A stretch of 64,000 bases of DNA from Saccharopolyspora ipomoeae (GTDB lineage Bacteria > Actinomycetota > Actinomycetes > Mycobacteriales > Pseudonocardiaceae): positions 62,001 to 126,000 of the forward strand of contig NZ_JASAOF010000005.1 in NCBI RefSeq assembly GCF_029952525.1, given 5' to 3'. Below are positions 1-64,000 of this stretch, piece after piece (the first letter of the stretch is position 1; every line of letters begins with the position of its first letter). The position numbers and the translations under genes are program-made. The notes under the pieces are model-generated. The model worked only from the letters and a program-made list of their open reading frames with translations. It did not search any database and was not told where the DNA came from.

Positions 1-650
1 GCAACGTCGCCAGCGACGCCGTCGTGGTGCTGCCGAACTCACCGCTGCAGTCGCGGGAACAGCTGCGCGGCAAGAAGATCGCGGTCGCGAAGGGCAGTTC
101 CGCGCACGGGCAGATCCTGCAGACCCTCGCCGCCGTCGGCCTCACCCCCGACGACGTCCAGCTCGTCTTCCTGCAGCCCGCCGACGCGCTGGGCGCGTTC
201 AAGCAGGGCGCGGTCGACGCCTGGGCGATCTGGGACCCCTACTTCGCCCAGATCCAGCTCGAATCCGGCGCACGGGTCATCGCCGACGGGCGTTCCGGAG
301 GCGCCAACGGCTACACCTTCCAGGTCGCGAGCACCGCCGCGCTGGCCGACGCCCGGCGAAACTCGGCGATCGCCGACTACCTGACCCGGCTGGCCAGGGC
401 GAACCGCTTCTCCGACGCCAACAGGGAAGTCCGCGCCCAAGCCTGGTCGCAGGACACCGGGCTGCCGATCGAGGTCACCCGCAAGGCCACCGAACTCGGC
501 CCCGACCTGCCGGTCCCGCTGGACGAGACCGTCATCCGGTCCGAGCAGGAACTCGCCGACGCCTTCGTCACCGCCGAGGAGATCCCGCGCAGGTTCACCT
601 TCGCCGACTTCGTCGACACCCGCTTCGCCACCCAGCTCGCCACCGCCTAA
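1..650 (+). CDS. ssuA: Aliphatic sulfonate ABC transporter substrate-binding protein, C-terminal part
   Basis: The reading frame is open from the window edge, so the start and the N-terminal lobe, including any lipoprotein signal, lie outside. The visible ~216 residues resemble the second lobe of SsuA/NrtA-type periplasmic-binding proteins: a GKKIAVAKGSSAHG segment, then an AVDAWAIWDPYFA segment typical of sulfonate/taurine binders. The protein would capture alkanesulfonates outside the membrane for an ABC importer. It ends 11 bp before ssuD, so the two are probably co-transcribed. Taurine or nitrate binding proteins are related, but the ssuD neighbour favours sulfonates. Confidence 0.85.
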   Translation, partial: NVASDAVVVLPNSPLQSREQLRGKKIAVAKGSSAHGQILQTLAAVGLTPDDVQLVFLQPADALGAFKQGAVDAWAIWDPYFAQIQLESGARVIADGRSGGANGYTFQVASTAALADARRNSAIADYLTRLARANRFSDANREVRAQAWSQDTGLPIEVTRKATELGPDLPVPLDETVIRSEQELADAFVTAEEIPRRFTFADFVDTRFATQLATA

Positions 651-661
651 GAGGAATCCCG

Positions 662-1807
662 ATGCCCATCACCACGCACTGGTTCCTGCCGACCCACGGC
701 GACGGCCGGTCCGTCGTGGACCGCCCGCACACCACGCCGACCGGGGCCGACACACCGCGCCGCCCCGACATCGACTACCTCGCCCAGGTCGCCCAGGCCG
801 TCGAGCACCTCGGCTTCACCGGCATGCTCACCCCCACCGGCAGCTGGTGCCAGGACGCCTGGATCACCACCGCCGCGCTGCTGGCCCGCACCAAGCGGAT
901 CAAGTTCCTGGTCGCGTTCCGGCCGGGCTCGCTGTCGCCCACGCTGGCGGCGCAGCTGGCCGCGACCTACCAGAAGGTCTCCGAGGGCCGCTTGCTGCTC
1001 AACATCGTCACCGGTGGTGAGTCCACCGAGCAGCAGCGCTACGGCGACTGGCTCGACCACGACGAGCGCTACGCGCGCACCGACGAGTTCCTGGCGGTGC
1101 TGCGCGGGATCTTCGCCGGGGAGCCCTTCGACTTCGACGGCGAGCACTACAGCGTGCGGGGCGCGACATCGTTCGAGGCGCCAGAACCCGCCCCGCCGCT
1201 GTACTTCGGCGGATCCTCGGACGCGGCGCTGCCGGTGGCCGCGCGCCGCGCCGACGTGCACCTGACCTGGGGCGAGCCGCCTGCAGCGGTGGGCCGCAAG
1301 GTGCAGCGGTTGCGCGAGCTGGCCGCCGAGGAAGGTCGCGAGCTGCGGTTCGGGCTGCGCGCGCACGTCATCACCCGCGACACCGGCGCGGACGCGTGGA
1401 GCACCGCGCAGCGGTTCCTGGAGCAGATGGACCCGGCCGACGTCGCGGCCTCCCAGGCCAAGATCGCCAAGACCGAGGCCGTCGGCCAGCGCAAGATCGC
1501 CGAGCTGCACGGCGGCGTGCTGCCCAGCAGCGCCCGCGACCTGGAGGTGCACCCGGGTCTGTGGGCCGGTGTCGGACTGCTGCGCGGCGGGGCCGGGACG
1601 GCGCTGGTGGGCAGTCACGCCGAGGTGGCCGATCTCATCGAGGAGTACCACGCGGTGGGCATCCAGGAGTTCGTGCTCTCCGGCTACCCGCACCTGGAGG
1701 AGGCGTACTGGTTCGGCGAGGGCGTGCACCCCGAGCTCGCCCGCCGCGGTCTGCGCGCGGCGACCGGCCCCGCCGCCGCGCGGGATCTGACCCCGGCACC
1801 GCACTGA
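662..1807 (+). CDS. ssuD: FMNH2-dependent alkanesulfonate monooxygenase
   Basis: A 381-residue luciferase-like monooxygenase, the same length as E. coli SsuD. It uses O2 and FMNH2, supplied by a separate reductase, to split alkanesulfonates into aldehyde and sulfite for sulfur nutrition. Family motifs are visible: WFLPTHGDG at the N-terminus, TGSWCQDAW with the conserved cysteine near residue 55, LHLTWGEPP-like substrate-side segment (here VHLTWGEPP), RFGLRAHVI with the active-site histidine, GVGLLRGGAGTALVG and SGYPHLEEAYW. The ATG is preceded by GAGGA. It follows ssuA by 11 bp. No SsuE-type reductase or permease is visible after it. Confidence 0.95.
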   Translation: MPITTHWFLPTHGDGRSVVDRPHTTPTGADTPRRPDIDYLAQVAQAVEHLGFTGMLTPTGSWCQDAWITTAALLARTKRIKFLVAFRPGSLSPTLAAQLAATYQKVSEGRLLLNIVTGGESTEQQRYGDWLDHDERYARTDEFLAVLRGIFAGEPFDFDGEHYSVRGATSFEAPEPAPPLYFGGSSDAALPVAARRADVHLTWGEPPAAVGRKVQRLRELAAEEGRELRFGLRAHVITRDTGADAWSTAQRFLEQMDPADVAASQAKIAKTEAVGQRKIAELHGGVLPSSARDLEVHPGLWAGVGLLRGGAGTALVGSHAEVADLIEEYHAVGIQEFVLSGYPHLEEAYWFGEGVHPELARRGLRAATGPAAARDLTPAPH

Positions 1808-1822
1808 CCTGCGAGAACAACT

Positions 1823-1849
1823 CGGCCCCAGCCTGCGAGGCTGGGGCCG
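1823..1849. terminator. Bidirectional hairpin between convergent genes
   Basis: CGGCCCCAGCC (1823-1833), a 5-nt loop, and its exact complement GGCTGGGGCCG (1839-1849). The 11-bp perfect stem lies between the ssuD stop and the stop of the opposing gene. There is no strong T-run, as is common in actinobacteria. Confidence 0.75.
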
Positions 1850-1856
1850 GGTTCTG

Positions 1857-2579
1857 TCAGTAGCGGTTGCCGCCGGGAGCAGGGCGCTGCGGCGGGCGAC
1901 CGCCGGGGCCACCGGGAGGGCCGGGACGACCCGGGCCCGGGGGCTGCGGGGGCTGGGCACCCGGGCGCCCCCCGCCGGGCGGCGGTGCGGCCGGCGGGTT
2001 GCCCTGCGGACGGCCCTGGTTCGGCGGCGCTCCGGGACGGCCCTGGCCGGGGGGCGCGGGACGGCCGCCCTGGTTCGGCGGCGGTCCCTGCGGGCGTCCC
2101 TGGCCGGGGGCTCCCTGCCTGCCCGCGCCGGGCTGCGGCTGACCGGGGCGACCCTGACCCGCTCCCGGTCGTCCCTGCTGCGGGCCGCCGGGACGGCCCT
2201 GGGCGGCACCGGGCCGGGCGCCGGGGCGTCCTGCGGGCGGCTGAGCGCCGCGCTCCGGGCGGGAGGTCTCCGCGCGGGAGGGCCTGCGGTCGTCGCGGTC
2301 GAAGTCCAGGTCGAAGTCGTCGTCATCGCGACGCCGGCGGCCGGGCATCCGCAGCGGGGCCTTGCCCGCGTTCTTGCGGCTGTTGATCCACAGGTCGAAG
2401 CCGAAGATCACCAGAGCGCCGATCAGCAGCATCAGGCCCAGCAACGGCACTTCCAGGACCAGCGCCGTCACCAGCGCGAGCACCAACATCGCGATGATCG
2501 GTACCCACGCGAACGGGTCGATCCGGTTCAGGATCGCGGAGATCCCACCGGAATCGTCGTGGTCCGCGTCACGTGCCAT
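1857..2579 (-). CDS. Proline/glycine-rich membrane protein, function unknown
   Basis: A 240-residue protein starting MARDADHDDS. The ATG at 2579 is preferred over a codon 18 nt upstream because GGAGAG sits just before it. Two hydrophobic segments at about residues 26-44 and 46-66 form a probable helical hairpin. A highly charged linker (RRRR followed by an Asp-rich stretch, about 77-95) and a ~140-residue tail of repeated GRPG/PQQG/GQGRP units follow. The tail is probably disordered and biased by local GC content. Similar small membrane proteins with Pro-rich tails are common in actinomycetes, without known function. The start and topology are fairly clear; the role is not. Confidence 0.6.
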   Translation of the reverse strand: MARDADHDDSGGISAILNRIDPFAWVPIIAMLVLALVTALVLEVPLLGLMLLIGALVIFGFDLWINSRKNAGKAPLRMPGRRRRDDDDFDLDFDRDDRRPSRAETSRPERGAQPPAGRPGARPGAAQGRPGGPQQGRPGAGQGRPGQPQPGAGRQGAPGQGRPQGPPPNQGGRPAPPGQGRPGAPPNQGRPQGNPPAAPPPGGGRPGAQPPQPPGPGRPGPPGGPGGRPPQRPAPGGNRY

Positions 2580-3201
2580 CGAGACTCTCCAACTCAACTC
2601 TGCGCCCGGCCGCGGAAGTGTACCGGAGAGTCACTTCCGGACCCGCGACCGTCACCCGCCGATGCGGGTCCGATCACGCCTTTTCTACGCCATCACCGAC
2701 CGGCCAGGCGGACCCGGACACCCCAGAACCCCACCCCGGCCGGACGCGGCGCGGGACGCTCGCCCCCGATGTCGCCGCCGCCCGCCGCTCGGACCGCGTC
2801 AAGATCATACTCACGGACCGGTTTCCCTTTGTTCACACCGGTGTCCGGACGCGATGACGCCGAGAACACCGGCGGCTGACCAGGCATTGCGCGTCCGCTT
2901 TTGTCGGCAGGGGCGCTTCCGGATGAGTTTCGGACCGGATAATTCATGAGTCCACTGTGGATCTATTACCAAATGGAACCCACTGTGTGAACACCTTGTT
3001 GATCACACGTTCCCGAAGTCGCCATCCTGGACACTTCGCTCAGTTACTCGATGTAACAAGGAGTTTCGCGCCCCGAACGCCGCTCACCAAGATCACTCCG
3101 GTGGCGCCGAAGCGGCAAGATCGTGGATACTATCGTGATCGCCCGTACCTTTCCGGTGGTCAAAAAGCCGGAGTCCGAAGTCAGATTGATCAGGGGCTGC
3201 G
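2580..3201. other. Long intergenic region upstream of the prenyltransferase/tryptophanase pair
   Basis: About 620 bp with no convincing gene. From about 2870 onward the base composition is clearly less GC-rich than the surrounding coding DNA, which fits a regulatory leader. A TACTAT -10-like hexamer at 3128-3133 lies about 65 nt before the prenyltransferase ATG, but no good -35 is visible. Open frames here lack ribosome-binding sites and recognisable sequence. Confidence 0.4.
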
Positions 3202-4266
3202 ATGAGCACAGCCGACGAGACACTCGGCGAACTGACGAAAAGGCAGTTGGAAAACCTCTGCCGAGCAGTCGGAATAGACCAGGACGACCCCGCGCGATTA
3301 CTCGGTGAAGTGCTGGGAGCGGCCCGCGACCGGCCCCTGGCCAGCCCTCCGCTGTGGCCGTCGGACATCGCCGACGACGCCACCCCCGTAGAGTTCTCCG
3401 TCCAGGTCAGCGACGGCGGCGACCGCCACCTGCGGATCCTCGCCGAAACCCTGCCCGCCGCCCCCTCACCCGCCGCGAACCTGCGGGCCGCGAAGGACCT
3501 CGTCGCCGCCCTCGCCGAGCGCTACGACCTGCCGCTGGACCGGTTGCGCGCCGTCGAGGACCTGTTCAGCCCGGACGAACCGCAGGGCAAGTTCTCCTGG
3601 TGGTTCTCCTTCATCTTCGACGCCGCGGGCCGCCCCAAGTTCAAGATCTACTTCAACCCCGACGTGCGCGGGCGGGACCGGGCCGAGGAGCTGGTCGAGG
3701 AGGCCTTCACCCGCCTCGGCCTCGACGGCGCCCACCTGACCGTCTCCGACTACGCACTGCGACGTCCCGCCGACCGGCTCACGTTCTTCGCCCTCGACCT
3801 GGACCGCAGCCCGGAGTCGCGCGTCAAGATCTACGTCTCGCAGCACGACGCGGGCATCGCCGAGGTCCAGCACGCCGCCTCCGCCGTCCCCGGCATCGAC
3901 CACGGCCAGGTCGGCGACTTCTGCCGGCTGCTGGCGCCGGGCACCGAGCGCTTCGCGGGCAGGCCGCTGGTGTCGAGCTACTCGTTCGTGCAGGGCGACC
4001 GCGAGAAGCCCAGCAACTACAGCCTCTACCTGCCGCTGCGCGACTACGTCCCGGACGACTCGGTGGCCCGCGAGCGGGTCCGCAGGCACCTGCGCGCCCG
4101 CCGCGTCGACCCCGCGATGCTCGACGAGGTCATCGGCGCGCTCACCGACCGCGACCTGGCCGCCCAGGCCGGAATGCTCGCCCACGTCTCCCTCCGCCTG
4201 AGCCCGGACCGGACCGGAACCACCGTCTACGCCTCGTCGGAGGCCTACGGCGGCACGAAGAACTGA
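3202..4266 (+). CDS. DMATS-type aromatic (indole) prenyltransferase 1
   Basis: A 354-residue soluble ABBA-fold prenyltransferase of the bacterial DMATS/CymD type, which transfers dimethylallyl from DMAPP to an indole ring. The family's beta-strand motifs that carry pyrophosphate-binding basic residues and the tyrosine shield are present: KFKIYFNP (about 146-153), RVKIYVS (about 207-213) and YSLYLPL (about 273-279). No DDxxD motif exists, as expected. It is followed 19 bp later by a tryptophanase. In known actinobacterial examples (IptA-type) this pairing gives 6-dimethylallyl-tryptophan, then 6-dimethylallylindole. The class is clear; the substrate and the carbon prenylated are inferred from context. 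The ATG follows AGGGG. Confidence 0.87.
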   Translation: MSTADETLGELTKRQLENLCRAVGIDQDDPARLLGEVLGAARDRPLASPPLWPSDIADDATPVEFSVQVSDGGDRHLRILAETLPAAPSPAANLRAAKDLVAALAERYDLPLDRLRAVEDLFSPDEPQGKFSWWFSFIFDAAGRPKFKIYFNPDVRGRDRAEELVEEAFTRLGLDGAHLTVSDYALRRPADRLTFFALDLDRSPESRVKIYVSQHDAGIAEVQHAASAVPGIDHGQVGDFCRLLAPGTERFAGRPLVSSYSFVQGDREKPSNYSLYLPLRDYVPDDSVARERVRRHLRARRVDPAMLDEVIGALTDRDLAAQAGMLAHVSLRLSPDRTGTTVYASSEAYGGTKN

Positions 4267-4285
4267 CCCGAGGAGCACATCCCGC

Positions 4286-5659
4286 ATGCCGCACTTACGC
4301 CCGTACGTCTCCGCCGTCGTGCGCCCGATCCCGATCACCACGCGGGAGCAGCGCGTCGAGGAGCTGGATCGCGCCGGGCACAACCCGTTCAACCTGCCCG
4401 CGGACAAGGTGAGCATCGACCTGCTGTCGGACTCCGGGACCGGTGCGGTCTCGATCGACCAGCAGGCCTGGGCGCAGCGCGGCGACGAGCGCTACGCGGG
4501 CGCCGAGTCGTTCTACCGCTACCGCGAGGCGCTGCGGGAGGTCGTGCCCTACGAGCACCTGCTTCCGGTGCACCAGGGGCGCGCCGCCGAGCGCGTGCTG
4601 TTCACCGCCCTGCTCGGCGAGGGCCGGATCAGCCTGAGCAACACGCACTTCGACACCACCCGCGCCAACGTGGAGCGGCTCGGCTCGGAGGCGCGCGACC
4701 TGCCGAGCCCGGAGCTGTTCGACCTCGACGCCGAGCACCCGTTCAAGGGCGACATCGACGTCTCCGCCGTCCGCCAGGTCCTCGACGGGCCCGACGGCGA
4801 GCGGGTCGGGCAGATCCTGATGACCATCACCAACAACGGCGGCGGCGGGCAACCGGTGTCGATGGCCAACCTCAAGGAGGTCAGCGCGCTGGCGCGCGAG
4901 CGCGGCGTGCCGCTGATCCTCGACGCCGCGCGGTTCGCCGAGAACGCCTGGCTGGTCATCCGCCGCGAACCCGGCTACCAGGACAAGACCCCGCTGGAGG
5001 TCGCGCGGGAGGCCTTCGAACTCGCCGACGGAGCCGTGGCCAGCCTGAAGAAGGACGGTCTGTCGCCGGAGGGCGCGTTCATCGGCGTCAACGACGCCGA
5101 GCTCGCCGACCGCTGCGAGGTCGACATCATCGCCACCGAGGGCTTCCGCACCTACGGCGGCCTCACCGGCTCGACGCTGGAGCAGCTGGCGCAGGGACTG
5201 CGGGAGGTCGTCACGCCCGCCTACCTCGCCGACCGCGAGCACGAGGCCGCCTACCTGGCCGACCGCGCGCACCAGGCGGGGGTGGGCACCATCCGCCCGT
5301 CGGGCCTGCACGGGGTGTACCTCAACGCCGGGCGGCTGCTGCCGCACCTGGGCCCGGCGCAGTTCCCGGGCCACGCGCTGGCCTGCGCGCTGTACCGGGA
5401 GGGCGGCATCCGCTGCGCCGAGCTGGGGTCGCTGTACCTCGGCACGCTGGACGAGAACGCCGAGCTGACCTCGCCCGCGCCGTTCGAGCTGGTGCGCCTG
5501 GCGCTGCCGCGCCGGGTCTACGACCACAGCCACCTGGAGTACGTGGGCGAGATCCTGGCCGAGATCGCCAAGGACCCCGAATCGGTGCCCGGCTACCGGA
5601 TCACCGAGAACCCGCCGATCCTGCGGCACTTCCGCTGCCGGACGGCGCCGCTGAGCTGA
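4286..5659 (+). CDS. tnaA: Tryptophanase (L-tryptophan indole-lyase)
   Basis: A 457-residue PLP enzyme of the tryptophanase/tyrosine phenol-lyase family, close to the usual length. It splits tryptophan (or a prenylated tryptophan) into indole, pyruvate and ammonia. Visible motifs are NPFNLPADKVSIDLLSDSGT near the N-terminus, the NNGGGGQPVSMANL loop, DAARFAENAW, and the PLP site SLKKDG, where Lys256 should form the Schiff base. A good RBS (GAGGAG) lies before the ATG. It is the second gene of a two-gene operon with prenyltransferase 1. Tyrosine phenol-lyase is the main alternative, but the prenyltransferase partner points to an indole substrate. A strong hairpin follows the stop. Confidence 0.9.
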   Translation: MPHLRPYVSAVVRPIPITTREQRVEELDRAGHNPFNLPADKVSIDLLSDSGTGAVSIDQQAWAQRGDERYAGAESFYRYREALREVVPYEHLLPVHQGRAAERVLFTALLGEGRISLSNTHFDTTRANVERLGSEARDLPSPELFDLDAEHPFKGDIDVSAVRQVLDGPDGERVGQILMTITNNGGGGQPVSMANLKEVSALARERGVPLILDAARFAENAWLVIRREPGYQDKTPLEVAREAFELADGAVASLKKDGLSPEGAFIGVNDAELADRCEVDIIATEGFRTYGGLTGSTLEQLAQGLREVVTPAYLADREHEAAYLADRAHQAGVGTIRPSGLHGVYLNAGRLLPHLGPAQFPGHALACALYREGGIRCAELGSLYLGTLDENAELTSPAPFELVRLALPRRVYDHSHLEYVGEILAEIAKDPESVPGYRITENPPILRHFRCRTAPLS

Positions 5660-5667
5660 AACCCGTT

Positions 5668-5695
5668 CCCGGGTGCCCTCTTCCGGGCACCCGGG
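5668..5695. terminator. Bidirectional hairpin between tnaA and conservon 1
   Basis: CCCGGGTGCCC (5668-5678) and GGGCACCCGGG (5685-5695) form a perfect 11-bp stem with a 6-nt loop, 8 nt after the tnaA stop and 6 nt beyond the opposing cvnD stop. Confidence 0.8.
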
Positions 5696-5701
5696 CAACG
5701 C

Positions 5702-6358
5702 TCACGCCAGTTCGGACGGCGTCCGGTCGATGGCGTGCCGCACGAGGGTGACCAGCGCGTTCTTGCACAGCGCGCGGTCCCGCGCGTCGCAGATGACGAT
5801 CGGCACCTCGGGCGGGATCACCAGCGCGTCCCGCACTTCCTCGGGTTCGTACCGGTAGCCGTCGTCGAAGATGTTGACCGCCACCACGAACGGGATGCCG
5901 CGACGCTCGAAGAAGTCCACGGAGGCGAACGCCTCCTGCAGCTTGCGCGTGTCCACCAGCACCACGGCGCCGACCGCGCCCAGAGCCAGGTCGTTCCACA
6001 GGGGCCAGAACCGGTTCTGGCCCGGTGCGCCGAACAGGTACAGCACCACCTCGTCGGAGATGGTGATGCGCCCGAAGTCCAGCGCGACGGTGGTGGTCTC
6101 CTTGCGCTCGACACCGCTGAGATCGTCGATGCCCTCGCTGGCGACCGTCATCTCCTCTTCGGTGGTCAGCGGTGGGATCTCGCTGACCGCGCCGACCATC
6201 GTCGTCTTCCCGACGCCGAAACCGCCCGCCACCACCAGTTTCACGGGTATCGGGGCGGGGTTGGCACCCTCGTCCCCCTCGCTCCGGCCGGACCGCGCCG
6301 GAACGGCCTGATCGGCCCCGGCCCGCGCGTCGGCCACCCTAGAGTCTGCAAAGCCCAC
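5702..6358 (-). CDS. cvnD: Conservon 1 GTPase-like protein CvnD
   Basis: A 218-residue Ras-like GTP/ATP-binding protein of the conservon family. It shows a P-loop GGFGVGKTT, DFGRI (switch region), PGQNRFW and the guanine-specificity-like VAVNIFDD. The GTG at 6358 overlaps the end of cvnC by 20 nt, the usual conservon arrangement, with GGAGCAG upstream. In Streptomyces, CvnD associates at the membrane with CvnA (sensor), CvnB (roadblock) and CvnC (DUF742), as a G-protein-like signalling complex linked to development and secondary metabolism. It is the last of four minus-strand genes; no P450 (cvnE) follows. Confidence 0.92.
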   Translation of the reverse strand: MGFADSRVADARAGADQAVPARSGRSEGDEGANPAPIPVKLVVAGGFGVGKTTMVGAVSEIPPLTTEEEMTVASEGIDDLSGVERKETTTVALDFGRITISDEVVLYLFGAPGQNRFWPLWNDLALGAVGAVVLVDTRKLQEAFASVDFFERRGIPFVVAVNIFDDGYRYEPEEVRDALVIPPEVPIVICDARDRALCKNALVTLVRHAIDRTPSELA

Positions 6359-6704
6359 GGTACACCTGCTCCAAGATCTCTCTGCTGACTTCGCTCCGAG
6401 GCGTGCGCACGAAGACGGCACCGTGATCGAGCAGGTCGCCGCACAGGACCCGGACCACGCCCATCGGCTGTCCCAGAGCGACGGCGAGCTCCGCGAGCGA
6501 GACGGGGCGGTGGCACGCCTCCAGGATCGCGCGGTGCTCGGGCGTGAGCTCCAGCCTCGGTGCTTCCGGCCGCGGCTCGACGGTGACGACCTGGGTCGCG
6601 GTGTCGAGCCGGTGGTGCTTGTGCTGCCCAGGTGTCCGGCCGCGCGTGATCGTGTACGGCCGGACCATCGGTCCGGCTTCATCGTCGTACCACGCCTCGT
6701 CCAC
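6339..6704 (-). CDS. cvnC: Conservon 1 DUF742 protein CvnC
   Basis: A 121-residue DUF742 protein. The GTG at 6704 is chosen because GGAGAGGA lies 7 nt upstream and the start falls 2 nt after the cvnB stop; the open frame extends further but overlaps cvnB. The core has the family's RPYTITRGRT segment and a winged-helix-like C-terminal half (SLAELAVALGQPMGVVRVLCGDL). It is a partner of CvnA/B/D with a proposed adaptor role. The last codons overlap the cvnD start. Confidence 0.9.
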   Translation of the reverse strand: MDEAWYDDEAGPMVRPYTITRGRTPGQHKHHRLDTATQVVTVEPRPEAPRLELTPEHRAILEACHRPVSLAELAVALGQPMGVVRVLCGDLLDHGAVFVRTPRSEVSREILEQVYRGLCRL

Positions 6705-6706
6705 TG

Positions 6707-7123
6707 TCAGGTCCTCTCCGCCGCCAAACCGTGCAGCTCTCGCGGCGCCGCCGACAGGAACGAACCGACGCGGGTGATCAGGCGGCCCATCTCGTAGGCC
6801 ACCAGCTCGATGTCGGTGTCCGCCGCCGACAGCACGGCCAGGCACGCGCCGCTGCCCGCCGCCGAGACGAAGAGGAACCCGTGCTCCATCTCGACGTGCG
6901 TCTGCGCGACCTGGCCCCGGCCGAAGTCCTTGCTCACGCCCTTGCCGATGCTGCGCATGCTGGACGCCGCCGCGGCGAGCTTGTCACCGGCGTCCCGGTC
7001 CAGCCCCGCGGACTTGGCGATGACCAGGCCGTCGTTGGACAGCACCACCGCGTGATCGGCGCCGTGCACGCCCTGCACGAAATCGTCCAGCAGCCAACTC
7101 AGTTTCGAAGCCGTCTCGGTCAT
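6707..7123 (-). CDS. cvnB: Conservon 1 roadblock/LC7 protein CvnB
   Basis: A roadblock/LC7-fold protein of 138 residues from the ATG at 7123 (MTETASKLSW); a GTG two codons upstream is the alternative. AGGTGAGG lies just before it. Typical family segments are SWLLDDFVQGVHGADHAVVLSNDGLVIA, then MRSIGKGV and the FLFVSAAGSGACLAVLS strand. Roadblock proteins act as regulatory platforms or GAP-like partners of small GTPases, here CvnD. It lies 37 bp after cvnA. Confidence 0.92.
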   Translation of the reverse strand: MTETASKLSWLLDDFVQGVHGADHAVVLSNDGLVIAKSAGLDRDAGDKLAAAASSMRSIGKGVSKDFGRGQVAQTHVEMEHGFLFVSAAGSGACLAVLSAADTDIELVAYEMGRLITRVGSFLSAAPRELHGLAAERT

Positions 7124-7160
7124 GCCCACCTCACCTGCACTTGCTTGTCGTCTGGTCTGC

Positions 7161-9602
7161 TCACGAGCCGCTTCTGCCGGGGTGATCCCCGTCCGGTTCG
7201 TCGGACCGGTCGAAGCCTCCCCGGAACGCGCGGCGGAATCCCGCCAGCTTGCTCGGCGAGGCGATCACCTGCTCCTCCTCGGCGTCGGGATCGTCCTTGA
7301 GCCCGTCGGCCAGGTGCGTCTGCGGCACCCGCTTGGGCAGGGCCGGGCGCTTCCCGTTGCCGACTTCGGGTTTCGCGCCACCTTCGGGATTCGCGCCGGG
7401 CTCGGACGTTTCGGCGTCCGGCCACTCGTAGCCGGGTGAGGTGGCCTGCTCGCTCATCGTCCCGTCCCAGCTGAGTTCGCGCGGCTGCGGCACCAGCGCC
7501 GGCTCGGCCTGCTCGCCGTTGGCCGAACGCCGCTGCCGCTCCCGCTCTTCGAGGTTCCCGGCGATCTCCTGGCGCCGCTGCACGGCGCTGACCGGCACCT
7601 GCACGGTGTCGTGCTCGCCGCTGCCGGGCCCGGTCTCCAGGATCCGGTTGGGCAGCAGCACCGTGGCCCGGGTGCCGCCGTAGGCCGAGACGCCGAACTC
7701 CACGGAGACCTCGCGGCGCGAGGCCAACCGGGCGGCGGTGAACAGGCCCAGCTGCTCGGCCTTGTTGTTCTCCAGCACGAGCCGGTCGAACTCCGGCGGC
7801 TCGTGCATCATCTCGTTGGCGCGGCTGCGGATCTCGGGATCCATGCCCAGGCCCTGGTCCGCGATGTCGATGGCGATGCCGCGCGCGACCTCGGTGGCCC
7901 CGACGTGCACCTGCGTGTTCGGCGGGGAGAACGCGGTGGCGTTGTCGATGAGCTCGGAGAGCAGGTGGATCGAGTCGCCCACCGCGGCTCCGTGGATCAT
8001 CACGTCCGGAACGTGGCCGATGACCACCCGCGAGTACTGGTCGATCTCGGAGATCGCCGAGCGCAGCACGTCCATCAGCGCGACCGGGCGGCTCCACCGG
8101 CGGCCGGGCTGCTGGTCGCCGAGCACCAGCAGGTTCTCCACCGTGCGGCGGGCGCGGGTGGTGGCGTTGTCCAGGTCGAACAGCTTGGACAGCTGCTGGG
8201 AGCTCTCCTCGTTGCGCTCCAGCTGGTCGATCGTGGTGTGCATGCCGCGCAGCAGCCGCTGGATGCGGTGGGCCATGCCGACGAAGACCACGCGGGCGCC
8301 CTGGCGGGCGCGGGTCTCGCCGACGGCGGCCTGCACCGCTTCCTGCTGGAAGAGCTGGATGGCGTGGGCGACCTCGCCGACCTCGTCGGTGCCGTACTGG
8401 CCCAGGCCGACCATCTCCGCGTCGACGTCGACCGCCTCGCCCTCGCGGAGCCTGCGGACCACGTCGGGCAGCCGCTCGGCCATCGCCAGCGACTCGGTGC
8501 GCAGCCCCTGCAGGCGGGTGAGCAGCGCGTCGTCGACGACCGTGCGGTAGACGCGGCGGGCGAAGAAGAACGAGCCGACCGAGACCGCCAGCGCGACGAG
8601 GCTGCCGATCAGCACCGTCAGCAGGGTGTTGCTCGCGCGGTTGACCGCGCCGTTGGCGACCTGCTCGCTCTGGGCGCGGACCAGGTTGGACATCTCGGCG
8701 CCCACGTCGTTGGTGATCCGGCGCCAGTCCTCGACCCGCAGCTGCGGGCGTTCGCCCGGGCCGAAGGAACCGTGCGCGACGAGCTCGTCCTCGGCGGCGG
8801 TGAGCTGCTTCCAGTCCGGGTTGTCGATCATCGCCTGGTAGCGCTGGCGCACGTCGGGCAGCATCGTGGTCAGGTTCGCCTCGACCGCGGTGTGGTGCCC
8901 GACGACGTAGCCGGTGAGCTCGCGGTGCTGGGCCGGGGTCAGCTGGCCGCTGGCCAGCACGGTGCCCACCATCGACGACTCGCGGGAGAGCATGTCCGAG
9001 GCGCGGAACAACCCGACCGCAGCCAGCGAGCCCTGGCGCGCCTCGGAGTCCGGCGTGATCCGCGACTGGATGTCGAAGAGCCGCGTCGCGGTGTCGAACA
9101 TGTCGTTGTAGAACGCGTTGAGCTCCTCGACCGTGGCCTGCCCGCCCGCGATGCGCTGGCGCAGGTCGGGCAGCCGCTTGAAGTAGCCGTTGAGCTCGTT
9201 CATCGGCTCGATCACGTCGGCCGGCGCCGATTCCAGGACCGGGACGGCCTTCTCGTCGAGCTCCTTGAGCGCGCTGTCGGTGGCGCGCTGCTGGCCGCGC
9301 AGCTCGTCGGTGGCCGCGCCGGGCTGGCTGATGACCTCCAGGCTGCGGAGCCGTTCGCGCTGCACCTGGTCGAGCGCGTTGACCGCGGGCAGCGACATCT
9401 GCTGCACGCCGGAGGCGATCTGCCGGGAGAAGAAGGCGTCGAAGGCGAACAGCGAGCACCCCACCGACCACAGCACCGCCACGACGACCCACGGGACGAA
9501 CACCGCCCAGGTCAGCCGCGACCGGATCGAGGATCCGCCTCCGGTGCGTCGTCTCTCGGGGCTCGGCGAGGATGAGGAGTCGTCTTGGGTCGTCACTTCC
9601 AC
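7161..9602 (-). CDS. cvnA: Conservon 1 sensor histidine kinase-like protein CvnA
   Basis: An 813-residue membrane protein. A first transmembrane helix at about residues 31-54 is followed by an extracytoplasmic nitrate/nitrite-sensing-like helical domain (about 60-315) and a second helix at about 325-348. After that come a HAMP-like linker, a helical dimerisation region and a HATPase_c domain with the N-box SELIDNATAFSPP near residue 552 and a GLGMDPE G-box. The tail after about 640 is low in complexity. No clear His-phosphotransfer motif is seen, as in other CvnA proteins. GTG start with GGAAAG upstream. It heads the minus-strand conservon 1 operon. Confidence 0.92.
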   Translation of the reverse strand: MEVTTQDDSSSSPSPERRRTGGGSSIRSRLTWAVFVPWVVVAVLWSVGCSLFAFDAFFSRQIASGVQQMSLPAVNALDQVQRERLRSLEVISQPGAATDELRGQQRATDSALKELDEKAVPVLESAPADVIEPMNELNGYFKRLPDLRQRIAGGQATVEELNAFYNDMFDTATRLFDIQSRITPDSEARQGSLAAVGLFRASDMLSRESSMVGTVLASGQLTPAQHRELTGYVVGHHTAVEANLTTMLPDVRQRYQAMIDNPDWKQLTAAEDELVAHGSFGPGERPQLRVEDWRRITNDVGAEMSNLVRAQSEQVANGAVNRASNTLLTVLIGSLVALAVSVGSFFFARRVYRTVVDDALLTRLQGLRTESLAMAERLPDVVRRLREGEAVDVDAEMVGLGQYGTDEVGEVAHAIQLFQQEAVQAAVGETRARQGARVVFVGMAHRIQRLLRGMHTTIDQLERNEESSQQLSKLFDLDNATTRARRTVENLLVLGDQQPGRRWSRPVALMDVLRSAISEIDQYSRVVIGHVPDVMIHGAAVGDSIHLLSELIDNATAFSPPNTQVHVGATEVARGIAIDIADQGLGMDPEIRSRANEMMHEPPEFDRLVLENNKAEQLGLFTAARLASRREVSVEFGVSAYGGTRATVLLPNRILETGPGSGEHDTVQVPVSAVQRRQEIAGNLEERERQRRSANGEQAEPALVPQPRELSWDGTMSEQATSPGYEWPDAETSEPGANPEGGAKPEVGNGKRPALPKRVPQTHLADGLKDDPDAEEEQVIASPSKLAGFRRAFRGGFDRSDEPDGDHPGRSGS

Positions 9603-9910
9603 GTTCTTTCCATCGGTGGTCTTCGCCCGCGCCGGGGCACATCCGGCGACCCGACAGCGGGTGCCCTCGACACGTTCGAGACCCTATCGGATGATCTTCA
9701 CTCAATAGTGGATGTTGGCGGGTATTCCCCACCACAGCTGAGCGGCCTGGAGTTCCTCCGGGATTTTTCCCACTGAACCGTCACGACCCGGCGGAACGTG
9801 TGAAAGGGCGAGGGCAGGGCTGGGATCGCGAATTCGCCGCGTCGCAGGAATCACTCGAATGGCCGCATTTCCGCACGGCTGCCGGCAATCGACCCCGCAT
9901 TTCCTCCTCA
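9603..9910. other. Intergenic region upstream of conservon 1
   Basis: About 310 bp between the symporter stop and the cvnA start, expected to carry the conservon 1 promoter. I see no convincing -35/-10 pair, no long inverted repeat and no gene. Confidence 0.4.
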
Positions 9911-11422
9911 TCACCCCGGAATCGGACCAACTCCGCTCCGACGGGCCTCGGTTCGCTTCGCGGCGCGGTCGAGCTCGTCGAGCATGTCGTCGACCTCCCG
10001 GGTGCGCTCGGAGGCCACCAGGCCCAGACCCGCGAACAGCACCAGCGACACCATGATCGGCGTCGCCACGGTCGCGGTCTCGTTGGCGTCGACGCCGTAG
10101 TAGAGCACCGCGTAGGTGATCAGGCCGCCCGCCCACGACACCAGCGCCGCCCGCGAACCGCAGCGCCGGAACCACGGCAGCATCCCCAGCAGCAGCGGCA
10201 CCGAGATCGGGCCCATCAGCGCGGCGACCCACGAGACCACGATCGACAGCACGCCGCCGAGGCTGTCGGCCTGCGTGGCCACCAGCATGCTCAGCGCGAT
10301 GAACGAGAACGTCGCGATCCGGCCGGCGCGCAGCCGCTGGACCTCGCCGAACTCGCGGGCCCGGCGCCACAGCACCGGCAGCATGTCGCGGGTGATCACC
10401 GCCGAGATGGCGTTGGCGTCGGAGGCGACCATGGCCATCGTGTGCGAGAACATGCCCGCCAGCACCAGTCCCACCATGCCCGCGGGCAGCAGCTTCTCGG
10501 TCATCGCCGCGTAGGAGGTCGTCGGGTCCTCCAGCCCCGGCACGAACAGCGGGGCGGCGAACATCGGGAACATCAGCACCAGCGGCCAGACCAGGTACAG
10601 CGCCGAGGACAGCAGCGCGCCCCGGCGCGCGGCGCGGTTGTCCGGCGCCGCCATGTAGCGCTGCGCCAGGTTCCACATGCCGCCGTTGTACTCCAGCGTC
10701 TTGACCAGCACGTAGACCAGCAGGAAGACGGTCGTGTAGTCCTCGGTGACCGGCGAGAGGTGCCCGGCGGGCAACCGGTCCCACATCGTCCACAGGCCGG
10801 AGATGCCGCCGAGCGAGGACAGCACCGCCCAGATCATCACGATCCCGGCCAGGCCCTGGATCACGAACTGGCCGAAGTCGGTGAGGGCGTCGGCCCACAG
10901 CCCACCCGCCGTGCAGTACAGCAGGGTCACACCCCCGGTGACGAGGATGCCCACCAGGATCGGCACGCCCGCGAAGGACTCCAGCAGGATCGACACCGCG
11001 AACCACTTGGAGGCCACGTCGAAGACCTTCAGCGACGCCCCGCTCCAGGCCAGCGCCTGCTGGGTGGGGATGTTGAAGCGGCGGGCCAGGAACTCCAGCG
11101 GCGAGGCCACGCCGAACTCGGCGCGCAGCTGGTTCCAGCGCGCGGCGAACAGCCAGGCGCCGATGGCCACGCCGATGCCGATGGAGGCGAAGCCCCAGAA
11201 GTAGACGGTGACGCCCTGGCTGTAGGCGACTCCGGCGTAGGCGACGAACAACACTGCGCTGTACCCGGACATGTGGTGCGAGATCCCGGCCAGCCACCAG
11301 GGCATCCGACCGCCCGCGATGAAGAAGTCCCTGTCGGTCTTGACCCTGCGGTGCGACCACCACCCGATGGCCACCATCAGCCCGAAGTACCCGATGACCA
11401 TGACCCAGTCCAGCGCGTGCAC
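9911..11422 (-). CDS. Sodium:solute symporter (SSS family)
   Basis: A membrane carrier of about 503 residues with around 13 hydrophobic segments. It belongs to the SSS family: DFFIAGGRMPWWLAGISHHMSGYSAVLFVAYAG is the diagnostic N-terminal region, and the GMFSHTMAMVASDANAISAVITRD segment matches the second signature. It should import an organic solute with Na+. The substrate cannot be told from sequence. The GTG at 11422, with GGAGGGG upstream, is preferred; an ATG lies 18 nt upstream. The gene is monocistronic with its own promoter (11618-11646). Confidence 0.85.
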   Translation of the reverse strand: MHALDWVMVIGYFGLMVAIGWWSHRRVKTDRDFFIAGGRMPWWLAGISHHMSGYSAVLFVAYAGVAYSQGVTVYFWGFASIGIGVAIGAWLFAARWNQLRAEFGVASPLEFLARRFNIPTQQALAWSGASLKVFDVASKWFAVSILLESFAGVPILVGILVTGGVTLLYCTAGGLWADALTDFGQFVIQGLAGIVMIWAVLSSLGGISGLWTMWDRLPAGHLSPVTEDYTTVFLLVYVLVKTLEYNGGMWNLAQRYMAAPDNRAARRGALLSSALYLVWPLVLMFPMFAAPLFVPGLEDPTTSYAAMTEKLLPAGMVGLVLAGMFSHTMAMVASDANAISAVITRDMLPVLWRRAREFGEVQRLRAGRIATFSFIALSMLVATQADSLGGVLSIVVSWVAALMGPISVPLLLGMLPWFRRCGSRAALVSWAGGLITYAVLYYGVDANETATVATPIMVSLVLFAGLGLVASERTREVDDMLDELDRAAKRTEARRSGVGPIPG

Positions 11423-11777
11423 GGGCCCACCCCTCCACATCCGATGGCTCTTCCACCGCGGCTGTTGAGCTCGCTGCGGGATCGTCGTCGACCCGGGCGC
11501 ATGCGCCGGATGTGCTGCCCGGCCACCAAGGGGAAAGCGCTTGCCGAATGGCCGGGTGGGCCGCGCGGGAATTCCGCGCGGCCTTGAACGAATTGTTTCG
11601 AAAAGTTCCGGAACCGGACGCTAGTATGACGTCGATCACGTGTCAACCGGCCCGGAACGCCTTGGAGGCGAACGAAAACACCGGGGCGAGGCCTGCTCGA
11701 GCCACCCGCCACCGGGCTACCGGGTGCTGCGGGGCGCCTCGGACAACACCCGGCGCAGGCACCTCGGGAGAGCCGAA
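11423..11777. other. Intergenic region with the symporter promoter
   Basis: About 355 bp without a gene. It is AT-richer around 11570-11650, where the promoter for the symporter lies. Nothing else is recognisable. Confidence 0.4.
11618..11646 (-). promoter_or_regulatory. Sigma70-type promoter for the symporter gene
   Basis: On the minus strand TTGACA (11641-11646) is followed by a 17-nt spacer and TAGCGT (11618-11623). It fits the actinobacterial TTGACN-N17-TANNNT pattern. It lies about 195 nt before the symporter start, implying a long leader. Confidence 0.5.
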
Positions 11778-12212
11778 CTAAGCCTGCTTGCGGGCCTTCT
11801 TCGCGGCGCGACGCATCTGGATCATGCGGGCCGTGCCCGCGAGCCAGACCAGGACGCCGCCGATGATGGCGGCGAACAGCAGCGCCAGGCCCAGCGGCAG
11901 GCTGAACTGCAGGCCCAGGAAGTGCACGGTCACCGAGACGAAGTTCTGCGCGACGAAGATCAGCAGGAAGACCAGCACGACACCGGCCACGGCCAGCGCG
12001 GTCCACAGCAGCCCGGTGCGGCTCTGCGACGACGCCAGCTCGTGCTTGCCGGAGGTCGGCCCGGCCTTCTCCACCGACCCGGTGTCGTGCTTCGAGCCGT
12101 CGTCGTTCGAGGTGACGCCCGGGGTGCCGGTGCCGTCCTTCGTCGTCGGCTCCAACGCGCCCGACTCGGACTCCGTCCCGGCTCCCACGTCCTTCGACCC
12201 GTTCTCAGACAT
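11778..12212 (-). CDS. LapA-domain membrane protein
   Basis: A 144-residue protein starting MSENGSKDVG. The start is chosen at the ATG at 12212; upstream in-frame codons lie in a GC-poor spacer without an RBS. The N-terminal half is Ser/Thr/Gly/Glu-rich and probably disordered (1-65). Two transmembrane helices follow (about 70-92 and 107-130), with the VAQNFVSVTVHFLGLQFSLPLGLALL pattern of the LapA domain, and a basic C-terminal tail. Small LapA-domain proteins in Gram-positive bacteria have no established role. It lies about 100 bp downstream of the decarboxylase, on the same strand. Confidence 0.7.
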   Translation of the reverse strand: MSENGSKDVGAGTESESGALEPTTKDGTGTPGVTSNDDGSKHDTGSVEKAGPTSGKHELASSQSRTGLLWTALAVAGVVLVFLLIFVAQNFVSVTVHFLGLQFSLPLGLALLFAAIIGGVLVWLAGTARMIQMRRAAKKARKQA

Positions 12213-12315
12213 GCCGACCATCATCAACCGCGCGTGGGGCCGCACCCCACCCCACACACCGCCCTGTCACCTGTTCGATATCTCCCAGCGCTTGATCCTT
12301 CAGCGCCCGACCCCA

Positions 12316-13617
<1,302 letters not shown>

Positions 13618-13633
13618 CTACGGGAGGGAACGG

Positions 13634-13653
13634 GGTGGCGGCAGCCCGCCACC
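13634..13653 (-). terminator. Short hairpin between prenyltransferase 2 and the decarboxylase gene
   Basis: GGTGGCGG (13634-13641) and CCGCCACC (13646-13653) form an 8-bp stem with a 4-nt loop. No T-run follows, so it may be a weak terminator or attenuator that only partly uncouples the two genes. Confidence 0.4.
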
Positions 13654-13675
13654 ACCCCTTTCTCGACGCCGATCG

Positions 13676-14833
13676 TCAGGGCTCCACCGGCTGGTCGTAG
13701 ACCGAGAACCGGAGGTACACGCCGATGTCGGCGGGCCGGTCCGGGGCCTTGGTCCGGTAGGCCAGCAGGTCCTGCAGCCCCGTCATCGCCGACGGCGGAC
13801 GGGGCGCGAGGGCCTCGATCATGTCCAGGTACGACGCCGGGTCCAGGCCCTCGGTCCGCATGAGGTCCGCCGTGCGCGCGGCGGCGTCCTCATCGGACTC
13901 GGCGTTGCCGGGTAATCGCAGGTACAGGTTGGCCTCGTCCGGCTGCGCCGAACCCTCCCGGAAGGCCAGGCACACCATCGGTTCCTCCCCTTCCGCCTTG
14001 TCCTGGCCGTGATAGAGGGACCGCCACACCCGGGCGGCCCGCTCGGAATCGTGACCGCTCGCCAAGGAGGCCACCGCGTCGAGGTCCTCCAGCGAGCGGG
14101 CGTTGATGCGGAAATAGACCTTCACCCGCGCATTCGGCGAATCCGCCAAATCGAGTGCGGCGAATTCGATCTCATTTCCCCGGTCCATCATCTCCGGCAT
14201 CCACATTCGCACCGAACTCCAGGAACTCGCCAAGCCGAGTCGCCCCATCGCTTCGGTGGTGCGGTCGAGGACGTCGGCCGGATCGGTGCTTCCGGCCTGC
14301 GGGTTGAAGTAGGTCTTGTACCGCGTGGACTCACCGGGCCGCCACGCCAGCGAATGCCAGATCGTGGGACGGTTCAGCCGCGGGTCCTCGCTGACGAAGA
14401 GGTCTTCCACCAGGTGGTAGCGGTGCAGATCCACCCCCGGGCGCTCGGCCAGCCGCTCGGTGAGAGACCGTCCCGCACGTTGGCAACCCGCGGGGGTCGG
14501 CTCGTCCCCGAGCGATTCGAACAGGACGCGGAGTTCGGGACGGCGCTCTCGCCAGCTGAGCGACATCTCGGCCGGAAAACCGTCCGCTGAAACAAAAGAG
14601 GGAACCTTCGGACAAGGGCCGATCGGGTGATCACCCCACGGCCGCAACGCCACACTGAGTTCTGTGATCAGGGTCTCCACATCGGAGGCCGAGAACCCCA
14701 GATGTTCGGCGGCGGTTCGGTACTGGCTGGTCAGGAACTGTGTGAATGAGATGTCATGAGCGGGGAACACTCCCCACCGTTGAGGTGATGACGAGACCTC
14801 TCGCGAAGTAGGCACTACCCCGACCTTCCGCAT
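13676..14833 (-). CDS. DMATS-type aromatic (indole) prenyltransferase 2
   Basis: A protein of up to 385 residues with the same ABBA prenyltransferase motifs as prenyltransferase 1 but clearly divergent sequence: RYKTYFNP (about 171-178), RVKVYFR (about 236-242), NLYLRLP and a terminal GVYLRFSVYD strand. It should prenylate an indole substrate, probably tryptophan, with DMAPP. It is divergent from an FMO-type monooxygenase 100 bp away. Actinobacterial clusters of this kind are known to turn prenylated tryptophan into oxime or nitrile products. An in-frame GTG at about residue 22, preceded by GGTGGG, is an alternative start. AT-richer stretches appear in the middle (about 14100-14260). Confidence 0.83.
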   Translation of the reverse strand: MRKVGVVPTSREVSSSPQRWGVFPAHDISFTQFLTSQYRTAAEHLGFSASDVETLITELSVALRPWGDHPIGPCPKVPSFVSADGFPAEMSLSWRERRPELRVLFESLGDEPTPAGCQRAGRSLTERLAERPGVDLHRYHLVEDLFVSEDPRLNRPTIWHSLAWRPGESTRYKTYFNPQAGSTDPADVLDRTTEAMGRLGLASSWSSVRMWMPEMMDRGNEIEFAALDLADSPNARVKVYFRINARSLEDLDAVASLASGHDSERAARVWRSLYHGQDKAEGEEPMVCLAFREGSAQPDEANLYLRLPGNAESDEDAAARTADLMRTEGLDPASYLDMIEALAPRPPSAMTGLQDLLAYRTKAPDRPADIGVYLRFSVYDQPVEP

Positions 14834-14933
14834 CGCGGTTACTCTTGATCGCGGGCATGGCGCCTCTCAGGACCTTCTACACGATCTCATCCAGAACTCG
14901 AATTGGGAATAGGCTGCGCGCGGAGGGGACCCA
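14834..14933. promoter_or_regulatory. Divergent promoter region of prenyltransferase 2 and FMO
   Basis: This 100-bp AT-richer spacer separates the two divergent starts, so shared regulation is likely. A TAGGCT -10-like hexamer lies about 18 nt before the FMO ATG; its -35 is poor. GGAGGGG is the FMO ribosome-binding site. Confidence 0.5.
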
Positions 14934-16379
14934 ATGAGCACTGTGGACGATCGCGGGGAAAAACCTTCTCACCAGGCGGATCAACGTGATGTGTGCGTGA
15001 TCGGTTCCGGTATTTCCGGACTCGCCGCGATGCGTTCGCTGGCTCGGCGCGGAATCGATTTCGTCTGCTTGGAACGGGACTCCGCGGTCGGCGGGGTCTG
15101 GAACTTCGATTCGACCGATTCCCCCGACTCGCACCCGGCCTACGGGTCGCTGCACCTCAACACCTCCAGCAAGGTCACCGGGTTCACGGGTTTCCCGGTG
15201 CCCGAGGACTTCCCGCGCTACCCGCGCCACGACCAGGTCGCGTCCTACCTGCGCCGATTCGCCGACGAGCACGGGCTGACCGAGCGGATCGAGTTCGGCA
15301 CCGACGTCCGCCGGGTGGAGCCCAACCCGGCCGGCGGCTGGTTCGTCACCAGCCGGGACCCGCGAGGATCGGTGCGCACGAGGCACTTCCGGGAGGTGGT
15401 GCTGGCCTCGGGTTATCACTCGGTGCCGCGCATGCCGGACCCGGAGATCACCGGTTCGGCCGAATTCCGGGGCGAGCAGCTGCATTCCGCGCAGTACACC
15501 GATTCCGATTCGTTCCGGGGCAAGTCGGTCGCGGTCGTCGGGTTCGGCAACTCGGCCTGCGACATCGCCGTCGAGCTCTCCCGGGTGGCCGCGCGCACGG
15601 TGCTGTCGGTGCGCCGGGGCTCGCACGTGGTGCCGAAAACGCTGATGGGGCTGCCGATCGACGAGATCGCCGCGAGCCGCTGGTGGTCGTTCCTGCCGTT
15701 CAAGGCCCAGCGCAGGCTCATCGAGGTCCTGCTGCACCTCACCCGCGGTCGCATCGCCGACTACGGCTTGCCGGAGCCCGATCACCGGGTGATGGACGCC
15801 CCGATCACCATCTCCGACGAGCTGCTGAGCCGCCTCTCGCACGGCGAGATCACCGTGCGGCCCGGGATCGACCGGCTCACGCCGACGGGCGTGACGTTCG
15901 GTGACGGCAGCGTCGAGGAGGTCGACGCCGTCATCTACTGCACCGGCTACGACATGTCACTGCCGCTGCCCGCCGACGTCGCGTTCGACTCCGAGGGGCG
16001 GCTGGAGCTGTTCCACCGGGTCGTGCCGCCGGGCCACCGGGGGCTCTACCTCGCCGGGTTCCTGCGCCCGGTGGGCGCGCTGACCAAGCTCGCCGAGCTT
16101 CAGGCGGAGTGGATCGGCGACCTCATCGCGGGCGAGGCCGCGCTGCCCGGCGAGCGGGAGATGCTCGCCGAGTCCCGCGCCCACCTGGACCGAATCGCCC
16201 GCCGCTACGGCACCGAGCGCCGCGAGGACGCCCTCAACGTGGACGTCCCCACCTACGTGCGAGGTCTCAAGCAGGAGCACCGCCGGGGCCGCGAACGCGC
16301 GGAGGTCCCGGCGGCGTCCGGCCGTCACCGGCTCACTGACCTGCGCCGACCTTCTGCTGAACAGCCATCTGCTTCTTGA
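14934..16379 (+). CDS. Flavin-containing monooxygenase (FMO family)
   Basis: A 481-residue class B flavoprotein monooxygenase. The FAD site is GSGISGLAA (about 24-32). The FMO fingerprint is FRGEQLHSAQY (about 178-188), and the NADPH site is GFGNSACD (about 203-210). The YCTGYD motif follows. It should N- or S-oxygenate a small substrate. Next to prenyltransferase 2, the likely substrate is a prenylated tryptophan, giving an aldoxime or nitrile. The C-terminal ~40 residues are Arg-rich and unlike the core. The stop codon (16377-16379) touches the tnpB stop, so the tail may be encoded by element DNA. Confidence 0.85.
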   Translation: MSTVDDRGEKPSHQADQRDVCVIGSGISGLAAMRSLARRGIDFVCLERDSAVGGVWNFDSTDSPDSHPAYGSLHLNTSSKVTGFTGFPVPEDFPRYPRHDQVASYLRRFADEHGLTERIEFGTDVRRVEPNPAGGWFVTSRDPRGSVRTRHFREVVLASGYHSVPRMPDPEITGSAEFRGEQLHSAQYTDSDSFRGKSVAVVGFGNSACDIAVELSRVAARTVLSVRRGSHVVPKTLMGLPIDEIAASRWWSFLPFKAQRRLIEVLLHLTRGRIADYGLPEPDHRVMDAPITISDELLSRLSHGEITVRPGIDRLTPTGVTFGDGSVEEVDAVIYCTGYDMSLPLPADVAFDSEGRLELFHRVVPPGHRGLYLAGFLRPVGALTKLAELQAEWIGDLIAGEAALPGEREMLAESRAHLDRIARRYGTERREDALNVDVPTYVRGLKQEHRRGRERAEVPAASGRHRLTDLRRPSAEQPSAS

Positions 16380-17606
16380 CTACCCCTGCAGTACAGGGTT
16401 TCCGCCCGACTCACGACGAGCGGTTCCTGCTTCACAGCCAATGGCCCGCTCAGGAGAACTCCCCTGTTGAGGTCTTACATCAGCTCCACAGGCCGAGACC
16501 GCCAGCCCGGCGGCCAGAATATTCCTCGCGGCATTGATGTCGCGATCATGCCGAGCCCCACAACCCCGGCATCTCCACTCACGAACGTGGAGCGGTAGTT
16601 TCTCGACGACAATGCCGCAGCGCGAGCACGTCTTGGACGAGGGACTCCAACGATCCACCACAATCAGCTCGCGCCCGTACCAAGCGCACTTGTACTCCAG
16701 CATCGACCGCAGATCGGACCACCCCGCATCGAGGATCGCCTGCGCCAACCTTCGGTTCTTGATCATGTTTTGCACCGCAAGATCCTCGATCACGACCGCT
16801 TGGTTCTCACGGACGAGTCGCGTGGTGACCTTGTGCAGGTAGTCCCGCCGCCGGTCACCGATCTTGCTATGGATACGAGCGACCTTGAGACGAGCCTTTT
16901 CCCGATTGCTGGAACCGTGACACTTTCGGTTCAGTGCACGCTGCGCACGAGCCAACCGCTTGCGCTCACGGTCAGTGTGTTTCGGATTCGTGATCTTCTC
17001 GCCGGTTGACAACGTAAGGAGAGTCGTGATCCCCGCGTCCAGCCCGACAGCATCCGCAGTAGGCAAATGATGCTCGACAACGGACTCGACCAGGATCGAC
17101 ACGAACCACCGATCCGCGCTGTCACGCCAGACCGTCACCGTCGAAGGAACAGCCCCATCCGGGAGCGGCCGCGACCACACGACGCTCAGAGGCTCAGTCA
17201 TTTTCGCCAACTTCAGTACGCCATCGCTATACCTGAACGCCGAACGAGTGTACTCAGCTGACGCTCGGGTCCTCTTTTTCGACTTGAAGCGCGGGTACTT
17301 CGAACGCTTGCTGAAGAACGCGTTGAAGGCACTCTGCAGGTGCCTGAGCGCCTGTTGCAAGGGAACGGACGACACTTCAGCGAGGTACGCCAACTCCGCG
17401 GACTTCTTCCATGACGTCAGCATTGCCGAAGTCTCGCTGTAGTTCACGTGTCGCCGATCGTCAGCCCACGCCCGTGATCGCGCCTCCAACGCTAGGTTGT
17501 ACACCTTCCTAACGCAGCCGAAGGTGCGCAGCAGCTCCATCCGCTGCGCCACCGTCGGATAGAAGCGGTACTTGTACGACCGCTTCACCAGCGTCTTCCC
17601 CATCAT
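16380..17606 (-). CDS. tnpB: TnpB RNA-guided nuclease (transposon-associated)
   Basis: A 408-residue TnpB that appears intact. The N-terminal YKYRFYPTVAQ start, the KSKKR-type basic region and the RuvC catalytic residues D190 (GLDAGITT), E274 (VIEDL) and D356 (HDRDINAA) are present. The zinc ribbon CxxC...CxxC between them (SKTCSRCG ... RCRGCG) is complete. TnpB proteins use an RNA from the element's right end to cut DNA next to a short motif, helping retain the transposon. No tnpA lies nearby, so mobility would need a transposase in trans. The base composition is lower in GC than the neighbours, consistent with recent arrival. Confidence 0.92.
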   Translation of the reverse strand: MMGKTLVKRSYKYRFYPTVAQRMELLRTFGCVRKVYNLALEARSRAWADDRRHVNYSETSAMLTSWKKSAELAYLAEVSSVPLQQALRHLQSAFNAFFSKRSKYPRFKSKKRTRASAEYTRSAFRYSDGVLKLAKMTEPLSVVWSRPLPDGAVPSTVTVWRDSADRWFVSILVESVVEHHLPTADAVGLDAGITTLLTLSTGEKITNPKHTDRERKRLARAQRALNRKCHGSSNREKARLKVARIHSKIGDRRRDYLHKVTTRLVRENQAVVIEDLAVQNMIKNRRLAQAILDAGWSDLRSMLEYKCAWYGRELIVVDRWSPSSKTCSRCGIVVEKLPLHVREWRCRGCGARHDRDINAARNILAAGLAVSACGADVRPQQGSSPERAIGCEAGTARRESGGNPVLQG

Positions 17607-17647
17607 TCGACGATAGCAAGGCTCCGTCCAATGAGGACATCACTCAA

Positions 17648-17669
17648 AAGTGGCTAATGGGAGCCACTT
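17648..17669. repeat. Left-end hairpin of the TnpB element
   Basis: AAGTGGCT (17648-17655), a 6-nt loop, then AGCCACTT (17662-17669): a perfect 8-bp stem. It starts at the cvnD2 stop codon, 42 nt upstream of the tnpB start, where an IS200/IS605 left-end hairpin is expected. Confidence 0.65.
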
Positions 17670-18276
17670 ACACTCCAGACTTACTCCTCCCACGCGCCGA
17701 AGCCGCACCGGCAGTAGCAGTACCAATGACGTGCTCCAGCAGTCGGGCGAGGACGTCCTTGACGTCGGCGCGCCGGCGGGCGTCGAAGTTCACCACCGGG
17801 ACCTTGGCGGTGTCGATCTGCAGCGCGTTGGCGATGTCCTCGGGCCGGTAGCGCTGCGTGCCGTCGAACTCGTTGACCGCGACCACGTAGGGGATCTTCC
17901 GGTCCTCGTAGAAGTCCAGGCTGGAGAAGCAGTCGTCGAGCCGGCGGGTGTCGGCCACGACCACGGCTCCGAACGCGCCGTGCGTGTGGTCGTCCCACAC
18001 CGACCAGAACCGCGACTGGCCGGGCATGCCGAACAGGAACAGCGGGGTCCCGTTGCTCAGGTTGATCCGGCCGAAGTCGATGCTGACCGTGGTGGTCGTC
18101 TTCTCCGGGACCCCGGTCAGCGCGTCCACCGAGGCGCTCGCGTCGGTGATGGGCTCGTCGGTGAGCCGCACGTAGCGGTCCGGGTCGGCCACGCTCTTGA
18201 TCAGGGTCGTCTTGCCGCACCCGTAACCGCCGGCGATGACGAGCTTGACCGGCGGCCGCTCAAAGCTGTTTAACAC
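17668..18276 (-). CDS. cvnD: Conservon 2 GTPase-like protein CvnD
   Basis: A 202-residue conservon GTPase from the GTG at 18276, which overlaps cvnC2 by 17 nt and has AGGGGG upstream. Motifs: P-loop GGYGCGKTT, DFGRI, GMPGQSRFW, VAVNEFDG. It is the paralogue of the 5702-6358 gene. The tail after LLEHVI is Ala/Gly/Ser/Arg-rich and ends at the TnpB element's left-end hairpin, so the last codons may have been altered by the insertion. Confidence 0.9.
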   Translation of the reverse strand: MLNSFERPPVKLVIAGGYGCGKTTLIKSVADPDRYVRLTDEPITDASASVDALTGVPEKTTTTVSIDFGRINLSNGTPLFLFGMPGQSRFWSVWDDHTHGAFGAVVVADTRRLDDCFSSLDFYEDRKIPYVVAVNEFDGTQRYRPEDIANALQIDTAKVPVVNFDARRRADVKDVLARLLEHVIGTATAGAASARGRSKSGV

Positions 18277-18631
18277 TGTCCAGAACCCCCTGTAGGTATT
18301 CCAGTGTTGCATCGGAAACGGTTTCTTCCGGGGTGCTCTCGCCGTCGAGGGTGAGAATCCCGCGGCGCAGCAGCGCACCCACGAGCGCGCGTGCCGTCAG
18401 CACCGGGGTTCCGAGGCTTCCGGCGACCTCGGCGATGGCGACCGGGTTCTTCGCCAGCTCCAGCGCGGCGCTGTCGCTCATCGACAGGTCGCGGTGCCCG
18501 TCGCCCCCGACCCTGGCGACCACCTGCGTCGCCAGGTCCAGGTCCAGGTCGGCCTTCTCCGGGGCACCGGCGACGACGAACGGGCGCACGCCCGCTCCCG
18601 GGTCCTCTGCGTGGACGTTCTGCTCGGCCAT
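18260..18631 (-). CDS. cvnC: Conservon 2 DUF742 protein CvnC
   Basis: A 123-residue DUF742 protein. It shows RPFVVAGAPEKADLDLDLATQVV and the helical segment NPVAIAEVAGSLGTPVLTARALVGALLRRGIL, matching the pattern of conservon 1 CvnC. The N-terminus is shorter in recognisable RPY sequence. It starts 3 nt after cvnB2 and overlaps cvnD2 at its 3' end, so the four genes are translationally coupled. Confidence 0.87.
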   Translation of the reverse strand: MAEQNVHAEDPGAGVRPFVVAGAPEKADLDLDLATQVVARVGGDGHRDLSMSDSAALELAKNPVAIAEVAGSLGTPVLTARALVGALLRRGILTLDGESTPEETVSDATLEYLQGVLDSVKQL

Positions 18632-18634
18632 CGG

Positions 18635-19063
18635 TTACGGCCTCGTCCCCGTCAGCGAGTCGGCTCCGCCGCGTCCCTCGGTGACCAGGTGCTCGCCGAC
18701 CTGGGCGAGCAGCCGGTCCAGCTCGACGTTGACGATCAGCGGATCGGCTGCGGTGTCGACGCACACGGTGATCCCGGTGCGCTCGGCGGCCAGCGCGAGG
18801 ATCACGAACCGGTTCGCGCCCTCGATGACCGTCTTGCTCAGGTCACCTCCCCCACCGATCACGCTCACCCGCTTCGAGGAGCTGAAGGCCGACGCCGACA
18901 TCGCGGCGAGGTCCTCGGCCTGCTCCTTGGACACTCCTTCGGAGGCGGCCCTGGGGAACCCGTCCGACGACCACAACACGACGCAGTCCACGTCCACGAC
19001 GCGCTGCGCGAAGTCGGTCAGCACCCAGCTCAAGTCGTCCCGGCTATCGCTCACTGTGTTCAC
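18635..19063 (-). CDS. cvnB: Conservon 2 roadblock/LC7 protein CvnB
   Basis: A 142-residue roadblock/LC7 protein (SWVLTDFAQRVVDVDCVVLWSSDGFPRAAS). The GTG at 19063 overlaps the cvnA2 stop in a GTGA arrangement; a second GTG three codons later is possible. It would partner CvnD2. The sequence is quite different from CvnB1, so the two conservons are old paralogues rather than a recent duplication. Confidence 0.88.
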   Translation of the reverse strand: MNTVSDSRDDLSWVLTDFAQRVVDVDCVVLWSSDGFPRAASEGVSKEQAEDLAAMSASAFSSSKRVSVIGGGGDLSKTVIEGANRFVILALAAERTGITVCVDTAADPLIVNVELDRLLAQVGEHLVTEGRGGADSLTGTRP

Positions 19064-21327
19064 CCCTCACCCTGGTCGTTCCCGTGGTTCTGACGTCCGG
19101 ACACGAAGCCCATCGCTCCGCCGCCGCCCGCGCTGCGCCGCGTTCCGGTGTCCTCGCCGGAGGTTTCGGCCTGTGCCTTCTTCTCCTCGTCCAGCGCGCG
19201 GCCGACGGCGGACGCTCCCCGGCGGCGCACCGGCAGGCCCACCGGGGAGGTCTCCAGCGGAGCTTCCTCGGCCGGTTCGGCGCGCGGCTTGGGCGGTTCC
19301 GGGCGGGTGCGGGTCTCGACCGGCTCGGCCAGCAGCGCGGTGGCGCTGCCCAGCGTGCCGCGGCTGGTGGAGCTCACCGACGGCGCGGAGCGCTCGAACT
19401 CGGGCTCGCGCAGCAGGTCGCCGGGGATGGCGACCTCGGCGCGGATGCCGCCGGACTCCCCTGCGGTCAGCGCGACCTGGATGTGCCACTGCTGCGTGAT
19501 GCGGGCGACGACCGGCAGGCCGAGCTGCATGTGCCGCTGGACGCTGCCGAGGGCGAAATCGGTGTCGGTGCCCAGGATCGCGTTGGCCTCGCCGAGCTTC
19601 TCGCCGGGCATGCCCAGGCCGCGGTCCTCGATGACGACGACGAGGTCGCCGTTGCGCTCCTCGGTCCACACGCGGGCCTTGCCCTGCGGCGAGCTGTAGT
19701 TGGCGGCGTTGTCCATCAGCTCGGCGAGCACGCGGATCAGGTACGGAGCGGCCTGGCCGTCGATGGCCACGGCGCCGGGGTGGCGGGTGTGGATGCGGCC
19801 GTAGTGCTCGATCTCGGCTCGCGCCGATTCGAGGATGACCTCCATCGGCGTCGGGCCCTTGTGGTAGCGGGCGAGCCGGTTGCCCGACAGCAGCCGCAGG
19901 TTCTCGGCCAGGCGGCGGGCGCGCAGCAGGAGGCTGTCGAGCACCAGCAGCGCCCGGTAGCGGGGTGCGGCCTCGCCGGCCTCGCGCTCCTCGGTGTCGA
20001 CGATCTGCATCGCGCTCTGCACGATCTGCTGGACTCGCGCGGCCATGCCGACCACGACGCGGGTGAACGCGTCCGAGGTCTGCTTCTGCTTGATGCGCTC
20101 CTGCACCGCGACCTGGTAGGCGCCGGCGAACGCGTCGGCGACCTCGCCGATCTCGTCCTTGCCGAAGTCCAGCGAGCGCAGCGGAGCGGAGACGTCGACC
20201 TCTTCGCCGCGCTCGACCTTGCGGAACAGCTCCGGCACGTCCTCGTCGGCGATCTTGCGGACGGCGTCGCGCAGTTCGACCAGTCGCTGCGGCACCAGGG
20301 CCACCAGGTGACGTCCGGCGAACCACCACATCAGCAGCGCGGCACCGGCGGTGGCCAGCAGCACGAGCCCGGCGAACAGGGCGGTGCGCAGCAGCGCGTT
20401 GGTGCCGTTGGTCAGGCCGAGGTCGGCGCCGTAGCGGGCCTGCTCGACGGCGAGGTCGGTGATCTCCGCGGTGACCTGGTCGCTGACCCGGTGCCACTGC
20501 TCGGTGGTGACGCCTTGCGCCTGGCCGCCGGACATCATCTGCTGCTCGATCGCCCGCAGCTGCTGCCAGCTCCCGGAGCGGGTGAGCTCCTCGTAGCGCT
20601 GCTGGACCTGCGGCGAGGCGTGCGGCACCTGCTCGGCGATCTCGTCGTGGTAGGAGCCCACGAGCACCGCGAAGTCGACCTGCTCCTGCGGCGTCATGCG
20701 GGATTCCACGCCGCGGGTGCCCAGGATCGTGGTCTGCGCCATCTGGTCGCCCGCGCGGAAGATCTCGGTGGCGGTGATGCCGGCCTGCCCGGCCTGGGCG
20801 TCCTCGACGGAGCGGGCCTGGCCGTCGAACAGGTCGGCACCGGCGTCGAGGACCTCGTTGTAGTCGCGCAGGGTTTCGGTCTTGCGCGCCGGGTCGATCG
20901 GCGTCGACGGGCGGGAGCGCGGCAGCTGGTCGAGCAGCGTGCCGACCCGGTCGATCTTGGCCTTCATGTCGGCGGGGACGGCCGGGTTGGAGCTCAGGTC
21001 GGAGAGCCGGTCGGACAGCTCGGCGACGGCGCGGTCGGTGGCGGCGTAGCGCTGGTCCAGCACGTCGGGGCGGGCCTGACCGTCGAAAGCCCGTGCCACG
21101 ACCTGGCGTTCGGCCTGCACGGCGGTGAAGGTGCGGACAGCGGGGATCGAGGTGTCCTGCACGGTGACGGCGACGTAGCGGACGATGAGCCCGTCGACGA
21201 ACGAAGGCGCGAAACCGGCGAGCACCACGACGAAGAACAGCGCGACGATGGTGATCAGAATGTTCCTGATCCTGCGCCGGAGGCTCGTCCTGTCCGGCTC
21301 GCGCGTTCTGATCCCGGTTAACCGCAC
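19060..21327 (-). CDS. cvnA: Conservon 2 sensor histidine kinase-like protein CvnA
   Basis: A 755-residue membrane sensor. The first transmembrane helix is at about 22-45, followed by a helical extracytoplasmic sensing domain (about 50-300). A second helix lies at about 308-330 (LRTALFAGLVLLATAGAALLMWWFAG), then a HAMP-like linker and a HATPase_c domain with AELMDNAANYSSP and DRGLGMP. A low-complexity acidic/Pro tail follows. GTG start with AAGGAG upstream. It heads conservon 2. As with CvnA1 no obvious phospho-acceptor histidine motif is seen. Confidence 0.9.
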   Translation of the reverse strand: MRLTGIRTREPDRTSLRRRIRNILITIVALFFVVVLAGFAPSFVDGLIVRYVAVTVQDTSIPAVRTFTAVQAERQVVARAFDGQARPDVLDQRYAATDRAVAELSDRLSDLSSNPAVPADMKAKIDRVGTLLDQLPRSRPSTPIDPARKTETLRDYNEVLDAGADLFDGQARSVEDAQAGQAGITATEIFRAGDQMAQTTILGTRGVESRMTPQEQVDFAVLVGSYHDEIAEQVPHASPQVQQRYEELTRSGSWQQLRAIEQQMMSGGQAQGVTTEQWHRVSDQVTAEITDLAVEQARYGADLGLTNGTNALLRTALFAGLVLLATAGAALLMWWFAGRHLVALVPQRLVELRDAVRKIADEDVPELFRKVERGEEVDVSAPLRSLDFGKDEIGEVADAFAGAYQVAVQERIKQKQTSDAFTRVVVGMAARVQQIVQSAMQIVDTEEREAGEAAPRYRALLVLDSLLLRARRLAENLRLLSGNRLARYHKGPTPMEVILESARAEIEHYGRIHTRHPGAVAIDGQAAPYLIRVLAELMDNAANYSSPQGKARVWTEERNGDLVVVIEDRGLGMPGEKLGEANAILGTDTDFALGSVQRHMQLGLPVVARITQQWHIQVALTAGESGGIRAEVAIPGDLLREPEFERSAPSVSSTSRGTLGSATALLAEPVETRTRPEPPKPRAEPAEEAPLETSPVGLPVRRRGASAVGRALDEEKKAQAETSGEDTGTRRSAGGGGAMGFVSGRQNHGNDQGEG

Positions 21328-21759
21328 GTCGACCGCACTCCTTCGGTTGTCCTCAGATGAGACAGGCCCCGGCCCCCCGGCAGCCTTCGCGCGAATTCAT
21401 GCGGAGTGCGCGCTCCGCCGGGCGTCCACGACTTCGGGAACTCCGCACCGAATGCGAGCGGGCGTGCAGCACCGCCGGTCCGATGATCATCCGCGCTTGG
21501 TCGGGACAGTACCAGCACGCTTTTCGGCGTTGATCACTGATCTCCCACGCGGTTTGACGCGGAAGCGGACATGAACGGCGGTACTCGATTTCGGTTACGT
21601 TCTTCTTGCGATTCCCCGGAAAACACCGACGAAAGTCGGTCCGGATTTCACCCGGGCTTGTCCTGTTGTCATCGTCGCCCGATATTGCCCCGCTCCCGGC
21701 TCGTCGCTACGTTGAGGACATCCTGGTCTGGACAACGTTGTCAATCGGGAGGTCTTCCT
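21328..21759. other. Divergent intergenic region between conservon 2 and the mannosidase
   Basis: About 430 bp holding promoters for both directions. The only clear element is the palindrome at 21731-21742. The upstream extension of the mannosidase reading frame has no RBS and is not credible as coding. Confidence 0.4.
21731..21742. promoter_or_regulatory. LacI-type operator candidate upstream of the GH92 gene
   Basis: GACAACGTTGTC is a perfect 12-bp palindrome ending 17 nt before the TTG start, just upstream of the GGGAGG ribosome-binding site. Central AACGTT palindromes are typical of LacI/GalR-family sugar regulators, so repression of the mannosidase in the absence of substrate is a reasonable inference. 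Confidence 0.5.
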
Positions 21760-23979
21760 TTGCGACGCCGGCACGACGTCAAGACCGTTCGACGCACCAA
21801 CGTTCCCAGCAGACTCGCGGCGGCCGCTCTGGCCGCGGCGACCGCGCTCGCACCGGCCCCGGCGGCCGACGCGGCGATCGACGATCCGGCCCAGTACGTC
21901 AACCCGTTCGTCGGAACCAAGCCCGGCGGGCCCGATTTCGGCCACGGCGGCGGTGCGGGAAACACCTTCCCCGGCGCGGTGGCGCCGTTCGGGATGATGC
22001 AGTTCAGCCCGGACACCGCGACCTACCAGCACGGCGGCTACTCCTACGACGACGACCGCATCCGCGGCTTCAGCCTCACCCACCTCTCCGGGGCCGGGTG
22101 CGGGGACTTCGGCAACGTCCCGTTCATGCCGGTCCTCGGCGACTCCCCGGTGGCCGACCACTCCTTCTCGCACGACGACGAGTCCGCCTCCCCCGGCGCC
22201 TACGACGTCACCTTCGACAACGGGCTGCGGACCGAGTTGGCGGCCACGCAGCGCTCCGGCGTCGCGCGGTTCACCTACCCGCGGGGCCAGCAGGCGGGGT
22301 TGTCGGTGGACGCGGCGAAGGCGTTCAACGACGCCACCGGATCCCTGGAGATCGGCCGCAACAGCATCAGCGGTCACAGCGACAGCGGCGGTTTCTGCGG
22401 TGCCGACAACAGCTACCGGGTGTACTTCCACGCGACCTTCGACCGCGATTTCAGCGCCCGCCAGGTCGACGGCGGGCGGGCGTTCGTGCAGTTCGACACG
22501 GCGGAGTCGGCGAGCGTGGTGGGCCGGATCGGGATCTCGTTCGTCAGCGCCGACAACGCCCGCGCCAACGCCGAGGCCGAGCAGTCCGGCCGCGGTTTCG
22601 ACGAGATCCGCGACGGCACCCGCGCCGCGTGGAACGGGTTGCTGGGGCGCATCGACGTCGGCGGTGGCAGCGACGAGGACCGGCGGCGGCTCTACACCGG
22701 CCTCTACCACTCGCTGTTGCACCCCAACGTCTTCAGCGACGTCAACGGCCAGTACGCGGGCTTCGACGGCCAGGTGCGCACGGCGGCCGAGGGGCACGCG
22801 CAGTACGCGAACTACTCGGGCTGGGACGTCTACCGCTCGCAGCTGCCGCTGGTGGCGCTGATCGCGCCGGACATCGCCTCCGACATAGCGCAGTCGGCGG
22901 TGAACCAGTCCGAGCAGGGCGGTTACTTCGACCGCTGGACCGTCGCCAACGGCGGGACCGGGGTCATGGTCGGCGACCCGCTGCCGATCATGGTGGCCAG
23001 CGCTCATGCCTTCGGCGCAACGGATTTCGACACGACCGCCGCGCTGCGCGAGATGCGCGAGGGCGCCACCCACGACGACGAGCGACCGGGTCACGACGAG
23101 TACGACTCGCTGGGCCACATCCCGCCGGGCGTGGAGGGCGCCACCGACTCGGTGTCGACGACGCTGGAGTACGCCGGCGCCGACTTCGCGATCTCGCAGT
23201 TCGCCGGGCGGCTGGGAGACACCGCCACGCGTGACGAGTTCCTGGGCAGGGCGCAGAACTTCAAGAACCTGTTCAACCCCGGCAACCGCTACCTGCAGCC
23301 GCGCAACGCCGACGGGTCGTTCACGTCGTTCGACCCGGTGCAGACCGAGGAGTACACCGAGGGCAACGGCGCCCAGTACACGTGGATGGTGCCGTTCAAC
23401 CACCGCGGCCTGTTCGACCTGATGGGCGGGAACGCGGAGGTGGTGCCCCGGCTGGACGAGTTCTTCGGCGAGCTCAACGCGGGTCCGGACGCCCCGCACG
23501 CCTACCTGGGGAACGAGCCGTCGCTCAACACCCCGTGGGCCTACGCCTACGCGGGCAGGCCGGACCGGACGCAGGACGTGGTGCGGCGGGCGCTGACGTC
23601 GCTGTTCAAGTCCACACCGGACGGTGAGGTCGGCAACGACGACCTGGGCCAGATGTCGTCGTGGTCGGTGTGGGCCTCGATCGGGATGTACCCGCAGGCA
23701 CCGGGCCGCTCGGAGCTGGTGCTGGCCAGCCCGATCTTCTCCTCGGTCCGCATCGACCGGGGCAACGGCACGGCCATCGACATCACCGCCCCCGAGGCCG
23801 AACCGGGCGCGCCCTTCGTGCGCGGCCTCGCGGTCAACGGCGCCGAGAGCTCGAAACCGTGGGTCGGCGAGGACTTCGTCGCCTCGGGCGGCACCCTCGA
23901 CTTCACCCTCGGCACCGAACCCGACCCCACCTGGGGCACCGCCCCGCAGGACGCGCCCCCGTCCTACGACGAGAGCTGA
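21760..23979 (+). CDS. Secreted GH92 family alpha-mannosidase
   Basis: A 739-residue glycoside hydrolase of family 92, Ca2+-dependent exo-alpha-mannosidases. The TTG at 21760 is chosen because GGGAGG precedes it and it gives a signal peptide (RRR..., then a long Ala-rich core ending in PAADAA). Family motifs are YVNPFVGTKPGGPDFGHGGGAGNTFPGAVAPFGMMQFSPD, GYSYDD, SGWDVYRSQLPL, EGNGAQYTWMVPFNHRGL and the catalytic GNDDLGQMSSW. The mature enzyme probably trims mannose from yeast or glycoprotein mannans. It overlaps the convergent pucR gene by 16 nt. Mannosidase is secure; the linkage is not determined. Confidence 0.9.
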   Translation: MRRRHDVKTVRRTNVPSRLAAAALAAATALAPAPAADAAIDDPAQYVNPFVGTKPGGPDFGHGGGAGNTFPGAVAPFGMMQFSPDTATYQHGGYSYDDDRIRGFSLTHLSGAGCGDFGNVPFMPVLGDSPVADHSFSHDDESASPGAYDVTFDNGLRTELAATQRSGVARFTYPRGQQAGLSVDAAKAFNDATGSLEIGRNSISGHSDSGGFCGADNSYRVYFHATFDRDFSARQVDGGRAFVQFDTAESASVVGRIGISFVSADNARANAEAEQSGRGFDEIRDGTRAAWNGLLGRIDVGGGSDEDRRRLYTGLYHSLLHPNVFSDVNGQYAGFDGQVRTAAEGHAQYANYSGWDVYRSQLPLVALIAPDIASDIAQSAVNQSEQGGYFDRWTVANGGTGVMVGDPLPIMVASAHAFGATDFDTTAALREMREGATHDDERPGHDEYDSLGHIPPGVEGATDSVSTTLEYAGADFAISQFAGRLGDTATRDEFLGRAQNFKNLFNPGNRYLQPRNADGSFTSFDPVQTEEYTEGNGAQYTWMVPFNHRGLFDLMGGNAEVVPRLDEFFGELNAGPDAPHAYLGNEPSLNTPWAYAYAGRPDRTQDVVRRALTSLFKSTPDGEVGNDDLGQMSSWSVWASIGMYPQAPGRSELVLASPIFSSVRIDRGNGTAIDITAPEAEPGAPFVRGLAVNGAESSKPWVGEDFVASGGTLDFTLGTEPDPTWGTAPQDAPPSYDES

Positions 23980-25220
23980 GGACCGGTGTCGGCGTCGCGC
24001 CAGCGCAGCACTTCCAGCGCGGCGCCGACACCGACCACGTCCTCCGCCAGGGGGCGCGGCAGCAGGTCGTCGGCGCGGGCGAGGCGGCGCAGCACGGTGT
24101 TGCGGTGGGTGTAGAGGCGTTCGGCGGTGCGGGAGGCGTTGCACTGCTCGCGGATGTAGGTGCGCACGACCTGGCGCATCTCCGGATCGGCGTCGCGGAG
24201 CTCCCCGAGCACCTCGGCGACGAACTCGTCGGCTTGGGCGGGGTCGGCGGTCATCAGCGCGACCAGCTGGACGTCCTCGTAGCGGGCGACCTGCTTGCAG
24301 GAGCCGAGCCGGGCCAGCATCCGCTGCGCGGTGAGGGCGTCGAGGTGGCTGCGGCGGAATCCGTCCACGCCGCGACCGGGGCGTCCGATCGACACGCGCA
24401 CGTCCGGCCGGGAGCCCAGCCGCTCGGACAGCTCCTCGATGCACGCGGTGGTCGTCACCGGCAACCAGATCCACAGGGTGGCCGCGGTGGCCACCACGGT
24501 CAGCCGCCGACCGGCGCCGGTGAGGCGCACCAGTTCTTCGGCGGCGCTCTCCAGCTCCTCCAGCCCCGCCCCGGTGGTGCTCCAGACCACGGCGGCGGTG
24601 TGCGGGCCGGTCAGCCCGTAGCCGAGCTTGAGCTCGGCTCGGCGCGCGCTGATCGGGGACCCTTCGAGGATGAGGGTGACGGCGGCCCGGCGATCGGCGT
24701 TGGTGCCGCGGGTGAGGGTGTCGAGCTCCTCCTGCATCCGCTCGCTGATGCCGGCGATGGTGTCGTTGACGTAGGTCGAGATCGACAGCGCCGTGATTTC
24801 GAGGAGTTCGCGCAGCTCGCCGGGGTCGGTGGTGAGCGAGAAGCAGATCTCCATCCAGAACCGCCAGGCGACGTTCTGCCCGGCCCGGTAGGTGTCCAGG
24901 GCGTGCGCGTCGAGGCCGCGGCGCACCAGGTCGCGGGCGGTGTCGAGGGCTTGGGTGCCCAGGTGGGGCGGGACCCGGCAACCGGGGTCCTGGACGTTGG
25001 CCGCCGCCCAGTGCACGACGTTGTCGACGTTGGTCTGCCGCAGCTCGTCGGCGAGCACCGGGTCGGCGGCGATGGCCTGGGTGCGGTCGGCGTCGAGGAC
25101 GGCGGCGTGCAGCTCGTCCGCCCACCTCGCGGGCGGCTTCAACGCCGCCTCCGCCCCAAGCCGGATCAACTCCCGCACCCGAGCGGAAGGGCAGGGCCAC
25201 GACGGAGTCACGGCAGGCAC
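23964..25220 (-). CDS. PucR/CdaR-type transcriptional regulator 1
   Basis: A 418-residue regulator with the PucR C-terminal helix-turn-helix (NASRTAERLYTHRNTVLRRLARADDLLPRPL, about 370-400). Upstream is a GGDEF-like middle region, and the N-terminal ~150 residues are a helical domain common to actinobacterial PucR proteins. It begins 34 bp after the mceF stop on the same strand and may be the last cistron of the mce operon. It is closely similar in sequence and length to the gene at 48271-49506. Convergent overlap of 16 nt with the GH92 gene. Its ligand is unknown. Confidence 0.83.
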   Translation of the reverse strand: MPAVTPSWPCPSARVRELIRLGAEAALKPPARWADELHAAVLDADRTQAIAADPVLADELRQTNVDNVVHWAAANVQDPGCRVPPHLGTQALDTARDLVRRGLDAHALDTYRAGQNVAWRFWMEICFSLTTDPGELRELLEITALSISTYVNDTIAGISERMQEELDTLTRGTNADRRAAVTLILEGSPISARRAELKLGYGLTGPHTAAVVWSTTGAGLEELESAAEELVRLTGAGRRLTVVATAATLWIWLPVTTTACIEELSERLGSRPDVRVSIGRPGRGVDGFRRSHLDALTAQRMLARLGSCKQVARYEDVQLVALMTADPAQADEFVAEVLGELRDADPEMRQVVRTYIREQCNASRTAERLYTHRNTVLRRLARADDLLPRPLAEDVVGVGAALEVLRWRDADTGPQLSS

Positions 25221-25254
25221 TATGCCCCACTTGATCCCGTTTGGGGAGAGGTGA

Positions 25255-26361
25255 TCACCGGGGGTGTTCGCGCTGTGCGCCTCGGACGTTGATGGGGCTG
25301 CCCGGGGGTTCCGCGCAGTTGGCCCGGAGGTTGGCCGGGACTTCGGCGAGGTCGGTTCCCGCGCGCTGGTGGGTGCTCTCGTAGCCGCGGGTGCAGACGA
25401 ACGGGTCGAAGTTGTTCAGGACCAGGCCGAATCGGGCTCGGCCGTCGCCGGGAACGGTGGTCTTGGTGCCCTCCGCGAGGCTGGGGTAGGTGACCAGCAG
25501 CTGCTCCACCCCGTCGAGCCGGGTGCGGTACACGTTCGCGGTGGTCAGCAGGTTGCCGACCAGGCCGCCGAGCTGCGGTCCGGTGTCCCGCAGCAGCCCG
25601 CTGACCTGCTCGGCGGCATCCGGTGCCGCGCGGATGACGCGTCGCAGGTCGGCGTCGGAGGCGCGCAGCTGCCCGGCGAAGGCGTGCAGGTCGCGGCTGA
25701 ACGAGGCGATCTCGGCGCCCTGCTCCCGCTGGGTCTCCAGCACGGTCCGGCCGCTGGTGATCAGGTCGAGGGTCTGCGGCAGGTGGTCGGTGGCGTGCCG
25801 GGTGTAGGCGTGGGAGGTGTCCAGCAGGGCGCCGAGCGGTCCGTTGAGGCCGGTGAAGGCCAGGTCGAGCTCGGTGACCACGGTCTGCAGCGACCCGATC
25901 GGGATGCTGCTGACGGTGCGGTCCAGGTTGGCCAGCAGCTCCTCCGGCGGCACCGGGATCGAGGTGCGATCGCTGCCGATCACCGAACCGTCCCGCAGGT
26001 GCGGGCCGCCGTCGGAGCGGGGCCGCAGGTCGACGTACTGCTCCCCCACCGCCGAGCGGTTGGTGACGACGGCGTCGGTGTCGGCCGGGACCTCCGGCGC
26101 GCTGTCCTCGATCTCCAGCGACACGTCGACGCCCTCGGGCGTCAGCCGCAGCGGCCCGACCCGCCCGATCGGCAGTCCGCGGTAGGTGACCTCGGCGTTG
26201 GTGAAGATGCCGCCGGAGTCCCGGAACCGCGCCACGGCGGTGTACCCGCGGGAGGACACCAGCCGGTCCAGCCCGGCGTAGGTGGCGCCGACGTAGGTGA
26301 TGCCGACCAGGGCGATCAGCGCGAACGCTCCGAGCTGCAGCTTGACCCGTTGGGAGATCAC
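25255..26361 (-). CDS. mceF: MCE-family substrate-binding protein MceF
   Basis: A 368-residue MCE protein. The GTG at 26361 overlaps the mceE stop in a GTGA arrangement with GGAGG upstream; the longer upstream reading frame is a shadow. One N-terminal membrane helix (about 8-28) is followed by the MlaD/MCE domain (about 38-115) and a long helical region (about 130-310). The C-terminal CTRGYESTHQR segment is also seen in other MceF-type proteins. It should form part of the hexameric channel of an Mce lipid importer. It is the last mce gene of the operon. Confidence 0.9.
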   Translation of the reverse strand: MISQRVKLQLGAFALIALVGITYVGATYAGLDRLVSSRGYTAVARFRDSGGIFTNAEVTYRGLPIGRVGPLRLTPEGVDVSLEIEDSAPEVPADTDAVVTNRSAVGEQYVDLRPRSDGGPHLRDGSVIGSDRTSIPVPPEELLANLDRTVSSIPIGSLQTVVTELDLAFTGLNGPLGALLDTSHAYTRHATDHLPQTLDLITSGRTVLETQREQGAEIASFSRDLHAFAGQLRASDADLRRVIRAAPDAAEQVSGLLRDTGPQLGGLVGNLLTTANVYRTRLDGVEQLLVTYPSLAEGTKTTVPGDGRARFGLVLNNFDPFVCTRGYESTHQRAGTDLAEVPANLRANCAEPPGSPINVRGAQREHPR

Positions 26362-27506
26362 CGGCCACCTCCGAGCACGACGTCGAACGGCCCGCCCGGT
26401 CGCGGTGGCGGCGGCAGGGCCGGTCCGGGGGCTGGGGCCGGGCCAGGGGCAGGGGCGGGGATCGGCAGCGGTGGTTCGCCGGGCCCGGCGCCGCCGGTGG
26501 GCGGCGGCCGTCCCTGCAGCACGTTGTCCACGAAGGTGCTCAGGTCGAGGTCCAGCTGCAGGTCCAGGTTGGTGTAGTCGCCCTTGATGGCGTTGACGGT
26601 GTAGTCGGTGAACGGGAAGGTGACCAGGACTTCCAACGATTTGGGGAGGTCCTCGCCCGCTTCGGCGAGCTTCTGCAGGATCGGGCTCAGCGACCGCAGG
26701 TTCGCCACGGCGTCGTCCTGGCTGCGCTCGGTGGTCTCCACGGCGACCTCGGAGAGCCGGTCCATCTGCTGGAGCATCGTGACGAGCTGCCCGCGCTGCT
26801 CGTTGATGACCTTCAGCCCCGGTCCGAGGTTGTCCAGCGCGAAGGCGATGTCGTGCTGCTGCCCGACGAGGGAGGCGGCGAGCCGGTTGAGACCGTCGAG
26901 GGCGCGGGTGATCTCGTCGCGCTGGCCGTCGAGCTCGCGGGCGAAGATCTCCAGGTTGCGGTGCAGCGACCGGATGTCGTCCTCGTTCCCCGACAGCGCG
27001 GCGCCGAGCTCCTGGTTGATGTGCTGCAGCTGCCCGATCCCGCCGCCGTTGAGCAGCATCGACAGCGCGCCCAGCACCTCTTCGACCTGCGGGTGGCGGT
27101 TGGTGCGCGACAACGGGATCCGGTCGCCGTCGGTCAGCAGCGCACCACCCGGCGCGGGGGAACCGTCGAGCTGGACGTACTTCTCGCCGAGCAGGCTGGA
27201 CTGGCGCAGCTGCGCGAGCGCGGCGGCGGGCAGCCGCACGTCCCGGTTGATCTCCATGTCGACCTCGGCGGTCCAGCCGTCGGGGGCGAGCCGGATCCCG
27301 GAGACCCGCCCGACGGCGACGTCGTTGACCTTCACGCCGGCCTGCGGCACCAGGTCCAGCACGTCGGCCAGCTGCGCGGTCACCCGGTACGGGTCGTCGC
27401 CGAGGTCGGCGCCTCCGGGCAGCGGTGCGTCGTACATCCCGGTGAAGCCGTGCTGCCCGCACCCGGTGACCAGCAGGGCGCTGAGCAGCAGCATCGCGAT
27501 CCGCAT
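26358..27506 (-). CDS. mceE: MCE-family lipoprotein MceE
   Basis: A 382-residue lipoprotein. The lipobox LLVTGCGQ puts the lipidated cysteine at residue 16, as in Lpr/MceE proteins. The MCE domain follows (about 38-115), then a long helical segment. A Pro/Gly-rich tail (PAPAPGPAPAPGPALPPPP) fills about 345-370. Start and stop overlap the neighbours by 1 and 4 nt. In Mce systems the E subunit is the lipoprotein anchored at the outer face of the membrane. Confidence 0.92.
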   Translation of the reverse strand: MRIAMLLLSALLVTGCGQHGFTGMYDAPLPGGADLGDDPYRVTAQLADVLDLVPQAGVKVNDVAVGRVSGIRLAPDGWTAEVDMEINRDVRLPAAALAQLRQSSLLGEKYVQLDGSPAPGGALLTDGDRIPLSRTNRHPQVEEVLGALSMLLNGGGIGQLQHINQELGAALSGNEDDIRSLHRNLEIFARELDGQRDEITRALDGLNRLAASLVGQQHDIAFALDNLGPGLKVINEQRGQLVTMLQQMDRLSEVAVETTERSQDDAVANLRSLSPILQKLAEAGEDLPKSLEVLVTFPFTDYTVNAIKGDYTNLDLQLDLDLSTFVDNVLQGRPPPTGGAGPGEPPLPIPAPAPGPAPAPGPALPPPPRPGGPFDVVLGGGR

Positions 27507-28690
27507 CAGCGGCCACCTCCCGGGTGCGGGGTACCGGTGTCGCGCAGGGCGTCGACGAGCGGCAGCGGGATGTCGGGCGCGTGCCCGCGCTGCAGGGACG
27601 CCATCGCGTCGGCCGGGGACGGCAGCGGGAGAGCTCCGGTGACGACCGGTTCGACGCGCGCGCAGGCGTCGGCGAGCACCGGTGGCACGGGGCGTTGCGG
27701 TGGTGACTGCCGGAGCAGCTTGCAGACGAGGACGATCGGCGGGTGGGTGAGCTCGTTGATGTTGCCGCGGGTGCGGGTGACCCCGGCGGAGGCGCCGTAG
27801 GTGTTGGCGAGGTTGGCCAGGCCCAGCGGCGCCAGGTCGGTGACCTCCTCCAGCGCCGCCCGCTGGTCGACGAGCACCTGCGTGACCGCCCTCAGGTGGT
27901 CCACGTTGGACTGGAGCACGGCGCGGTTGTCGCGGATGAACCCGGCGGTGTCGGCCAGCGCGGGGCCGAGTTCCCGCAGCGCGGAACCGAGTTCACCGCG
28001 TTCGGCGGCCAGGAACGACGCGGCGTCGGCGAGCTGGGTGTTGAACCGGCGGACCTCCTGGTCGCTGTCGGCCAGCGTGCGGTTGAACAGCTGCAGGTCG
28101 TCGACGGTGGCGAACATGTCCTCCTTCGACCCCGACAGCGTCGTGGTGGCCTCGCCGAGGCGGCGCAGCATGTCGTTGAGCTCCGCCCCGCGGCCGTCCA
28201 GGTTGGCGGCCTGCACGTCGAGGAAGTCCGACAGCGCGCCCTCCCGGTTCGCCCCGTCGGGCCCGAGCATCCGCACGGTGCGGTCGGTGTTGCGGTTGAT
28301 CTCGTCGAGCTCCAGCGGGGTCGCGGTGCGCTCGCGCGGGATCACGGCGCCGTCGGCCAGCTGCGGCCCGCCTTCGTAGACCGGGGCGAGTTGCACGTAC
28401 CGGTCGCTGACCAGGCTCGGCGCCACGGCAACGGCTTTCGCGTCCGCGGGGATCGGAGTGCCGTCGTCGATGCGCATCTCCACCCGCACCCGGGTTCCCT
28501 CCGGCACGACCTCGGTCACCGAGCCGACCCGCATGCCCAGCACCCGCACGTCCGAGCCCGGGAAGAGCCCGACGGTGGCGCCGAAGTGCGCGGTCACGGA
28601 GGTGCGCGCGGCACTGGCCACCGCCCACCAGGTTGTGCCGGTGACCACCAGCGCCACCGCGATCACGATCGCCATCAGCCGCCTGCTCAT
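27506..28690 (-). CDS. mceD: MCE-family protein MceD
   Basis: A 394-residue MCE protein from the ATG at 28690 (MSRRLMAIVIAVALVV), which overlaps mceC by 4 nt. One N-terminal membrane helix (about 5-25) precedes the MCE domain (SVTAHFGATVGLFPGSDVRVLGMRVGSVTEVVPEG at about 31-65). A coiled helical region follows. The C-terminus is Pro-rich. A subunit of the Mce shuttle complex; the usual order places it fourth. Confidence 0.9.
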   Translation of the reverse strand: MSRRLMAIVIAVALVVTGTTWWAVASAARTSVTAHFGATVGLFPGSDVRVLGMRVGSVTEVVPEGTRVRVEMRIDDGTPIPADAKAVAVAPSLVSDRYVQLAPVYEGGPQLADGAVIPRERTATPLELDEINRNTDRTVRMLGPDGANREGALSDFLDVQAANLDGRGAELNDMLRRLGEATTTLSGSKEDMFATVDDLQLFNRTLADSDQEVRRFNTQLADAASFLAAERGELGSALRELGPALADTAGFIRDNRAVLQSNVDHLRAVTQVLVDQRAALEEVTDLAPLGLANLANTYGASAGVTRTRGNINELTHPPIVLVCKLLRQSPPQRPVPPVLADACARVEPVVTGALPLPSPADAMASLQRGHAPDIPLPLVDALRDTGTPHPGGGR

Positions 28691-29703
28691 CGCGGACCTC
28701 CCTCGACCGGCGGGTGGCAGCCCTGCTCGTTGGCCGACACCGGTCCGGCGTGCAGCACGGGCGGGACCTGGCCGCACACGTAGCTGTCGAACCAGCGCCC
28801 GTTGGCGACGGTGTTGCTGAAGTAGCGGGCGAACGGGGCGAGGTTCTGCAGGCCCCGGTCGAGGTTGGCCTGGTTGCGGTGCAGGACCGCGGTGACCCGC
28901 TCCAGCGTGGTCAGCGCGGGCCGCAGCTGCGCGTGGTTGTCGGCGACGAGCCCGCGCAGCTGCTCGGAGAGCTCCCGGGTGCTGCGCAGCAGCGCGCTGA
29001 TGGCCTCCCGGCGGAACCGGATCTCCTCCAGCAGCAGGTTGCCGTCGGCGAGCAGCCGGGCGAAGACCTGGTCGCGGTCGCCGAGCACCCGGCTGACCTG
29101 GCGGGTGTTGCTCAGCAGCTGCTTGAGCTGCTCGTCGCGCTTCGAGATGACCTGCGAGAACGACGAGAGCCCGCGCAGCGCCTCGCCGACGTGGGCGGGC
29201 GTGCCGCGGAACGTGTCGGCCATGGTCCGGAAGCTCTGCGCGAGCGCGGCGGTGTCGACCTCGCCGGAGGTGCGGCCGAGGTCCTGGAACGCCTCGGTGA
29301 CGTCGTAGGGCGAGCGGGTGCGGTCGGCCGGGATCGTCGCGGCGGAGTCCTGTTCGCGCTCGCCCTGCGGGTCCAGCGCCAGGAACTTCTGCCCGAGCAG
29401 GGTTTTGATCTCGATGGAGGCGGTGGTGCGGTCACCGACCCAGGCGTCGTCGACGCGGAAGGCGACCTCGACGTGCTTGCCGCGCAACGACATCGACGTC
29501 ACGGTGCCCGCCTTGACCCCGGCGATGCGGACCTCGTCGTCGGGTTTGAGCCCGGCTGCCTCGGTGAACTGCGCGCGGTAGGTGGTGCCGCCGACGACGG
29601 GCAGGTCCTCGAAGTGGAACGCCAGCAGCGAGACCAGCGTGATCAGCACCAGCCCCACCGCCCCGGCGGCCGCCGGGTCCCGTCTCCTGAGCCTCCCGAT
29701 CAT
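28687..29703 (-). CDS. mceC: MCE-family protein MceC
   Basis: A 338-residue MCE protein starting MIGRLRRRDPAAAGAVGLVLITLVSLLAF, at the ATG overlapping the mceB stop. The upstream extension of the frame lies within mceB and is not used. A single N-terminal helix, the MCE domain (about 40-120) and a helical C-terminal half are present. The C-terminal GRWFDSYVCGQVPP segment is shared with MceB of this operon (GSWFNYFLCRSS). The two lie side by side and look like an old duplication. Confidence 0.9.
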   Translation of the reverse strand: MIGRLRRRDPAAAGAVGLVLITLVSLLAFHFEDLPVVGGTTYRAQFTEAAGLKPDDEVRIAGVKAGTVTSMSLRGKHVEVAFRVDDAWVGDRTTASIEIKTLLGQKFLALDPQGEREQDSAATIPADRTRSPYDVTEAFQDLGRTSGEVDTAALAQSFRTMADTFRGTPAHVGEALRGLSSFSQVISKRDEQLKQLLSNTRQVSRVLGDRDQVFARLLADGNLLLEEIRFRREAISALLRSTRELSEQLRGLVADNHAQLRPALTTLERVTAVLHRNQANLDRGLQNLAPFARYFSNTVANGRWFDSYVCGQVPPVLHAGPVSANEQGCHPPVEGGPR

Positions 29704-30728
29704 CGGCACCTCCCCGGCATCTGCTCCGGAGCCGTGGCCGGGAGCGGCACGGCCACACCGAGGTTCGAGATGCGCACCTGCCCGGAGCTGCGGCAGAGGA
29801 AGTAGTTGAACCACGACCCGTAGCTGGCGGTGCGGTTGATGGTGTTGAGCTTGTCCGGCAGCCCGGCGGCGAAGCGCTCCACCAGCGGCCGGTGGCCGTC
29901 GAGGTGGTGGGCGAGCGCTCCGAGGTGCTGGATGCTCTCGCGCAGCGGCTGCCTGCCCTCGGCGAGCAGCCCGGCGGTCGCCTCGTTGACCTGGCCGATC
30001 CCCTCGACCGCCGAGCCGATCTGCTCGCGGTCGGCGGCCAGCCCGGACACGACCTGCTGGGTCTGCACCAGCACCTCGTCGAGCTCGGCGTTGCGGCTGT
30101 TGACGGTGCCGAGCACCTCGTTGAGCCGGCTGATGACCTCGCCGATCACCTGGTCGCGGGAGGCCAGCGTCCGGGTCAGCGATCCGATGTGGGCCAGCAG
30201 GCTCTGCGCGGTTCCGCCTTCGCCCTGCAGCGTCTGGATGATCGCGTGCGAGAGCTTGTTGACGTCCTCCGGCGAGAGCGCCTGCAGCAGCGGCTTGAAC
30301 CCGTTGAACAACGCGGTGAGGTTCAGCGCGGGCCGGGTGCGGTCGATCGGGATCGTGGCGCCCTCCGGGAGCATCTCGCGGGTGCCCTCCCCCCTCTCGA
30401 CGGCGAGGTAGCGCTGGCCGACGAGGTTGCGGTACTTGATCGACGCGGTGGTCGAGCGCGGCAGGGCGCGGTCGCCGTAGAGCGTGAACTCCACGTGCGC
30501 CTGGCGGCGCTCGGCGATCTCGATGGAGCGGACCTGGCCGACCTTGACCCCGGCGATGCGCACGTCGTCGCCCTCGTTGAGGCCGGTGACATCGGTGAAC
30601 CGGGCCGAATACCCGGTGGTGGGGCCGACACTCGTGTTCGCGATGGTGACGCCGAGCAGTCCGGTGGCCAGCAGCGTCACCGCGACGAACGCGATGAGCT
30701 TGGTCAGCGACGGCCTCATCGATCTCAT
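29700..30728 (-). CDS. mceB: MCE-family protein MceB
   Basis: A 342-residue MCE protein. The N-terminus MRSMRPSLTKLIAFVAVTLLATGLLG is a membrane anchor. The MCE domain spans about 38-120 (YSARFTDVTGLNEGDDVRIAGVKVGQV). The rest is helical, with periodic hydrophobics. The ATG overlaps the mceA stop by 4 nt. It is part of the translationally coupled yrbE-mce chain. Confidence 0.92.
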   Translation of the reverse strand: MRSMRPSLTKLIAFVAVTLLATGLLGVTIANTSVGPTTGYSARFTDVTGLNEGDDVRIAGVKVGQVRSIEIAERRQAHVEFTLYGDRALPRSTTASIKYRNLVGQRYLAVERGEGTREMLPEGATIPIDRTRPALNLTALFNGFKPLLQALSPEDVNKLSHAIIQTLQGEGGTAQSLLAHIGSLTRTLASRDQVIGEVISRLNEVLGTVNSRNAELDEVLVQTQQVVSGLAADREQIGSAVEGIGQVNEATAGLLAEGRQPLRESIQHLGALAHHLDGHRPLVERFAAGLPDKLNTINRTASYGSWFNYFLCRSSGQVRISNLGVAVPLPATAPEQMPGRCR

Positions 30729-32047
30729 CGCACGTCCACCTCCGCTCCTCGGTACAGCGGTCCGACCAGCAGCGTGCTCCAGCCCGGCACTTCGTCCGGG
30801 CGCAGCCGCGTCGCCGGTGACAGCAGCGCGGCGATCAGGTTCCGCTCGGCCGGGGAGTGCTGGAGCGACCCGGCGGGTCCGGTGGCCGAGCTCGGGCTCG
30901 TCGCGGCAGGTGGTGTGCGCTGCTCGCGCTGCGGCGGGTGCGTCGAGCCGTCTCGCGGCGGTCCGCCGCCGGGCAGGTCGGCGGGCATCGGGACCTGGTC
31001 GTAGCAGCGGGGTCCGCGCCGGTCCTGCCAGCGGGGTTCGTCGTGGCCGGGCAGGTACTTGGCGCCGTCGTCGCTGATCTCCACCCGGAGCCGGATCACG
31101 CCGGGAGTGTCGGTCCCCTTGCCCGCGACCTGGTCGAGGCGCGGCACGGCGTCGGCGAGATCGTCGAGCAGGCAGGGGTATTCGGGCGCGTAGCGGGCCA
31201 GCAGCGCCAGGTGCTCGCGGCTGGCCGCGTTGAGCCCGATGATGTTCTCGGAGTTCGCGCGCAGGAACCCGTCCAGGTCCGCGGAACCGGTGGTGACCGT
31301 GCGGTACAGGCGGTCCAGGCCGGCGCGGTTGTCGGCGACGGTGCGGTGGTTGACGGCCAGGTCGCGCAGCGCCTGCGCGAGATCCGGGGCGGCGTCGGCG
31401 TAGAGGTGTGCCACGTCGGCCAGCGCCCGGATGTTCCCCTTCAGCTCCGGCAGCACCGGGTTGAACCGCTCCAGGTAGGCGTTGGTGGCCACCAGCGTCT
31501 CACCGAGCTGCTCGCCGCGTCCGTCCAGCGCCATCGAGACCGTGTTGAGGGTGGTGGCGAGCTTGTCCGGCCGGACGGCCTGCAGCACCGGCATCAGGTC
31601 GCTGAGCACCTTCTCCAGCTCGATCGAGGTCCGGCTGCGGTCCTGCTCGATGACGTCGTCGTCGCGCAGCGACTCGCGGCTGGGGCCCGGTGGCGGGACG
31701 AGGCTGACGTAGCGCTCGCCGAACAGGGTCTTGGGCAGCAGCCGGGCGCTGACCCCGGCGGGGATGAGCGGTGCCTTGTCCGGGTGCAGCGCCAGGTCCA
31801 GCTCGGCTCCGGTCGCGGTGGCCCGCACCTCCCGCACCTCGCCCACGACCAGCCCGCGCACCTTGACGTCGGAGGGCGGTTGCAGCTGGTTGCCGACCCG
31901 GTCGGTGCGCAGCAGCACGTGCACCACCGGCGTGAACGCCTTCTGGTACACCGCGACCGTGGAGGCCAGGAACAGCGCGATCACGCTGAGGAACACCGCG
32001 CCCACCACTCGGCGGCGCAGCGTCTCGACCCGCTCCCCCGCCCTCAT
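30725..32047 (-). CDS. mceA: MCE-family protein MceA
   Basis: A 440-residue MCE protein that begins MRAGERVETLRRRVVGAVFLSVIALFLA at the ATG overlapping the yrbEB stop. The frame stays open for another ~670 codons upstream, but that part is a high-GC shadow of yrbE. Its MCE domain spans about 40-120 and its helical region about 130-330. The last ~90 residues are Pro/Ser/Arg-rich and end in GPLYRGAEVDVR. MceA is the first of the six Mce subunits. Confidence 0.92.
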   Translation of the reverse strand: MRAGERVETLRRRVVGAVFLSVIALFLASTVAVYQKAFTPVVHVLLRTDRVGNQLQPPSDVKVRGLVVGEVREVRATATGAELDLALHPDKAPLIPAGVSARLLPKTLFGERYVSLVPPPGPSRESLRDDDVIEQDRSRTSIELEKVLSDLMPVLQAVRPDKLATTLNTVSMALDGRGEQLGETLVATNAYLERFNPVLPELKGNIRALADVAHLYADAAPDLAQALRDLAVNHRTVADNRAGLDRLYRTVTTGSADLDGFLRANSENIIGLNAASREHLALLARYAPEYPCLLDDLADAVPRLDQVAGKGTDTPGVIRLRVEISDDGAKYLPGHDEPRWQDRRGPRCYDQVPMPADLPGGGPPRDGSTHPPQREQRTPPAATSPSSATGPAGSLQHSPAERNLIAALLSPATRLRPDEVPGWSTLLVGPLYRGAEVDVR

Positions 32048-32883
32048 CCGGCGATCCGCACGGTCGTGGTGGCGCCCCAGATGGCCAGGCTCAGGAAGAA
32101 GTCCAGCACGTTGAGCGAGATGATCGCGGTGCGCACCGCGCGGCCCACCGCGCTGCCGACCCCGGCGGGGCCGCCCGCCGCCCGGAAACCGTAGTAGCAG
32201 TGCACCAGGATGATCATCAGGCTGAACAGCAGCACCTTGCCGAAGGAGAACAGCACGTCCTCCGGCGGCAGGAACAGGTGGAAGTAGTGGTCGTAGGTGC
32301 CCGCCGACTGCCCGTAGAAGTAGACGGTGATCACCCGCGAGGCCAGGTAGGACGACATCAGCCCGATCACGTACAGCGGGATCACCGCGCCGATCCCCGC
32401 CAGCACGCGGGTGGTGACCAGGAACGGCACGCTGCGCACCGCCATCACCTCCAGCGCGTCGATCTCCTCGGAGATGCGCATGGCGCCCAGCTGCGCGGTG
32501 AACCCGCACCCCACGGTCGCCGAGAGCGCCAGGCCGGCGACCAGCGGGGCGACCTCGCGGGTGTTGAAGTAGGCGGAGACGAACCCGGTGAAGCTGGCGG
32601 TGCCGAGCTGGTTGAGCGCGGTGTAGCCCTGCATGCCGACGACGGTTCCGGTGAACAGCGTCATGCCCACCATCACCCCGATCGTGCCGCCGAGCACCGC
32701 CAGCGCACCGCTGCCGAAGGTGACCTCGGCCAGCAGCCGCAGCACCTCCTTGGAGTAGCGGCGCAGCGTGCGCGGTGCCCACGCGATCGCGCGCAGGTAG
32801 AACAGCGCCTGGTCCCCGGCGGTGTCGAGCACCGCCAGCGGGCGGTGGAGCAGCCGCCGGACGCGGCCGGTCGCCACGACCAC
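32044..32883 (-). CDS. yrbEB: YrbE/MlaE-type permease YrbEB
   Basis: A 279-residue integral membrane protein of the MlaE/YrbE family, with 5-6 helices. The segment GCGFTAQLGAMRISEEIDALEVMAVRSVPFLVTTRVLAG contains the EExDAL coupling-helix-like motif that contacts the ATPase. The GTG start lies 3 nt after the yrbEA stop. It should form the permease dimer with YrbEA. The MceG-type ATPase is not encoded in this window, which is normal for actinobacteria. Confidence 0.93.
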   Translation of the reverse strand: MVVATGRVRRLLHRPLAVLDTAGDQALFYLRAIAWAPRTLRRYSKEVLRLLAEVTFGSGALAVLGGTIGVMVGMTLFTGTVVGMQGYTALNQLGTASFTGFVSAYFNTREVAPLVAGLALSATVGCGFTAQLGAMRISEEIDALEVMAVRSVPFLVTTRVLAGIGAVIPLYVIGLMSSYLASRVITVYFYGQSAGTYDHYFHLFLPPEDVLFSFGKVLLFSLMIILVHCYYGFRAAGGPAGVGSAVGRAVRTAIISLNVLDFFLSLAIWGATTTVRIAG

Positions 32884-32886
32884 GGC

Positions 32887-33675
32887 TCACATCCCCTTCG
32901 GCGGGACGAGCTGCAGGTAGATCGCGGTGAGCACCACGTTCACCAGGAACAGCAGCATGAACGAGATGACCACGGCCTGGTTCACCGCGTCCCCCACGCC
33001 TTTCGGCCCGGGAGCGGGGTTCAGGCCGCGGTGCGCGGCGACCACCCCGGCGATGAAGCCGAAGATCACCGCCTTGATCTCGCCGATCCACAGGTCGGGC
33101 AGCTGGGCGAGCCCGTTGAAGCTGGCCATGTAGGCGCCGGGGGTGCCGCCCTGCATGATGACGTTGAAGAAGTACCCGCCGAGCACGCCGACGACGCTGA
33201 CCACCCCGTTGAGCAGGGTGGCGATGAGCATCGCCGCGAGCACGCGCGGCACCACCAGCCGGTGGATCGGCGAGACGCCCAGCGTCTCCATCGCGGCGAT
33301 CTCGTCGCGGATGGTGCGCGCGCCCAGGTCGGCGCAGATCGCCGACCCGCCGGCCCCGGCGATGAGCAGCGCGGTGATCAGCGGGCTGGCCTGCTGGATG
33401 ATGGCCAGCACGCTGGAGGCCCCGGTGAACGACTGCGCCCCGATCTGCTTGGTCAGCGACCCGAGCTGGAGCGCGATCACCGCCCCGAACGGGATGGACA
33501 CCAGCGCGGTCGGCACGATGGTCACGCTGGCCACGAACCAGGACTGCTGGACGAACTCGCGCCACTGGAACGGCCGGGCGAACACCGCCCTGGCCACGTC
33601 CACGGCGTGCAGGAACAAGCGTCCGGTTTCGCTGAGCGGACCGGTACCGGCCGGTCGCGCCACCCCAACACCCAT
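32887..33675 (-). CDS. yrbEA: YrbE/MlaE-type permease YrbEA
   Basis: A 262-residue permease starting MGVGVARPAGTG; GGGGAG precedes the ATG. The longer open frame upstream has no RBS. The conserved ADLGARTIRDEIAAMETLGVSPIHRLVVPRVLA segment is the MlaE-family cytoplasmic loop. It is the first gene of the yrbE-mce operon, which would import lipids, possibly sterols or fatty acids, through the six Mce proteins. Confidence 0.93.
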   Translation of the reverse strand: MGVGVARPAGTGPLSETGRLFLHAVDVARAVFARPFQWREFVQQSWFVASVTIVPTALVSIPFGAVIALQLGSLTKQIGAQSFTGASSVLAIIQQASPLITALLIAGAGGSAICADLGARTIRDEIAAMETLGVSPIHRLVVPRVLAAMLIATLLNGVVSVVGVLGGYFFNVIMQGGTPGAYMASFNGLAQLPDLWIGEIKAVIFGFIAGVVAAHRGLNPAPGPKGVGDAVNQAVVISFMLLFLVNVVLTAIYLQLVPPKGM

Positions 33676-34019
33676 CGCGGCTCCCCGTGATCTCGGCAGG
33701 GCATCCAGAGTGATCAGCCACACACCGCGCAACCAGGGGCACAGTGCCCCAGGATTCACCCGGCCTGATGCACATCGCCCGTAACCCGAACCGACCCCAG
33801 GAGCGATGGACACTCCCAACTTGTTCGAGAGTGCTTCCACCCCAGTCGATTCCGGAGTCCCAAGTGGAGCGGAACCGTCCACTCGTCCGGTCGGAGCGAG
33901 TTCTCGCCCGAGCGGAGGTCGACATCGGCGGAACGGTTCCGCGCTCGGAGATGATTGAGATCGCCGCGAACGGGGAAACCACCCTGAGGCCCTCCCCCGA
34001 CCTGCCGAAGAGGTGAGCG
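33676..34019. other. Divergent intergenic region upstream of the mce operon
   Basis: About 345 bp between divergent starts, expected to hold the mce promoter. Apart from the short palindrome at 33736-33750 nothing is recognised. Confidence 0.4.
33736..33750. promoter_or_regulatory. Palindromic operator candidate upstream of yrbEA
   Basis: GGGGCAC-A-GTGCCCC is a 15-bp perfect palindrome about 60 nt before the yrbEA start. Its position fits a repressor site for the mce operon. The cognate protein is unknown. Confidence 0.35.
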
Positions 34020-34220
34020 GTGATGACGCATCCGCCCGACCCCGACCGCGTGCAACCGTTCCTCAAGGAGGTGCACTACCCGGTCAGCAAGGCCGAACTC
34101 GTGCACATCGCCGAGGAGCAGGGCGTCGACAACGAGGTGCTGCGAGCGGTGCGGCTCGTGCCCGACCGCACCTACGAGACGCAGGAGGAGGTGCGCGACG
34201 AGGTCGCGTTCGGCAGCTGA
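34020..34220 (+). CDS. DUF2795 small protein
   Basis: A 66-residue protein with the DUF2795 pattern: FLKEVHYPVSKAELVHIAEEQGVDNEVLRAVRLVPDRTYETQEEV. GAGG lies 6 nt before the GTG; the next codon is ATG, an equally possible start. DUF2795 proteins are small and helical, and widespread in actinobacteria, with no assigned function. It converges on the PP2C phosphatase gene with a single base between stops. Confidence 0.75.
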   Translation: MMTHPPDPDRVQPFLKEVHYPVSKAELVHIAEEQGVDNEVLRAVRLVPDRTYETQEEVRDEVAFGS

Positions 34221-34221
34221 G

Positions 34222-35457
34222 TCAGCCCCCGGCGGCGGACGCCCTGCTGAGGACCAGCAAGGTGACGTCGTCCCCGGATGACGCGGACGTCACCAGCTGG
34301 TTCATCACCGACGCGCACACCTCGCTCGCCGGTGCGCAGGTGACCGCACCGCACAGGCTCTTCAGCCCGATGTCGATCGACTGCTGGCGGCGTTCGATGA
34401 GGCCGTCGGTGTAGAAGCACACCACCGATTCCGGCGGGATCTCGATCTCGGTCGTGCGTCGCGGCCGCTTCGACACCGCCACCCCGACCGGCGGGTCGAC
34501 GGGCGCGTCCACGAGTTCGCCGCGCTCGCCGGGATGTCCCAGCACCGGGGTCAGGTGCCCGGCGAGCGAGAAGCTCAGCCGCGCCGTCTCCGGGTCGTAG
34601 AGGGCGTAGCAGACGGTGGCCATGGCGTCGGGCTCGAAGTGCGTCACCTTGCGGTCGAGCTTGTGCAGCACGCGGGCCGGGTTCTCGTCGTCGAGCGCGT
34701 AGGCGCGCAGCGCACTGCGCAGCCGTCCCATGACGACGGCCGCCGACAGCCCGTGGCCGACGACGTCGCCGACGACGATCCCGACGCGTCCCGACGGCAG
34801 CCGGAACACGTCGTACCAGTCGCCGCCGATCCCGTAGTCCGCGCCGCCGACGTAGCGGCCGTCCATCGACACCCCCGGGATCCGAGGCAGCCTGCCGGGC
34901 AGCAGGCTGTGCTGGAGCACGGTCGCGGCGATCCGCTCGGAGCGCGACGCGCCCACCTGCGAGACCGAGGCGATCCGGTCGGCGGCGACCTGCACCAGCT
35001 GCGCGTCGTGATCGGTGAACCCGTGCTCGGTGAAAGCGCCGACGCACAGCACTCCGATCGTCTCGCCGTCGGCGACCATCGGGGCGCCCGCCAGCGATCT
35101 GATGCCCCTGTCCCGCAGCGCGCGGCTGACCAGGTGCTGATCGGCCACGTGATCGACCACGCAGGCCTTGCGGTGGGTCAGGACGGTTCCGGCGAAGCCG
35201 TGGCCCACCGGCATCCGCACGCCCTGCTTGACGTCGTCGTCGATGCCGACCGCCGCGGTGGCGATGAGTTCCTCGCCGTCGGGGTCGAGCAGCAGGACGG
35301 TGGCCATGTCCACGTCCAGGACCTCGCGCACCCGGGCGAGGATCTCCCTCAGCAGGTCGTTGACGTCCAGATGGGCGAGCGAGGTGTCCGTGACCAGTTC
35401 GATGCGTCGCAAACGCTCCTCGGCGGAAGATTCCGCGGAAGCATGCATGTCAGCCAC
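34222..35457 (-). CDS. GAF domain PP2C-type (SpoIIE) serine phosphatase
   Basis: A 411-residue protein. A GAF sensory domain (about 18-165) is followed by a PP2C/SpoIIE phosphatase domain (about 190-405). The metal-binding aspartates lie in GGDWYDVF, VVGDVVGHG and GDDVTLL. RsbU-type proteins of this layout dephosphorylate a STAS anti-anti-sigma factor, releasing a sigma factor; both such partners lie immediately upstream on the other strand. GTG at 35457 with GAGGA upstream. The GAF ligand is unknown. Confidence 0.9.
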   Translation of the reverse strand: MADMHASAESSAEERLRRIELVTDTSLAHLDVNDLLREILARVREVLDVDMATVLLLDPDGEELIATAAVGIDDDVKQGVRMPVGHGFAGTVLTHRKACVVDHVADQHLVSRALRDRGIRSLAGAPMVADGETIGVLCVGAFTEHGFTDHDAQLVQVAADRIASVSQVGASRSERIAATVLQHSLLPGRLPRIPGVSMDGRYVGGADYGIGGDWYDVFRLPSGRVGIVVGDVVGHGLSAAVVMGRLRSALRAYALDDENPARVLHKLDRKVTHFEPDAMATVCYALYDPETARLSFSLAGHLTPVLGHPGERGELVDAPVDPPVGVAVSKRPRRTTEIEIPPESVVCFYTDGLIERRQQSIDIGLKSLCGAVTCAPASEVCASVMNQLVTSASSGDDVTLLVLSRASAAGG

Positions 35458-35531
35458 GATAACGTCCTCGCAGCTCTCCCGTCTGCGCCACGGACGGCGG
35501 GTCTTTGCCAGGAACGGTCACCGGCACCATC

Positions 35532-35909
35532 ATGGAGAGCATGGATCCCGACATCAACGAACACCAAGCACCCTTCAGCGCGGTGACCGAGTGGTCGGGC
35601 CGCACGCTCTTCGTCACCGCCACCGGCGAGGTCGAGCTCGTCAACGCGCCGCAGCTGGAGACGGTCCTGGACCAGGCGACCGGCGACCGGCCCGACGTGC
35701 TGGTGCTCGACATCACCGCCGTCACGTTCCTGTCGTCGGCCGGACTGGCCGTGTTCGTGCGCACGCACCGCAACGCCGAGGCGGCGGACATCCGCTTCCG
35801 CGTCGTCGCGAACAACCCGGCCACCCGGCGTCCGATCCAGCTCATGGGTTTGGACGAGGAGTTCGACGTCTTCTCCGACCGGGAAGAAGCGCTCGCGAGG
35901 AGTTTGTGA
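35532..35909 (+). CDS. STAS-domain anti-anti-sigma factor
   Basis: A 125-residue STAS protein (RsbV/SpoIIAA type). The phospho-acceptor serine lies in VTFLSSAGLAVFV, after the DVLVLDITAV strand. Start chosen at MESMDPD (35532); an ATG at 35541 is the alternative, as no strong RBS decides. It is 58 bp upstream of the anti-sigma kinase gene and divergent from the PP2C phosphatase, completing a partner-switching set. Confidence 0.88.
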   Translation: MESMDPDINEHQAPFSAVTEWSGRTLFVTATGEVELVNAPQLETVLDQATGDRPDVLVLDITAVTFLSSAGLAVFVRTHRNAEAADIRFRVVANNPATRRPIQLMGLDEEFDVFSDREEALARSL

Positions 35910-35967
35910 TCGGGCGGGCGCGCCTACCCTAGAGCTGCGAGTGAGCCGGAACTGTTAGGACGCATCT

Positions 35968-36426
35968 ATGGCACCCGCTCAGGCCGGTGGGCCGGGGTCC
36001 GGGGGCGTTGACGAGCTCCGCCGCCACGGCGTGCCCGCCGCTGCCGGCAACCTGCCGCCGCTGCGCGACGAGGTGGATGAGTGGGCCCGAGCGGCGGGCC
36101 TCGGCGAGGAGATCGCCGAGTCGTTGGCCCTGGCCACCTACGAGGCGATGGCGAACGCCGTCGAACACGCCTACGCCGACGGCGACGGCTTCCTCGACCT
36201 GGACGTCGTCCGCGACGCCGCCGGGGTCGAGGTGACGGTCACCGACCACGGCAGCTGGCGCCCGCCGCACGAGAGCGATCCGAAGCGCAAGCGCGGCCTG
36301 CCCCTCATCGAACGGCTCGCCGACGAGGCCGTGGTGACCTCCGGCGAGCACGGCACCCGCGTCCAGATGCGCTGGACCGCACCGGTGCGGCACAGCGACG
36401 ACGACATGGCGGCGGCGGACGCCTGA
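35968..36426 (+). CDS. HATPase-type anti-sigma factor kinase (RsbW-like)
   Basis: A 152-residue GHKL ATPase. The N-box is ALATYEAMANAVEHAY and the G1 box is VTDHGSWRPP; the KRKRGLPLIERLADE segment forms the ATP lid. Proteins of this type bind a sigma factor or phosphorylate a STAS antagonist. No sigma factor gene is found in this window, so the target is elsewhere. The gene ends 4 nt from a convergent hydrolase gene. Confidence 0.87.
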   Translation: MAPAQAGGPGSGGVDELRRHGVPAAAGNLPPLRDEVDEWARAAGLGEEIAESLALATYEAMANAVEHAYADGDGFLDLDVVRDAAGVEVTVTDHGSWRPPHESDPKRKRGLPLIERLADEAVVTSGEHGTRVQMRWTAPVRHSDDDMAAADA

Positions 36427-36430
36427 GCGT

Positions 36431-37177
36431 TCAGCCGGTGAGAAATCCCTCGACGAGGTCGCCGAATTCGCGTGGTGCTGAGTACGGCACCATGTGTGCG
36501 GCTCCGGGCCAGGTGACGAGGCGGCCTCGGGGCAGCGAGGAGGCCACCCGCCGCGCCCAGCCGTGCGGGACGAGCGCGTCGTGCTCTCCCCTGACCACCA
36601 GGACCGGGACGTCGATCGCGGGCAGCTTGTCCTCGACGCGGTCGCGGATCGACTCGGCGAAACTGCTCATCACGCGGCGGAACCCGGCTTCGCGGTAGTC
36701 GCGGAAGGTCAGCGGCGCCAGACCGCGCGGTTCGTGACGCGAATTGCGCAGCCACCGCCGCAGCTGCCCCACCGCGCTGCGGGCCCGGGGATCGGTGGTC
36801 GGACCGACCAGGACGAGACCGCGCACCTTCTCCGGAGCACGCAGCGCGGCTTCGACCGCGACCTGACAGCCGAACGAGCAGCCCAGCAGGCTCACCTCGC
36901 CCAGTCCGGCCGCGTCCCGCCACGCCTCGACGGCCTGGGCCAGTCCGTCGAGGTCGAGCGGCCGACGAGGCCCGCTGCTCGATCCGAAGCCCGGCAGGTC
37001 GACCGCCCACGTCTCGCGGATGCCCGAACGCCCGGCCACGAAGGGCAGCAGTTCGCGGCTGGAGACACCGGCTCCGTGCACGCACACCAGCGGCGGGCGT
37101 GATCCGCCCACGTGCCAGGCCACCAGACCGTCGGGCGAGAGTTCCGGGCGTTGCAGGACGTTCCGGGTGCGCTGCAT
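36431..37177 (-). CDS. Alpha/beta hydrolase
   Basis: A 248-residue alpha/beta hydrolase starting MQRTRNVLQRP; GGAGAGGA precedes the ATG. The oxyanion-hole HGAG, nucleophile elbow GCSFG, Asp in GEHDALVP and His in GAAHMVP give a complete Ser-Asp-His triad. The substrate is not apparent; the fold is shared by esterases, haloperoxidases and epoxide hydrolases. It appears monocistronic. Confidence 0.83.
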   Translation of the reverse strand: MQRTRNVLQRPELSPDGLVAWHVGGSRPPLVCVHGAGVSSRELLPFVAGRSGIRETWAVDLPGFGSSSGPRRPLDLDGLAQAVEAWRDAAGLGEVSLLGCSFGCQVAVEAALRAPEKVRGLVLVGPTTDPRARSAVGQLRRWLRNSRHEPRGLAPLTFRDYREAGFRRVMSSFAESIRDRVEDKLPAIDVPVLVVRGEHDALVPHGWARRVASSLPRGRLVTWPGAAHMVPYSAPREFGDLVEGFLTG

Positions 37178-37324
37178 GCGAATCCTCTCCGGCCGGCTGA
37201 CGCGACGCGTCGTGCGGGTCGAACGATCATCGGCCGATCCGAGCGAAGACGTGTGAGCGGTGGCCCGCACGGGTATTCCGACGGCCGACCGGATGATCAA
37301 CACACCTCTCGATTGGGGTGACAG

Positions 37325-37618
37325 ATGACCGCCACGACACGGCTTCCCAAGCCCACCAGCGAATCCTGGCAGTGGCAACTGCGCGCGGCTTGCCGCGACC
37401 TCAGGACGAGCCGCTTCTTCCACCCCGACAACGAGCGGGGGCAGCCGCGCGCCGAGCGCGAGCGGCAGGCCAAGGCCGTGTGCAGGCGCTGCCCGGTCAT
37501 CGCGCAGTGCCGGGAGCACGCGCTCAGGACGCACGAGCCCTACGGCGTGTGGGGTGGGCTCGGCGAGCAGGAACGCCGGGCGCTGCTGGGCCACCGGCGC
37601 AACGGGGCAGCGGCCTAG
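37325..37618 (+). CDS. whiB3: WhiB-family iron-sulfur regulator (WhiB3/WhiD-like)
   Basis: A 97-residue WhiB protein. Four cysteines for the [4Fe-4S] cluster are present: one in AACRDL, two in VCRRCPV and one in QCREHA. The GVWGG turn and a basic C-terminus follow. The N-terminal LPKPTSESWQWQLRAACR and FFHPDNERGQPRAERE match WhiB3 of mycobacteria and WhiD of Streptomyces more than other classes. Such proteins bind sigma factor region 4 and sense redox or NO. RBS GGGGTGAC before the ATG. The gene is followed by a strong hairpin. Confidence 0.92.
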   Translation: MTATTRLPKPTSESWQWQLRAACRDLRTSRFFHPDNERGQPRAERERQAKAVCRRCPVIAQCREHALRTHEPYGVWGGLGEQERRALLGHRRNGAAA

Positions 37619-37658
37619 GAACTTCTCAGGGACGAGCGCGGAGAAGACGAAATCTCAA

Positions 37659-37687
37659 CGGCGCCGGGGGTGTTCCTCCCGGCGCCG
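37659..37687. terminator. Bidirectional hairpin after whiB
   Basis: CGGCGCCGGG (37659-37668) and CCCGGCGCCG (37678-37687) form a perfect 10-bp stem. It lies between the convergent whiB and CocE-like genes. Confidence 0.75.
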
Positions 37688-37699
37688 AGCCGTTTTCGC

Positions 37700-39721
37700 T
37701 CAGACGTGGTCGCGCGGGATGCGGCGGTCCCAGTTCTTGGAGAACACCCGCTCGCCACCGAGGTAGCCGTCCAGCTCGGCGTGCAGCCGGAACTCGTGGG
37801 GTGTCGAGGTGAGCGAGGTGCGCGTCCTGGTCTGCACCGACCAGTCGCCGCGGGCGAACCGCAGCGTCCACTCCGCCTCGCCGCGCGCGGAGTCGAAGTC
37901 CTCGCCGACCCAGCTGTAGCGCTCGACGGCCCGCCGGTCGACGTCGAGGTCGATGTCGCTGAAGCGCACCCGGCCCAGGTCCTTGATGACCTCCAGCGAC
38001 GACCGGTAGTCGACGAGGTCCCTGCTCACCTGCCACTGCTCCGCACCGGGGATGAGCTGCTTGGCCTGCACCGGCTGCGTGCCCTCGGGCTCGCCGAACA
38101 GCGGCGCGGGGAGCTCGGCGGCCTCCTCTGCCGGGCGCAGCGGCAGTTCGAGCTCGCTGTCCTCCGGGTGAACGGTCAACCGCACCGGCTCCGGCGGTGG
38201 CCAGGCCAGCGGCCAGTACGAAGTGGACAGCGCCAGCCGGATGCGGTGCCCCGCCGGGAACGCCTGCGCGACACCGTTGAGCCGCAGCTGGACCTGGTAG
38301 CGCACACCGGGTTCCAGCGGCTTCGGCTCGTCGTGGCCGTCCCGGTGGGTCAGGTTGAGCAGCCCGTAGGTCACGCGCGTGGCCTGACCCTCCGGGCCGA
38401 CGTCGGACAGCCGCGCGGCCAGCATCGCCACCGGGCGGTCGACCTCCACGCAGACGTCCAGCAGCGGGCCGCCGAGGATCTCGCAGCGCTCCTGGAGCGG
38501 GTCGGTGTCGAACACCAGCGAACCGCCGTCCTCCTCGCGCTGGTCGTAGGGGAGGTCCGGCGGCGCGTTGTAGGAGCACCACTTGCCGGCGTACTGCCCG
38601 ACCGACAGCGGTGAGCACACCGTCACCGGTGGGCTCCGGCGCTCCTCCCCCGGTCGTCCGATCCTGTTCTGCGCCAACGGGAACCGGGTGCGGTGCACGT
38701 GCGGCGATGGCCACGACGGCTCGCCGACCCATCGACCGGGCCGGTCCTCGTAGCTGGTGGAGGGCGGCATGCTCTCCTGCATCCAGGTGCACAGCATCGG
38801 CTCGTCCATCACGCCGTTGTCGACGTCCTTGAGCCAGCGGTCCCACCAGCGCACGAGCTCCTGCAGGAACCCGATGGCCGGGCCCGGCCGGCCCAGGTGC
38901 GGGTACTTGTGCGACCACGGCCCGATCAGGCCGCGGCGCGGCACGCCGAGGTTCTGCATCAGGCGGAACACCGCGTTGGAGTAGCCGTCGGCCCAGCCGC
39001 TGACCGCCAGCACCGGGCAGCCGACGTCGGAGAAGTCCTCGCAGATCGAGCCGTGCCGCCAGTAGTCGTCGCGGCGCTGGTGCCGCAGCCAGGTGTCCAG
39101 CCACAGGCCGCTGTCCTCCAAGCGCTCGCGCCACATCTCCTCCCAGCGGTCCCCGACCACGGCCGGGTCGGGCGGGCAGGAGTTGTAGGCGAACATGGTG
39201 CTCGCCCACGACAGGTTGTCGCTGAGCAGGCAGCCGCCCATGTAGTGCACGTCGTCGGCGTAGCGGTCGTCGGCGCAGCACAGCGCGGCGATCGCGCCGA
39301 GGCTCTCCGGGCGGCGGGCGGCGACCTGCAGGGCGTTGAAGCCGCCCCAGGAGATGCCCATCATGCCGGTGCGGCCGGTGCACCAGGGCTGCTCGGCCAG
39401 CCAGGCCAGCACCTGCTCCGCGTCGGAGAGTTCGAGCTCCAGGTATTCGTCGGTGAGCACGCCGTCGGATTCGCCGCTGCCGCGCAGGTCCACGCGCGCG
39501 CAGGCGTAGCCGTGCCCGGCCAGGTACGGGTGGTGGATCGAGTCGCGGATCGCGGTGAGGTCGCGCTGCCGGTACGGGATGAACTCCAGCACCGCGGGGA
39601 CCGGCTCGGTGTCCGATGCCACGGGCCGCCACAACCGGCCGGAGAGCCGGGTCCCGTCGGACATCGGGATCCCGATCTCCTCCTGCTTGATCTCGCTGGG
39701 GAGCTCGCTCACCTCGTGCAC
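37700..39721 (-). CDS. CocE/NonD-type X-Pro dipeptidyl-peptidase family hydrolase
   Basis: A 673-residue serine hydrolase of the CocE/NonD family. The N-terminal alpha/beta hydrolase domain carries RVDLRGSGESDG and the nucleophile GISWGG; a helical cap (about 160-300) and a C-terminal jelly-roll domain (RVTYGLLNLTHRD onwards) complete the architecture. These enzymes hydrolyse esters or acyl-amides such as cocaine, glutaryl-7-ACA or X-Pro peptides; the real substrate is unknown. GTG start after GAGGAGG. No signal peptide, so it is probably cytoplasmic. Confidence 0.85.
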   Translation of the reverse strand: MHEVSELPSEIKQEEIGIPMSDGTRLSGRLWRPVASDTEPVPAVLEFIPYRQRDLTAIRDSIHHPYLAGHGYACARVDLRGSGESDGVLTDEYLELELSDAEQVLAWLAEQPWCTGRTGMMGISWGGFNALQVAARRPESLGAIAALCCADDRYADDVHYMGGCLLSDNLSWASTMFAYNSCPPDPAVVGDRWEEMWRERLEDSGLWLDTWLRHQRRDDYWRHGSICEDFSDVGCPVLAVSGWADGYSNAVFRLMQNLGVPRRGLIGPWSHKYPHLGRPGPAIGFLQELVRWWDRWLKDVDNGVMDEPMLCTWMQESMPPSTSYEDRPGRWVGEPSWPSPHVHRTRFPLAQNRIGRPGEERRSPPVTVCSPLSVGQYAGKWCSYNAPPDLPYDQREEDGGSLVFDTDPLQERCEILGGPLLDVCVEVDRPVAMLAARLSDVGPEGQATRVTYGLLNLTHRDGHDEPKPLEPGVRYQVQLRLNGVAQAFPAGHRIRLALSTSYWPLAWPPPEPVRLTVHPEDSELELPLRPAEEAAELPAPLFGEPEGTQPVQAKQLIPGAEQWQVSRDLVDYRSSLEVIKDLGRVRFSDIDLDVDRRAVERYSWVGEDFDSARGEAEWTLRFARGDWSVQTRTRTSLTSTPHEFRLHAELDGYLGGERVFSKNWDRRIPRDHV

Positions 39722-39913
39722 GCGTCCTCCTCGCGGTAGTTCGGCAGAGCTCGGGCACCACCCGGTGATTTACCCACCGAGCCTCGCGGCCATGCGCGAT
39801 CGGCGCAGGTTTCACCACCCGGACCAGCGGTTACTCGTGGAACGGAAGTGCTGGCAGCGACGGGTGGGAGCTCCCGCGAGGGCTCCCACCACCTCGGCGG
39901 AAGGGCTGGGCAC

Positions 39914-40894
39914 GTGGTTCGGTTCGGGTACACGCTGATGACGGAGCAGTCGGGGCCGCGCGAGCTGGTCAAGCACGCGGCCGCCGCCGAGCGCGCGGGT
40001 TTCGACTTCGCGGTGATGAGCGACCACTACTCGCCGTGGCTGGACGAGCAGGGCCATTCCCCGTACGCGTGGAGCGTGCTGGGGGCCGTGGCGCAGGCGA
40101 CCGAGACCCTGGACCTGATGAGCTTCGTGACGGCGCCCATCATGCGGTACCACCCGGCGGTCGTCGCGCAGAAGGCCGCCACGGTCGGGCTGCTGTCCGA
40201 CGACCGGTTCACCCTCGGTGTCGGCTCCGGCGAGAACCTCAACGAGCACGTCATCGGGCAGGGCTGGCCGCCGGTGAACGTGCGGCACGAGCAGCTCACC
40301 GAGGCGCTGCGGATCATCTCCGCGCTGTTCGGCGGCGGCTACGTGAACTTCGTCGGCGACCACTACCGGGTCGACTCGGCGAAGCTGTGGGACCGGCCCG
40401 ACCGGCGGGTGCCGATCGCCACCGCCGTTTCCGGTGCGCAGTCCGTCGAGAAGTTCGCCCCGCTGTCGGACGCGATGATCGCCGTCGAGCCCGACGCCTC
40501 GCTGTGCGAGGGCTGGGACTCGGCGGTCGGGCCCGGCGCCCGGAAGTTCGGGCAGCAGCCGATCTGCTGGGACCCGTCCGAGGAGGCCGCCGCCAAGCGG
40601 GCCTGGGCTCAACTGCGCTGGTTCGCCTCCGGCTGGAAGGTCAACTCGGAGCTGCCCGGCCCGGCCGGTTTCGCCGCCGCCACGCAGCACGTGCGCATCG
40701 ACGACGTCACCGCTGGCATTCCCTGCGGCCCGGACCTCGACGCGATCGTGGAATCGGTGTCGTCGTACTGGGAGGCCGGTTTCACCGACATCGCGCTGGT
40801 GCAGGTCGGGGTGGACGAGGACCCGGCGGGCTTCTTCGGTTTCGCGCGGGAGAAGCTGCTGCCCGCGCTGCGCGAGGCGGCACCGGCCGGGTGA
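39914..40894 (+). CDS. F420-dependent LLM class oxidoreductase (TIGR03557-like)
   Basis: A 326-residue luciferase-like TIM-barrel protein. The GTG at 39914 is chosen, since VRFGYTLMTEQSGPRELVKHAAAAERAGFDFAVMSDHYSPWL is where the family sequence starts. GVGSGENLNEHVIGQGWP and the ISALFGGGYVNFVGDHYRV region match F420-dependent glucose-6-phosphate dehydrogenase/Mer relatives. It should transfer hydride with reduced F420. The substrate is unknown. A hairpin follows the stop. Confidence 0.8.
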   Translation: MVRFGYTLMTEQSGPRELVKHAAAAERAGFDFAVMSDHYSPWLDEQGHSPYAWSVLGAVAQATETLDLMSFVTAPIMRYHPAVVAQKAATVGLLSDDRFTLGVGSGENLNEHVIGQGWPPVNVRHEQLTEALRIISALFGGGYVNFVGDHYRVDSAKLWDRPDRRVPIATAVSGAQSVEKFAPLSDAMIAVEPDASLCEGWDSAVGPGARKFGQQPICWDPSEEAAAKRAWAQLRWFASGWKVNSELPGPAGFAAATQHVRIDDVTAGIPCGPDLDAIVESVSSYWEAGFTDIALVQVGVDEDPAGFFGFAREKLLPALREAAPAG

Positions 40895-40896
40895 GG

Positions 40897-40918
40897 TTCC
40901 ACCGGCGACCGGTGGGAA
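40897..40918. terminator. Imperfect hairpin after the LLM oxidoreductase
   Basis: TTCC-ACCGG and CCGGTGGGAA fold with a single-nucleotide bulge around a 3-nt loop, just after the stop at 40894, and TTTC follows. A plausible terminator. Confidence 0.5.
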
Positions 40919-41003
40919 TTTCACCGCCCGCACCGGGTTTGACCACTTCCGCCACTGCCAATCCCCTTGGTGCGAAGGGAATGTCCGCGACGAGGAGGAT
41001 CCG

Positions 41004-41234
41004 ATGGGAGTCCAGACCGACAGTCCGGTGAAGGACAAGAACTACAACCTGATCACCGTGCTGCAGTTGTCCTTGCACCACGCGTGGATGTTGGACCAGT
41101 ACGTCAAGGACGCCGAGTCGCAAGGCGATGAGGAGCTGGCCAAGTGGCTCCACCGAATTCAGGACAACAACCTGAAGGCCGGTGAGCAGGGCAAGCAGAT
41201 GCTGTTGAAGCGGCTGCACGACGAGAACGGCTGA
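41004..41234 (+). CDS. Small conserved-type protein of unknown function
   Basis: A 76-residue, strongly helical protein: LITVLQLSLHHAWMLDQYVKDAESQGDEELAKWLHRIQDNNLKAGEQGKQMLLKRL. GAGGAGGA precedes the ATG. Amphipathic helices and no transmembrane segment. Its short length and codon bias support real coding. No domain recognised. It is followed 13 bp later by another small frame, and the pair seems to form an operon between the LLM oxidoreductase and the TPP enzyme. Confidence 0.65.
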   Translation: MGVQTDSPVKDKNYNLITVLQLSLHHAWMLDQYVKDAESQGDEELAKWLHRIQDNNLKAGEQGKQMLLKRLHDENG

Positions 41235-41247
41235 GAGGACGACGACC

Positions 41248-41439
41248 ATGCCCGGTGACCGGATCCGTGAACTCACCAAGCGAGTGCGCGACGGGATCGC
41301 GCAGCACAACCCCGTGAAGCCGAAGGACGAGGCTTCCGCCACCGATCAGGTGCAGCAGCGTCGCTCCGGCAGGGCGAACTCGCTGCTGGACACCGGTCCG
41401 CGGGTTCCTCCCCAGTCAGGTCCGCGCAGGAAGCGCTGA
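41248..41439 (+). CDS. Small basic protein, hypothetical
   Basis: A 63-residue frame, preceded by GAGAGGA, starting MPGDRIRELTKRVRDGI. It is Arg/Lys/Pro-rich with no recognised domain. It sits 13 bp after the previous small gene and ends just before a strong hairpin. That position and the RBS are the evidence that it is real. Confidence 0.5.
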   Translation: MPGDRIRELTKRVRDGIAQHNPVKPKDEASATDQVQQRRSGRANSLLDTGPRVPPQSGPRRKR

Positions 41440-41442
41440 AAT

Positions 41443-41477
41443 AGCGGTGGCGCCACGACACCCGGGGCGCCACCGCT
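41443..41477. terminator. Bidirectional hairpin
   Basis: AGCGGTGGCGCC (41443-41454) pairs with GGCGCCACCGCT (41466-41477): a perfect 12-bp stem with an 11-nt loop, between convergent genes, followed on the plus strand by a T-rich CTTCTC. Confidence 0.8.
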
Positions 41478-41507
41478 CTTCTCGGGATCAGCCCCTCCCG
41501 GCAGGGA

Positions 41508-43292
41508 TCAGCCCCGCCCCGGCAGGAAGTCCTGGGCCTTGGCCTTGACGCCTTCCTTGACCACCGACCACGCCTCCGGGTCCCCCTTGAGCATCGCCGC
41601 GGCCATCGACTCCACCTGGCTCCAGTCCGCCTGCGGCGGGATCGGCGGCACCGACGGATCGGTGACGAACTCGACCAGGCAGGGCTGCCTGCTCGCCAGC
41701 GCGTCCCGCCACGCGTCGGCGATGTTGCCCGGGTCTTCGACCCGAATCCCGCGGAATCCGGTGCTGCGCGCGAAACCCGCGTAGTCGAAGTCCGGAAGCC
41801 GTTGCGAGGGCGTGAACTGCGGCGCACCGCCCATCGCCCGCAGCTCCCAGGTCACCTGGTTGAGATCGCGGTTGTTGAGCACGCCGACGACCAGGCGCGG
41901 ATCCGACCACTCCTGCCAGCACTGGCCGATCGTGATCAGCTCGTTGATGCCGTTCATCTGCATGGCGCCGTCCCCGACCAGCGCGATCACCGGGCGATCC
42001 GGGTGCGCGAACTTCGCGCCCGTGGCGTACGGAACGCCGGGCCCCATCGTCGCCAGCGTGCCCGACAGCGAGCACCGCACGTCCCCGCGCACGCGCAGGT
42101 GGCGGGCGTACCAGTTGGCGGCCGAGCCGGAGTCGGCGGTGATGATGGCGTCCTCGGGCAGCTGCGGGGACAGCTCGTGGAACACCCGTTCCGGGTTGAC
42201 CGGGTCGGCCTCGACCCCGGCGCGGCGCTCCATCAGCCCCCACCAGTCACGCACCCCGTTCTCGACCTTCTCGCGCCACGCGCGCTCGGTCTTGCGCCGC
42301 AGGCGCGGCAGCAGGGCCTGCAAGGTGGCCTTGGCGTCGCCGAGCAGGTTCACCTCGAACGGGTAGCGCATGCCGATCATCATCGGGTCGATGTCGATCT
42401 GCACGGCTCGGGCCTGCTCGAACTCGGGGAGGTACTGGCTGTAGGGGAAGCTCGCGCCGATCATCAGCAGCGTGTCGCAGTCGCGCATCAGCTCCCACGA
42501 GGGCCGGGTGCCCAACAGCCCGGCGGCACCGGTCACCCACGGCAGGTCGTCGGGCAGGACGTCCTTGCCCAGCAACGCCTTCGCCACGCCGGCGCCAAGC
42601 ACCTCGGCCGCGGTAGTGACCTCCTGCGCGGCCCGGCGGGCGCCCTGGCCGACCATGATCGCCACGCGTTCGCCGGAGTTGAGCACCTCGGCGGCGCGGT
42701 CCAGGTCGGGTTCGGCCGGGATCGTCACCGCCTCGGAGATGCCCACGCTGGAGGGCACCATCTTGAAGTCGTGCGTCGGCGCCGAGTACTCCTGCTCCTG
42801 CACGTCGCCCGGGATGATGAGCGCGGCGACGGTCCGCCGCGCGTGCGCGGTGCGCATCGCGCGGTCCAGCGCGTTGGGCAGCTGCTGGGGCGCGGAGACG
42901 ACCTGCACGTACTCGGCCACGTCCTTGTACAGCGAGGAGAGGTCGACCTCCTGCTGGTAGGAGCCGCCGAGCGAGGTGCTGGCCTGCTGCCCGACGATCG
43001 CCACCACGGGAACGTGGTCGAGCTTGGCGTCGTAGAGCCCGTTGAGGAGGTGGATCGCGCCGGGACCACCGGTCGCCGCGCAGACGCCGACCTCGCCGGA
43101 GAACTTCGCGTAGCCCACGGCTTCGAACGCGGCCAGCTCCTCGTGCCGCGCCTGGATGAAGCGCGGGTCGTCATCGGCGCGCTCCCACGCCGCGAGGATG
43201 CCGTTGATGCCGTCGCCGGGGTAGGCGAAGACGTGCTCCACTCCCCACGTCCGCAGACGTCGCAGCAGGTAGTCGGCCACGGTTTCGGCCAT
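41508..43292 (-). CDS. Thiamine pyrophosphate-requiring enzyme (pyruvate oxidase/acetolactate synthase family)
   Basis: A 594-residue ThDP enzyme with three domains. The catalytic Glu lies in ARHEELAAFEAVGYAKF, the central FAD/nucleotide-type domain spans about 190-330, and the ThDP-binding GDGAMQMNGINELITI...NN is at about 435-465. GTG/ATG choice: the ATG at 43292 has GGAG upstream. Members include pyruvate oxidase (PoxB) and stress-linked actinobacterial homologues. Activity could be decarboxylation of pyruvate to acetate; the specific reaction is not certain. It belongs to a stress-type cluster. Confidence 0.8.
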   Translation of the reverse strand: MAETVADYLLRRLRTWGVEHVFAYPGDGINGILAAWERADDDPRFIQARHEELAAFEAVGYAKFSGEVGVCAATGGPGAIHLLNGLYDAKLDHVPVVAIVGQQASTSLGGSYQQEVDLSSLYKDVAEYVQVVSAPQQLPNALDRAMRTAHARRTVAALIIPGDVQEQEYSAPTHDFKMVPSSVGISEAVTIPAEPDLDRAAEVLNSGERVAIMVGQGARRAAQEVTTAAEVLGAGVAKALLGKDVLPDDLPWVTGAAGLLGTRPSWELMRDCDTLLMIGASFPYSQYLPEFEQARAVQIDIDPMMIGMRYPFEVNLLGDAKATLQALLPRLRRKTERAWREKVENGVRDWWGLMERRAGVEADPVNPERVFHELSPQLPEDAIITADSGSAANWYARHLRVRGDVRCSLSGTLATMGPGVPYATGAKFAHPDRPVIALVGDGAMQMNGINELITIGQCWQEWSDPRLVVGVLNNRDLNQVTWELRAMGGAPQFTPSQRLPDFDYAGFARSTGFRGIRVEDPGNIADAWRDALASRQPCLVEFVTDPSVPPIPPQADWSQVESMAAAMLKGDPEAWSVVKEGVKAKAQDFLPGRG

Positions 43293-43360
43293 GCCGCACA
43301 CTCCGATCATCCTGTTGGGTGCCGTTCTCCGGTGATCTACCCGGTTCGGCGCTCGTTCAA

Positions 43361-44227
43361 TCAGCCCGGATGCGTCTCGCCACCGACCGGGGCCAGCACC
43401 TCGCCGGTGTAGTAGCTCGACAGGCGGTCGGAGGCGAAGAACACGTAGGACGGAGCGATCTCGTCCGGATGCGCCATGCGCTGCATCGGCGTCTGCTCGC
43501 CGAACCCCTCCACCTTGTCCTCGGTGAGCGTCGCCGGGATCAGCGGTGTCCACACCGGACCGGGCGCGACGCAGTTGACCCTGATCCCCCTGTCCGCCAG
43601 CGCCTGAGCGAACGACTTGGTGAGCACGTGCACGGCTCCCTTGCTGGCGGAGTAGTCCATCAGCGACTTGTTGCCGCGGAGGCCGTTGACCGAACCGGTG
43701 TTGATGATCGCGCCGCCTTCCGGCAGGTGCCGCATCGCGGCCTTGCACAGCCAGAACACAGCGTGGACGTTGACCTCGAAGGTCCGGGTGAACTGCTCGG
43801 TGCTGATCGCCTCGATCTCGTCCTGCGGCGCCTGGGTCCCGGCGTGGTTGACCAGCACGTCGAGGCCGCCGAGCCGTTCGGCGGCGTCGTCGACGAGGCT
43901 GGTGCAGTAGTGCTCGTCGGCGACGTCGCCGCGGAACAGGTAGCAGTGCCTGCCCAGCGTCCGCACCAGCTCGGCGGTGCGCTCTGCGTCGGCGTCCTCG
44001 CTCGGGTCCAGGTAGGCGACGGCGACGTCGGCCCCCTCCTTGGCGAAGGCGATGCTCACCGCGCGACCGATGCCGGAGTCGCCGCCGACCACCAGGGCGC
44101 GCTTTCCCGCGAGGTGGCCCGCTCCGGTGTACTCGCGCATCTCGTCGCGCGGCCGGGGCTCCATCGGCTCGGTCGTGCCGGGCGGTCGCTGCTGCTGAGC
44201 CGGTGCGCTCCGGGGCCGTTGGTCCAT
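43361..44227 (-). CDS. SDR family oxidoreductase (YghA-like)
   Basis: A 288-residue short-chain dehydrogenase. An unusual N-terminal extension of ~40 residues, rich in Arg/Pro/Gln, precedes the Rossmann GGDSGIGRA. NHAG, the catalytic Ser and YSASK are in place, and the C-terminal PVGGE-type end matches the YghA/general-stress subfamily. The ATG at 44227 has GGAGGA upstream; an upstream GTG is the alternative. NAD(P)-dependent; substrate unknown. Confidence 0.85.
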   Translation of the reverse strand: MDQRPRSAPAQQQRPPGTTEPMEPRPRDEMREYTGAGHLAGKRALVVGGDSGIGRAVSIAFAKEGADVAVAYLDPSEDADAERTAELVRTLGRHCYLFRGDVADEHYCTSLVDDAAERLGGLDVLVNHAGTQAPQDEIEAISTEQFTRTFEVNVHAVFWLCKAAMRHLPEGGAIINTGSVNGLRGNKSLMDYSASKGAVHVLTKSFAQALADRGIRVNCVAPGPVWTPLIPATLTEDKVEGFGEQTPMQRMAHPDEIAPSYVFFASDRLSSYYTGEVLAPVGGETHPG

Positions 44228-44357
44228 GACGTCCTCCACGTCCGCATGTCGCCGTCATCAGGCCGGATACCCGCTCGGCGGGTCACCTCACACCCTTCTC
44301 GGCGCGGCGAGCCCCACCGGGGTGAAACAGGCCGGATTGAGTGCAGACGATCCGGGT

Positions 44358-45647
44358 ATGCGAGGTGGTGTGACTGAGAGGCCGAAGAACGTGTTCCTGC
44401 TCGGACCCGACGAGCGCAACCTGGCGCTGATGCGCGAGCTGACCCACCTGGAGCCGTACCGCTTCCACCCGTTGCTGGACAAGGAGGAGTTGATGCACAG
44501 CGACACCGGGCTGGACCGGTTGCTGGAGCTCGCCCAGAACCAGCTCGACGACTTCTCCGGTCCGATCGACGCGATCGTCGGGTACTGGGACTTCCCGGTC
44601 AGCTCGATGGTGCCGATCCTGGCGACTCAGAACGGGCTGCCCGGACCGAGCCTGGAATCCGTGGTCAAGTGCGAGCACAAGTACTGGAGCAGGCTGGTGC
44701 AGCGCGAAGTCACCGACGCGCACCCGGGTTTCGCGATCATCGACCTCGATCAGCCGGAAGCGCCTCCGGGGCTTCGGTTCCCGATGTGGCTCAAGCCGGT
44801 CAAGTCCTACTCGTCGACGCTGGCGTTCAAGGTCGACGACGAGGAGCAGCTGCGCGCCGCCGCCACCGAGATCCGCGACGGCATGGGCCGGACCGGTGAG
44901 GCCTTCGACTTCCTGCTGTCGATGCTGGAGCTGCCGCCCGCCGTGGCCGAGGCCGGGGGCATGGCCTGCCTGGCCGAGGAGGCGGTGCGGGGCGAGCAGA
45001 TCACCGCTGAGGGCTACTGCAGCGGCGGTGCGGCGCACGTGCACGGCATCATCGACTCGTTCTGCTACCCGGAGACGTCCAGCTTCCTGCGGTACCAGTA
45101 CCCCTCGCGGATCCCCGAGGAGGTCCAGGAGCGGATCGTGGCCATCAGCCGCGACGTGATGCAGCACATCGGGTTGGACTCCTCGACGTTCAACATCGAG
45201 TTCTTCTGGGACACCGAAACCGACGCGCTCAACGTCCTGGAGATCAATCCCCGGCTGTCCCAATCGCACGCCCCGCTGTTCGAGCTGGTCGACGGCATGC
45301 CGAACCACCAAGCCATGGTTCAGCTCGCGGTCGGCGAGGAACCGACCATGCCGAGCCGGGAGGGCGAGCACCGCATGGCCGCGAAGTGGTTCCACCGCAC
45401 GTTCCGCGACGCCCTCGTCAAGAGCACGCCCTCCCAGGAGGACCTCGACCGGGTGCGCGAGGAGGTGCCCAGCGCCACGATCGACGTCGTCGCCGAAGAG
45501 GGCAAGCGGTTCTCGGAGCTCCCGGCCCAGGACAGCTACAGCTACGAGCTCTTCGCCGTCTACCTCGGCGCCGACGACGAGTCCGAGCTGCGAGCCCGGT
45601 TCGACCGCTGCGTCGAACTCCTGCCCTTCGACCTCGACGAGCGCTGA
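44358..45647 (+). CDS. ATP-grasp domain protein
   Basis: A 429-residue protein of the ATP-grasp superfamily, related to the carbamoyl-phosphate synthase/biotin carboxylase type. It has a Rossmann-like N-terminus (RPKNVFLLGPDERNLALM), ATP-binding LKPVKSYSSTLAFKV and EGYCSGGAAHVHG, and the metal-binding FNIEFFWDTETDALNVLEINPRLSQSHAPLF. It should join a carboxylate to an amine or carboxylate with ATP; the substrates are unknown. ATG at 44358; a GTG four codons later follows GAGGTGGT and is also possible. It lies in the stress-type cluster. Confidence 0.8.
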   Translation: MRGGVTERPKNVFLLGPDERNLALMRELTHLEPYRFHPLLDKEELMHSDTGLDRLLELAQNQLDDFSGPIDAIVGYWDFPVSSMVPILATQNGLPGPSLESVVKCEHKYWSRLVQREVTDAHPGFAIIDLDQPEAPPGLRFPMWLKPVKSYSSTLAFKVDDEEQLRAAATEIRDGMGRTGEAFDFLLSMLELPPAVAEAGGMACLAEEAVRGEQITAEGYCSGGAAHVHGIIDSFCYPETSSFLRYQYPSRIPEEVQERIVAISRDVMQHIGLDSSTFNIEFFWDTETDALNVLEINPRLSQSHAPLFELVDGMPNHQAMVQLAVGEEPTMPSREGEHRMAAKWFHRTFRDALVKSTPSQEDLDRVREEVPSATIDVVAEEGKRFSELPAQDSYSYELFAVYLGADDESELRARFDRCVELLPFDLDER

Positions 45648-45661
45648 GCGGCCGATTCCGG

Positions 45662-46849
45662 TCAGGAGTGGGGTTCGAGGAGGACCTTGATCGCACCGTC
45701 CTCCTTGCGCTGGAAGATGTCGTAGCCGTGCGGGGCGTCCGCCAGCGGCATGCGGTGCGTGGTCAGGTCGCGGACGCCCAGCGGGTCGGACTCGTCGGCG
45801 ACCAGCGGCATCAGGTCGGGGATCCAGCGCTTGACGTGGGCCTGCCCCATCGCGATCCGCACCCCCTTGTCGAACAGGGTGAGCATCGGAATAGGGTCGG
45901 CCATGCCGCCGTAGACGCCGCTGAGCGAGATCGTGCCGCCGCGGCGGACGCAGTCGATGCACTGGTACAGCACCGAGAGCCGGTCGATTCCCGCAGTGGA
46001 CATCAGCCGCTCGGAGATCGACTCGGGCAGCACGCTCGCGACTTTCTGCCCCAGCTCGGCGACCGGCGAACCGTGCGCCTCCATGCCGACGGCGTCGATC
46101 ACCGAATCGGCGCCGCGCCCGTCGGTGAGCTCGCGCACCACGTCGGCGACGTCGTCGTGCTCGCTCGCGTCGATGGTGCGGATCCCGTGCCGCTGCGCCA
46201 TGTTCAACCGCTCGGGCACGATGTCGATGCCGATGGGCTGGAAGCCGCGGTGCCGGGCGATGCGCGCGGCCATCTGCCCGATCGGGCCGAGCCCGAAGAT
46301 CACGACGCTGCCGCCGCGCGGGACGTCGGCGTACTCCACGGCCTGCCAGGCCGTGGGCAGCACGTCGGAGAGGTACACGAACTGCTCGTCCGGCGGCCCC
46401 TCCGGCACCTTGACCGGACCGAAGTGCGCCTGCGGCACCCGCAGGTACTCCGCCTGCCCACCGGGCACGCTGCCGTAGAGCCGGGTGTAGCCGAACAGCG
46501 CGGCACCGCTGCCCTGCTCGCTGACCTGCGTGGTCTCGCACTGGGCGAACAGGCCGCGCTCGCACATCCAGCACCGCCCGCAGGAGATGTTGAACGGGAC
46601 CACGACGCGGTCACCGGGCGCGATGTGCGACACCTCCGGACCGGTCTCCTCCACGACGCCCATCGCCTCGTGGCCGAGCACGTCGCCGGCGTCGAGGAAC
46701 GGCCCGAGCACCTCGTAGAGGTGCAGGTCGGAGCCGCAGATGCCGCTGCTCGTGACGCGGATGATCGCGTCGGTGCCGGATTCCACCCTCGGGTCGGGGA
46801 CGTCGTCGACGCGGACGTCTCGCGGTCCGTGCCAGGTCAGTGCCTTCAC
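45662..46849 (-). CDS. Zinc-dependent alcohol dehydrogenase (formaldehyde dehydrogenase-like)
   Basis: A 395-residue MDR protein. ICGSDLHLYE, GHEAMGVVEE and the structural-zinc cluster CGRCWMCERGLFAQC are intact, as is the nucleotide site GLGPIGQMAARIARHRG. Length and the QCIDCVRRGGTISLSGVYGG segment match the glutathione-independent formaldehyde dehydrogenase-like group. GTG at 46849 with GAGGAGGA upstream. It ends 14 nt from the convergent ATP-grasp gene. Confidence 0.87.
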   Translation of the reverse strand: MKALTWHGPRDVRVDDVPDPRVESGTDAIIRVTSSGICGSDLHLYEVLGPFLDAGDVLGHEAMGVVEETGPEVSHIAPGDRVVVPFNISCGRCWMCERGLFAQCETTQVSEQGSGAALFGYTRLYGSVPGGQAEYLRVPQAHFGPVKVPEGPPDEQFVYLSDVLPTAWQAVEYADVPRGGSVVIFGLGPIGQMAARIARHRGFQPIGIDIVPERLNMAQRHGIRTIDASEHDDVADVVRELTDGRGADSVIDAVGMEAHGSPVAELGQKVASVLPESISERLMSTAGIDRLSVLYQCIDCVRRGGTISLSGVYGGMADPIPMLTLFDKGVRIAMGQAHVKRWIPDLMPLVADESDPLGVRDLTTHRMPLADAPHGYDIFQRKEDGAIKVLLEPHS

Positions 46850-46984
46850 CAGCGTCCTCCTCGGCGAATCGTCGTTTCCACGGCATTGCCGAGCACCTGA
46901 CGGGACAAACCTCGGCAGGGGCGCGTTTGCCCGTCGTGCAGCGGGGAAGCCCTGAGGCGATTGGTCTCGCACAGGGGAGGTCTC

Positions 46985-48052
46985 ATGACTGCGTCCGAAG
47001 GCAACCGGCGGGTCGCAGTCGTCGGTGGGACCGGGAACCTCGGCACGAGCGTCATCGCCGCGCTGCGCGAGGACCCCGAGTTCTCGGCGATCACCGCGCT
47101 GTCGCGGCGGGAACCGCCCGCGCTCGGCAGCGCGATCGGCTGGGAGCGCACCGACATCTGCCAGGACGACCTGGTCGGCCGCTTCGCCGACGCCGACACC
47201 GTGATCCACCTGGCCTGGTTGTTCCAGCCCACCCACGACCCGCTGACGACGTGGCGCACCAACGTGCTCGGTTCGATCCGGGTGTTCGAGGCCGCGGCCG
47301 CGGCCGGGGTTCGCACCCTGGTGCACGCGTCCTCGATCGCCGCCTACTCCCCCGGGCCGGGACGGCGGCCGGTCGACGAGACCTGGCCGACGCACGGCTG
47401 GCCCCGCTCCGCCTACGCCCGCGAGAAGGCGTACCTGGAGCGCTACCTGGACGCTTACGAGCAGCGGCACCCCGACGTCCGGGTGGTGCGGATGCGCACC
47501 GCGTTCTGCTTCAAGCCCGAGTCGGCCGAGGAGCAGCGGCGCCTGTTCATCGGGCCGTTCCTGCCGAACCGGCTGGCACGCCCGGAACTGCTGCCCGCGC
47601 TGCCCCTGCCGGAGGGCCTGCGGTTCCAGGCGGTGCACAGCGACGACGTCGGCGAGGCCTACCGGCTGGCGGTGCGCTCACGGCTGTCCGGCGCGTTCAA
47701 CGTCGCGGCCGAACCGCTCATCGACGCCTCCGAGCTCGCCGAACTCCTCGGCGTCCGAACGGTTTCCGCGCCACCCGCGCTCGTGCGCGGGGCGCTCGCC
47801 GCGGCCTGGCGGCTGCACCTGGTCCCGGCTTCACCGCACCTGTTCGAGGCGTTCATGCGGTTGCCGGTGATGGACACCGGCCGGGCGCGCACCGAGCTCG
47901 GCTGGACCCCGGCGCGCAGCTCGACCGGGGCGGTCGAGGACTTCCTGCGCGGCCTGCGGTCGTCCACGGGCGCGACCACACCCCCGCTGCGCTCGTCCAC
48001 CCCGAGCGACCGGGTCCACGAACTGCGCACCGGAGTCGGCCAACGACCTTGA
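46985..48052 (+). CDS. NAD-dependent epimerase/dehydratase family protein
   Basis: A 355-residue extended SDR starting MTASEGNRRVAVVGGTGNLG, with GGGGAGG upstream. Rossmann GGTGNLG, the HASSIAAY catalytic serine region and the SAYAREK tyrosine/lysine are visible. It resembles sugar-nucleotide epimerases but lacks a recognisable sugar-specific segment. The C-terminal 40 residues are Ser/Thr/Arg-rich. It ends upstream of the inverted repeat at 48167-48242. Confidence 0.8.
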   Translation: MTASEGNRRVAVVGGTGNLGTSVIAALREDPEFSAITALSRREPPALGSAIGWERTDICQDDLVGRFADADTVIHLAWLFQPTHDPLTTWRTNVLGSIRVFEAAAAAGVRTLVHASSIAAYSPGPGRRPVDETWPTHGWPRSAYAREKAYLERYLDAYEQRHPDVRVVRMRTAFCFKPESAEEQRRLFIGPFLPNRLARPELLPALPLPEGLRFQAVHSDDVGEAYRLAVRSRLSGAFNVAAEPLIDASELAELLGVRTVSAPPALVRGALAAAWRLHLVPASPHLFEAFMRLPVMDTGRARTELGWTPARSSTGAVEDFLRGLRSSTGATTPPLRSSTPSDRVHELRTGVGQRP

Positions 48053-48166
48053 CACCGACCACACCCCCAAACACCGAAAACCACGACGCTCCAACGATTT
48101 CCAGATCCAAAACCTTCATCACCCGAACGATCACCACCCCCACCACCAAGCCCCTACCGAGTGAAC

Positions 48167-48242
48167 CCCGTTCGAAAACCCCGGTTTTCACGCGTCGAAA
48201 ACCGCAGTTTTCGTGCGTCGAGAACAGCGGTTTTCGAACGGG
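48167..48242. repeat. Nested inverted repeat between convergent genes
   Basis: The outer arms CCCGTTCGAAAACC (48167-48180) and GGTTTTCGAACGGG (48229-48242) are exact complements. Between them a second perfect stem, CGGTTTTC (48182-48189) and GAAAACCG (48197-48204), encloses a 7-nt loop; a third, weaker GTTTTC/GAGAAC pair follows. The structure could terminate both converging genes, but its repeated GGTTTTC/GAAAACC core looks like a repeat family. Confidence 0.75.
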
Positions 48243-48270
48243 TGATGGTGTGGGGTCTCGGCCGGTGGGG

Positions 48271-49506
48271 TCAGGTGTTGCCGCGCCAGTGGAGGGTTTC
48301 GAGGGCTGCGGCTACGGCCAGGGCGTTCTCGGCGAGGGGGCGTGGGAGGAGGTCGTCGGCGCGGGCGAGGCGGCGGAGGACCGTGTTGCGGTGGGTGTAG
48401 AGGCGCTCGGCCGTGCGGGTGGTGCTGCCCAACTCGCGGACGTACGTCAGGACCGCCGTCCGGGTGTCGGCGTCGGCGTGCTGGAGGTCGCCGAGGGTGT
48501 CGGCGAGGAACTCCTCGGTCTCGGTCGGTTCGCTCGTCAGCAGCGAGACCAGCTGCACGTCCTGGTAGCGCGCGACCTGCTGCGGCGAGGTGAGCCGGGC
48601 GACCATGCGCTGGGTGGTGGCGGCGTCGAGGTGGCTGCGGCGGAAGCCCTCGACGTCGCTGCCGGGCCTGCCGACGGCGACCCGGACCTCGGGGTGCTCG
48701 GCCAGCCGCGCGGTGAGCTCGGCCGCGGACGGGGCGGTGGACACCGGCAGCCACACCCACATCGCGGCGGCGCTGGCGATGACGGTGAGCCGGTGGTCGG
48801 CCCCGGCGGCGCGCATCACCGCCTCGGCGGCGGCCTCGACCTGCTCGGACCCGGACGCACCGCTCCAGACGATGGCGGCGGTGTGCGGGCCCGCGAGCCG
48901 GTAGCCCAACTGGCTCTCGGCGCGGGCCCGGCCGATCGGCGCCCCCTCCAGCAGCAGCGTCACGGCGGCGCGGCGCTCGGCGTGCGCGCCGCGGGTGAGC
49001 TCGTCGCGCTCGTGCTGCATCCGCTCGCTGACGGCGGCCACCGTGTCGTCGATGAACGTCGCGATCGACACGGCGGAGACGTCGAGCAGCTCGCGCAGCT
49101 CGTCGGGATCGTCGGTGAGGCCGAAGACGATCTCGATCCAGCGCCGCCAGGCGACGTTCTGCGCCGTCCGGTAGGAGTCCAGCGCGGTCTCGTCCAGGCC
49201 GCGTCGCACCAGGTCGCGGGCGGCTTCGAGCAGCTCGGAGCCGGTGTTGGCCGGGACCCGGCGGCCGGGGTTCTGGACGTTGGCGGCGGCCCAGTGCAGG
49301 AGGTTGGCGAGGTTGGCGCGGCGGGTGGCCGCCGCCAGCGCCGGGTCCTCGGCGACGAGCCGCACCCGGGCGCCGCCGAGCGAGGCGGCGTGCAGCTCCT
49401 CGACCCACTCGGCGTGCGGGTTGAGCGCGATCTCGGCGCCGCGCCGGAACAGCTCCCGCACGCGCGCGGACGGCCTCGGCCACTCGGACGCAGCGTTGTG
49501 CACCAT
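48271..49506 (-). CDS. PucR/CdaR-type transcriptional regulator 2
   Basis: A ~411-residue regulator, paralogue of 23964-25220. They share PRPSARVRELFRRGAE, the central GRPGSDVEGFRRSHLDA region and the C-terminal helix-turn-helix RTAERLYTHRNTVLRRLARADDLLPRPLAE. The start is uncertain: ATG at 49506, an ATG 21 nt upstream or a TTG at 49542; no RBS decides. It is divergent from the Baeyer-Villiger operon across ~100 bp and is the obvious candidate regulator of it. Confidence 0.83.
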   Translation of the reverse strand: MVHNAASEWPRPSARVRELFRRGAEIALNPHAEWVEELHAASLGGARVRLVAEDPALAAATRRANLANLLHWAAANVQNPGRRVPANTGSELLEAARDLVRRGLDETALDSYRTAQNVAWRRWIEIVFGLTDDPDELRELLDVSAVSIATFIDDTVAAVSERMQHERDELTRGAHAERRAAVTLLLEGAPIGRARAESQLGYRLAGPHTAAIVWSGASGSEQVEAAAEAVMRAAGADHRLTVIASAAAMWVWLPVSTAPSAAELTARLAEHPEVRVAVGRPGSDVEGFRRSHLDAATTQRMVARLTSPQQVARYQDVQLVSLLTSEPTETEEFLADTLGDLQHADADTRTAVLTYVRELGSTTRTAERLYTHRNTVLRRLARADDLLPRPLAENALAVAAALETLHWRGNT

Positions 49507-49608
49507 CACGGCATGATGGTGGTGCATGTCGCTGTGGCGCAACCCGGCGGGTCGCGGGCATGCTCACGGAGGTATCAGCAGTCCGTCCGCGCGGGGGAGC
49601 AACCAGCA

Positions 49609-51102
49609 GTGACCACCACCGACACCCCGGTCGAGCACCTCGACGTGCTCGTCGTGGGAGCAGGCATCTCCGGCATCGGCGCAGGCCGCTACCTCAAGAC
49701 CTCGCACCCGGCGAAGACGTTCGCGATCCTGGAGGCGCGCGGCGCCTCGGGCGGCACGTGGGACCTGTTCCGCTACCCCGGCATCCGCTCGGACTCGGAT
49801 CTGCACACCTTCGGCTACGAGTTCAAGCCGTGGCGCGACGAGGAGTCGATCGCCTCGGCGCCGCGCATCCTGAACTACCTGCGCGAGACGATCACCGAGA
49901 ACGACCTGACCTCCCACATCCGCTTCCACCACCAGGTGGTCGGCGCGGAGTGGTCGACGGAGCAGGCGCGCTGGGTCGTCGACGTCGACAACCCCGAGAC
50001 CGGTCAGCGGCACCGGCTCAGCGCGAACTGGATCTTCAGCGCGGGCGGCTACTACCGCTACGACGAGGGCTACACGCCGCACTTCGAGGGCCGCGAGCGC
50101 TTCACGGGTCCGATCATCCACCCGCAGCACTGGCCGGAGGACCTGGACTACGCGGGCAAGAAGGTGCTGGTGATCGGCAGCGGCGCGACGGCGGTGACGC
50201 TGGTGCCCGCGATGGCCGACACCGCGGCGCACGTGACGATGCTGCAGCGCACGCCGACCTACATCATGCCGGTGCCGAAGAAGGACGCCGTGGCCAACAT
50301 CGCGGGCCGGTTGTTCGGCCCGCAGCGCGGGTACGCGATCGCGCGCCGCAAGAACATCGTGCAGCAGCGGTTGATCTGGAGCTTCTGCCAGCGCTTCCCG
50401 AAGGCGGCGCGCAAGCTGATCCGCTTCATCAACGCCAAGGCGCTGCCCGAGGGCTATCCGGTGGACACGCACTTCAACCCGCCCTACGACCCGTGGGACC
50501 AGCGGTTGTGCGCGGTGCCCGACGGCGACCTGTTCCGGTCGATCCGGCGGGGCGATGCCTCGGTGGTGACCGACCGGATCGAGACCTTCACCGAGCGGGG
50601 CGTGAAGCTGACCTCCGGCGCGGAGATCGAAGCCGACATCATCGTCACCGCGACGGGCCTGAACGTCCAGCCCTTCGGCGCGATCCCGCTGGCCGTCGAC
50701 GGCGAGCGGGTGAGCCTGCCGGACACCGTCGCCTACAAGGGCATGATGCTCTCCGGCGTGCCGAACTTCGCCTTCGCGATCGGCTACACCAACTCCTCGT
50801 GGACGCTGAAGATCGGCCTGCTGTGCGAGCACTTCTGCCGCCTGCTGACCCACATGGACCACTACGGGCTGGACATCTGCCGTCCCGAGCCCAGCGATCC
50901 GGCGATGCCCAAGCGGCCGTTCCTGGACTTCGGGGCCGGCTACATCCAGCGCGCCGTGGACCAGCTGCCCAAGCAGGGCGATCGGATGCCGTGGCTGACG
51001 TCGCTGAGCTACCACTCGGACGTCAAGCTGCTGCGCTCGGACAGCGTCACCGATCCGGAGCTGCGGTTCGCCCGCGCCAAGACCGAGGCGGTGACGCGGT
51101 GA
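49609..51102 (+). CDS. Baeyer-Villiger-type flavin monooxygenase (EthA-like)
   Basis: A 497-residue class B flavoprotein. FAD motif GAGISGIGAG (about 17-26). The BVMO fingerprint FxGxxxHxxxW reads FTGPIIHPQHW (about 165-175). The NADPH site GSGATAV follows near 192. The enzyme should convert a ketone to an ester, or oxidise a sulfide. GTG at 49609 with GGGGAGC upstream. The next gene overlaps by 4 nt (GTGA). With an esterase and a dehydrogenase following, ketone breakdown is likely. Confidence 0.87.
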   Translation: MTTTDTPVEHLDVLVVGAGISGIGAGRYLKTSHPAKTFAILEARGASGGTWDLFRYPGIRSDSDLHTFGYEFKPWRDEESIASAPRILNYLRETITENDLTSHIRFHHQVVGAEWSTEQARWVVDVDNPETGQRHRLSANWIFSAGGYYRYDEGYTPHFEGRERFTGPIIHPQHWPEDLDYAGKKVLVIGSGATAVTLVPAMADTAAHVTMLQRTPTYIMPVPKKDAVANIAGRLFGPQRGYAIARRKNIVQQRLIWSFCQRFPKAARKLIRFINAKALPEGYPVDTHFNPPYDPWDQRLCAVPDGDLFRSIRRGDASVVTDRIETFTERGVKLTSGAEIEADIIVTATGLNVQPFGAIPLAVDGERVSLPDTVAYKGMMLSGVPNFAFAIGYTNSSWTLKIGLLCEHFCRLLTHMDHYGLDICRPEPSDPAMPKRPFLDFGAGYIQRAVDQLPKQGDRMPWLTSLSYHSDVKLLRSDSVTDPELRFARAKTEAVTR

Positions 51103-52004
51103 GCGAGGACCTCTTCGTCGACCTGCCCGCGGGACCGCGGATCTGCTACCGCGTGGACGGCCCGGCCGACGGCACGCCGCTGGTGCTGATCGCGGGCCTG
51201 GGGCTCGATCTGACGTCGTGGCCGCAGCGGTTCGTAGACGGTTTCACCGAGCGCGGGTTCCGGGTGGTGCGGCTGGACAACCGGGACGCGGGCCGCTCGT
51301 CGCGCATCGACGCTCCCCCGCCGGGGCGGTTGCGGCAGCTGCTGGCCCGGCCCAGGCCGGATTCCTACGACCTGGGCGACATGGCCGCCGACGCGGTCGG
51401 ACTGCTCGACCACCTGGGCCTGGAGCGGGTGGAGCTGCTGGGGATGTCGATGGGCGGCATGATCGCGCAGACGATCGCCGCCCGGCACCCCGACCGGGTC
51501 GGCTCGCTGACCTCGATCTTCTCCACCACGGGCGCGCGCGGGATCGGTCAGCCCGCGCGGTCGACGCTGGTGCGCATGGCCAAGGGCCCGACGCACACCG
51601 TCGAGGAGTCGGTGGAGCGGCACCTGTGGATGCTGCGGCACATCGGCTCGGCCTCGTTCCCGCCGGACGACGACCTGGAGCGCGCCTGGGCGGCCGGTCT
51701 GTGGGAGCGCGGCGGTGGCGCTCGCGCCAAGGAGGGACGTCCGCGGCAGATCGGCGCGATCCACGCCAGCGGTGACCGCACCGCGGAGCTGCGGCGGATC
51801 ACCGCGCCTACGCTGGTGATCCACGGCGACACCGACCGGATGGTGCACGTCAGCGGCGGCCGCGCGACGGCGGCGGCGATCCCGGGTGCCCGCTACGTCG
51901 AGATCGACGGCATGGGGCACCACATCGCGCCCGGTCTCATCGACCGGCTGGTGGCGATGACCACCGACCACATCGGCACTGCGACGAAGGAGAAGGCCGG
52001 ATGA
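51099..52004 (+). CDS. Alpha/beta hydrolase (ester cleavage)
   Basis: A 301-residue alpha/beta hydrolase. Oxyanion-hole region LVLIAGLGLDLTSW, nucleophile GMSMGGM, Asp in HGDTDRMV and His in GMGHHIAP make a complete triad. The start overlaps the monooxygenase stop. In this context it would open the ester or lactone from the Baeyer-Villiger step. Confidence 0.87.
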   Translation: MSEDLFVDLPAGPRICYRVDGPADGTPLVLIAGLGLDLTSWPQRFVDGFTERGFRVVRLDNRDAGRSSRIDAPPPGRLRQLLARPRPDSYDLGDMAADAVGLLDHLGLERVELLGMSMGGMIAQTIAARHPDRVGSLTSIFSTTGARGIGQPARSTLVRMAKGPTHTVEESVERHLWMLRHIGSASFPPDDDLERAWAAGLWERGGGARAKEGRPRQIGAIHASGDRTAELRRITAPTLVIHGDTDRMVHVSGGRATAAAIPGARYVEIDGMGHHIAPGLIDRLVAMTTDHIGTATKEKAG

Positions 52005-52846
52005 GCGAGGTGCGCGGCAAGGTCGCCGTGGTCACGGGCGCGGGTTCGGGCATCGGGCGCGAGGTCGCGTTCGAACTGGCCCGCCGGGGTGCCCGGCTGG
52101 CGGTGTCGGACGTGGACGGGAGCGGCCTGGCCGACACCGTTCAGCGGTTGGCGGCGCTGGGCGTCGAGGCCCACTCGGCTCGCCTGGACGTGAGCGACCG
52201 GCAGGCGGTGGAGACCTACGCGACCTCGGTGGCGGCGCACTTCGGCGCGGTGCACCAGGTCTACAACAACGCGGGCATCGCGGCGGGCGGCGCGGTCGCC
52301 GACAACGACTGGGAGACCTACGACAAGGTGCTGGGGGTCAACCTGTTCGGCGTGATCCACGGCAGCAAGGCGTTCCTGCCGCACCTGATCGACTCCGGCG
52401 ACGGGCACCTGGTCAACGTCTCCAGCCTCAACGGAATCATGGGCCAGCCGCGCAGCACCGCCTACTGCGCCAGCAAGTTCGGGGTGCGCGGGTTCACCGA
52501 GAGCCTGCGCGCCGAGATGCTCATGGCCGGGCACCCGGTGAAGGTGACGGTGGTGCATCCCGGCGGGGTGCGCACCAACATCGCTTCGGCCGGGCTGGAG
52601 GAGGCGCGGCGGCGCGGCGAGGTGACGCCCGAGGACGAGGCCCGGGTGCGCACCTACAACGAGAAGCTGCTGAAGATGCCGCCGCAGCAGGCCGCCCGCA
52701 TCGTCGTCGACGGCGTCGAGGCGGGCAAGGAGCGGGTGCTGGTGGGCAACGACGCGAAGCTGGTGGACCTGCTGGTCAGACTGCTGCCGCGGTTCTACCC
52801 GGCTCTGGCGGCGAAGTTCGAGCGCCGGCGCTTCTCGCAGGGGTGA
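52001..52846 (+). CDS. SDR family NAD(P)-dependent oxidoreductase
   Basis: A 281-residue classical SDR: GAGSGIG cofactor site, NNAG, catalytic Ser region NVSSLNG and YCASK. The ATG overlaps the hydrolase stop by 4 nt, so the three genes are translationally coupled. It probably oxidises an alcohol released by the hydrolase. Its 3' 71 nt overlap the convergent opine-dehydrogenase-like gene. Confidence 0.87.
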   Translation: MSEVRGKVAVVTGAGSGIGREVAFELARRGARLAVSDVDGSGLADTVQRLAALGVEAHSARLDVSDRQAVETYATSVAAHFGAVHQVYNNAGIAAGGAVADNDWETYDKVLGVNLFGVIHGSKAFLPHLIDSGDGHLVNVSSLNGIMGQPRSTAYCASKFGVRGFTESLRAEMLMAGHPVKVTVVHPGGVRTNIASAGLEEARRRGEVTPEDEARVRTYNEKLLKMPPQQAARIVVDGVEAGKERVLVGNDAKLVDLLVRLLPRFYPALAAKFERRRFSQG

Positions 52847-53903
52847 GCTCCCGGCGGAGCTGCTCGCCGGTGAGTTCCGCCCACCCGAGCCGGTGCAGGG
52901 TCCTCCCGCTGCGGCGGAAGGACTTCCCGGCGAGCGTGGACATCACGGTGATGATCGAGCCGACCATCGGCGTGGGCACGCCCGCGCGTTCGGCCAGGGC
53001 TTCCAGCGGGACCAGCGTGGAGGCGATGTCCTCGTGCAGGAAGCGGTGGTCCAGCGAGCCCGGCGCGAGGATGCTCCGGTAGGGCTCGGCGCTGCGCATG
53101 GCCTCCAGCAGGCCCGTGGTGGTGCAGCCGTAGTAGCGGTCGAGGACCTCGGGCATCGGGGTCAGCCGCGCGCCGTACGCCCCTGCGACGGCGCGGAACT
53201 CCTGCTCGACCTGGTCCAGCAGCGCGACCGTCCGGTCCGAGACGCCGTCGAGGTAGAACAGCAGCTCCTCGCCCCGGTCGATGGTGCCGAGGTTGGCCAG
53301 CGCGATCGGGGCGTGCGCGACCGCCCCGAAGTCGGTGAGTCCTCTGTGGACGAGGTTGTCGGCGATCTCCAGCTGCGGGAACCACTCCCGGATCATCGGC
53401 GCGCGCCGGTCGACGGCACCGGGGGTGGCGCCGGAGATCAGGTTCCAGCGCTTCGCGCCGAGCACGCGCACGCCGTCGTCGCCGTCGGGGCGGGCGGCGA
53501 ACAGCGCGTCGGTCTCCACCACGTCGACCCGAGGAGCTCCGCGGCGGCGGAGCGCGGCGGCGAATTCCGCTGAGCCGCACAGCTTCCCGGAGAACAGCAC
53601 GACCACATGATCATCGGTGAGGTGCGGCGCCAGCACCTCGGCGATCTCGCGGTAGGCGGTGGTGATCGCGGCGACGACCAGCACCGAGCAGCGCTCCGCG
53701 AGCTCGGCCGGGTCGGAGGTGACCTGAGCGATCGGGAAGACGCCCCGCTTCTCCCCGGACGCCCGAATCGCCCCGGATTCCCGAATTCCTCCCACCCGCG
53801 CGGGTTCTCGGGTGCACAACCGCACCCGATGCCCGCGTTCCGACAGGGCGGCGGCCACGGCCAGCCCTTCACCGCCCGCCCCGATCACGCCGATCTCGTC
53901 CAC
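52776..53903 (-). CDS. Opine dehydrogenase-like NAD(P)-binding protein
   Basis: A 375-residue protein with an N-terminal Rossmann domain (VDEIGVIGAGGEGLAVAAALSERGHRVRLCTR) and the C-terminal helical domain of the octopine/nopaline dehydrogenase family (FGAVAHAPIALANLGTIDRGEELLFYLDG ... EVLDRYYG). Start taken at the GTG at 53903 with GGGGAG upstream. It may reductively join an amino acid to a 2-oxoacid, but the partners cannot be told. Tail-to-tail overlap of 71 nt with the SDR gene. Confidence 0.75.
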   Translation of the reverse strand: MDEIGVIGAGGEGLAVAAALSERGHRVRLCTREPARVGGIRESGAIRASGEKRGVFPIAQVTSDPAELAERCSVLVVAAITTAYREIAEVLAPHLTDDHVVVLFSGKLCGSAEFAAALRRRGAPRVDVVETDALFAARPDGDDGVRVLGAKRWNLISGATPGAVDRRAPMIREWFPQLEIADNLVHRGLTDFGAVAHAPIALANLGTIDRGEELLFYLDGVSDRTVALLDQVEQEFRAVAGAYGARLTPMPEVLDRYYGCTTTGLLEAMRSAEPYRSILAPGSLDHRFLHEDIASTLVPLEALAERAGVPTPMVGSIITVMSTLAGKSFRRSGRTLHRLGWAELTGEQLRRELTPARSAGARTSPPEPGRTAAAV

Positions 53904-54099
53904 CGCAGCAACTCCCCTCGCGATCGAACCCACGTCCAGGTGGTCGGATGCACCGCGCGCGCAGTTCCCGGAAATCCGCATGACCCGGTGCACATCACCG
54001 CGCGGAGTCCCGCGGGTGGACAGGTCAGAACCGCCTCGGCCGAGCCGGTTTTAGGATACGTTTCAAAAGGAACGCGACCAAGGCGACCCAAGCTTCACT

Positions 54100-54579
54100 A
54101 AACGCGACCCACTACGGGTACGTTTCGCAAGGCAGTGGCAATTTCTTCTGAAATTGGCGGACCGCACAACGCGAGGAGAACCACGAAACGAAGCCAATTT
54201 CAGGAGAAATTGTCACTCCGCACGCAAGCAGCTCGACCCCGCGAAGCGATCCTGAAGAACCCCGTGGGAGTGGTGCAGTTTTCATGAAAACTGTCCGACC
54301 CCTCGGGGTCTGCCTGTGGGGTGGACTCCACGGTCCACGAGGTGGCTGAACTGGGGTTTTGGGGTACCCGTCTTGTGGGTGGGGTGACAGTTTTCATGAA
54401 AACTGTCCCACCCCTCGGGGGTACCTTGGGAGCGCTTCGCGGGGTGCTTCGGGTAGGTGCGGAGGGGCAATTTCGTCCGAAATTGGCTTCGTTTTGCGGT
54501 TTTCTCGCGTTGTGTGGTCCGCCAATTTCAAACGAAATTCCCCCTGCCTCTCGAAACGTATCCGTAGTGGGTCGCGTTT
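54100..54579. repeat. Approximately 480-bp imperfect palindrome built from palindromic modules
   Basis: The two arms are reverse complements with roughly 80-90% identity by eye, centred near 54340. The outer unit AAACGCGACCCACTACGG followed by TACGTTTCG begins at 54100 and its complement ends at 54579. Four AATTTC-N4-GAAATT palindromes lie symmetrically at 54140-54155, 54196-54211, 54469-54484 and 54524-54539. Two copies of CAGTTTTCATGAAAACTG, itself a perfect 18-bp palindrome, lie at 54276-54293 and 54388-54405. The positions of mirrored copies sum to the same value within 1-2 bp. Nothing here encodes protein. Confidence 0.85.
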
Positions 54580-54646
54580 ACCGAGGAAAAACCGTCCCCT
54601 GGTGAGTTCCCCACCGAACGGGAGGAGCGCAAGAGGGGTGTGGAGG

Positions 54647-54676
54647 GGGTGGAGGTTCACATGTGAACCTCCACCC
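54647..54676 (-). terminator. Strong hairpin downstream of the DszC-like gene
   Basis: GGGTGGAGGTTCACA and its exact complement form a perfect 30-bp palindrome, ending 15 nt after the stop of the minus-strand sulfur operon. CTCCA/TGGAG pairs extend the stem with a bulge. A likely operon terminator. Confidence 0.75.
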
Positions 54677-54691
54677 GCTCCAACGGTCCGG

Positions 54692-55912
54692 TCACGTGTA
54701 CCAGGTGGGTTCGGGAACCTCGCCGAGCAACGCGTACCGGCCGACTTCAGCCCGCTTGTAGGCCACCGGGTCGTGCAGGCTGTGGGTGCGCAGGTTGCGC
54801 CAGTAGATGTCCAGGCCCACCGAGTTCGACGACGCTCGCGCGCCGGTCAGCTCGAACACGCGGGTCGCGATCTCCAGCCCGACGTCGATGACCCGCTGCT
54901 TGGCGGCGGCGATGCGCACGGCGACGTCACCGCGCTGCTGCTCGGTGAGCGCCTCGCGCTCGGCGTGCAGGACCGCCGAGATCTCCTCGCCCGCCTTGTC
55001 CACCAGCGCCTCGGCCGCCCACAGCTTGGCCTGCAGGTCGCCGTAGCCGTCCAGCAGGTAGAACTCCTCGCCCGCGGAGTCCTTGTTGTCCCCGCCGTAG
55101 GGCCAGGCCCGGGTGTGCTGGGAGGTGTAGGACAGCCCGGCGTCCAGCGCGGCCTGGGCGATCCCGAGGTAGAAGTTGGTGAACACCAGCTGGATGGTGG
55201 GCACGTTGAGGGTGTTGTAGGTCAGCGGCTGGAACTCCTTGTCCACGAAGCCGGCCGCCGAGGCCCACGGCACGCGCACGCCGTTGATCTCCACGCTGCC
55301 GGACTCGGTGAGCCGCTGGCCGAGGTTGTCCCAGTCGGAGCCGTAGACGATCCCCTCCTGCCGGGAGGGCACGATCGCGAAGACGTGCGTGTCGGTGCCC
55401 TCCAGCACGCCTTCCAGCACGGTCAGGTCGGAGACCTTGCTGCCGGTGGAGAACGATTTGCGGCCGCGGTAGACCAGCGTGTCGCCCTCATCGGTGATGA
55501 CGAGGTCGTCGTCGCGCGGGTTGACGGCGCCGCCGAAGAAGAACTCGTTGCTGGTGTAGAGCTGCTCGACCTCGGCGATCTGCTCCGGCGTGGCCACCAG
55601 TCGCGCCGCCCAGGCCCACAGGTAGTGGTAGCCGAGCAGCTGTCCGATCGAGCCGTCCCCTCTGGCGACCTCGCGGATCACGCGGTAGGCGGTCCGCCAG
55701 CTCTCGCCCGCGCCGCCGTGCTCGCGCGGTCCGAGCAGGGTGACCAGGCCGGATTCCTTGAGCAGCCGGACCTCCTCGTGCGGGGTCTCGTTGGCGCGGT
55801 CGCGGGCCAGCGCGGTCTCGGCGAGCACTCCGGCGACCTCGCGGGCGCGGTCGATCCAGCCCTGGGTGGTGTCGGGGCGCGCGGTGAAGCGGCGCGTTTC
55901 GATGGCGGTCAT
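54692..55912 (-). CDS. Acyl-CoA dehydrogenase-fold FMNH2 monooxygenase (DszC-like)
   Basis: A 406-residue protein of the acyl-CoA dehydrogenase fold, close in pattern to DszC dibenzothiophene monooxygenase (about 417 residues): GPREHGGAGESWRTAYRVIREVARGDGSIGQLLGYHYLWAW, GGAVNPRDDDL, YRGRKSFSTGSKVSD, and the C-terminal RNLRTHSLHDPVAYKRAEVGRYAL. ATG at 55912 after GGGAGGA. Such enzymes oxygenate sulfur compounds with FMNH2. Last gene of a four-gene sulfur operon. Confidence 0.85.
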   Translation of the reverse strand: MTAIETRRFTARPDTTQGWIDRAREVAGVLAETALARDRANETPHEEVRLLKESGLVTLLGPREHGGAGESWRTAYRVIREVARGDGSIGQLLGYHYLWAWAARLVATPEQIAEVEQLYTSNEFFFGGAVNPRDDDLVITDEGDTLVYRGRKSFSTGSKVSDLTVLEGVLEGTDTHVFAIVPSRQEGIVYGSDWDNLGQRLTESGSVEINGVRVPWASAAGFVDKEFQPLTYNTLNVPTIQLVFTNFYLGIAQAALDAGLSYTSQHTRAWPYGGDNKDSAGEEFYLLDGYGDLQAKLWAAEALVDKAGEEISAVLHAEREALTEQQRGDVAVRIAAAKQRVIDVGLEIATRVFELTGARASSNSVGLDIYWRNLRTHSLHDPVAYKRAEVGRYALLGEVPEPTWYT

Positions 55913-55941
55913 GGTCCTCCCTCTCTCGGTGCTTCCGGTTC

Positions 55942-57066
55942 TCAGCGGGCGTTGCCGACGCCGACGGGGTCTCCGGTGCGGTCGAGGTCTGCTTCGAGTT
56001 CGCGGACGATCGGCAGGACCTCCTTCCCGAAGTGCTCGACGTCTTCGAGGTAGTGCAGGAATCCGAGCAGCAGCAGGTTCGCGCCGCGCTTCTTGTACTC
56101 GACGATGCGGTGCGCGATCTGCTCGGGCGTGCCGATCAGGCCGGTGCGGAATCCGTCGTTGTACTGCACGAGGTCGGCGAACTCGGAGTCGGCCCACATG
56201 CCCTTGCCGTCCGATGTGGAGTTACCGGCCTGCTGCACGGACTTCCGGAACCCCTCCACCGCACCGACATCGGCCTTGTCGACGATCTCGCGCAGCACGT
56301 CGCGGGCCTCGGCCTCGGTGTCGCGAGCGATGACGAAGCCGTTGAGCCCGAAGCGCACCGCGCGGTCGTTCTCGGCGGCGAAGCTCCGCACATCGGCGAC
56401 CTGCTCGGAGAAGCCGTCGTAGTCCTTGCCGTTGCTGAAGTACCAGTCCGACACGCGCCCGGCGAGTCGGCGGGCGGCGGTGGAGTTGCCGCCCTGGAAG
56501 ATCTCCGGGTGCGGTCTGCCGGGCACGTCGTAGGGCTGCGGGCGGAGGCTGAAGTCGTGGATCCGGTAGAAGTCGCCGGGGAATTCGAAGTTCGGCCGGG
56601 TCCACAGCCCGCGCAGCACGCGGATGAACTCCTCGGTCCGGCGGTAGCGCTCGTCGTGCTCCAGCCACGGTTCGCCGAGCCCGGTGAACTCGTCCTTGAA
56701 CCAGCCGCTGACGATGTTCACCGCGAACCGGCCCTGCGAGATGATGTCGGCGGTGATGCCGAACTTCGCCAGGATCGCGGGATGCCACAACCCGGGGTGG
56801 GCGGCGACGATGAGTTTCAGCCGTTCGGTGGCGGTGAGCAGGCCGAGGCTGAAGGCGGCAGGGTCGTGCTGCTGCGCGGCGCCGTAGCTGGAGGCGTAGC
56901 GGACCTGGCTCAGGGCGTACTCGAAGCCGCTGTTCTCGGCGAGCACCGCGAGTTCCTCGTTGTACTCGTAGCTGAACTCGGTGCGCTGCTCGATGCTGCT
57001 GGTGACCAGGCCGCCGCTGACGTTGGGGACCCAGTAGGCGAACTTGAGTGGTTCGTTGGCGGACAT
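55942..57066 (-). CDS. sfnG: FMNH2-dependent dimethylsulfone monooxygenase (SfnG-like)
   Basis: A 374-residue luciferase-like monooxygenase. It matches SfnG well: FAYWVPNVSGGLVTSSIEQRTEFSYEYN, FEYALSQVRY, AVNIVSGWFKDEFTGLGEPWLEHDERYRRTEEFIRVLRG, EIFQGGNSTAARR and the LVQYNDGFRTGLIGTPEQIAHRIVE C-terminal segment. It converts dimethylsulfone to methanesulfinate and formaldehyde. ATG at 57066 with GGGAG upstream; 29 bp upstream of the DszC-like gene. Confidence 0.9.
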   Translation of the reverse strand: MSANEPLKFAYWVPNVSGGLVTSSIEQRTEFSYEYNEELAVLAENSGFEYALSQVRYASSYGAAQQHDPAAFSLGLLTATERLKLIVAAHPGLWHPAILAKFGITADIISQGRFAVNIVSGWFKDEFTGLGEPWLEHDERYRRTEEFIRVLRGLWTRPNFEFPGDFYRIHDFSLRPQPYDVPGRPHPEIFQGGNSTAARRLAGRVSDWYFSNGKDYDGFSEQVADVRSFAAENDRAVRFGLNGFVIARDTEAEARDVLREIVDKADVGAVEGFRKSVQQAGNSTSDGKGMWADSEFADLVQYNDGFRTGLIGTPEQIAHRIVEYKKRGANLLLLGFLHYLEDVEHFGKEVLPIVRELEADLDRTGDPVGVGNAR

Positions 57067-57146
57067 GGAAGATGCTCCCTCGCAAGTGTTTTCGGGCAGG
57101 GTCGACCGACGCACGTGCCGGCACGTGCGTGGTGCGGGTGGTGAGA

Positions 57147-57743
57147 TCAGCGGGTCAGGTGGACCCCGGCCGGATCGGCGGGCACGGCGGTCAGCCCGTG
57201 GTCGGCGGCGAAGTCGCGCAGTTCCGGTCCGGTGGCCATGCGGGTCTCGTCGGCCGGGCTGACCAGGTGCGCGAACACCGCCGCGGGCGCGTGCCCGGCC
57301 CGGGTGACCAGTCGCAGCGCGGCTCGGGCGAGGCTCGGCCGCGGGTGGTCGAGGTCGACGGCGACGGGCACCAGGTGACCTGGCCGGGTCAGGTCGGCGG
57401 CGACCGCGCCGGGGTCGGCGAGCACGCGGGCGGCACGCGCCCGGTCTGCGGCGGAGATACCGGTGGTCACGCCGACGGCGGCGTCGACGGTGACGCACAC
57501 CGTCGTCCCGGCCTCCCGCCGGGCGCGAGCGGCGACGGGCGGGAGTTCCAGTGCGTCGCAGCGGCTTTCGGGCAGCGCGACGCACAGGAAGCCCGACGAG
57601 TGCCGGACGGCGAAGGCGGTGCCCGCGACGTCGGCCCGGGAGGCGGGGAACACGATCCCGCCCTCGTCACCGGCGCCGTGCACGACGACGGTCTCGCCCG
57701 CGGCGACGGCGGCCAGCGCCACGTCCTGCTCTTCGATCAGCAT
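57147..57743 (-). CDS. RibB-like (DHBP synthase) protein lacking canonical catalytic motifs
   Basis: A 198-residue protein of the 3,4-dihydroxy-2-butanone 4-phosphate synthase fold, which normally makes the four-carbon riboflavin precursor. It keeps the GVTTGISAADR (91-101) and RPGH (120-123) segments. The acidic metal-binding loop, DDxxRExEGD in RibB, is replaced by HGAGDEGG (22-29). The RGGHTEA segment that carries the metal-binding His is RPSLARA (135-141). Normal catalysis is therefore doubtful. It sits between SfnB and SfnG genes in the sulfur operon. ATG at 57743 after GAGGA. Confidence 0.85.
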   Translation of the reverse strand: MLIEEQDVALAAVAAGETVVVHGAGDEGGIVFPASRADVAGTAFAVRHSSGFLCVALPESRCDALELPPVAARARREAGTTVCVTVDAAVGVTTGISAADRARAARVLADPGAVAADLTRPGHLVPVAVDLDHPRPSLARAALRLVTRAGHAPAAVFAHLVSPADETRMATGPELRDFAADHGLTAVPADPAGVHLTR

Positions 57744-57762
57744 GGTGGTCCTCGTTTCGCGA

Positions 57763-58965
57763 TCAGATGTGGCCGTGCCGGGGCGGGAACGTCCCGTTGA
57801 GGGTGTAGCGACCGACGTGCTGGATCTTCCAGCGCACCGGGTCGTGCAGGGTGTGGGTGCGCGCGTTGCGCCAGTGCCGGTGGAGGTTGGCCGAGTCGAG
57901 GCTGGAGCGGGCGCCCGAGACCTCGAACAGCGCATCGGCCACCTCGATGGCGGCGCCGTCGGCGAAGGCCTTGGCCGCGGCCACCGCGATCGAGGCCGCG
58001 GCGGCGGAGTCGTCGGTCAGGTCGGCCCGCGCCTCGTCGATCGCCGAACCCGCCTTCTCCAGCAGCGCTTCGGCGGCGCGCACCCGGATGCCCAGTTCGC
58101 CGAACCGCTGGATCGTCAGCGGGTCCTCGGCGGCGGTGTCCACACCGGACTCGCCCCACGGGCGGCTGCGGGTGCGGACGAACTCGGCGGCCTCGGCCAG
58201 CGCCCCACCGGCGATGCCGACGTCGATCGCGGCGTGCTGGGCCTGCGACAGCGCGCCGTGCAGCTGCGGGCGCTGGAAGGTCAGGTGGTGCGGCACGATC
58301 CGGTCGGCGGGCACCCGCACCTGGTCGAGCTCGACGGTGCCGCTGGCGGTGGTGCGCTGCCCCATGCCCGCCCAGTCGTCGATGACGGTGACGCCGTCGG
58401 CGTCGCGCGGCACGTAGGCGACCTGGAGGCGGTCGGCGGTGTCCTTGGCCACCACCGGGATCCAATGCGCGAGCAGCGCTCCGGTGGAGTAGCCCTTCTT
58501 GCCGGTGAGGAGGAAATCGCCTTCGCCGGTGGCCCTCAGCCTGGTCCGGATGTCCTGCGCGGTTCGACTGCCGACCTCGGACTGGGCGTTGCCGAGCCGC
58601 TTGCCCGCCAGCAGCTCGGCGAAGAAGAACTCCTGCTGCTGCGGTGTGCCGTTCTCGCGCAGGACGTTGACGAAGGCGAAGTGGTTCTGCGGGATCTGCG
58701 CGATGCTCGGGTCGGCGGCCGCGAGCCGGAACACCTCCAGCAGGGTGCGGGTGCCGACGTCGGCACCGCCGTGGTCGGCGGGCACGGTGATCGCCAGCAG
58801 GCCGCTGGCGGAGAGCTCGTCGAGCTCGGCGCGCGGCAGGCGGCGGTCCCGGTCGCGCTCGGCGGCCTCGACGGCGAAGGACTCGGCGAGCCGGCGGGCC
58901 TGGCCGAGCGCCTCGGCGTCGTCGCGCAGCACGGCGGCCACGGGTGCGGTGGAGGTGGGTGCCAT
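57763..58965 (-). CDS. sfnB: SfnB-type sulfur acquisition oxidoreductase (acyl-CoA dehydrogenase fold)
   Basis: A 400-residue acyl-CoA dehydrogenase-fold flavoprotein. ITVPADHGGADVGTRTLLEVFRLAAADPSIAQIPQNHFAFVN, LGNAQSEVGSRT, and the end RNARTHTLHDPVRWKIQHVGRYTLNG match the SfnB family. SfnB is linked to dimethylsulfone use, although its exact reaction is not settled. ATG at 58965 after GAGGAG. First gene of the operon; 19 bp from the RibB-like gene. Confidence 0.87.
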   Translation of the reverse strand: MAPTSTAPVAAVLRDDAEALGQARRLAESFAVEAAERDRDRRLPRAELDELSASGLLAITVPADHGGADVGTRTLLEVFRLAAADPSIAQIPQNHFAFVNVLRENGTPQQQEFFFAELLAGKRLGNAQSEVGSRTAQDIRTRLRATGEGDFLLTGKKGYSTGALLAHWIPVVAKDTADRLQVAYVPRDADGVTVIDDWAGMGQRTTASGTVELDQVRVPADRIVPHHLTFQRPQLHGALSQAQHAAIDVGIAGGALAEAAEFVRTRSRPWGESGVDTAAEDPLTIQRFGELGIRVRAAEALLEKAGSAIDEARADLTDDSAAAASIAVAAAKAFADGAAIEVADALFEVSGARSSLDSANLHRHWRNARTHTLHDPVRWKIQHVGRYTLNGTFPPRHGHI

Positions 58966-59237
58966 CCGGAAGCTCCTCGAAGGCAGCGGGAATCGGCGCG
59001 CGGCGGCACGGGAACGCGTGCGGCCGCGGCGCGAGAGGTGAAGAAGAGGAGGTGCTGTCGATCAGCGAGCGCGACACGCCTGCGCGGCCACGCGAACGAG
59101 GTCGACGTGGCGGCGCTTGGTCAGCGGCTCCGTGGAAGTCACTCCCACATGGCAGCAGTGCCCCGCCGGGGTGTCAACAGCCGGACCGGGGATCTCATCC
59201 AGCGGACGCACGACATCTCGGACATCGCGGAACGGAC
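58966..59237. other. Upstream region of the sulfur operon
   Basis: About 270 bp that should contain the operon promoter. It has no gene and no recognised riboswitch. I see no convincing -35/-10 pair. Confidence 0.35.
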
Positions 59238-59279
59238 GGGGCCTCCGGGCCGGGTCGCGCGACCCGGCCCGGAGGCCCC
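59238..59279. terminator. Perfect 42-bp palindrome after the SDR gene
   Basis: Twenty-one base pairs with no loop: GGGGCCTCCGGGCCGGGTCGC (as 59238-59258, given here as its two halves GGGGCCTCCGG and GCCGGGTCGC) and its exact complement in 59259-59279. It lies 8 nt beyond the SDR stop on the minus strand and is probably its terminator. Confidence 0.75.
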
Positions 59280-59287
59280 GATCCGAA

Positions 59288-60022
59288 TCAGACCTGCGCG
59301 ACTCCCCCGTCGACGGCGAGAACCGAGCCGTTGACGTAGCTCGCGGCGTCTGAGGCGAGGAAGACCGCGGCGGCCGCGATCTCCTCGGGCTTGCCGTGAC
59401 GCCCCAGCGGGATCACCTGCTGGGCCTGCTCCCGGGTTTCGGCGTCGACGAGCTCCAGCAGGCCCGGCGTGGGGACCATGCCGGGTGAGACCACGTTGAC
59501 CCGGAACTCGCGCTGCCCCGAGCTGTGCGCCCAGCCGCGCGCCAGGTGGTGCACCGCGGCCTTGGTGGCCGCGTAGATCTCCAGGCCGGGCTGCGGGTGC
59601 GTGGCGGCGGTCGATCCGGTGAGGATGATCGACGCGCCGGGACGCAGCAGCGGCAGCGCCTTCTGGACGGTGAAGACGGTTCCCTTGACGTTGACGCCGA
59701 ACAGGGCGTCGAACTGCTCCTCGGTGACCTCGCCGAACGGCGCGTCGATGCCGATGCCGGCGTTGGCGACCACGACGTCGACGTGCCCGGCCCGCTCGCG
59801 GACGGTCTCGTAGAGGGCGGCGAGATCGGCGGGCTTCGAGGAGTCGCAGACCACGGCCGCCACCTCCTCGCCCAGCTCGGCGATCGCCTCGTCGAGCGCT
59901 TCCTTCCGGCGGCCGGTGATGAACACCGTCGCGCCCTCGTCGCGGAACGCCCGCGCGATCGCCAGCCCGATTCCGCTGCTGCCGCCGGTGACCACGGCGA
60001 CCTTGCCCTGCAGGACGGCCAC
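59288..60022 (-). CDS. SDR family oxidoreductase
   Basis: A 244-residue SDR from the GTG at 60022, preceded by GGGGAGG. GGSSGIG cofactor motif, NAGIG, catalytic serine in TGSTAAT and YAATK. The C-terminal LAVDGGVAQV is typical. Divergent from a TetR regulator across 88 bp with two operator-like palindromes; probably its target gene. Substrate unknown. Confidence 0.87.
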   Translation of the reverse strand: MAVLQGKVAVVTGGSSGIGLAIARAFRDEGATVFITGRRKEALDEAIAELGEEVAAVVCDSSKPADLAALYETVRERAGHVDVVVANAGIGIDAPFGEVTEEQFDALFGVNVKGTVFTVQKALPLLRPGASIILTGSTAATHPQPGLEIYAATKAAVHHLARGWAHSSGQREFRVNVVSPGMVPTPGLLELVDAETREQAQQVIPLGRHGKPEEIAAAAVFLASDAASYVNGSVLAVDGGVAQV

Positions 60023-60041
60023 GCCGCCCACCTCCCCAAAG

Positions 60042-60094
60042 TTATGGACCATTCCGTCCACAACTCTGCCCGTTCTGGACCGCTCGGTCAAGAA
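60042..60094. promoter_or_regulatory. Paired TetR operator candidates
   Basis: TTCTGGACCG-CT-CGGTCAAGAA (60073-60094) is a near-perfect 22-bp inverted repeat with one mismatch; a second, TTATGGACCAT-TCCGTCCACAA, lies at 60042-60063 and shares TGGACC/GGTCCA-type half-sites. They sit between the divergent SDR and TetR starts. Confidence 0.65.
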
Positions 60095-60104
60095 GACGTA
60101 TTCT
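60076..60104 (+). promoter_or_regulatory. TetR gene promoter, leaderless
   Basis: TGGACC (60076-60081), a 17-nt spacer and TATTCT (60099-60104). The -10 ends only 6 nt before the GTG, so the transcript would be leaderless. The -35 and spacer lie within the 60073-60094 operator, which supports autorepression. Confidence 0.5.
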
Positions 60105-60110
60105 CGTGCC

Positions 60111-60698
60111 GTGCCACGCCCCCGGGAGTTCGACGAAGCCGGTGTCGTCGCGGCGGTCCGCCGGGAGTTCTGGGACAAGGGCTACGCGGCGACGTCGCTG
60201 GACGACCTCATGCGCGCGAGCGGGCTCGGCAAGGGCAGCCTCTACGGCGCGTTCGGCGACAAGCGGGCCCTGTTCCTGCGCGTGCTGCGCGACTACGACG
60301 AGGCCAACGACCGGATGCTCCGCGAACGCCTGGCCTCGGCCGAGCGGGGAGTGGACTTCGTCCGCGACTTCGTGCGCGGCCCGAGCTGCGACGCGGCGGC
60401 CGCCCGGCGCGGCTGCCTGCTGGCCAACACCACCGCCGAGCTGGCCGTGAGCATGCCCGACGTCGCCGCCGAGGCCCGCCGCAGCTACGCGGCCACCACC
60501 CGGCTGCTGACCGAGGCGCTCGAACGCGCCCAGCGCGAAGGCGACGTGAACGCCGACGCGGACGCCGAGGAACTGGCCCGGGCCGTGCTGGCCGCCCAGC
60601 TCGGCATCGTCGCGCTCGGTCGCACCGGCATGGGCCTCGACGAGCTCGCCACCGCGGCCGACTGCGCCCTGCGCGCACTGCTGCCCGCTACTGGCTGA
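60111..60698 (+). CDS. TetR/AcrR family transcriptional regulator
   Basis: A 195-residue TetR protein: REFDEAGVVAAVRREFWDKGYAATSLDDLMRASGLGKGSLYGAFGDKRALFLRVL is the N-terminal helix-turn-helix domain. The C-terminal part (RRGCLLANTTAELAV) is of the YcdC/TetR_C type. GTG at 60111 has no RBS, as expected for a leaderless message. It overlaps the convergent YeiH-like gene by 11 nt. The divergent SDR is the likely target. Confidence 0.88.
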   Translation: MPRPREFDEAGVVAAVRREFWDKGYAATSLDDLMRASGLGKGSLYGAFGDKRALFLRVLRDYDEANDRMLRERLASAERGVDFVRDFVRGPSCDAAAARRGCLLANTTAELAVSMPDVAAEARRSYAATTRLLTEALERAQREGDVNADADAEELARAVLAAQLGIVALGRTGMGLDELATAADCALRALLPATG

Positions 60699-61674
60699 GC
60701 AGGCCCATCGTCGTGGTCGCCAGCGCGACCACCAGGATCGTCGAGCAGGTCCCCAGCGCGAACGCGCGCGGGCCCGTGCGCAGCAGCGCCTCCACCCGCA
60801 CCGCCGTGCCCAGCGCGAACAGCGCGGCCGCGAGCAGCAGCGTGGTCACCGGCCGCGAGGCGTCGACGACGAACTCCGGCAGCACCCCGCTGCTGCGCAG
60901 CGCCACGGTCACCAGGAACCCGGCGACGAACAGGGGCATGATCGGCGGCCGCGCCCCCGTCGTCCGACGCCGGCCGAGCAGGCTCACCCCGGTCACCAGC
61001 GGCGCGAGCAGCACCACGCGGCTGAGCTTGACCACCACCGCCAGCGCGACCGCCGAGGCGCCCAGCGGCGAGGCGGCGGCCACGACCTGCGCGACCTCCT
61101 GCACGCCCGCCCCGGCGATCCGACCGCCGAGATCGGCGCCGACGCCCGTGGCGGCGAAGGTGATGGGCAGCGCGACCATCGCCACGGTGCCGAACACCGT
61201 CACCATCGCCACGCTGGTCGCGACGTCCTCGTCCTCGCGGTCGACCACGCCCTCCACCGCCGCCACCGCCGAGGCCCCGCAGATCGAGAACCCGGTCGCG
61301 ACCAGCAGCGACAGCCCTCGCGAGACGCCCAGCAGCCTGCCCAGCCACAGCGTCCCGGCGAAGGTCGCGGCCACGGTGATCAGCACCGCCAGCACCGTGC
61401 CCGCCCCCAGGCCGAGCAGCTGGCCGATGCTCAGCTGCAGGCCCAGCAGCACCACGCCCGCCCGCAGCGGCACCCGCGCCACCCACGTCAGGCCGGAGCG
61501 CGCTCCCCCGGGCAGTCGTGGGAGGTTGCCGACCACCGCGCCCAGCACGACCGCGACGGTCAGCGCGCTCAGCGCCGGGACCAGCCACGACACCGCCAGC
61601 GCCACCGCGACGGCCGCGCCGGTGAGCGCGATCCCCGGGAGCAGGGCGGAATCGGTGCCGGTCAACGTCTTCAC
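60688..61674 (-). CDS. yeiH: YeiH family putative sulfate/sulfite exporter
   Basis: A 328-residue membrane protein with about 10 helices. LRAGVVLLGLQLSIGQLLGLG, FSICGASAVAAVEGVVDREDEDVATSVAMVTVFGTVAM and the VKLSRVVLLAPL segment are typical of the YeiH (UPF0324) family. Homologues have been linked to sulfite or sulfate export. It is divergent from a LysR regulator, the classical YeiE-YeiH arrangement. GTG start. Confidence 0.87.
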   Translation of the reverse strand: MKTLTGTDSALLPGIALTGAAVAVALAVSWLVPALSALTVAVVLGAVVGNLPRLPGGARSGLTWVARVPLRAGVVLLGLQLSIGQLLGLGAGTVLAVLITVAATFAGTLWLGRLLGVSRGLSLLVATGFSICGASAVAAVEGVVDREDEDVATSVAMVTVFGTVAMVALPITFAATGVGADLGGRIAGAGVQEVAQVVAAASPLGASAVALAVVVKLSRVVLLAPLVTGVSLLGRRRTTGARPPIMPLFVAGFLVTVALRSSGVLPEFVVDASRPVTTLLLAAALFALGTAVRVEALLRTGPRAFALGTCSTILVVALATTTMGLLSQ

Positions 61675-61677
61675 GAT

Positions 61678-61789
61678 GATCAGCCTCGCTCAGCGGCCGC
61701 TGATCCGGTAGCCATCACCCGCGCAGGTCGTCATAGCCCTGCGGAATGCCCGCTGCCCTGACATCGGGTCCACGACCTATCCTTCGGGC
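61678..61789. promoter_or_regulatory. Divergent YeiH/LysR intergenic region
   Basis: GATCAGC (61678-61684) and GCTGATC (61699-61705) are inverted repeats around the palindrome AGCGGCCGCT, near the yeiH start, and could be a LysR site. On the plus strand TATCCT (61778-61783) lies 6 nt before the LysR ATG, with no RBS, suggesting a leaderless message. Confidence 0.4.
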
Positions 61790-62689
61790 ATGACCGCCCC
61801 CGATCCGGAATCGCTGCGCCTGCTCGTGCTCGTCGGCGAGCTGGGCAGCATCGGGGCCGCCGCCGCCGAGCTGCGCATCAGCCAGCCCTCGGCCAGCAAG
61901 CGGCTCAACCGGCTCGAACGCCAACTCGGCCTGGACCTGCTGCAACGCACCCGGCAGGGCTGCACCACCACTCCGGCCGGGGAGATGGTGTGCGGCTGGG
62001 CCCGCGAAGTCCTCGCCCACGTCGACGGGTTGATGAACGGCGTGCGGGCGCTGCGCGCTCAGCAGGAGTCCAAGCTTCGGGTGGCCGCGAGCATGACCGT
62101 CGCCGAGTACCTGGTGCCGCGCTGGATCAGCAGGCTGCGCGAGGCGCTGCCGGAGGTGCACCTCGAACTCGACGTCACCAACTCCGCCGCCGTGGCCGAG
62201 TCCGTCCGGCACGGGCAGGCGGATCTCGGCTTCATCGAGGCCCCCGACCCGCCCGATGGCGTGTCGGTGCGCTACCTGACCGGCGACCGCATGATCGTCA
62301 TCGTCCCGCCCGGACACCCCTGGTCGCGGCTGCGGCGGCCGCTGACGCCCAGCGAGCTCGCCGCGACCCCGCTGATCGTGCGCGAGCACGGCTCCGGCAC
62401 CCGCGAGAAGCTCTACCGCGCGCTCGCCGAGGTCGGCGCGACACCGGTGGCGCCGCTGCTGGAGCTCAGCTCGACCACCGCCGTGCGCAACGCCGTCGTC
62501 GCCGGGGCCGGACCCGCGGTGCTCAGCGTCCTGGCCGCCGCCACCGACCTCGCCGAGCACCGGCTGGTGGAGGTCCCGGTCGCCGAGATGGACCTGCGGC
62601 GACCGCTGCACGCCGTGTGGCGCTCAGGGCTGCAGCTCACCGGCCCGGCCGCGGCGCTGCTGGCCACCGCCACGCGCGTCCCCGACTGA
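61790..62689 (+). CDS. LysR family transcriptional regulator (YeiE/CysB-like)
   Basis: A 299-residue LysR protein. The N-terminal winged helix-turn-helix (SLRLLVLVGELGSIGAAAAELRISQPSASKRLNRLERQLGLDLLQRT) is followed by a substrate-binding domain. In this class the effector may be sulfite or an acetylated serine; here the neighbouring yeiH suggests a sulfur ligand. It overlaps the convergent pabB gene by 66 nt. Confidence 0.87.
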   Translation: MTAPDPESLRLLVLVGELGSIGAAAAELRISQPSASKRLNRLERQLGLDLLQRTRQGCTTTPAGEMVCGWAREVLAHVDGLMNGVRALRAQQESKLRVAASMTVAEYLVPRWISRLREALPEVHLELDVTNSAAVAESVRHGQADLGFIEAPDPPDGVSVRYLTGDRMIVIVPPGHPWSRLRRPLTPSELAATPLIVREHGSGTREKLYRALAEVGATPVAPLLELSSTTAVRNAVVAGAGPAVLSVLAAATDLAEHRLVEVPVAEMDLRRPLHAVWRSGLQLTGPAAALLATATRVPD

Positions 62690-64000
62690 CGGCAGCGCCC
62701 GTGCCGGTGCGGCGGCCTTGAGCAGCATCTCGTCGAACTCGGCCTCCGGATCCGAACCCAGCACGATCGCGCCCCCGGCGCCGATCCGCCAGCGGCCGTC
62801 GACGAGGACCATCGTGCGGATGACGATGTTGAGATCGGCCGCGCCCGAGCACCCCAGGTAGCCGATCGCGCCGGAGTACACGCCGCGCGCCCGGTCCTCG
62901 ATCTCGTCGATGAGCTCCAGCGTCCGCCGCTTCGGCGCCCCGGTCATCGAGCCGCCGGGGAAGCAGGCGCGCACGCAGTCGATCACGTCGCGCTCGGCGC
63001 GCAGCGTGCCGCGCACGGTGGAGACCAGCTGGTGCACCGTCTCGTAGGTCTCCACCGCCATCAGCTCGGGCACGTGCACCGAGCCGACCTCGCAGACCCG
63101 GCCGAGGTCGTTGCGCATCAGGTCGACGATCATCAGGTTCTCGGCCCGCGTCTTCGGATCGGCGGCCAGCTCGCGGCGGATCTCCGCGTCGTGCTCGGCG
63201 CTCTCCCCGCGCGGCGCGGTGCCCTTGATCGGCTTGGCCTCCACCACCCGGTCCGGGGTGATCTTGAGGAACCGCTCCGGCGACGAGCAGGCCACCTCCA
63301 CCGCGTCGGCGCGCAGGAACGCCGAGTACGGCGCGGGGTTGCGGCGCCGCAACCGCCGGTAGGTCTCCCAGGCGGGTTCGACGGCGGGCAGCTCGGCGGC
63401 GTTGGTGAGGCAGATCTCGTAGCTCTCCCCCGCCAGCAGGTGGTCCTGACAGGTCAGCACCTCGCGCACGTAGGCCGCGCGATCGCGGGCCAGCGCCCGC
63501 TCGATCTCCGCGCCCTCGGCGTCACCGGGTTCGCCCGCGGGTGGCAGAGCCGACAGGACGGCGCTGGTGCCGGCGAGCCAGTCGACCGCTTCCGCGCGAT
63601 CCCCCTCGCTCAACGCCACCAGGTAGGTGCGCCCGCGCAGGTGGTCCACCGCCACGAACCGGTCGGCGAAGATCCACACCGCGTCCGGGGCCGGGGATCG
63701 GTGCCGGTTCGGCGAGCCGCAGTCGGCCTTGAGCTCGTAGCCGAAGTAGCCCACGTAGCCGCCGGTGAAGTCGAACGGCAGCGGCGGTGCCTCGATCTCC
63801 CGGTCGCGCAGCTCGCGCTGCAACCGGTCGAGCACGGGTTCACCGGAACCGACCCGGTGGACGAGGGTTTCGCTCAGCGGACCGGAATCGTCACCCAGGA
63901 ACGAGAACCGCGACAACCCCTCCTCCACCCGGGAGCTGTCCAGCCAGAACGCGCGCTCGGAGTCGGCGAACAGCCGCGCGAACGCGGCCTCGGTGTCGAC
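62624..64000 (-). CDS. pabB: Aminodeoxychorismate synthase component I, partial
   Basis: The C-terminal ~458 residues of PabB, open to the window edge, so the start is missing and a fused PabA domain cannot be judged. It carries chorismate-binding motifs YEICLTN, SPERFLKI, PIKGTAPRG, ENLMIVDLMRNDLGRVCEVGSVHV and GSMTGAPKRRTLELIDE. With PabA it makes aminodeoxychorismate from chorismate and glutamine, the first step to folate's p-aminobenzoate; such genes also serve natural-product clusters. Tail-to-tail overlap with the LysR gene. Confidence 0.92.
   Translation of the reverse strand, partial: VDTEAAFARLFADSERAFWLDSSRVEEGLSRFSFLGDDSGPLSETLVHRVGSGEPVLDRLQRELRDREIEAPPLPFDFTGGYVGYFGYELKADCGSPNRHRSPAPDAVWIFADRFVAVDHLRGRTYLVALSEGDRAEAVDWLAGTSAVLSALPPAGEPGDAEGAEIERALARDRAAYVREVLTCQDHLLAGESYEICLTNAAELPAVEPAWETYRRLRRRNPAPYSAFLRADAVEVACSSPERFLKITPDRVVEAKPIKGTAPRGESAEHDAEIRRELAADPKTRAENLMIVDLMRNDLGRVCEVGSVHVPELMAVETYETVHQLVSTVRGTLRAERDVIDCVRACFPGGSMTGAPKRRTLELIDEIEDRARGVYSGAIGYLGCSGAADLNIVIRTMVLVDGRWRIGAGGAIVLGSDPEAEFDEMLLKAAAPARALPSVGDARGGGQQRRGRAGELQP

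Follow-up and report, generated by a model that had tools for sequence, protein, structure and literature searches.

Between two minus-strand genes of the Saccharopolyspora genome analysed here (G000; 6.63 Mb in 47 contigs) lies a large modular palindrome, which raises the question of what kind of sequence it is and how it came to its place. The initial annotation of the 64-kb stretch of DNA that holds it (hereafter referred to as the window) offered four guesses: a MITE-like element, a structured RNA, a DNA-architecture site or a protein-binding array. Here we compare the palindrome with its relatives within G000, in S. flava (G063) and in further genomes, and find that the MITE-like guess fits best among the four. 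The window feature is probably one copy of a non-coding, non-autonomous, MITE-like mobile repeat; dispersed copies, target duplications in the clearest of them, presence or absence at orthologous sites and the lack of a common open reading frame (ORF) speak for this reading, and the lack of a partner transposon speaks against it.

Architecture of the palindrome

An inverted repeat of 482 bp, made of three pairs of arm segments (Table 1), occupies positions 54099–54580 of the window and confirms the large palindrome with two mirrored arms that had been described there. The arms of this copy agree at 82% of 189 mirror positions. Two AATTTC-N4-GAAATT palindromes and one 18-bp palindrome had been assigned to each arm; all four of the former were located by a search allowing up to one mismatch, for which 100 shuffles gave a mean of 0.01, and both of the latter by a search allowing up to three mismatches, with 0 in 100 shuffles. 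Beside the four AATTTC-N4-GAAATT sites, the inverted repeat contains two AGTTTTCATGAAAACT sites, and all six inner sites share the form ARTTTY-N4-RAAAYT, which fits no other place in the 64-kb window.

The outer boundaries are more complex than first described. The proposed conserved boundary unit holds in so far as TAAACGCGACC is present at both ends of the palindrome (on its own a weak marker, as 10 of 100 shuffles give two matches at one mismatch), but AAACGCGACCC is the inner part of a 62-bp unit. Likewise, the feature edges first drawn enclose the central palindrome, but one more unit starts outside the left edge, at 54054–54058. This left 62-bp unit spans 54058–54119 (90%), and its GGATACGTTTCAAAAGG start corresponds to 116054–116070 of contig C43. 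Units of 62 bp flank the palindrome head to tail and face outwards, and the innermost one overlaps the arm. On the left, the window copy has one unit, and on the right a truncated one; no 62-bp unit is listed to the right of its palindrome, unlike in the G000 copies L145, L146 and L147, and a further copy, L148, is also devoid of units on one side.

Table 1. Positions of the parts of the window copy and of its flanking remnants
Feature	Position	Strand	Remark
Arm pair 1	54099-54175/54504-54580		90% complementary
Arm pair 2	54176-54223/54457-54504		83% complementary
Arm pair 3	54236-54295/54386-54445		82% complementary
Left palindrome arm	54099..54295	+	inverted repeats I1, I2, I3
Right palindrome arm	54386..54580	-	outer 62-bp unit truncated at 54580
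Central spacer	54296..54385	.	holds the element's most variable 20 columns
AATTTC-N4-GAAATT site 1	54140..54155	.	motif search
AATTTC-N4-GAAATT site 2	54196..54211	.	motif search
AATTTC-N4-GAAATT site 3	54469..54484	.	motif search
AATTTC-N4-GAAATT site 4	54524..54539	.	motif search
CAGTTTTCATGAAAACTG, left copy	54276..54293	.	18-bp palindrome search
CAGTTTTCATGAAAACTG, right copy	54388..54405	.	18-bp palindrome search
Element left end, one 62-bp unit starting GGATACGTTTCAAAAGG (54054-54070)	54054..54119	+	overlaps outer arm
Left target remnant, half REP-like palindrome CCGGTTTTAG	54045..54054	+	window sequence and junction half-site count
Right target remnant GAGGAAAAACCGTCCCCTGGTGA, right half of short REP-like hairpin	54583..54605	-	complete in S. 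flava (L154 compared with window)

The element is located upstream of the ORF at 52776–53993 (minus strand), which encodes an octopine-dehydrogenase domain (Pfam), and on its other side an acyl-CoA-dehydrogenase-like gene (Pfam; 54692–55912, minus strand) ends at 54692. Just past the stop codon of this gene lies a near-perfect inverted repeat of 42 bp (54641–54682), which is probably the terminator of this gene; a related hairpin occurs at this place in S. flava. The domains encoded at 54692–57743 (acyl-CoA-dehydrogenase-like, luciferase-like monooxygenase and DHBP synthase) are reminiscent of a desulfurisation-type cluster. Within the element, the longest ORF per copy (n = 21) ranges from 58 to 139 amino acids in varying frames and positions, and no ORF common to the 21 copies was found; four window ORFs that were tested gave no match above the cut-off.

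Copies, relatives and probable insertion sites

A search of G000 with the element found five full copies, a half copy and contig-end pieces, and because of these pieces the number of full copies is possibly one too low. In S. flava, 16 full copies and two altered ones (L143 and L144) were fetched with their flanks, and remnants are present besides the full copies of the two genomes. The repeat is thus neither unique in its genome nor absent from relatives, and the first half of the reservation attached to the initial annotation falls away. Exact-match stretches lie in S. flava DSM 44771 in 57 of 63 cases, and the six others, at single places in unrelated organisms, look like chance. Across the genus, 4 of 22 genomes have matches: G000, S. 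flava, G197 (45 matches, those listed covering the 18-mer core) and G208 (six matches). In a family sample of 249 genomes, for each of which the two best candidates were scored, three genomes match, G197 only with core stretches of ~47 bp, and the large element was not found beyond G000 and S. flava. A phage or plasmid origin is without support: a search with the S. flava copy L133 returned no phage or plasmid match, and one exact 20-bp unit pattern had no match in viral_contigs.

Of the two altered copies, L143 has a run of N in the middle of the palindrome, perhaps an assembly gap at the hairpin. L144 is a rearranged element, with two arms around inward units. Its locus is shared with L149 of G000, which is only half an element and has just one core palindrome, the element thus being built differently at one locus in two species.

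The 16 full S. flava copies carry one to seven 62-bp units on the left and one to four on the right (contig orientation), and the G000 copies have fewer. GGRTACGTTTC-like ends occur on both sides of the resolved copies, and the same sequence recurs inside the arrays. All six inner sites, spaced by ~55, 82, 110, 82 and 55 bp, are present in 20 of the 21 full copies; in the exception, L140, one of them no longer fits the ARTTTY-N4-RAAAYT form. The spacings of 55, 82 and 110 bp are close to two, three and four times 27.4 bp, which may be coincidence. In the 21-copy alignment, 85 of the 96 columns in the six 16-bp sites are invariant, compared with 191 of 386 outside them, and mean variability is 0.205 at consensus positions 220–239, within the central spacer. 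As no part of the element is more conserved than the six 16-bp palindromes, a mobile element of this kind may contain a protein-binding array, as one of the first guesses had it.

Conserved palindromes at a kept spacing would also be consistent with a host DNA-architecture or regulatory site, in which the palindromes and 62-bp units bind a host protein (a nucleoid protein, or a terminator or insulator factor) and the copies are retained for their usefulness at gene ends. The element loci accord with this idea, as 14 of the 24 lie between convergent genes, 9 between tandem genes and 1 between divergent genes, in a count for which the class of the window locus was corrected by hand from convergent to tandem and four loci were counted in both species. 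(The home-made gene caller had dropped the window ORF at 52776–53993, probably for overlap.) However, selfish insertions are also tolerated at gene ends, the large element is present in only 2 of the 249 family genomes, and two congeneric species hold 5 and 16 full copies, with some of the sites differing. We therefore consider such a host function unlikely, and a mobile repeat the better account.

A comparison of presence and absence in relatives revealed sites that differ between G000 and S. flava. When 9 G000 element loci were compared with 19 S. flava element loci, five had both flanks in common with one of the latter (L145/L127, L146/L143, L148/L142, L149/L144 and L151/L192). No such partner was found for the other four, which are the window locus, L147 and two pieces at contig ends (L150 and L152). 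At the orthologue of the window locus in S. flava, the two neighbouring genes are present (with 91 and 88% identity), together with a luciferase-like gene (Pfam) and a short hairpin, CACCAGGGGACAGTTTTAGTGAGAACTGTC...GAGGAAAAACTGTCCCCTGGTG, and the large element is absent. The window retains CCGGTTTTAG to the left and GAGGAAAAACCGTCCCCTGGTGA to the right of the element, two pieces of such a hairpin. The window copy probably entered a short hairpin, which persists at this locus in S. flava, and would later have lost its right end and most of the target hairpin.

The S. flava copy L141 provides an occupied site with an uninterrupted counterpart: it reads CGGACAGTTTTCACTAA-element-CTAAAACTGTCCCCTGG, and its G000 orthologue has CGGACAGTTCTCACTGGAACCGTCCCCTGG uninterrupted; at this locus CGGACAGTTCTCACTGGAACCGTCCCC is unbroken in G000, compared with CGGACAGTTTTCACTAA-element-CTAAAACTGTCCCC in S. 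flava. The empty site carries CTGG instead of CTAA, and to its left the two species also differ by ~0.8 kb, the match being exact only to the right and for ~15 bp to the left. L145 has the same form (GGACTAA-element-CTAAAACC). Among the junctions that could be resolved, clean target duplications were found at only three copies, CTAA/TAA in L141 and L145 and CTAG/TAG in L146, imperfect ones with changed bases at two more (L132 and L138), and none at the truncated window copy; as the element ends begin with G, duplications of 3 bp (TAA, TAG) and 4 bp (CTAA, CTAG) are indistinguishable. Two of the three copies with clean duplications split REP-like palindromes of the CAGTTTTCACTAAAACTG type, and the third, L146, is flanked on either side by CTAG and sits at stop codons of genes, outside any REP-like palindrome. 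A REP-like half-site, C[AG]G[TC]T[TCA], lies within 22 bp at 18 of 44 junctions, compared with 6.0% of nearby windows and 8.3% of 960 intergenic windows, the motif having been defined after the junctions were viewed and three orthologous locus pairs being counted twice.

A tree built from the 21 copies places the window copy together with L145 (contig C22 of G000) and the S. flava copy L127 (support 0.89), and from this grouping it looks like a daughter of their lineage. Two copies that share a locus need not be each other's closest relatives, as is the case for L148 and L142, which are only 83% identical. At the G197 orthologue of the window locus (L155), two palindromes similar to CAGTTTTAGTCCAAACTG enclose an insertion that by eye could be taken for an IS30-type element.

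Arm divergence, RNA and the small palindromes

The mirrored differences between the arms had been attributed to independent drift or compensatory change. In the alignment of 21 copies (A1), the mean agreement of left and right arms is 0.840 within the same copy and 0.835 between different copies, a level that shuffling of right arms among copies reaches in 2 of 300 trials, and the outer 62 bp alone stand out (0.898 versus 0.886). Pairs changed on both sides number 22 against 15.6 expected (0 of 500 shuffles), paired cells make up 86.9% against 86.4% in shuffles (1 of 500), and the covariation excess also holds over slid versions; it amounts to ~0.5 points overall, does not extend beyond the outer 62 bp, and comes from a pair counter with which related sequences can exceed such shuffles. 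One-sided changes at normally Watson–Crick pairs comprise 64 G.T and 79 A.C cells, counted in element orientation, which at some loci is not transcript orientation, and double changes that keep Watson–Crick pairing comprise 13 kinds in 23 cells. Given the small same-copy excess and G.T not above A.C, divergence by drift predominates between the arms, and the unit region has seen some exchange. Drift thus accounts for most of the mirrored differences; compensatory change, for which the proposed arm alignment gave a formal excess, is hardly supported for the large palindrome. In seven of the 21 copies (L133, L135–L139 and L141), the site 4 loop AGAA is the mirror of the left-arm loop TTCT, which fits arm-to-arm conversion; these seven copies have TCCA or TCCT at site 3.

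Such mirrored loops in the right arm, together with the homogeneous long unit array of L133 (95% matches) and the half or rearranged elements L144, L149, L151 and L192, could suggest that recombination and replication slippage (nested growth of REPs, exchange between arms), and not transposition, generated the copies. Against this, all 21 copies, spread over 19 distinct loci, have their 482 bp in one and the same order, and there are the uninterrupted counterpart site and the duplications; we judge an origin of this kind quite improbable.

The least probable of the explanations considered, to which we give very little credence, is that the transcript forms a conserved hairpin, acting as a structured RNA or a bidirectional terminator. 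The single-strand fold of the element is very stable (−335.9 kcal/mol, z −22.6), copies are positioned after stop codons and the covariation excess formally agrees with RNA pairing, but this excess is limited in extent and size as described above, and G.T cells do not outnumber A.C cells. A search of 53900–54800 against Rfam gave seven matches up to an E value of 1, all far below the gathering score (the best, to a microRNA model, reached 50.8 bits against a cut-off of 136), and no T-tailed terminator was found there. The structured-RNA guess is thus hardly supported for the large palindrome.

The genome search for the 18-bp palindrome, likewise proposed at the outset, returned 257 occurrences in G000 at up to two mismatches and 0 for a reversed-pattern control; at up to one mismatch, 3 of the 249 family genomes have it, with 108, 155 and a single occurrence. 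Exact copies of the 14-bp core GTTTTCATGAAAAC number 271 in G000, 336 in S. flava, 53 in G197 and 1 in G217; the remaining 18 genomes among the 22 of the genus have none. At loci L034–L096 and throughout G000, hundreds of GTTTTCATGAAAAC palindromes lie near gene 3′ ends in clusters, with recurring spacings of, for example, 37, 46, 74 and 110 bp. At 57 S. flava loci, 155 copies, including palindromes of the large elements, comprise 93 between convergent genes, 46 between tandem genes, 4 between divergent genes, 2 in called genes and 10 at locus edges. Intervals with a palindrome number 35 of 56 between convergent genes, 21 of 129 between tandem genes and 3 of 70 between divergent genes (Fisher p 3e-13 for convergent versus divergent and 2e-9 versus tandem), proportions of which only the relative enrichment is meaningful because the loci were chosen for the 18-mer and palindromes of the large elements are counted.

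The flanks of the 122 isolated S. flava copies are complementary within a copy at 0.550, compared with 0.476 when shuffled (0 of 1,000). On the presumed sense strand, the 33 tandem copies have 235 Watson–Crick pairs against 199.9 in shuffles and 49 G.U pairs against 51.6, and the 81 convergent copies have 573 against 490.3 and 50 against 61.6, respectively. Paired stem changes that come without a G.U signature point to selection or copying on DNA, not RNA. A hint of RNA-level selection on the small palindromes, given by 49 G.U and 21 A.C combinations in the tandem copies, disappeared on comparison with the 51.6 and 25.0 expected from shuffles. No GTAG or CGTC tag at a fixed position was evident in the 24 positions on either side of the 122 isolated copies.

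Possible mobilisation and comparison with known systems

Candidate mobilising enzymes were sought in two transposase families, PF01609 and PF01797. The Y1/RAYT family (PF01797) has 0 matches in G000, G063, G197 and G208, and the five genomes with one match each among the 15 searched include none of these four; a RAYT-driven REP is rejected because no such gene was found in the palindrome-rich genomes. PF01609 has 0 matches in G000, and in S. flava and G197 the end-like words near genes of this family all have two mismatches, one of them lying inside the gene at L225 and those at L226 lying 3.1 kb apart. In G000, the end pattern GGRTACGTTTCRNAAGG at up to two mismatches has 24 matches (control, 1), all of them in copies, contig-end pieces or remnants except for one two-mismatch occurrence on contig C12. 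Neither the end pattern in G000 nor the surroundings of PF01609 genes yielded an autonomous partner with matching ends.

We propose that a transposase acting in trans would bind the repeated 62-bp ends (GGRTACGTTTCRNAAGG...) and make staggered cuts of 3–4 bp at YTAR-type sites, often at the centre of REP-like hairpins. Local tandem duplication could make the 62-bp arrays grow and shrink, and the inner palindromes may persist because they bind protein or form hairpins in the DNA. A more far-reaching reading, which we put forward tentatively and think doubtful, is that the element represents a new class of mobile DNA that is composite and palindromic. One kind of 16-bp palindrome, ARTTTY-N4-RAAAYT, would make up its target, core and arms alike, one putative dedicated protein would recognise both these sites and the 62-bp arrays, and palindromes, with no transposon of their own, would insert into one another and build up modular structures.

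Among known systems, MITEs share with the element a non-coding, multi-copy and intergenic nature, inverted ends and, as seen in its clearest copies, short duplications of the YTAR/TAR type. The element is a short, non-coding, multi-copy sequence and has terminal inverted repeats, both of which mark MITEs, and it falls short of full membership in that a search by PF01609 and the end pattern for an autonomous element with matching ends yielded no partner. It further differs from MITEs, as derivatives of DDE insertion sequences, in that its ends are arrays of 62-bp units and its whole interior is palindromic, with six conserved 16-bp palindromes. The CTAA and CTAG duplications agree with YTAR, named as the IS5 duplication motif in the part of the source consulted (PMC10359306), and a 3-bp TAA/TAG duplication fits equally. 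Insertion inside a repetitive extragenic palindrome is shared with the REP-targeting insertion sequences ISPpu9, ISPpu10, ISPsy8, ISPa11, ISRm19 and ISRm22, as given in an excerpt of PMC1525189; these carry a transposase, whereas no such gene was found in the element.

The small GTTTTCATGAAAAC palindromes resemble REP, BIME and REPIN sequences in being mostly extragenic, present in hundreds of copies, clustered and marked by paired stem changes. REPs are 20–40 bp in length in the consulted part of a REP survey (PMC3733652), and it is only these small palindromes that agree with REPs in size, extragenic position and more than 100 copies (271 and 336 copies; 2 of 155 in called genes); the large element is more than 10 times longer. 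Unlike REPs, they show no evident GTAG or CGTC tag at a fixed position, and no Y1/RAYT gene was found in the three genomes with many copies. The consulted part of the survey assigns the GTAG and CGTC families to other phyla and does not use the word actinobacteria (PMC3733652), and a literature search of titles and abstract openings found no description of such repeats in actinobacteria. In this lineage, small palindromes number in the hundreds, the search for a RAYT gave none, and several copies of a large modular element lie within such palindromes; the lineage thereby offers a system for asking what spreads REP-like repeats without the usual enzyme and whether iterated 62-bp ends are transposase sites, and such hairpins may account for some assembly breaks in these genomes. 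In its behaviour, the element works like a MITE and is not a REP in the RAYT sense.
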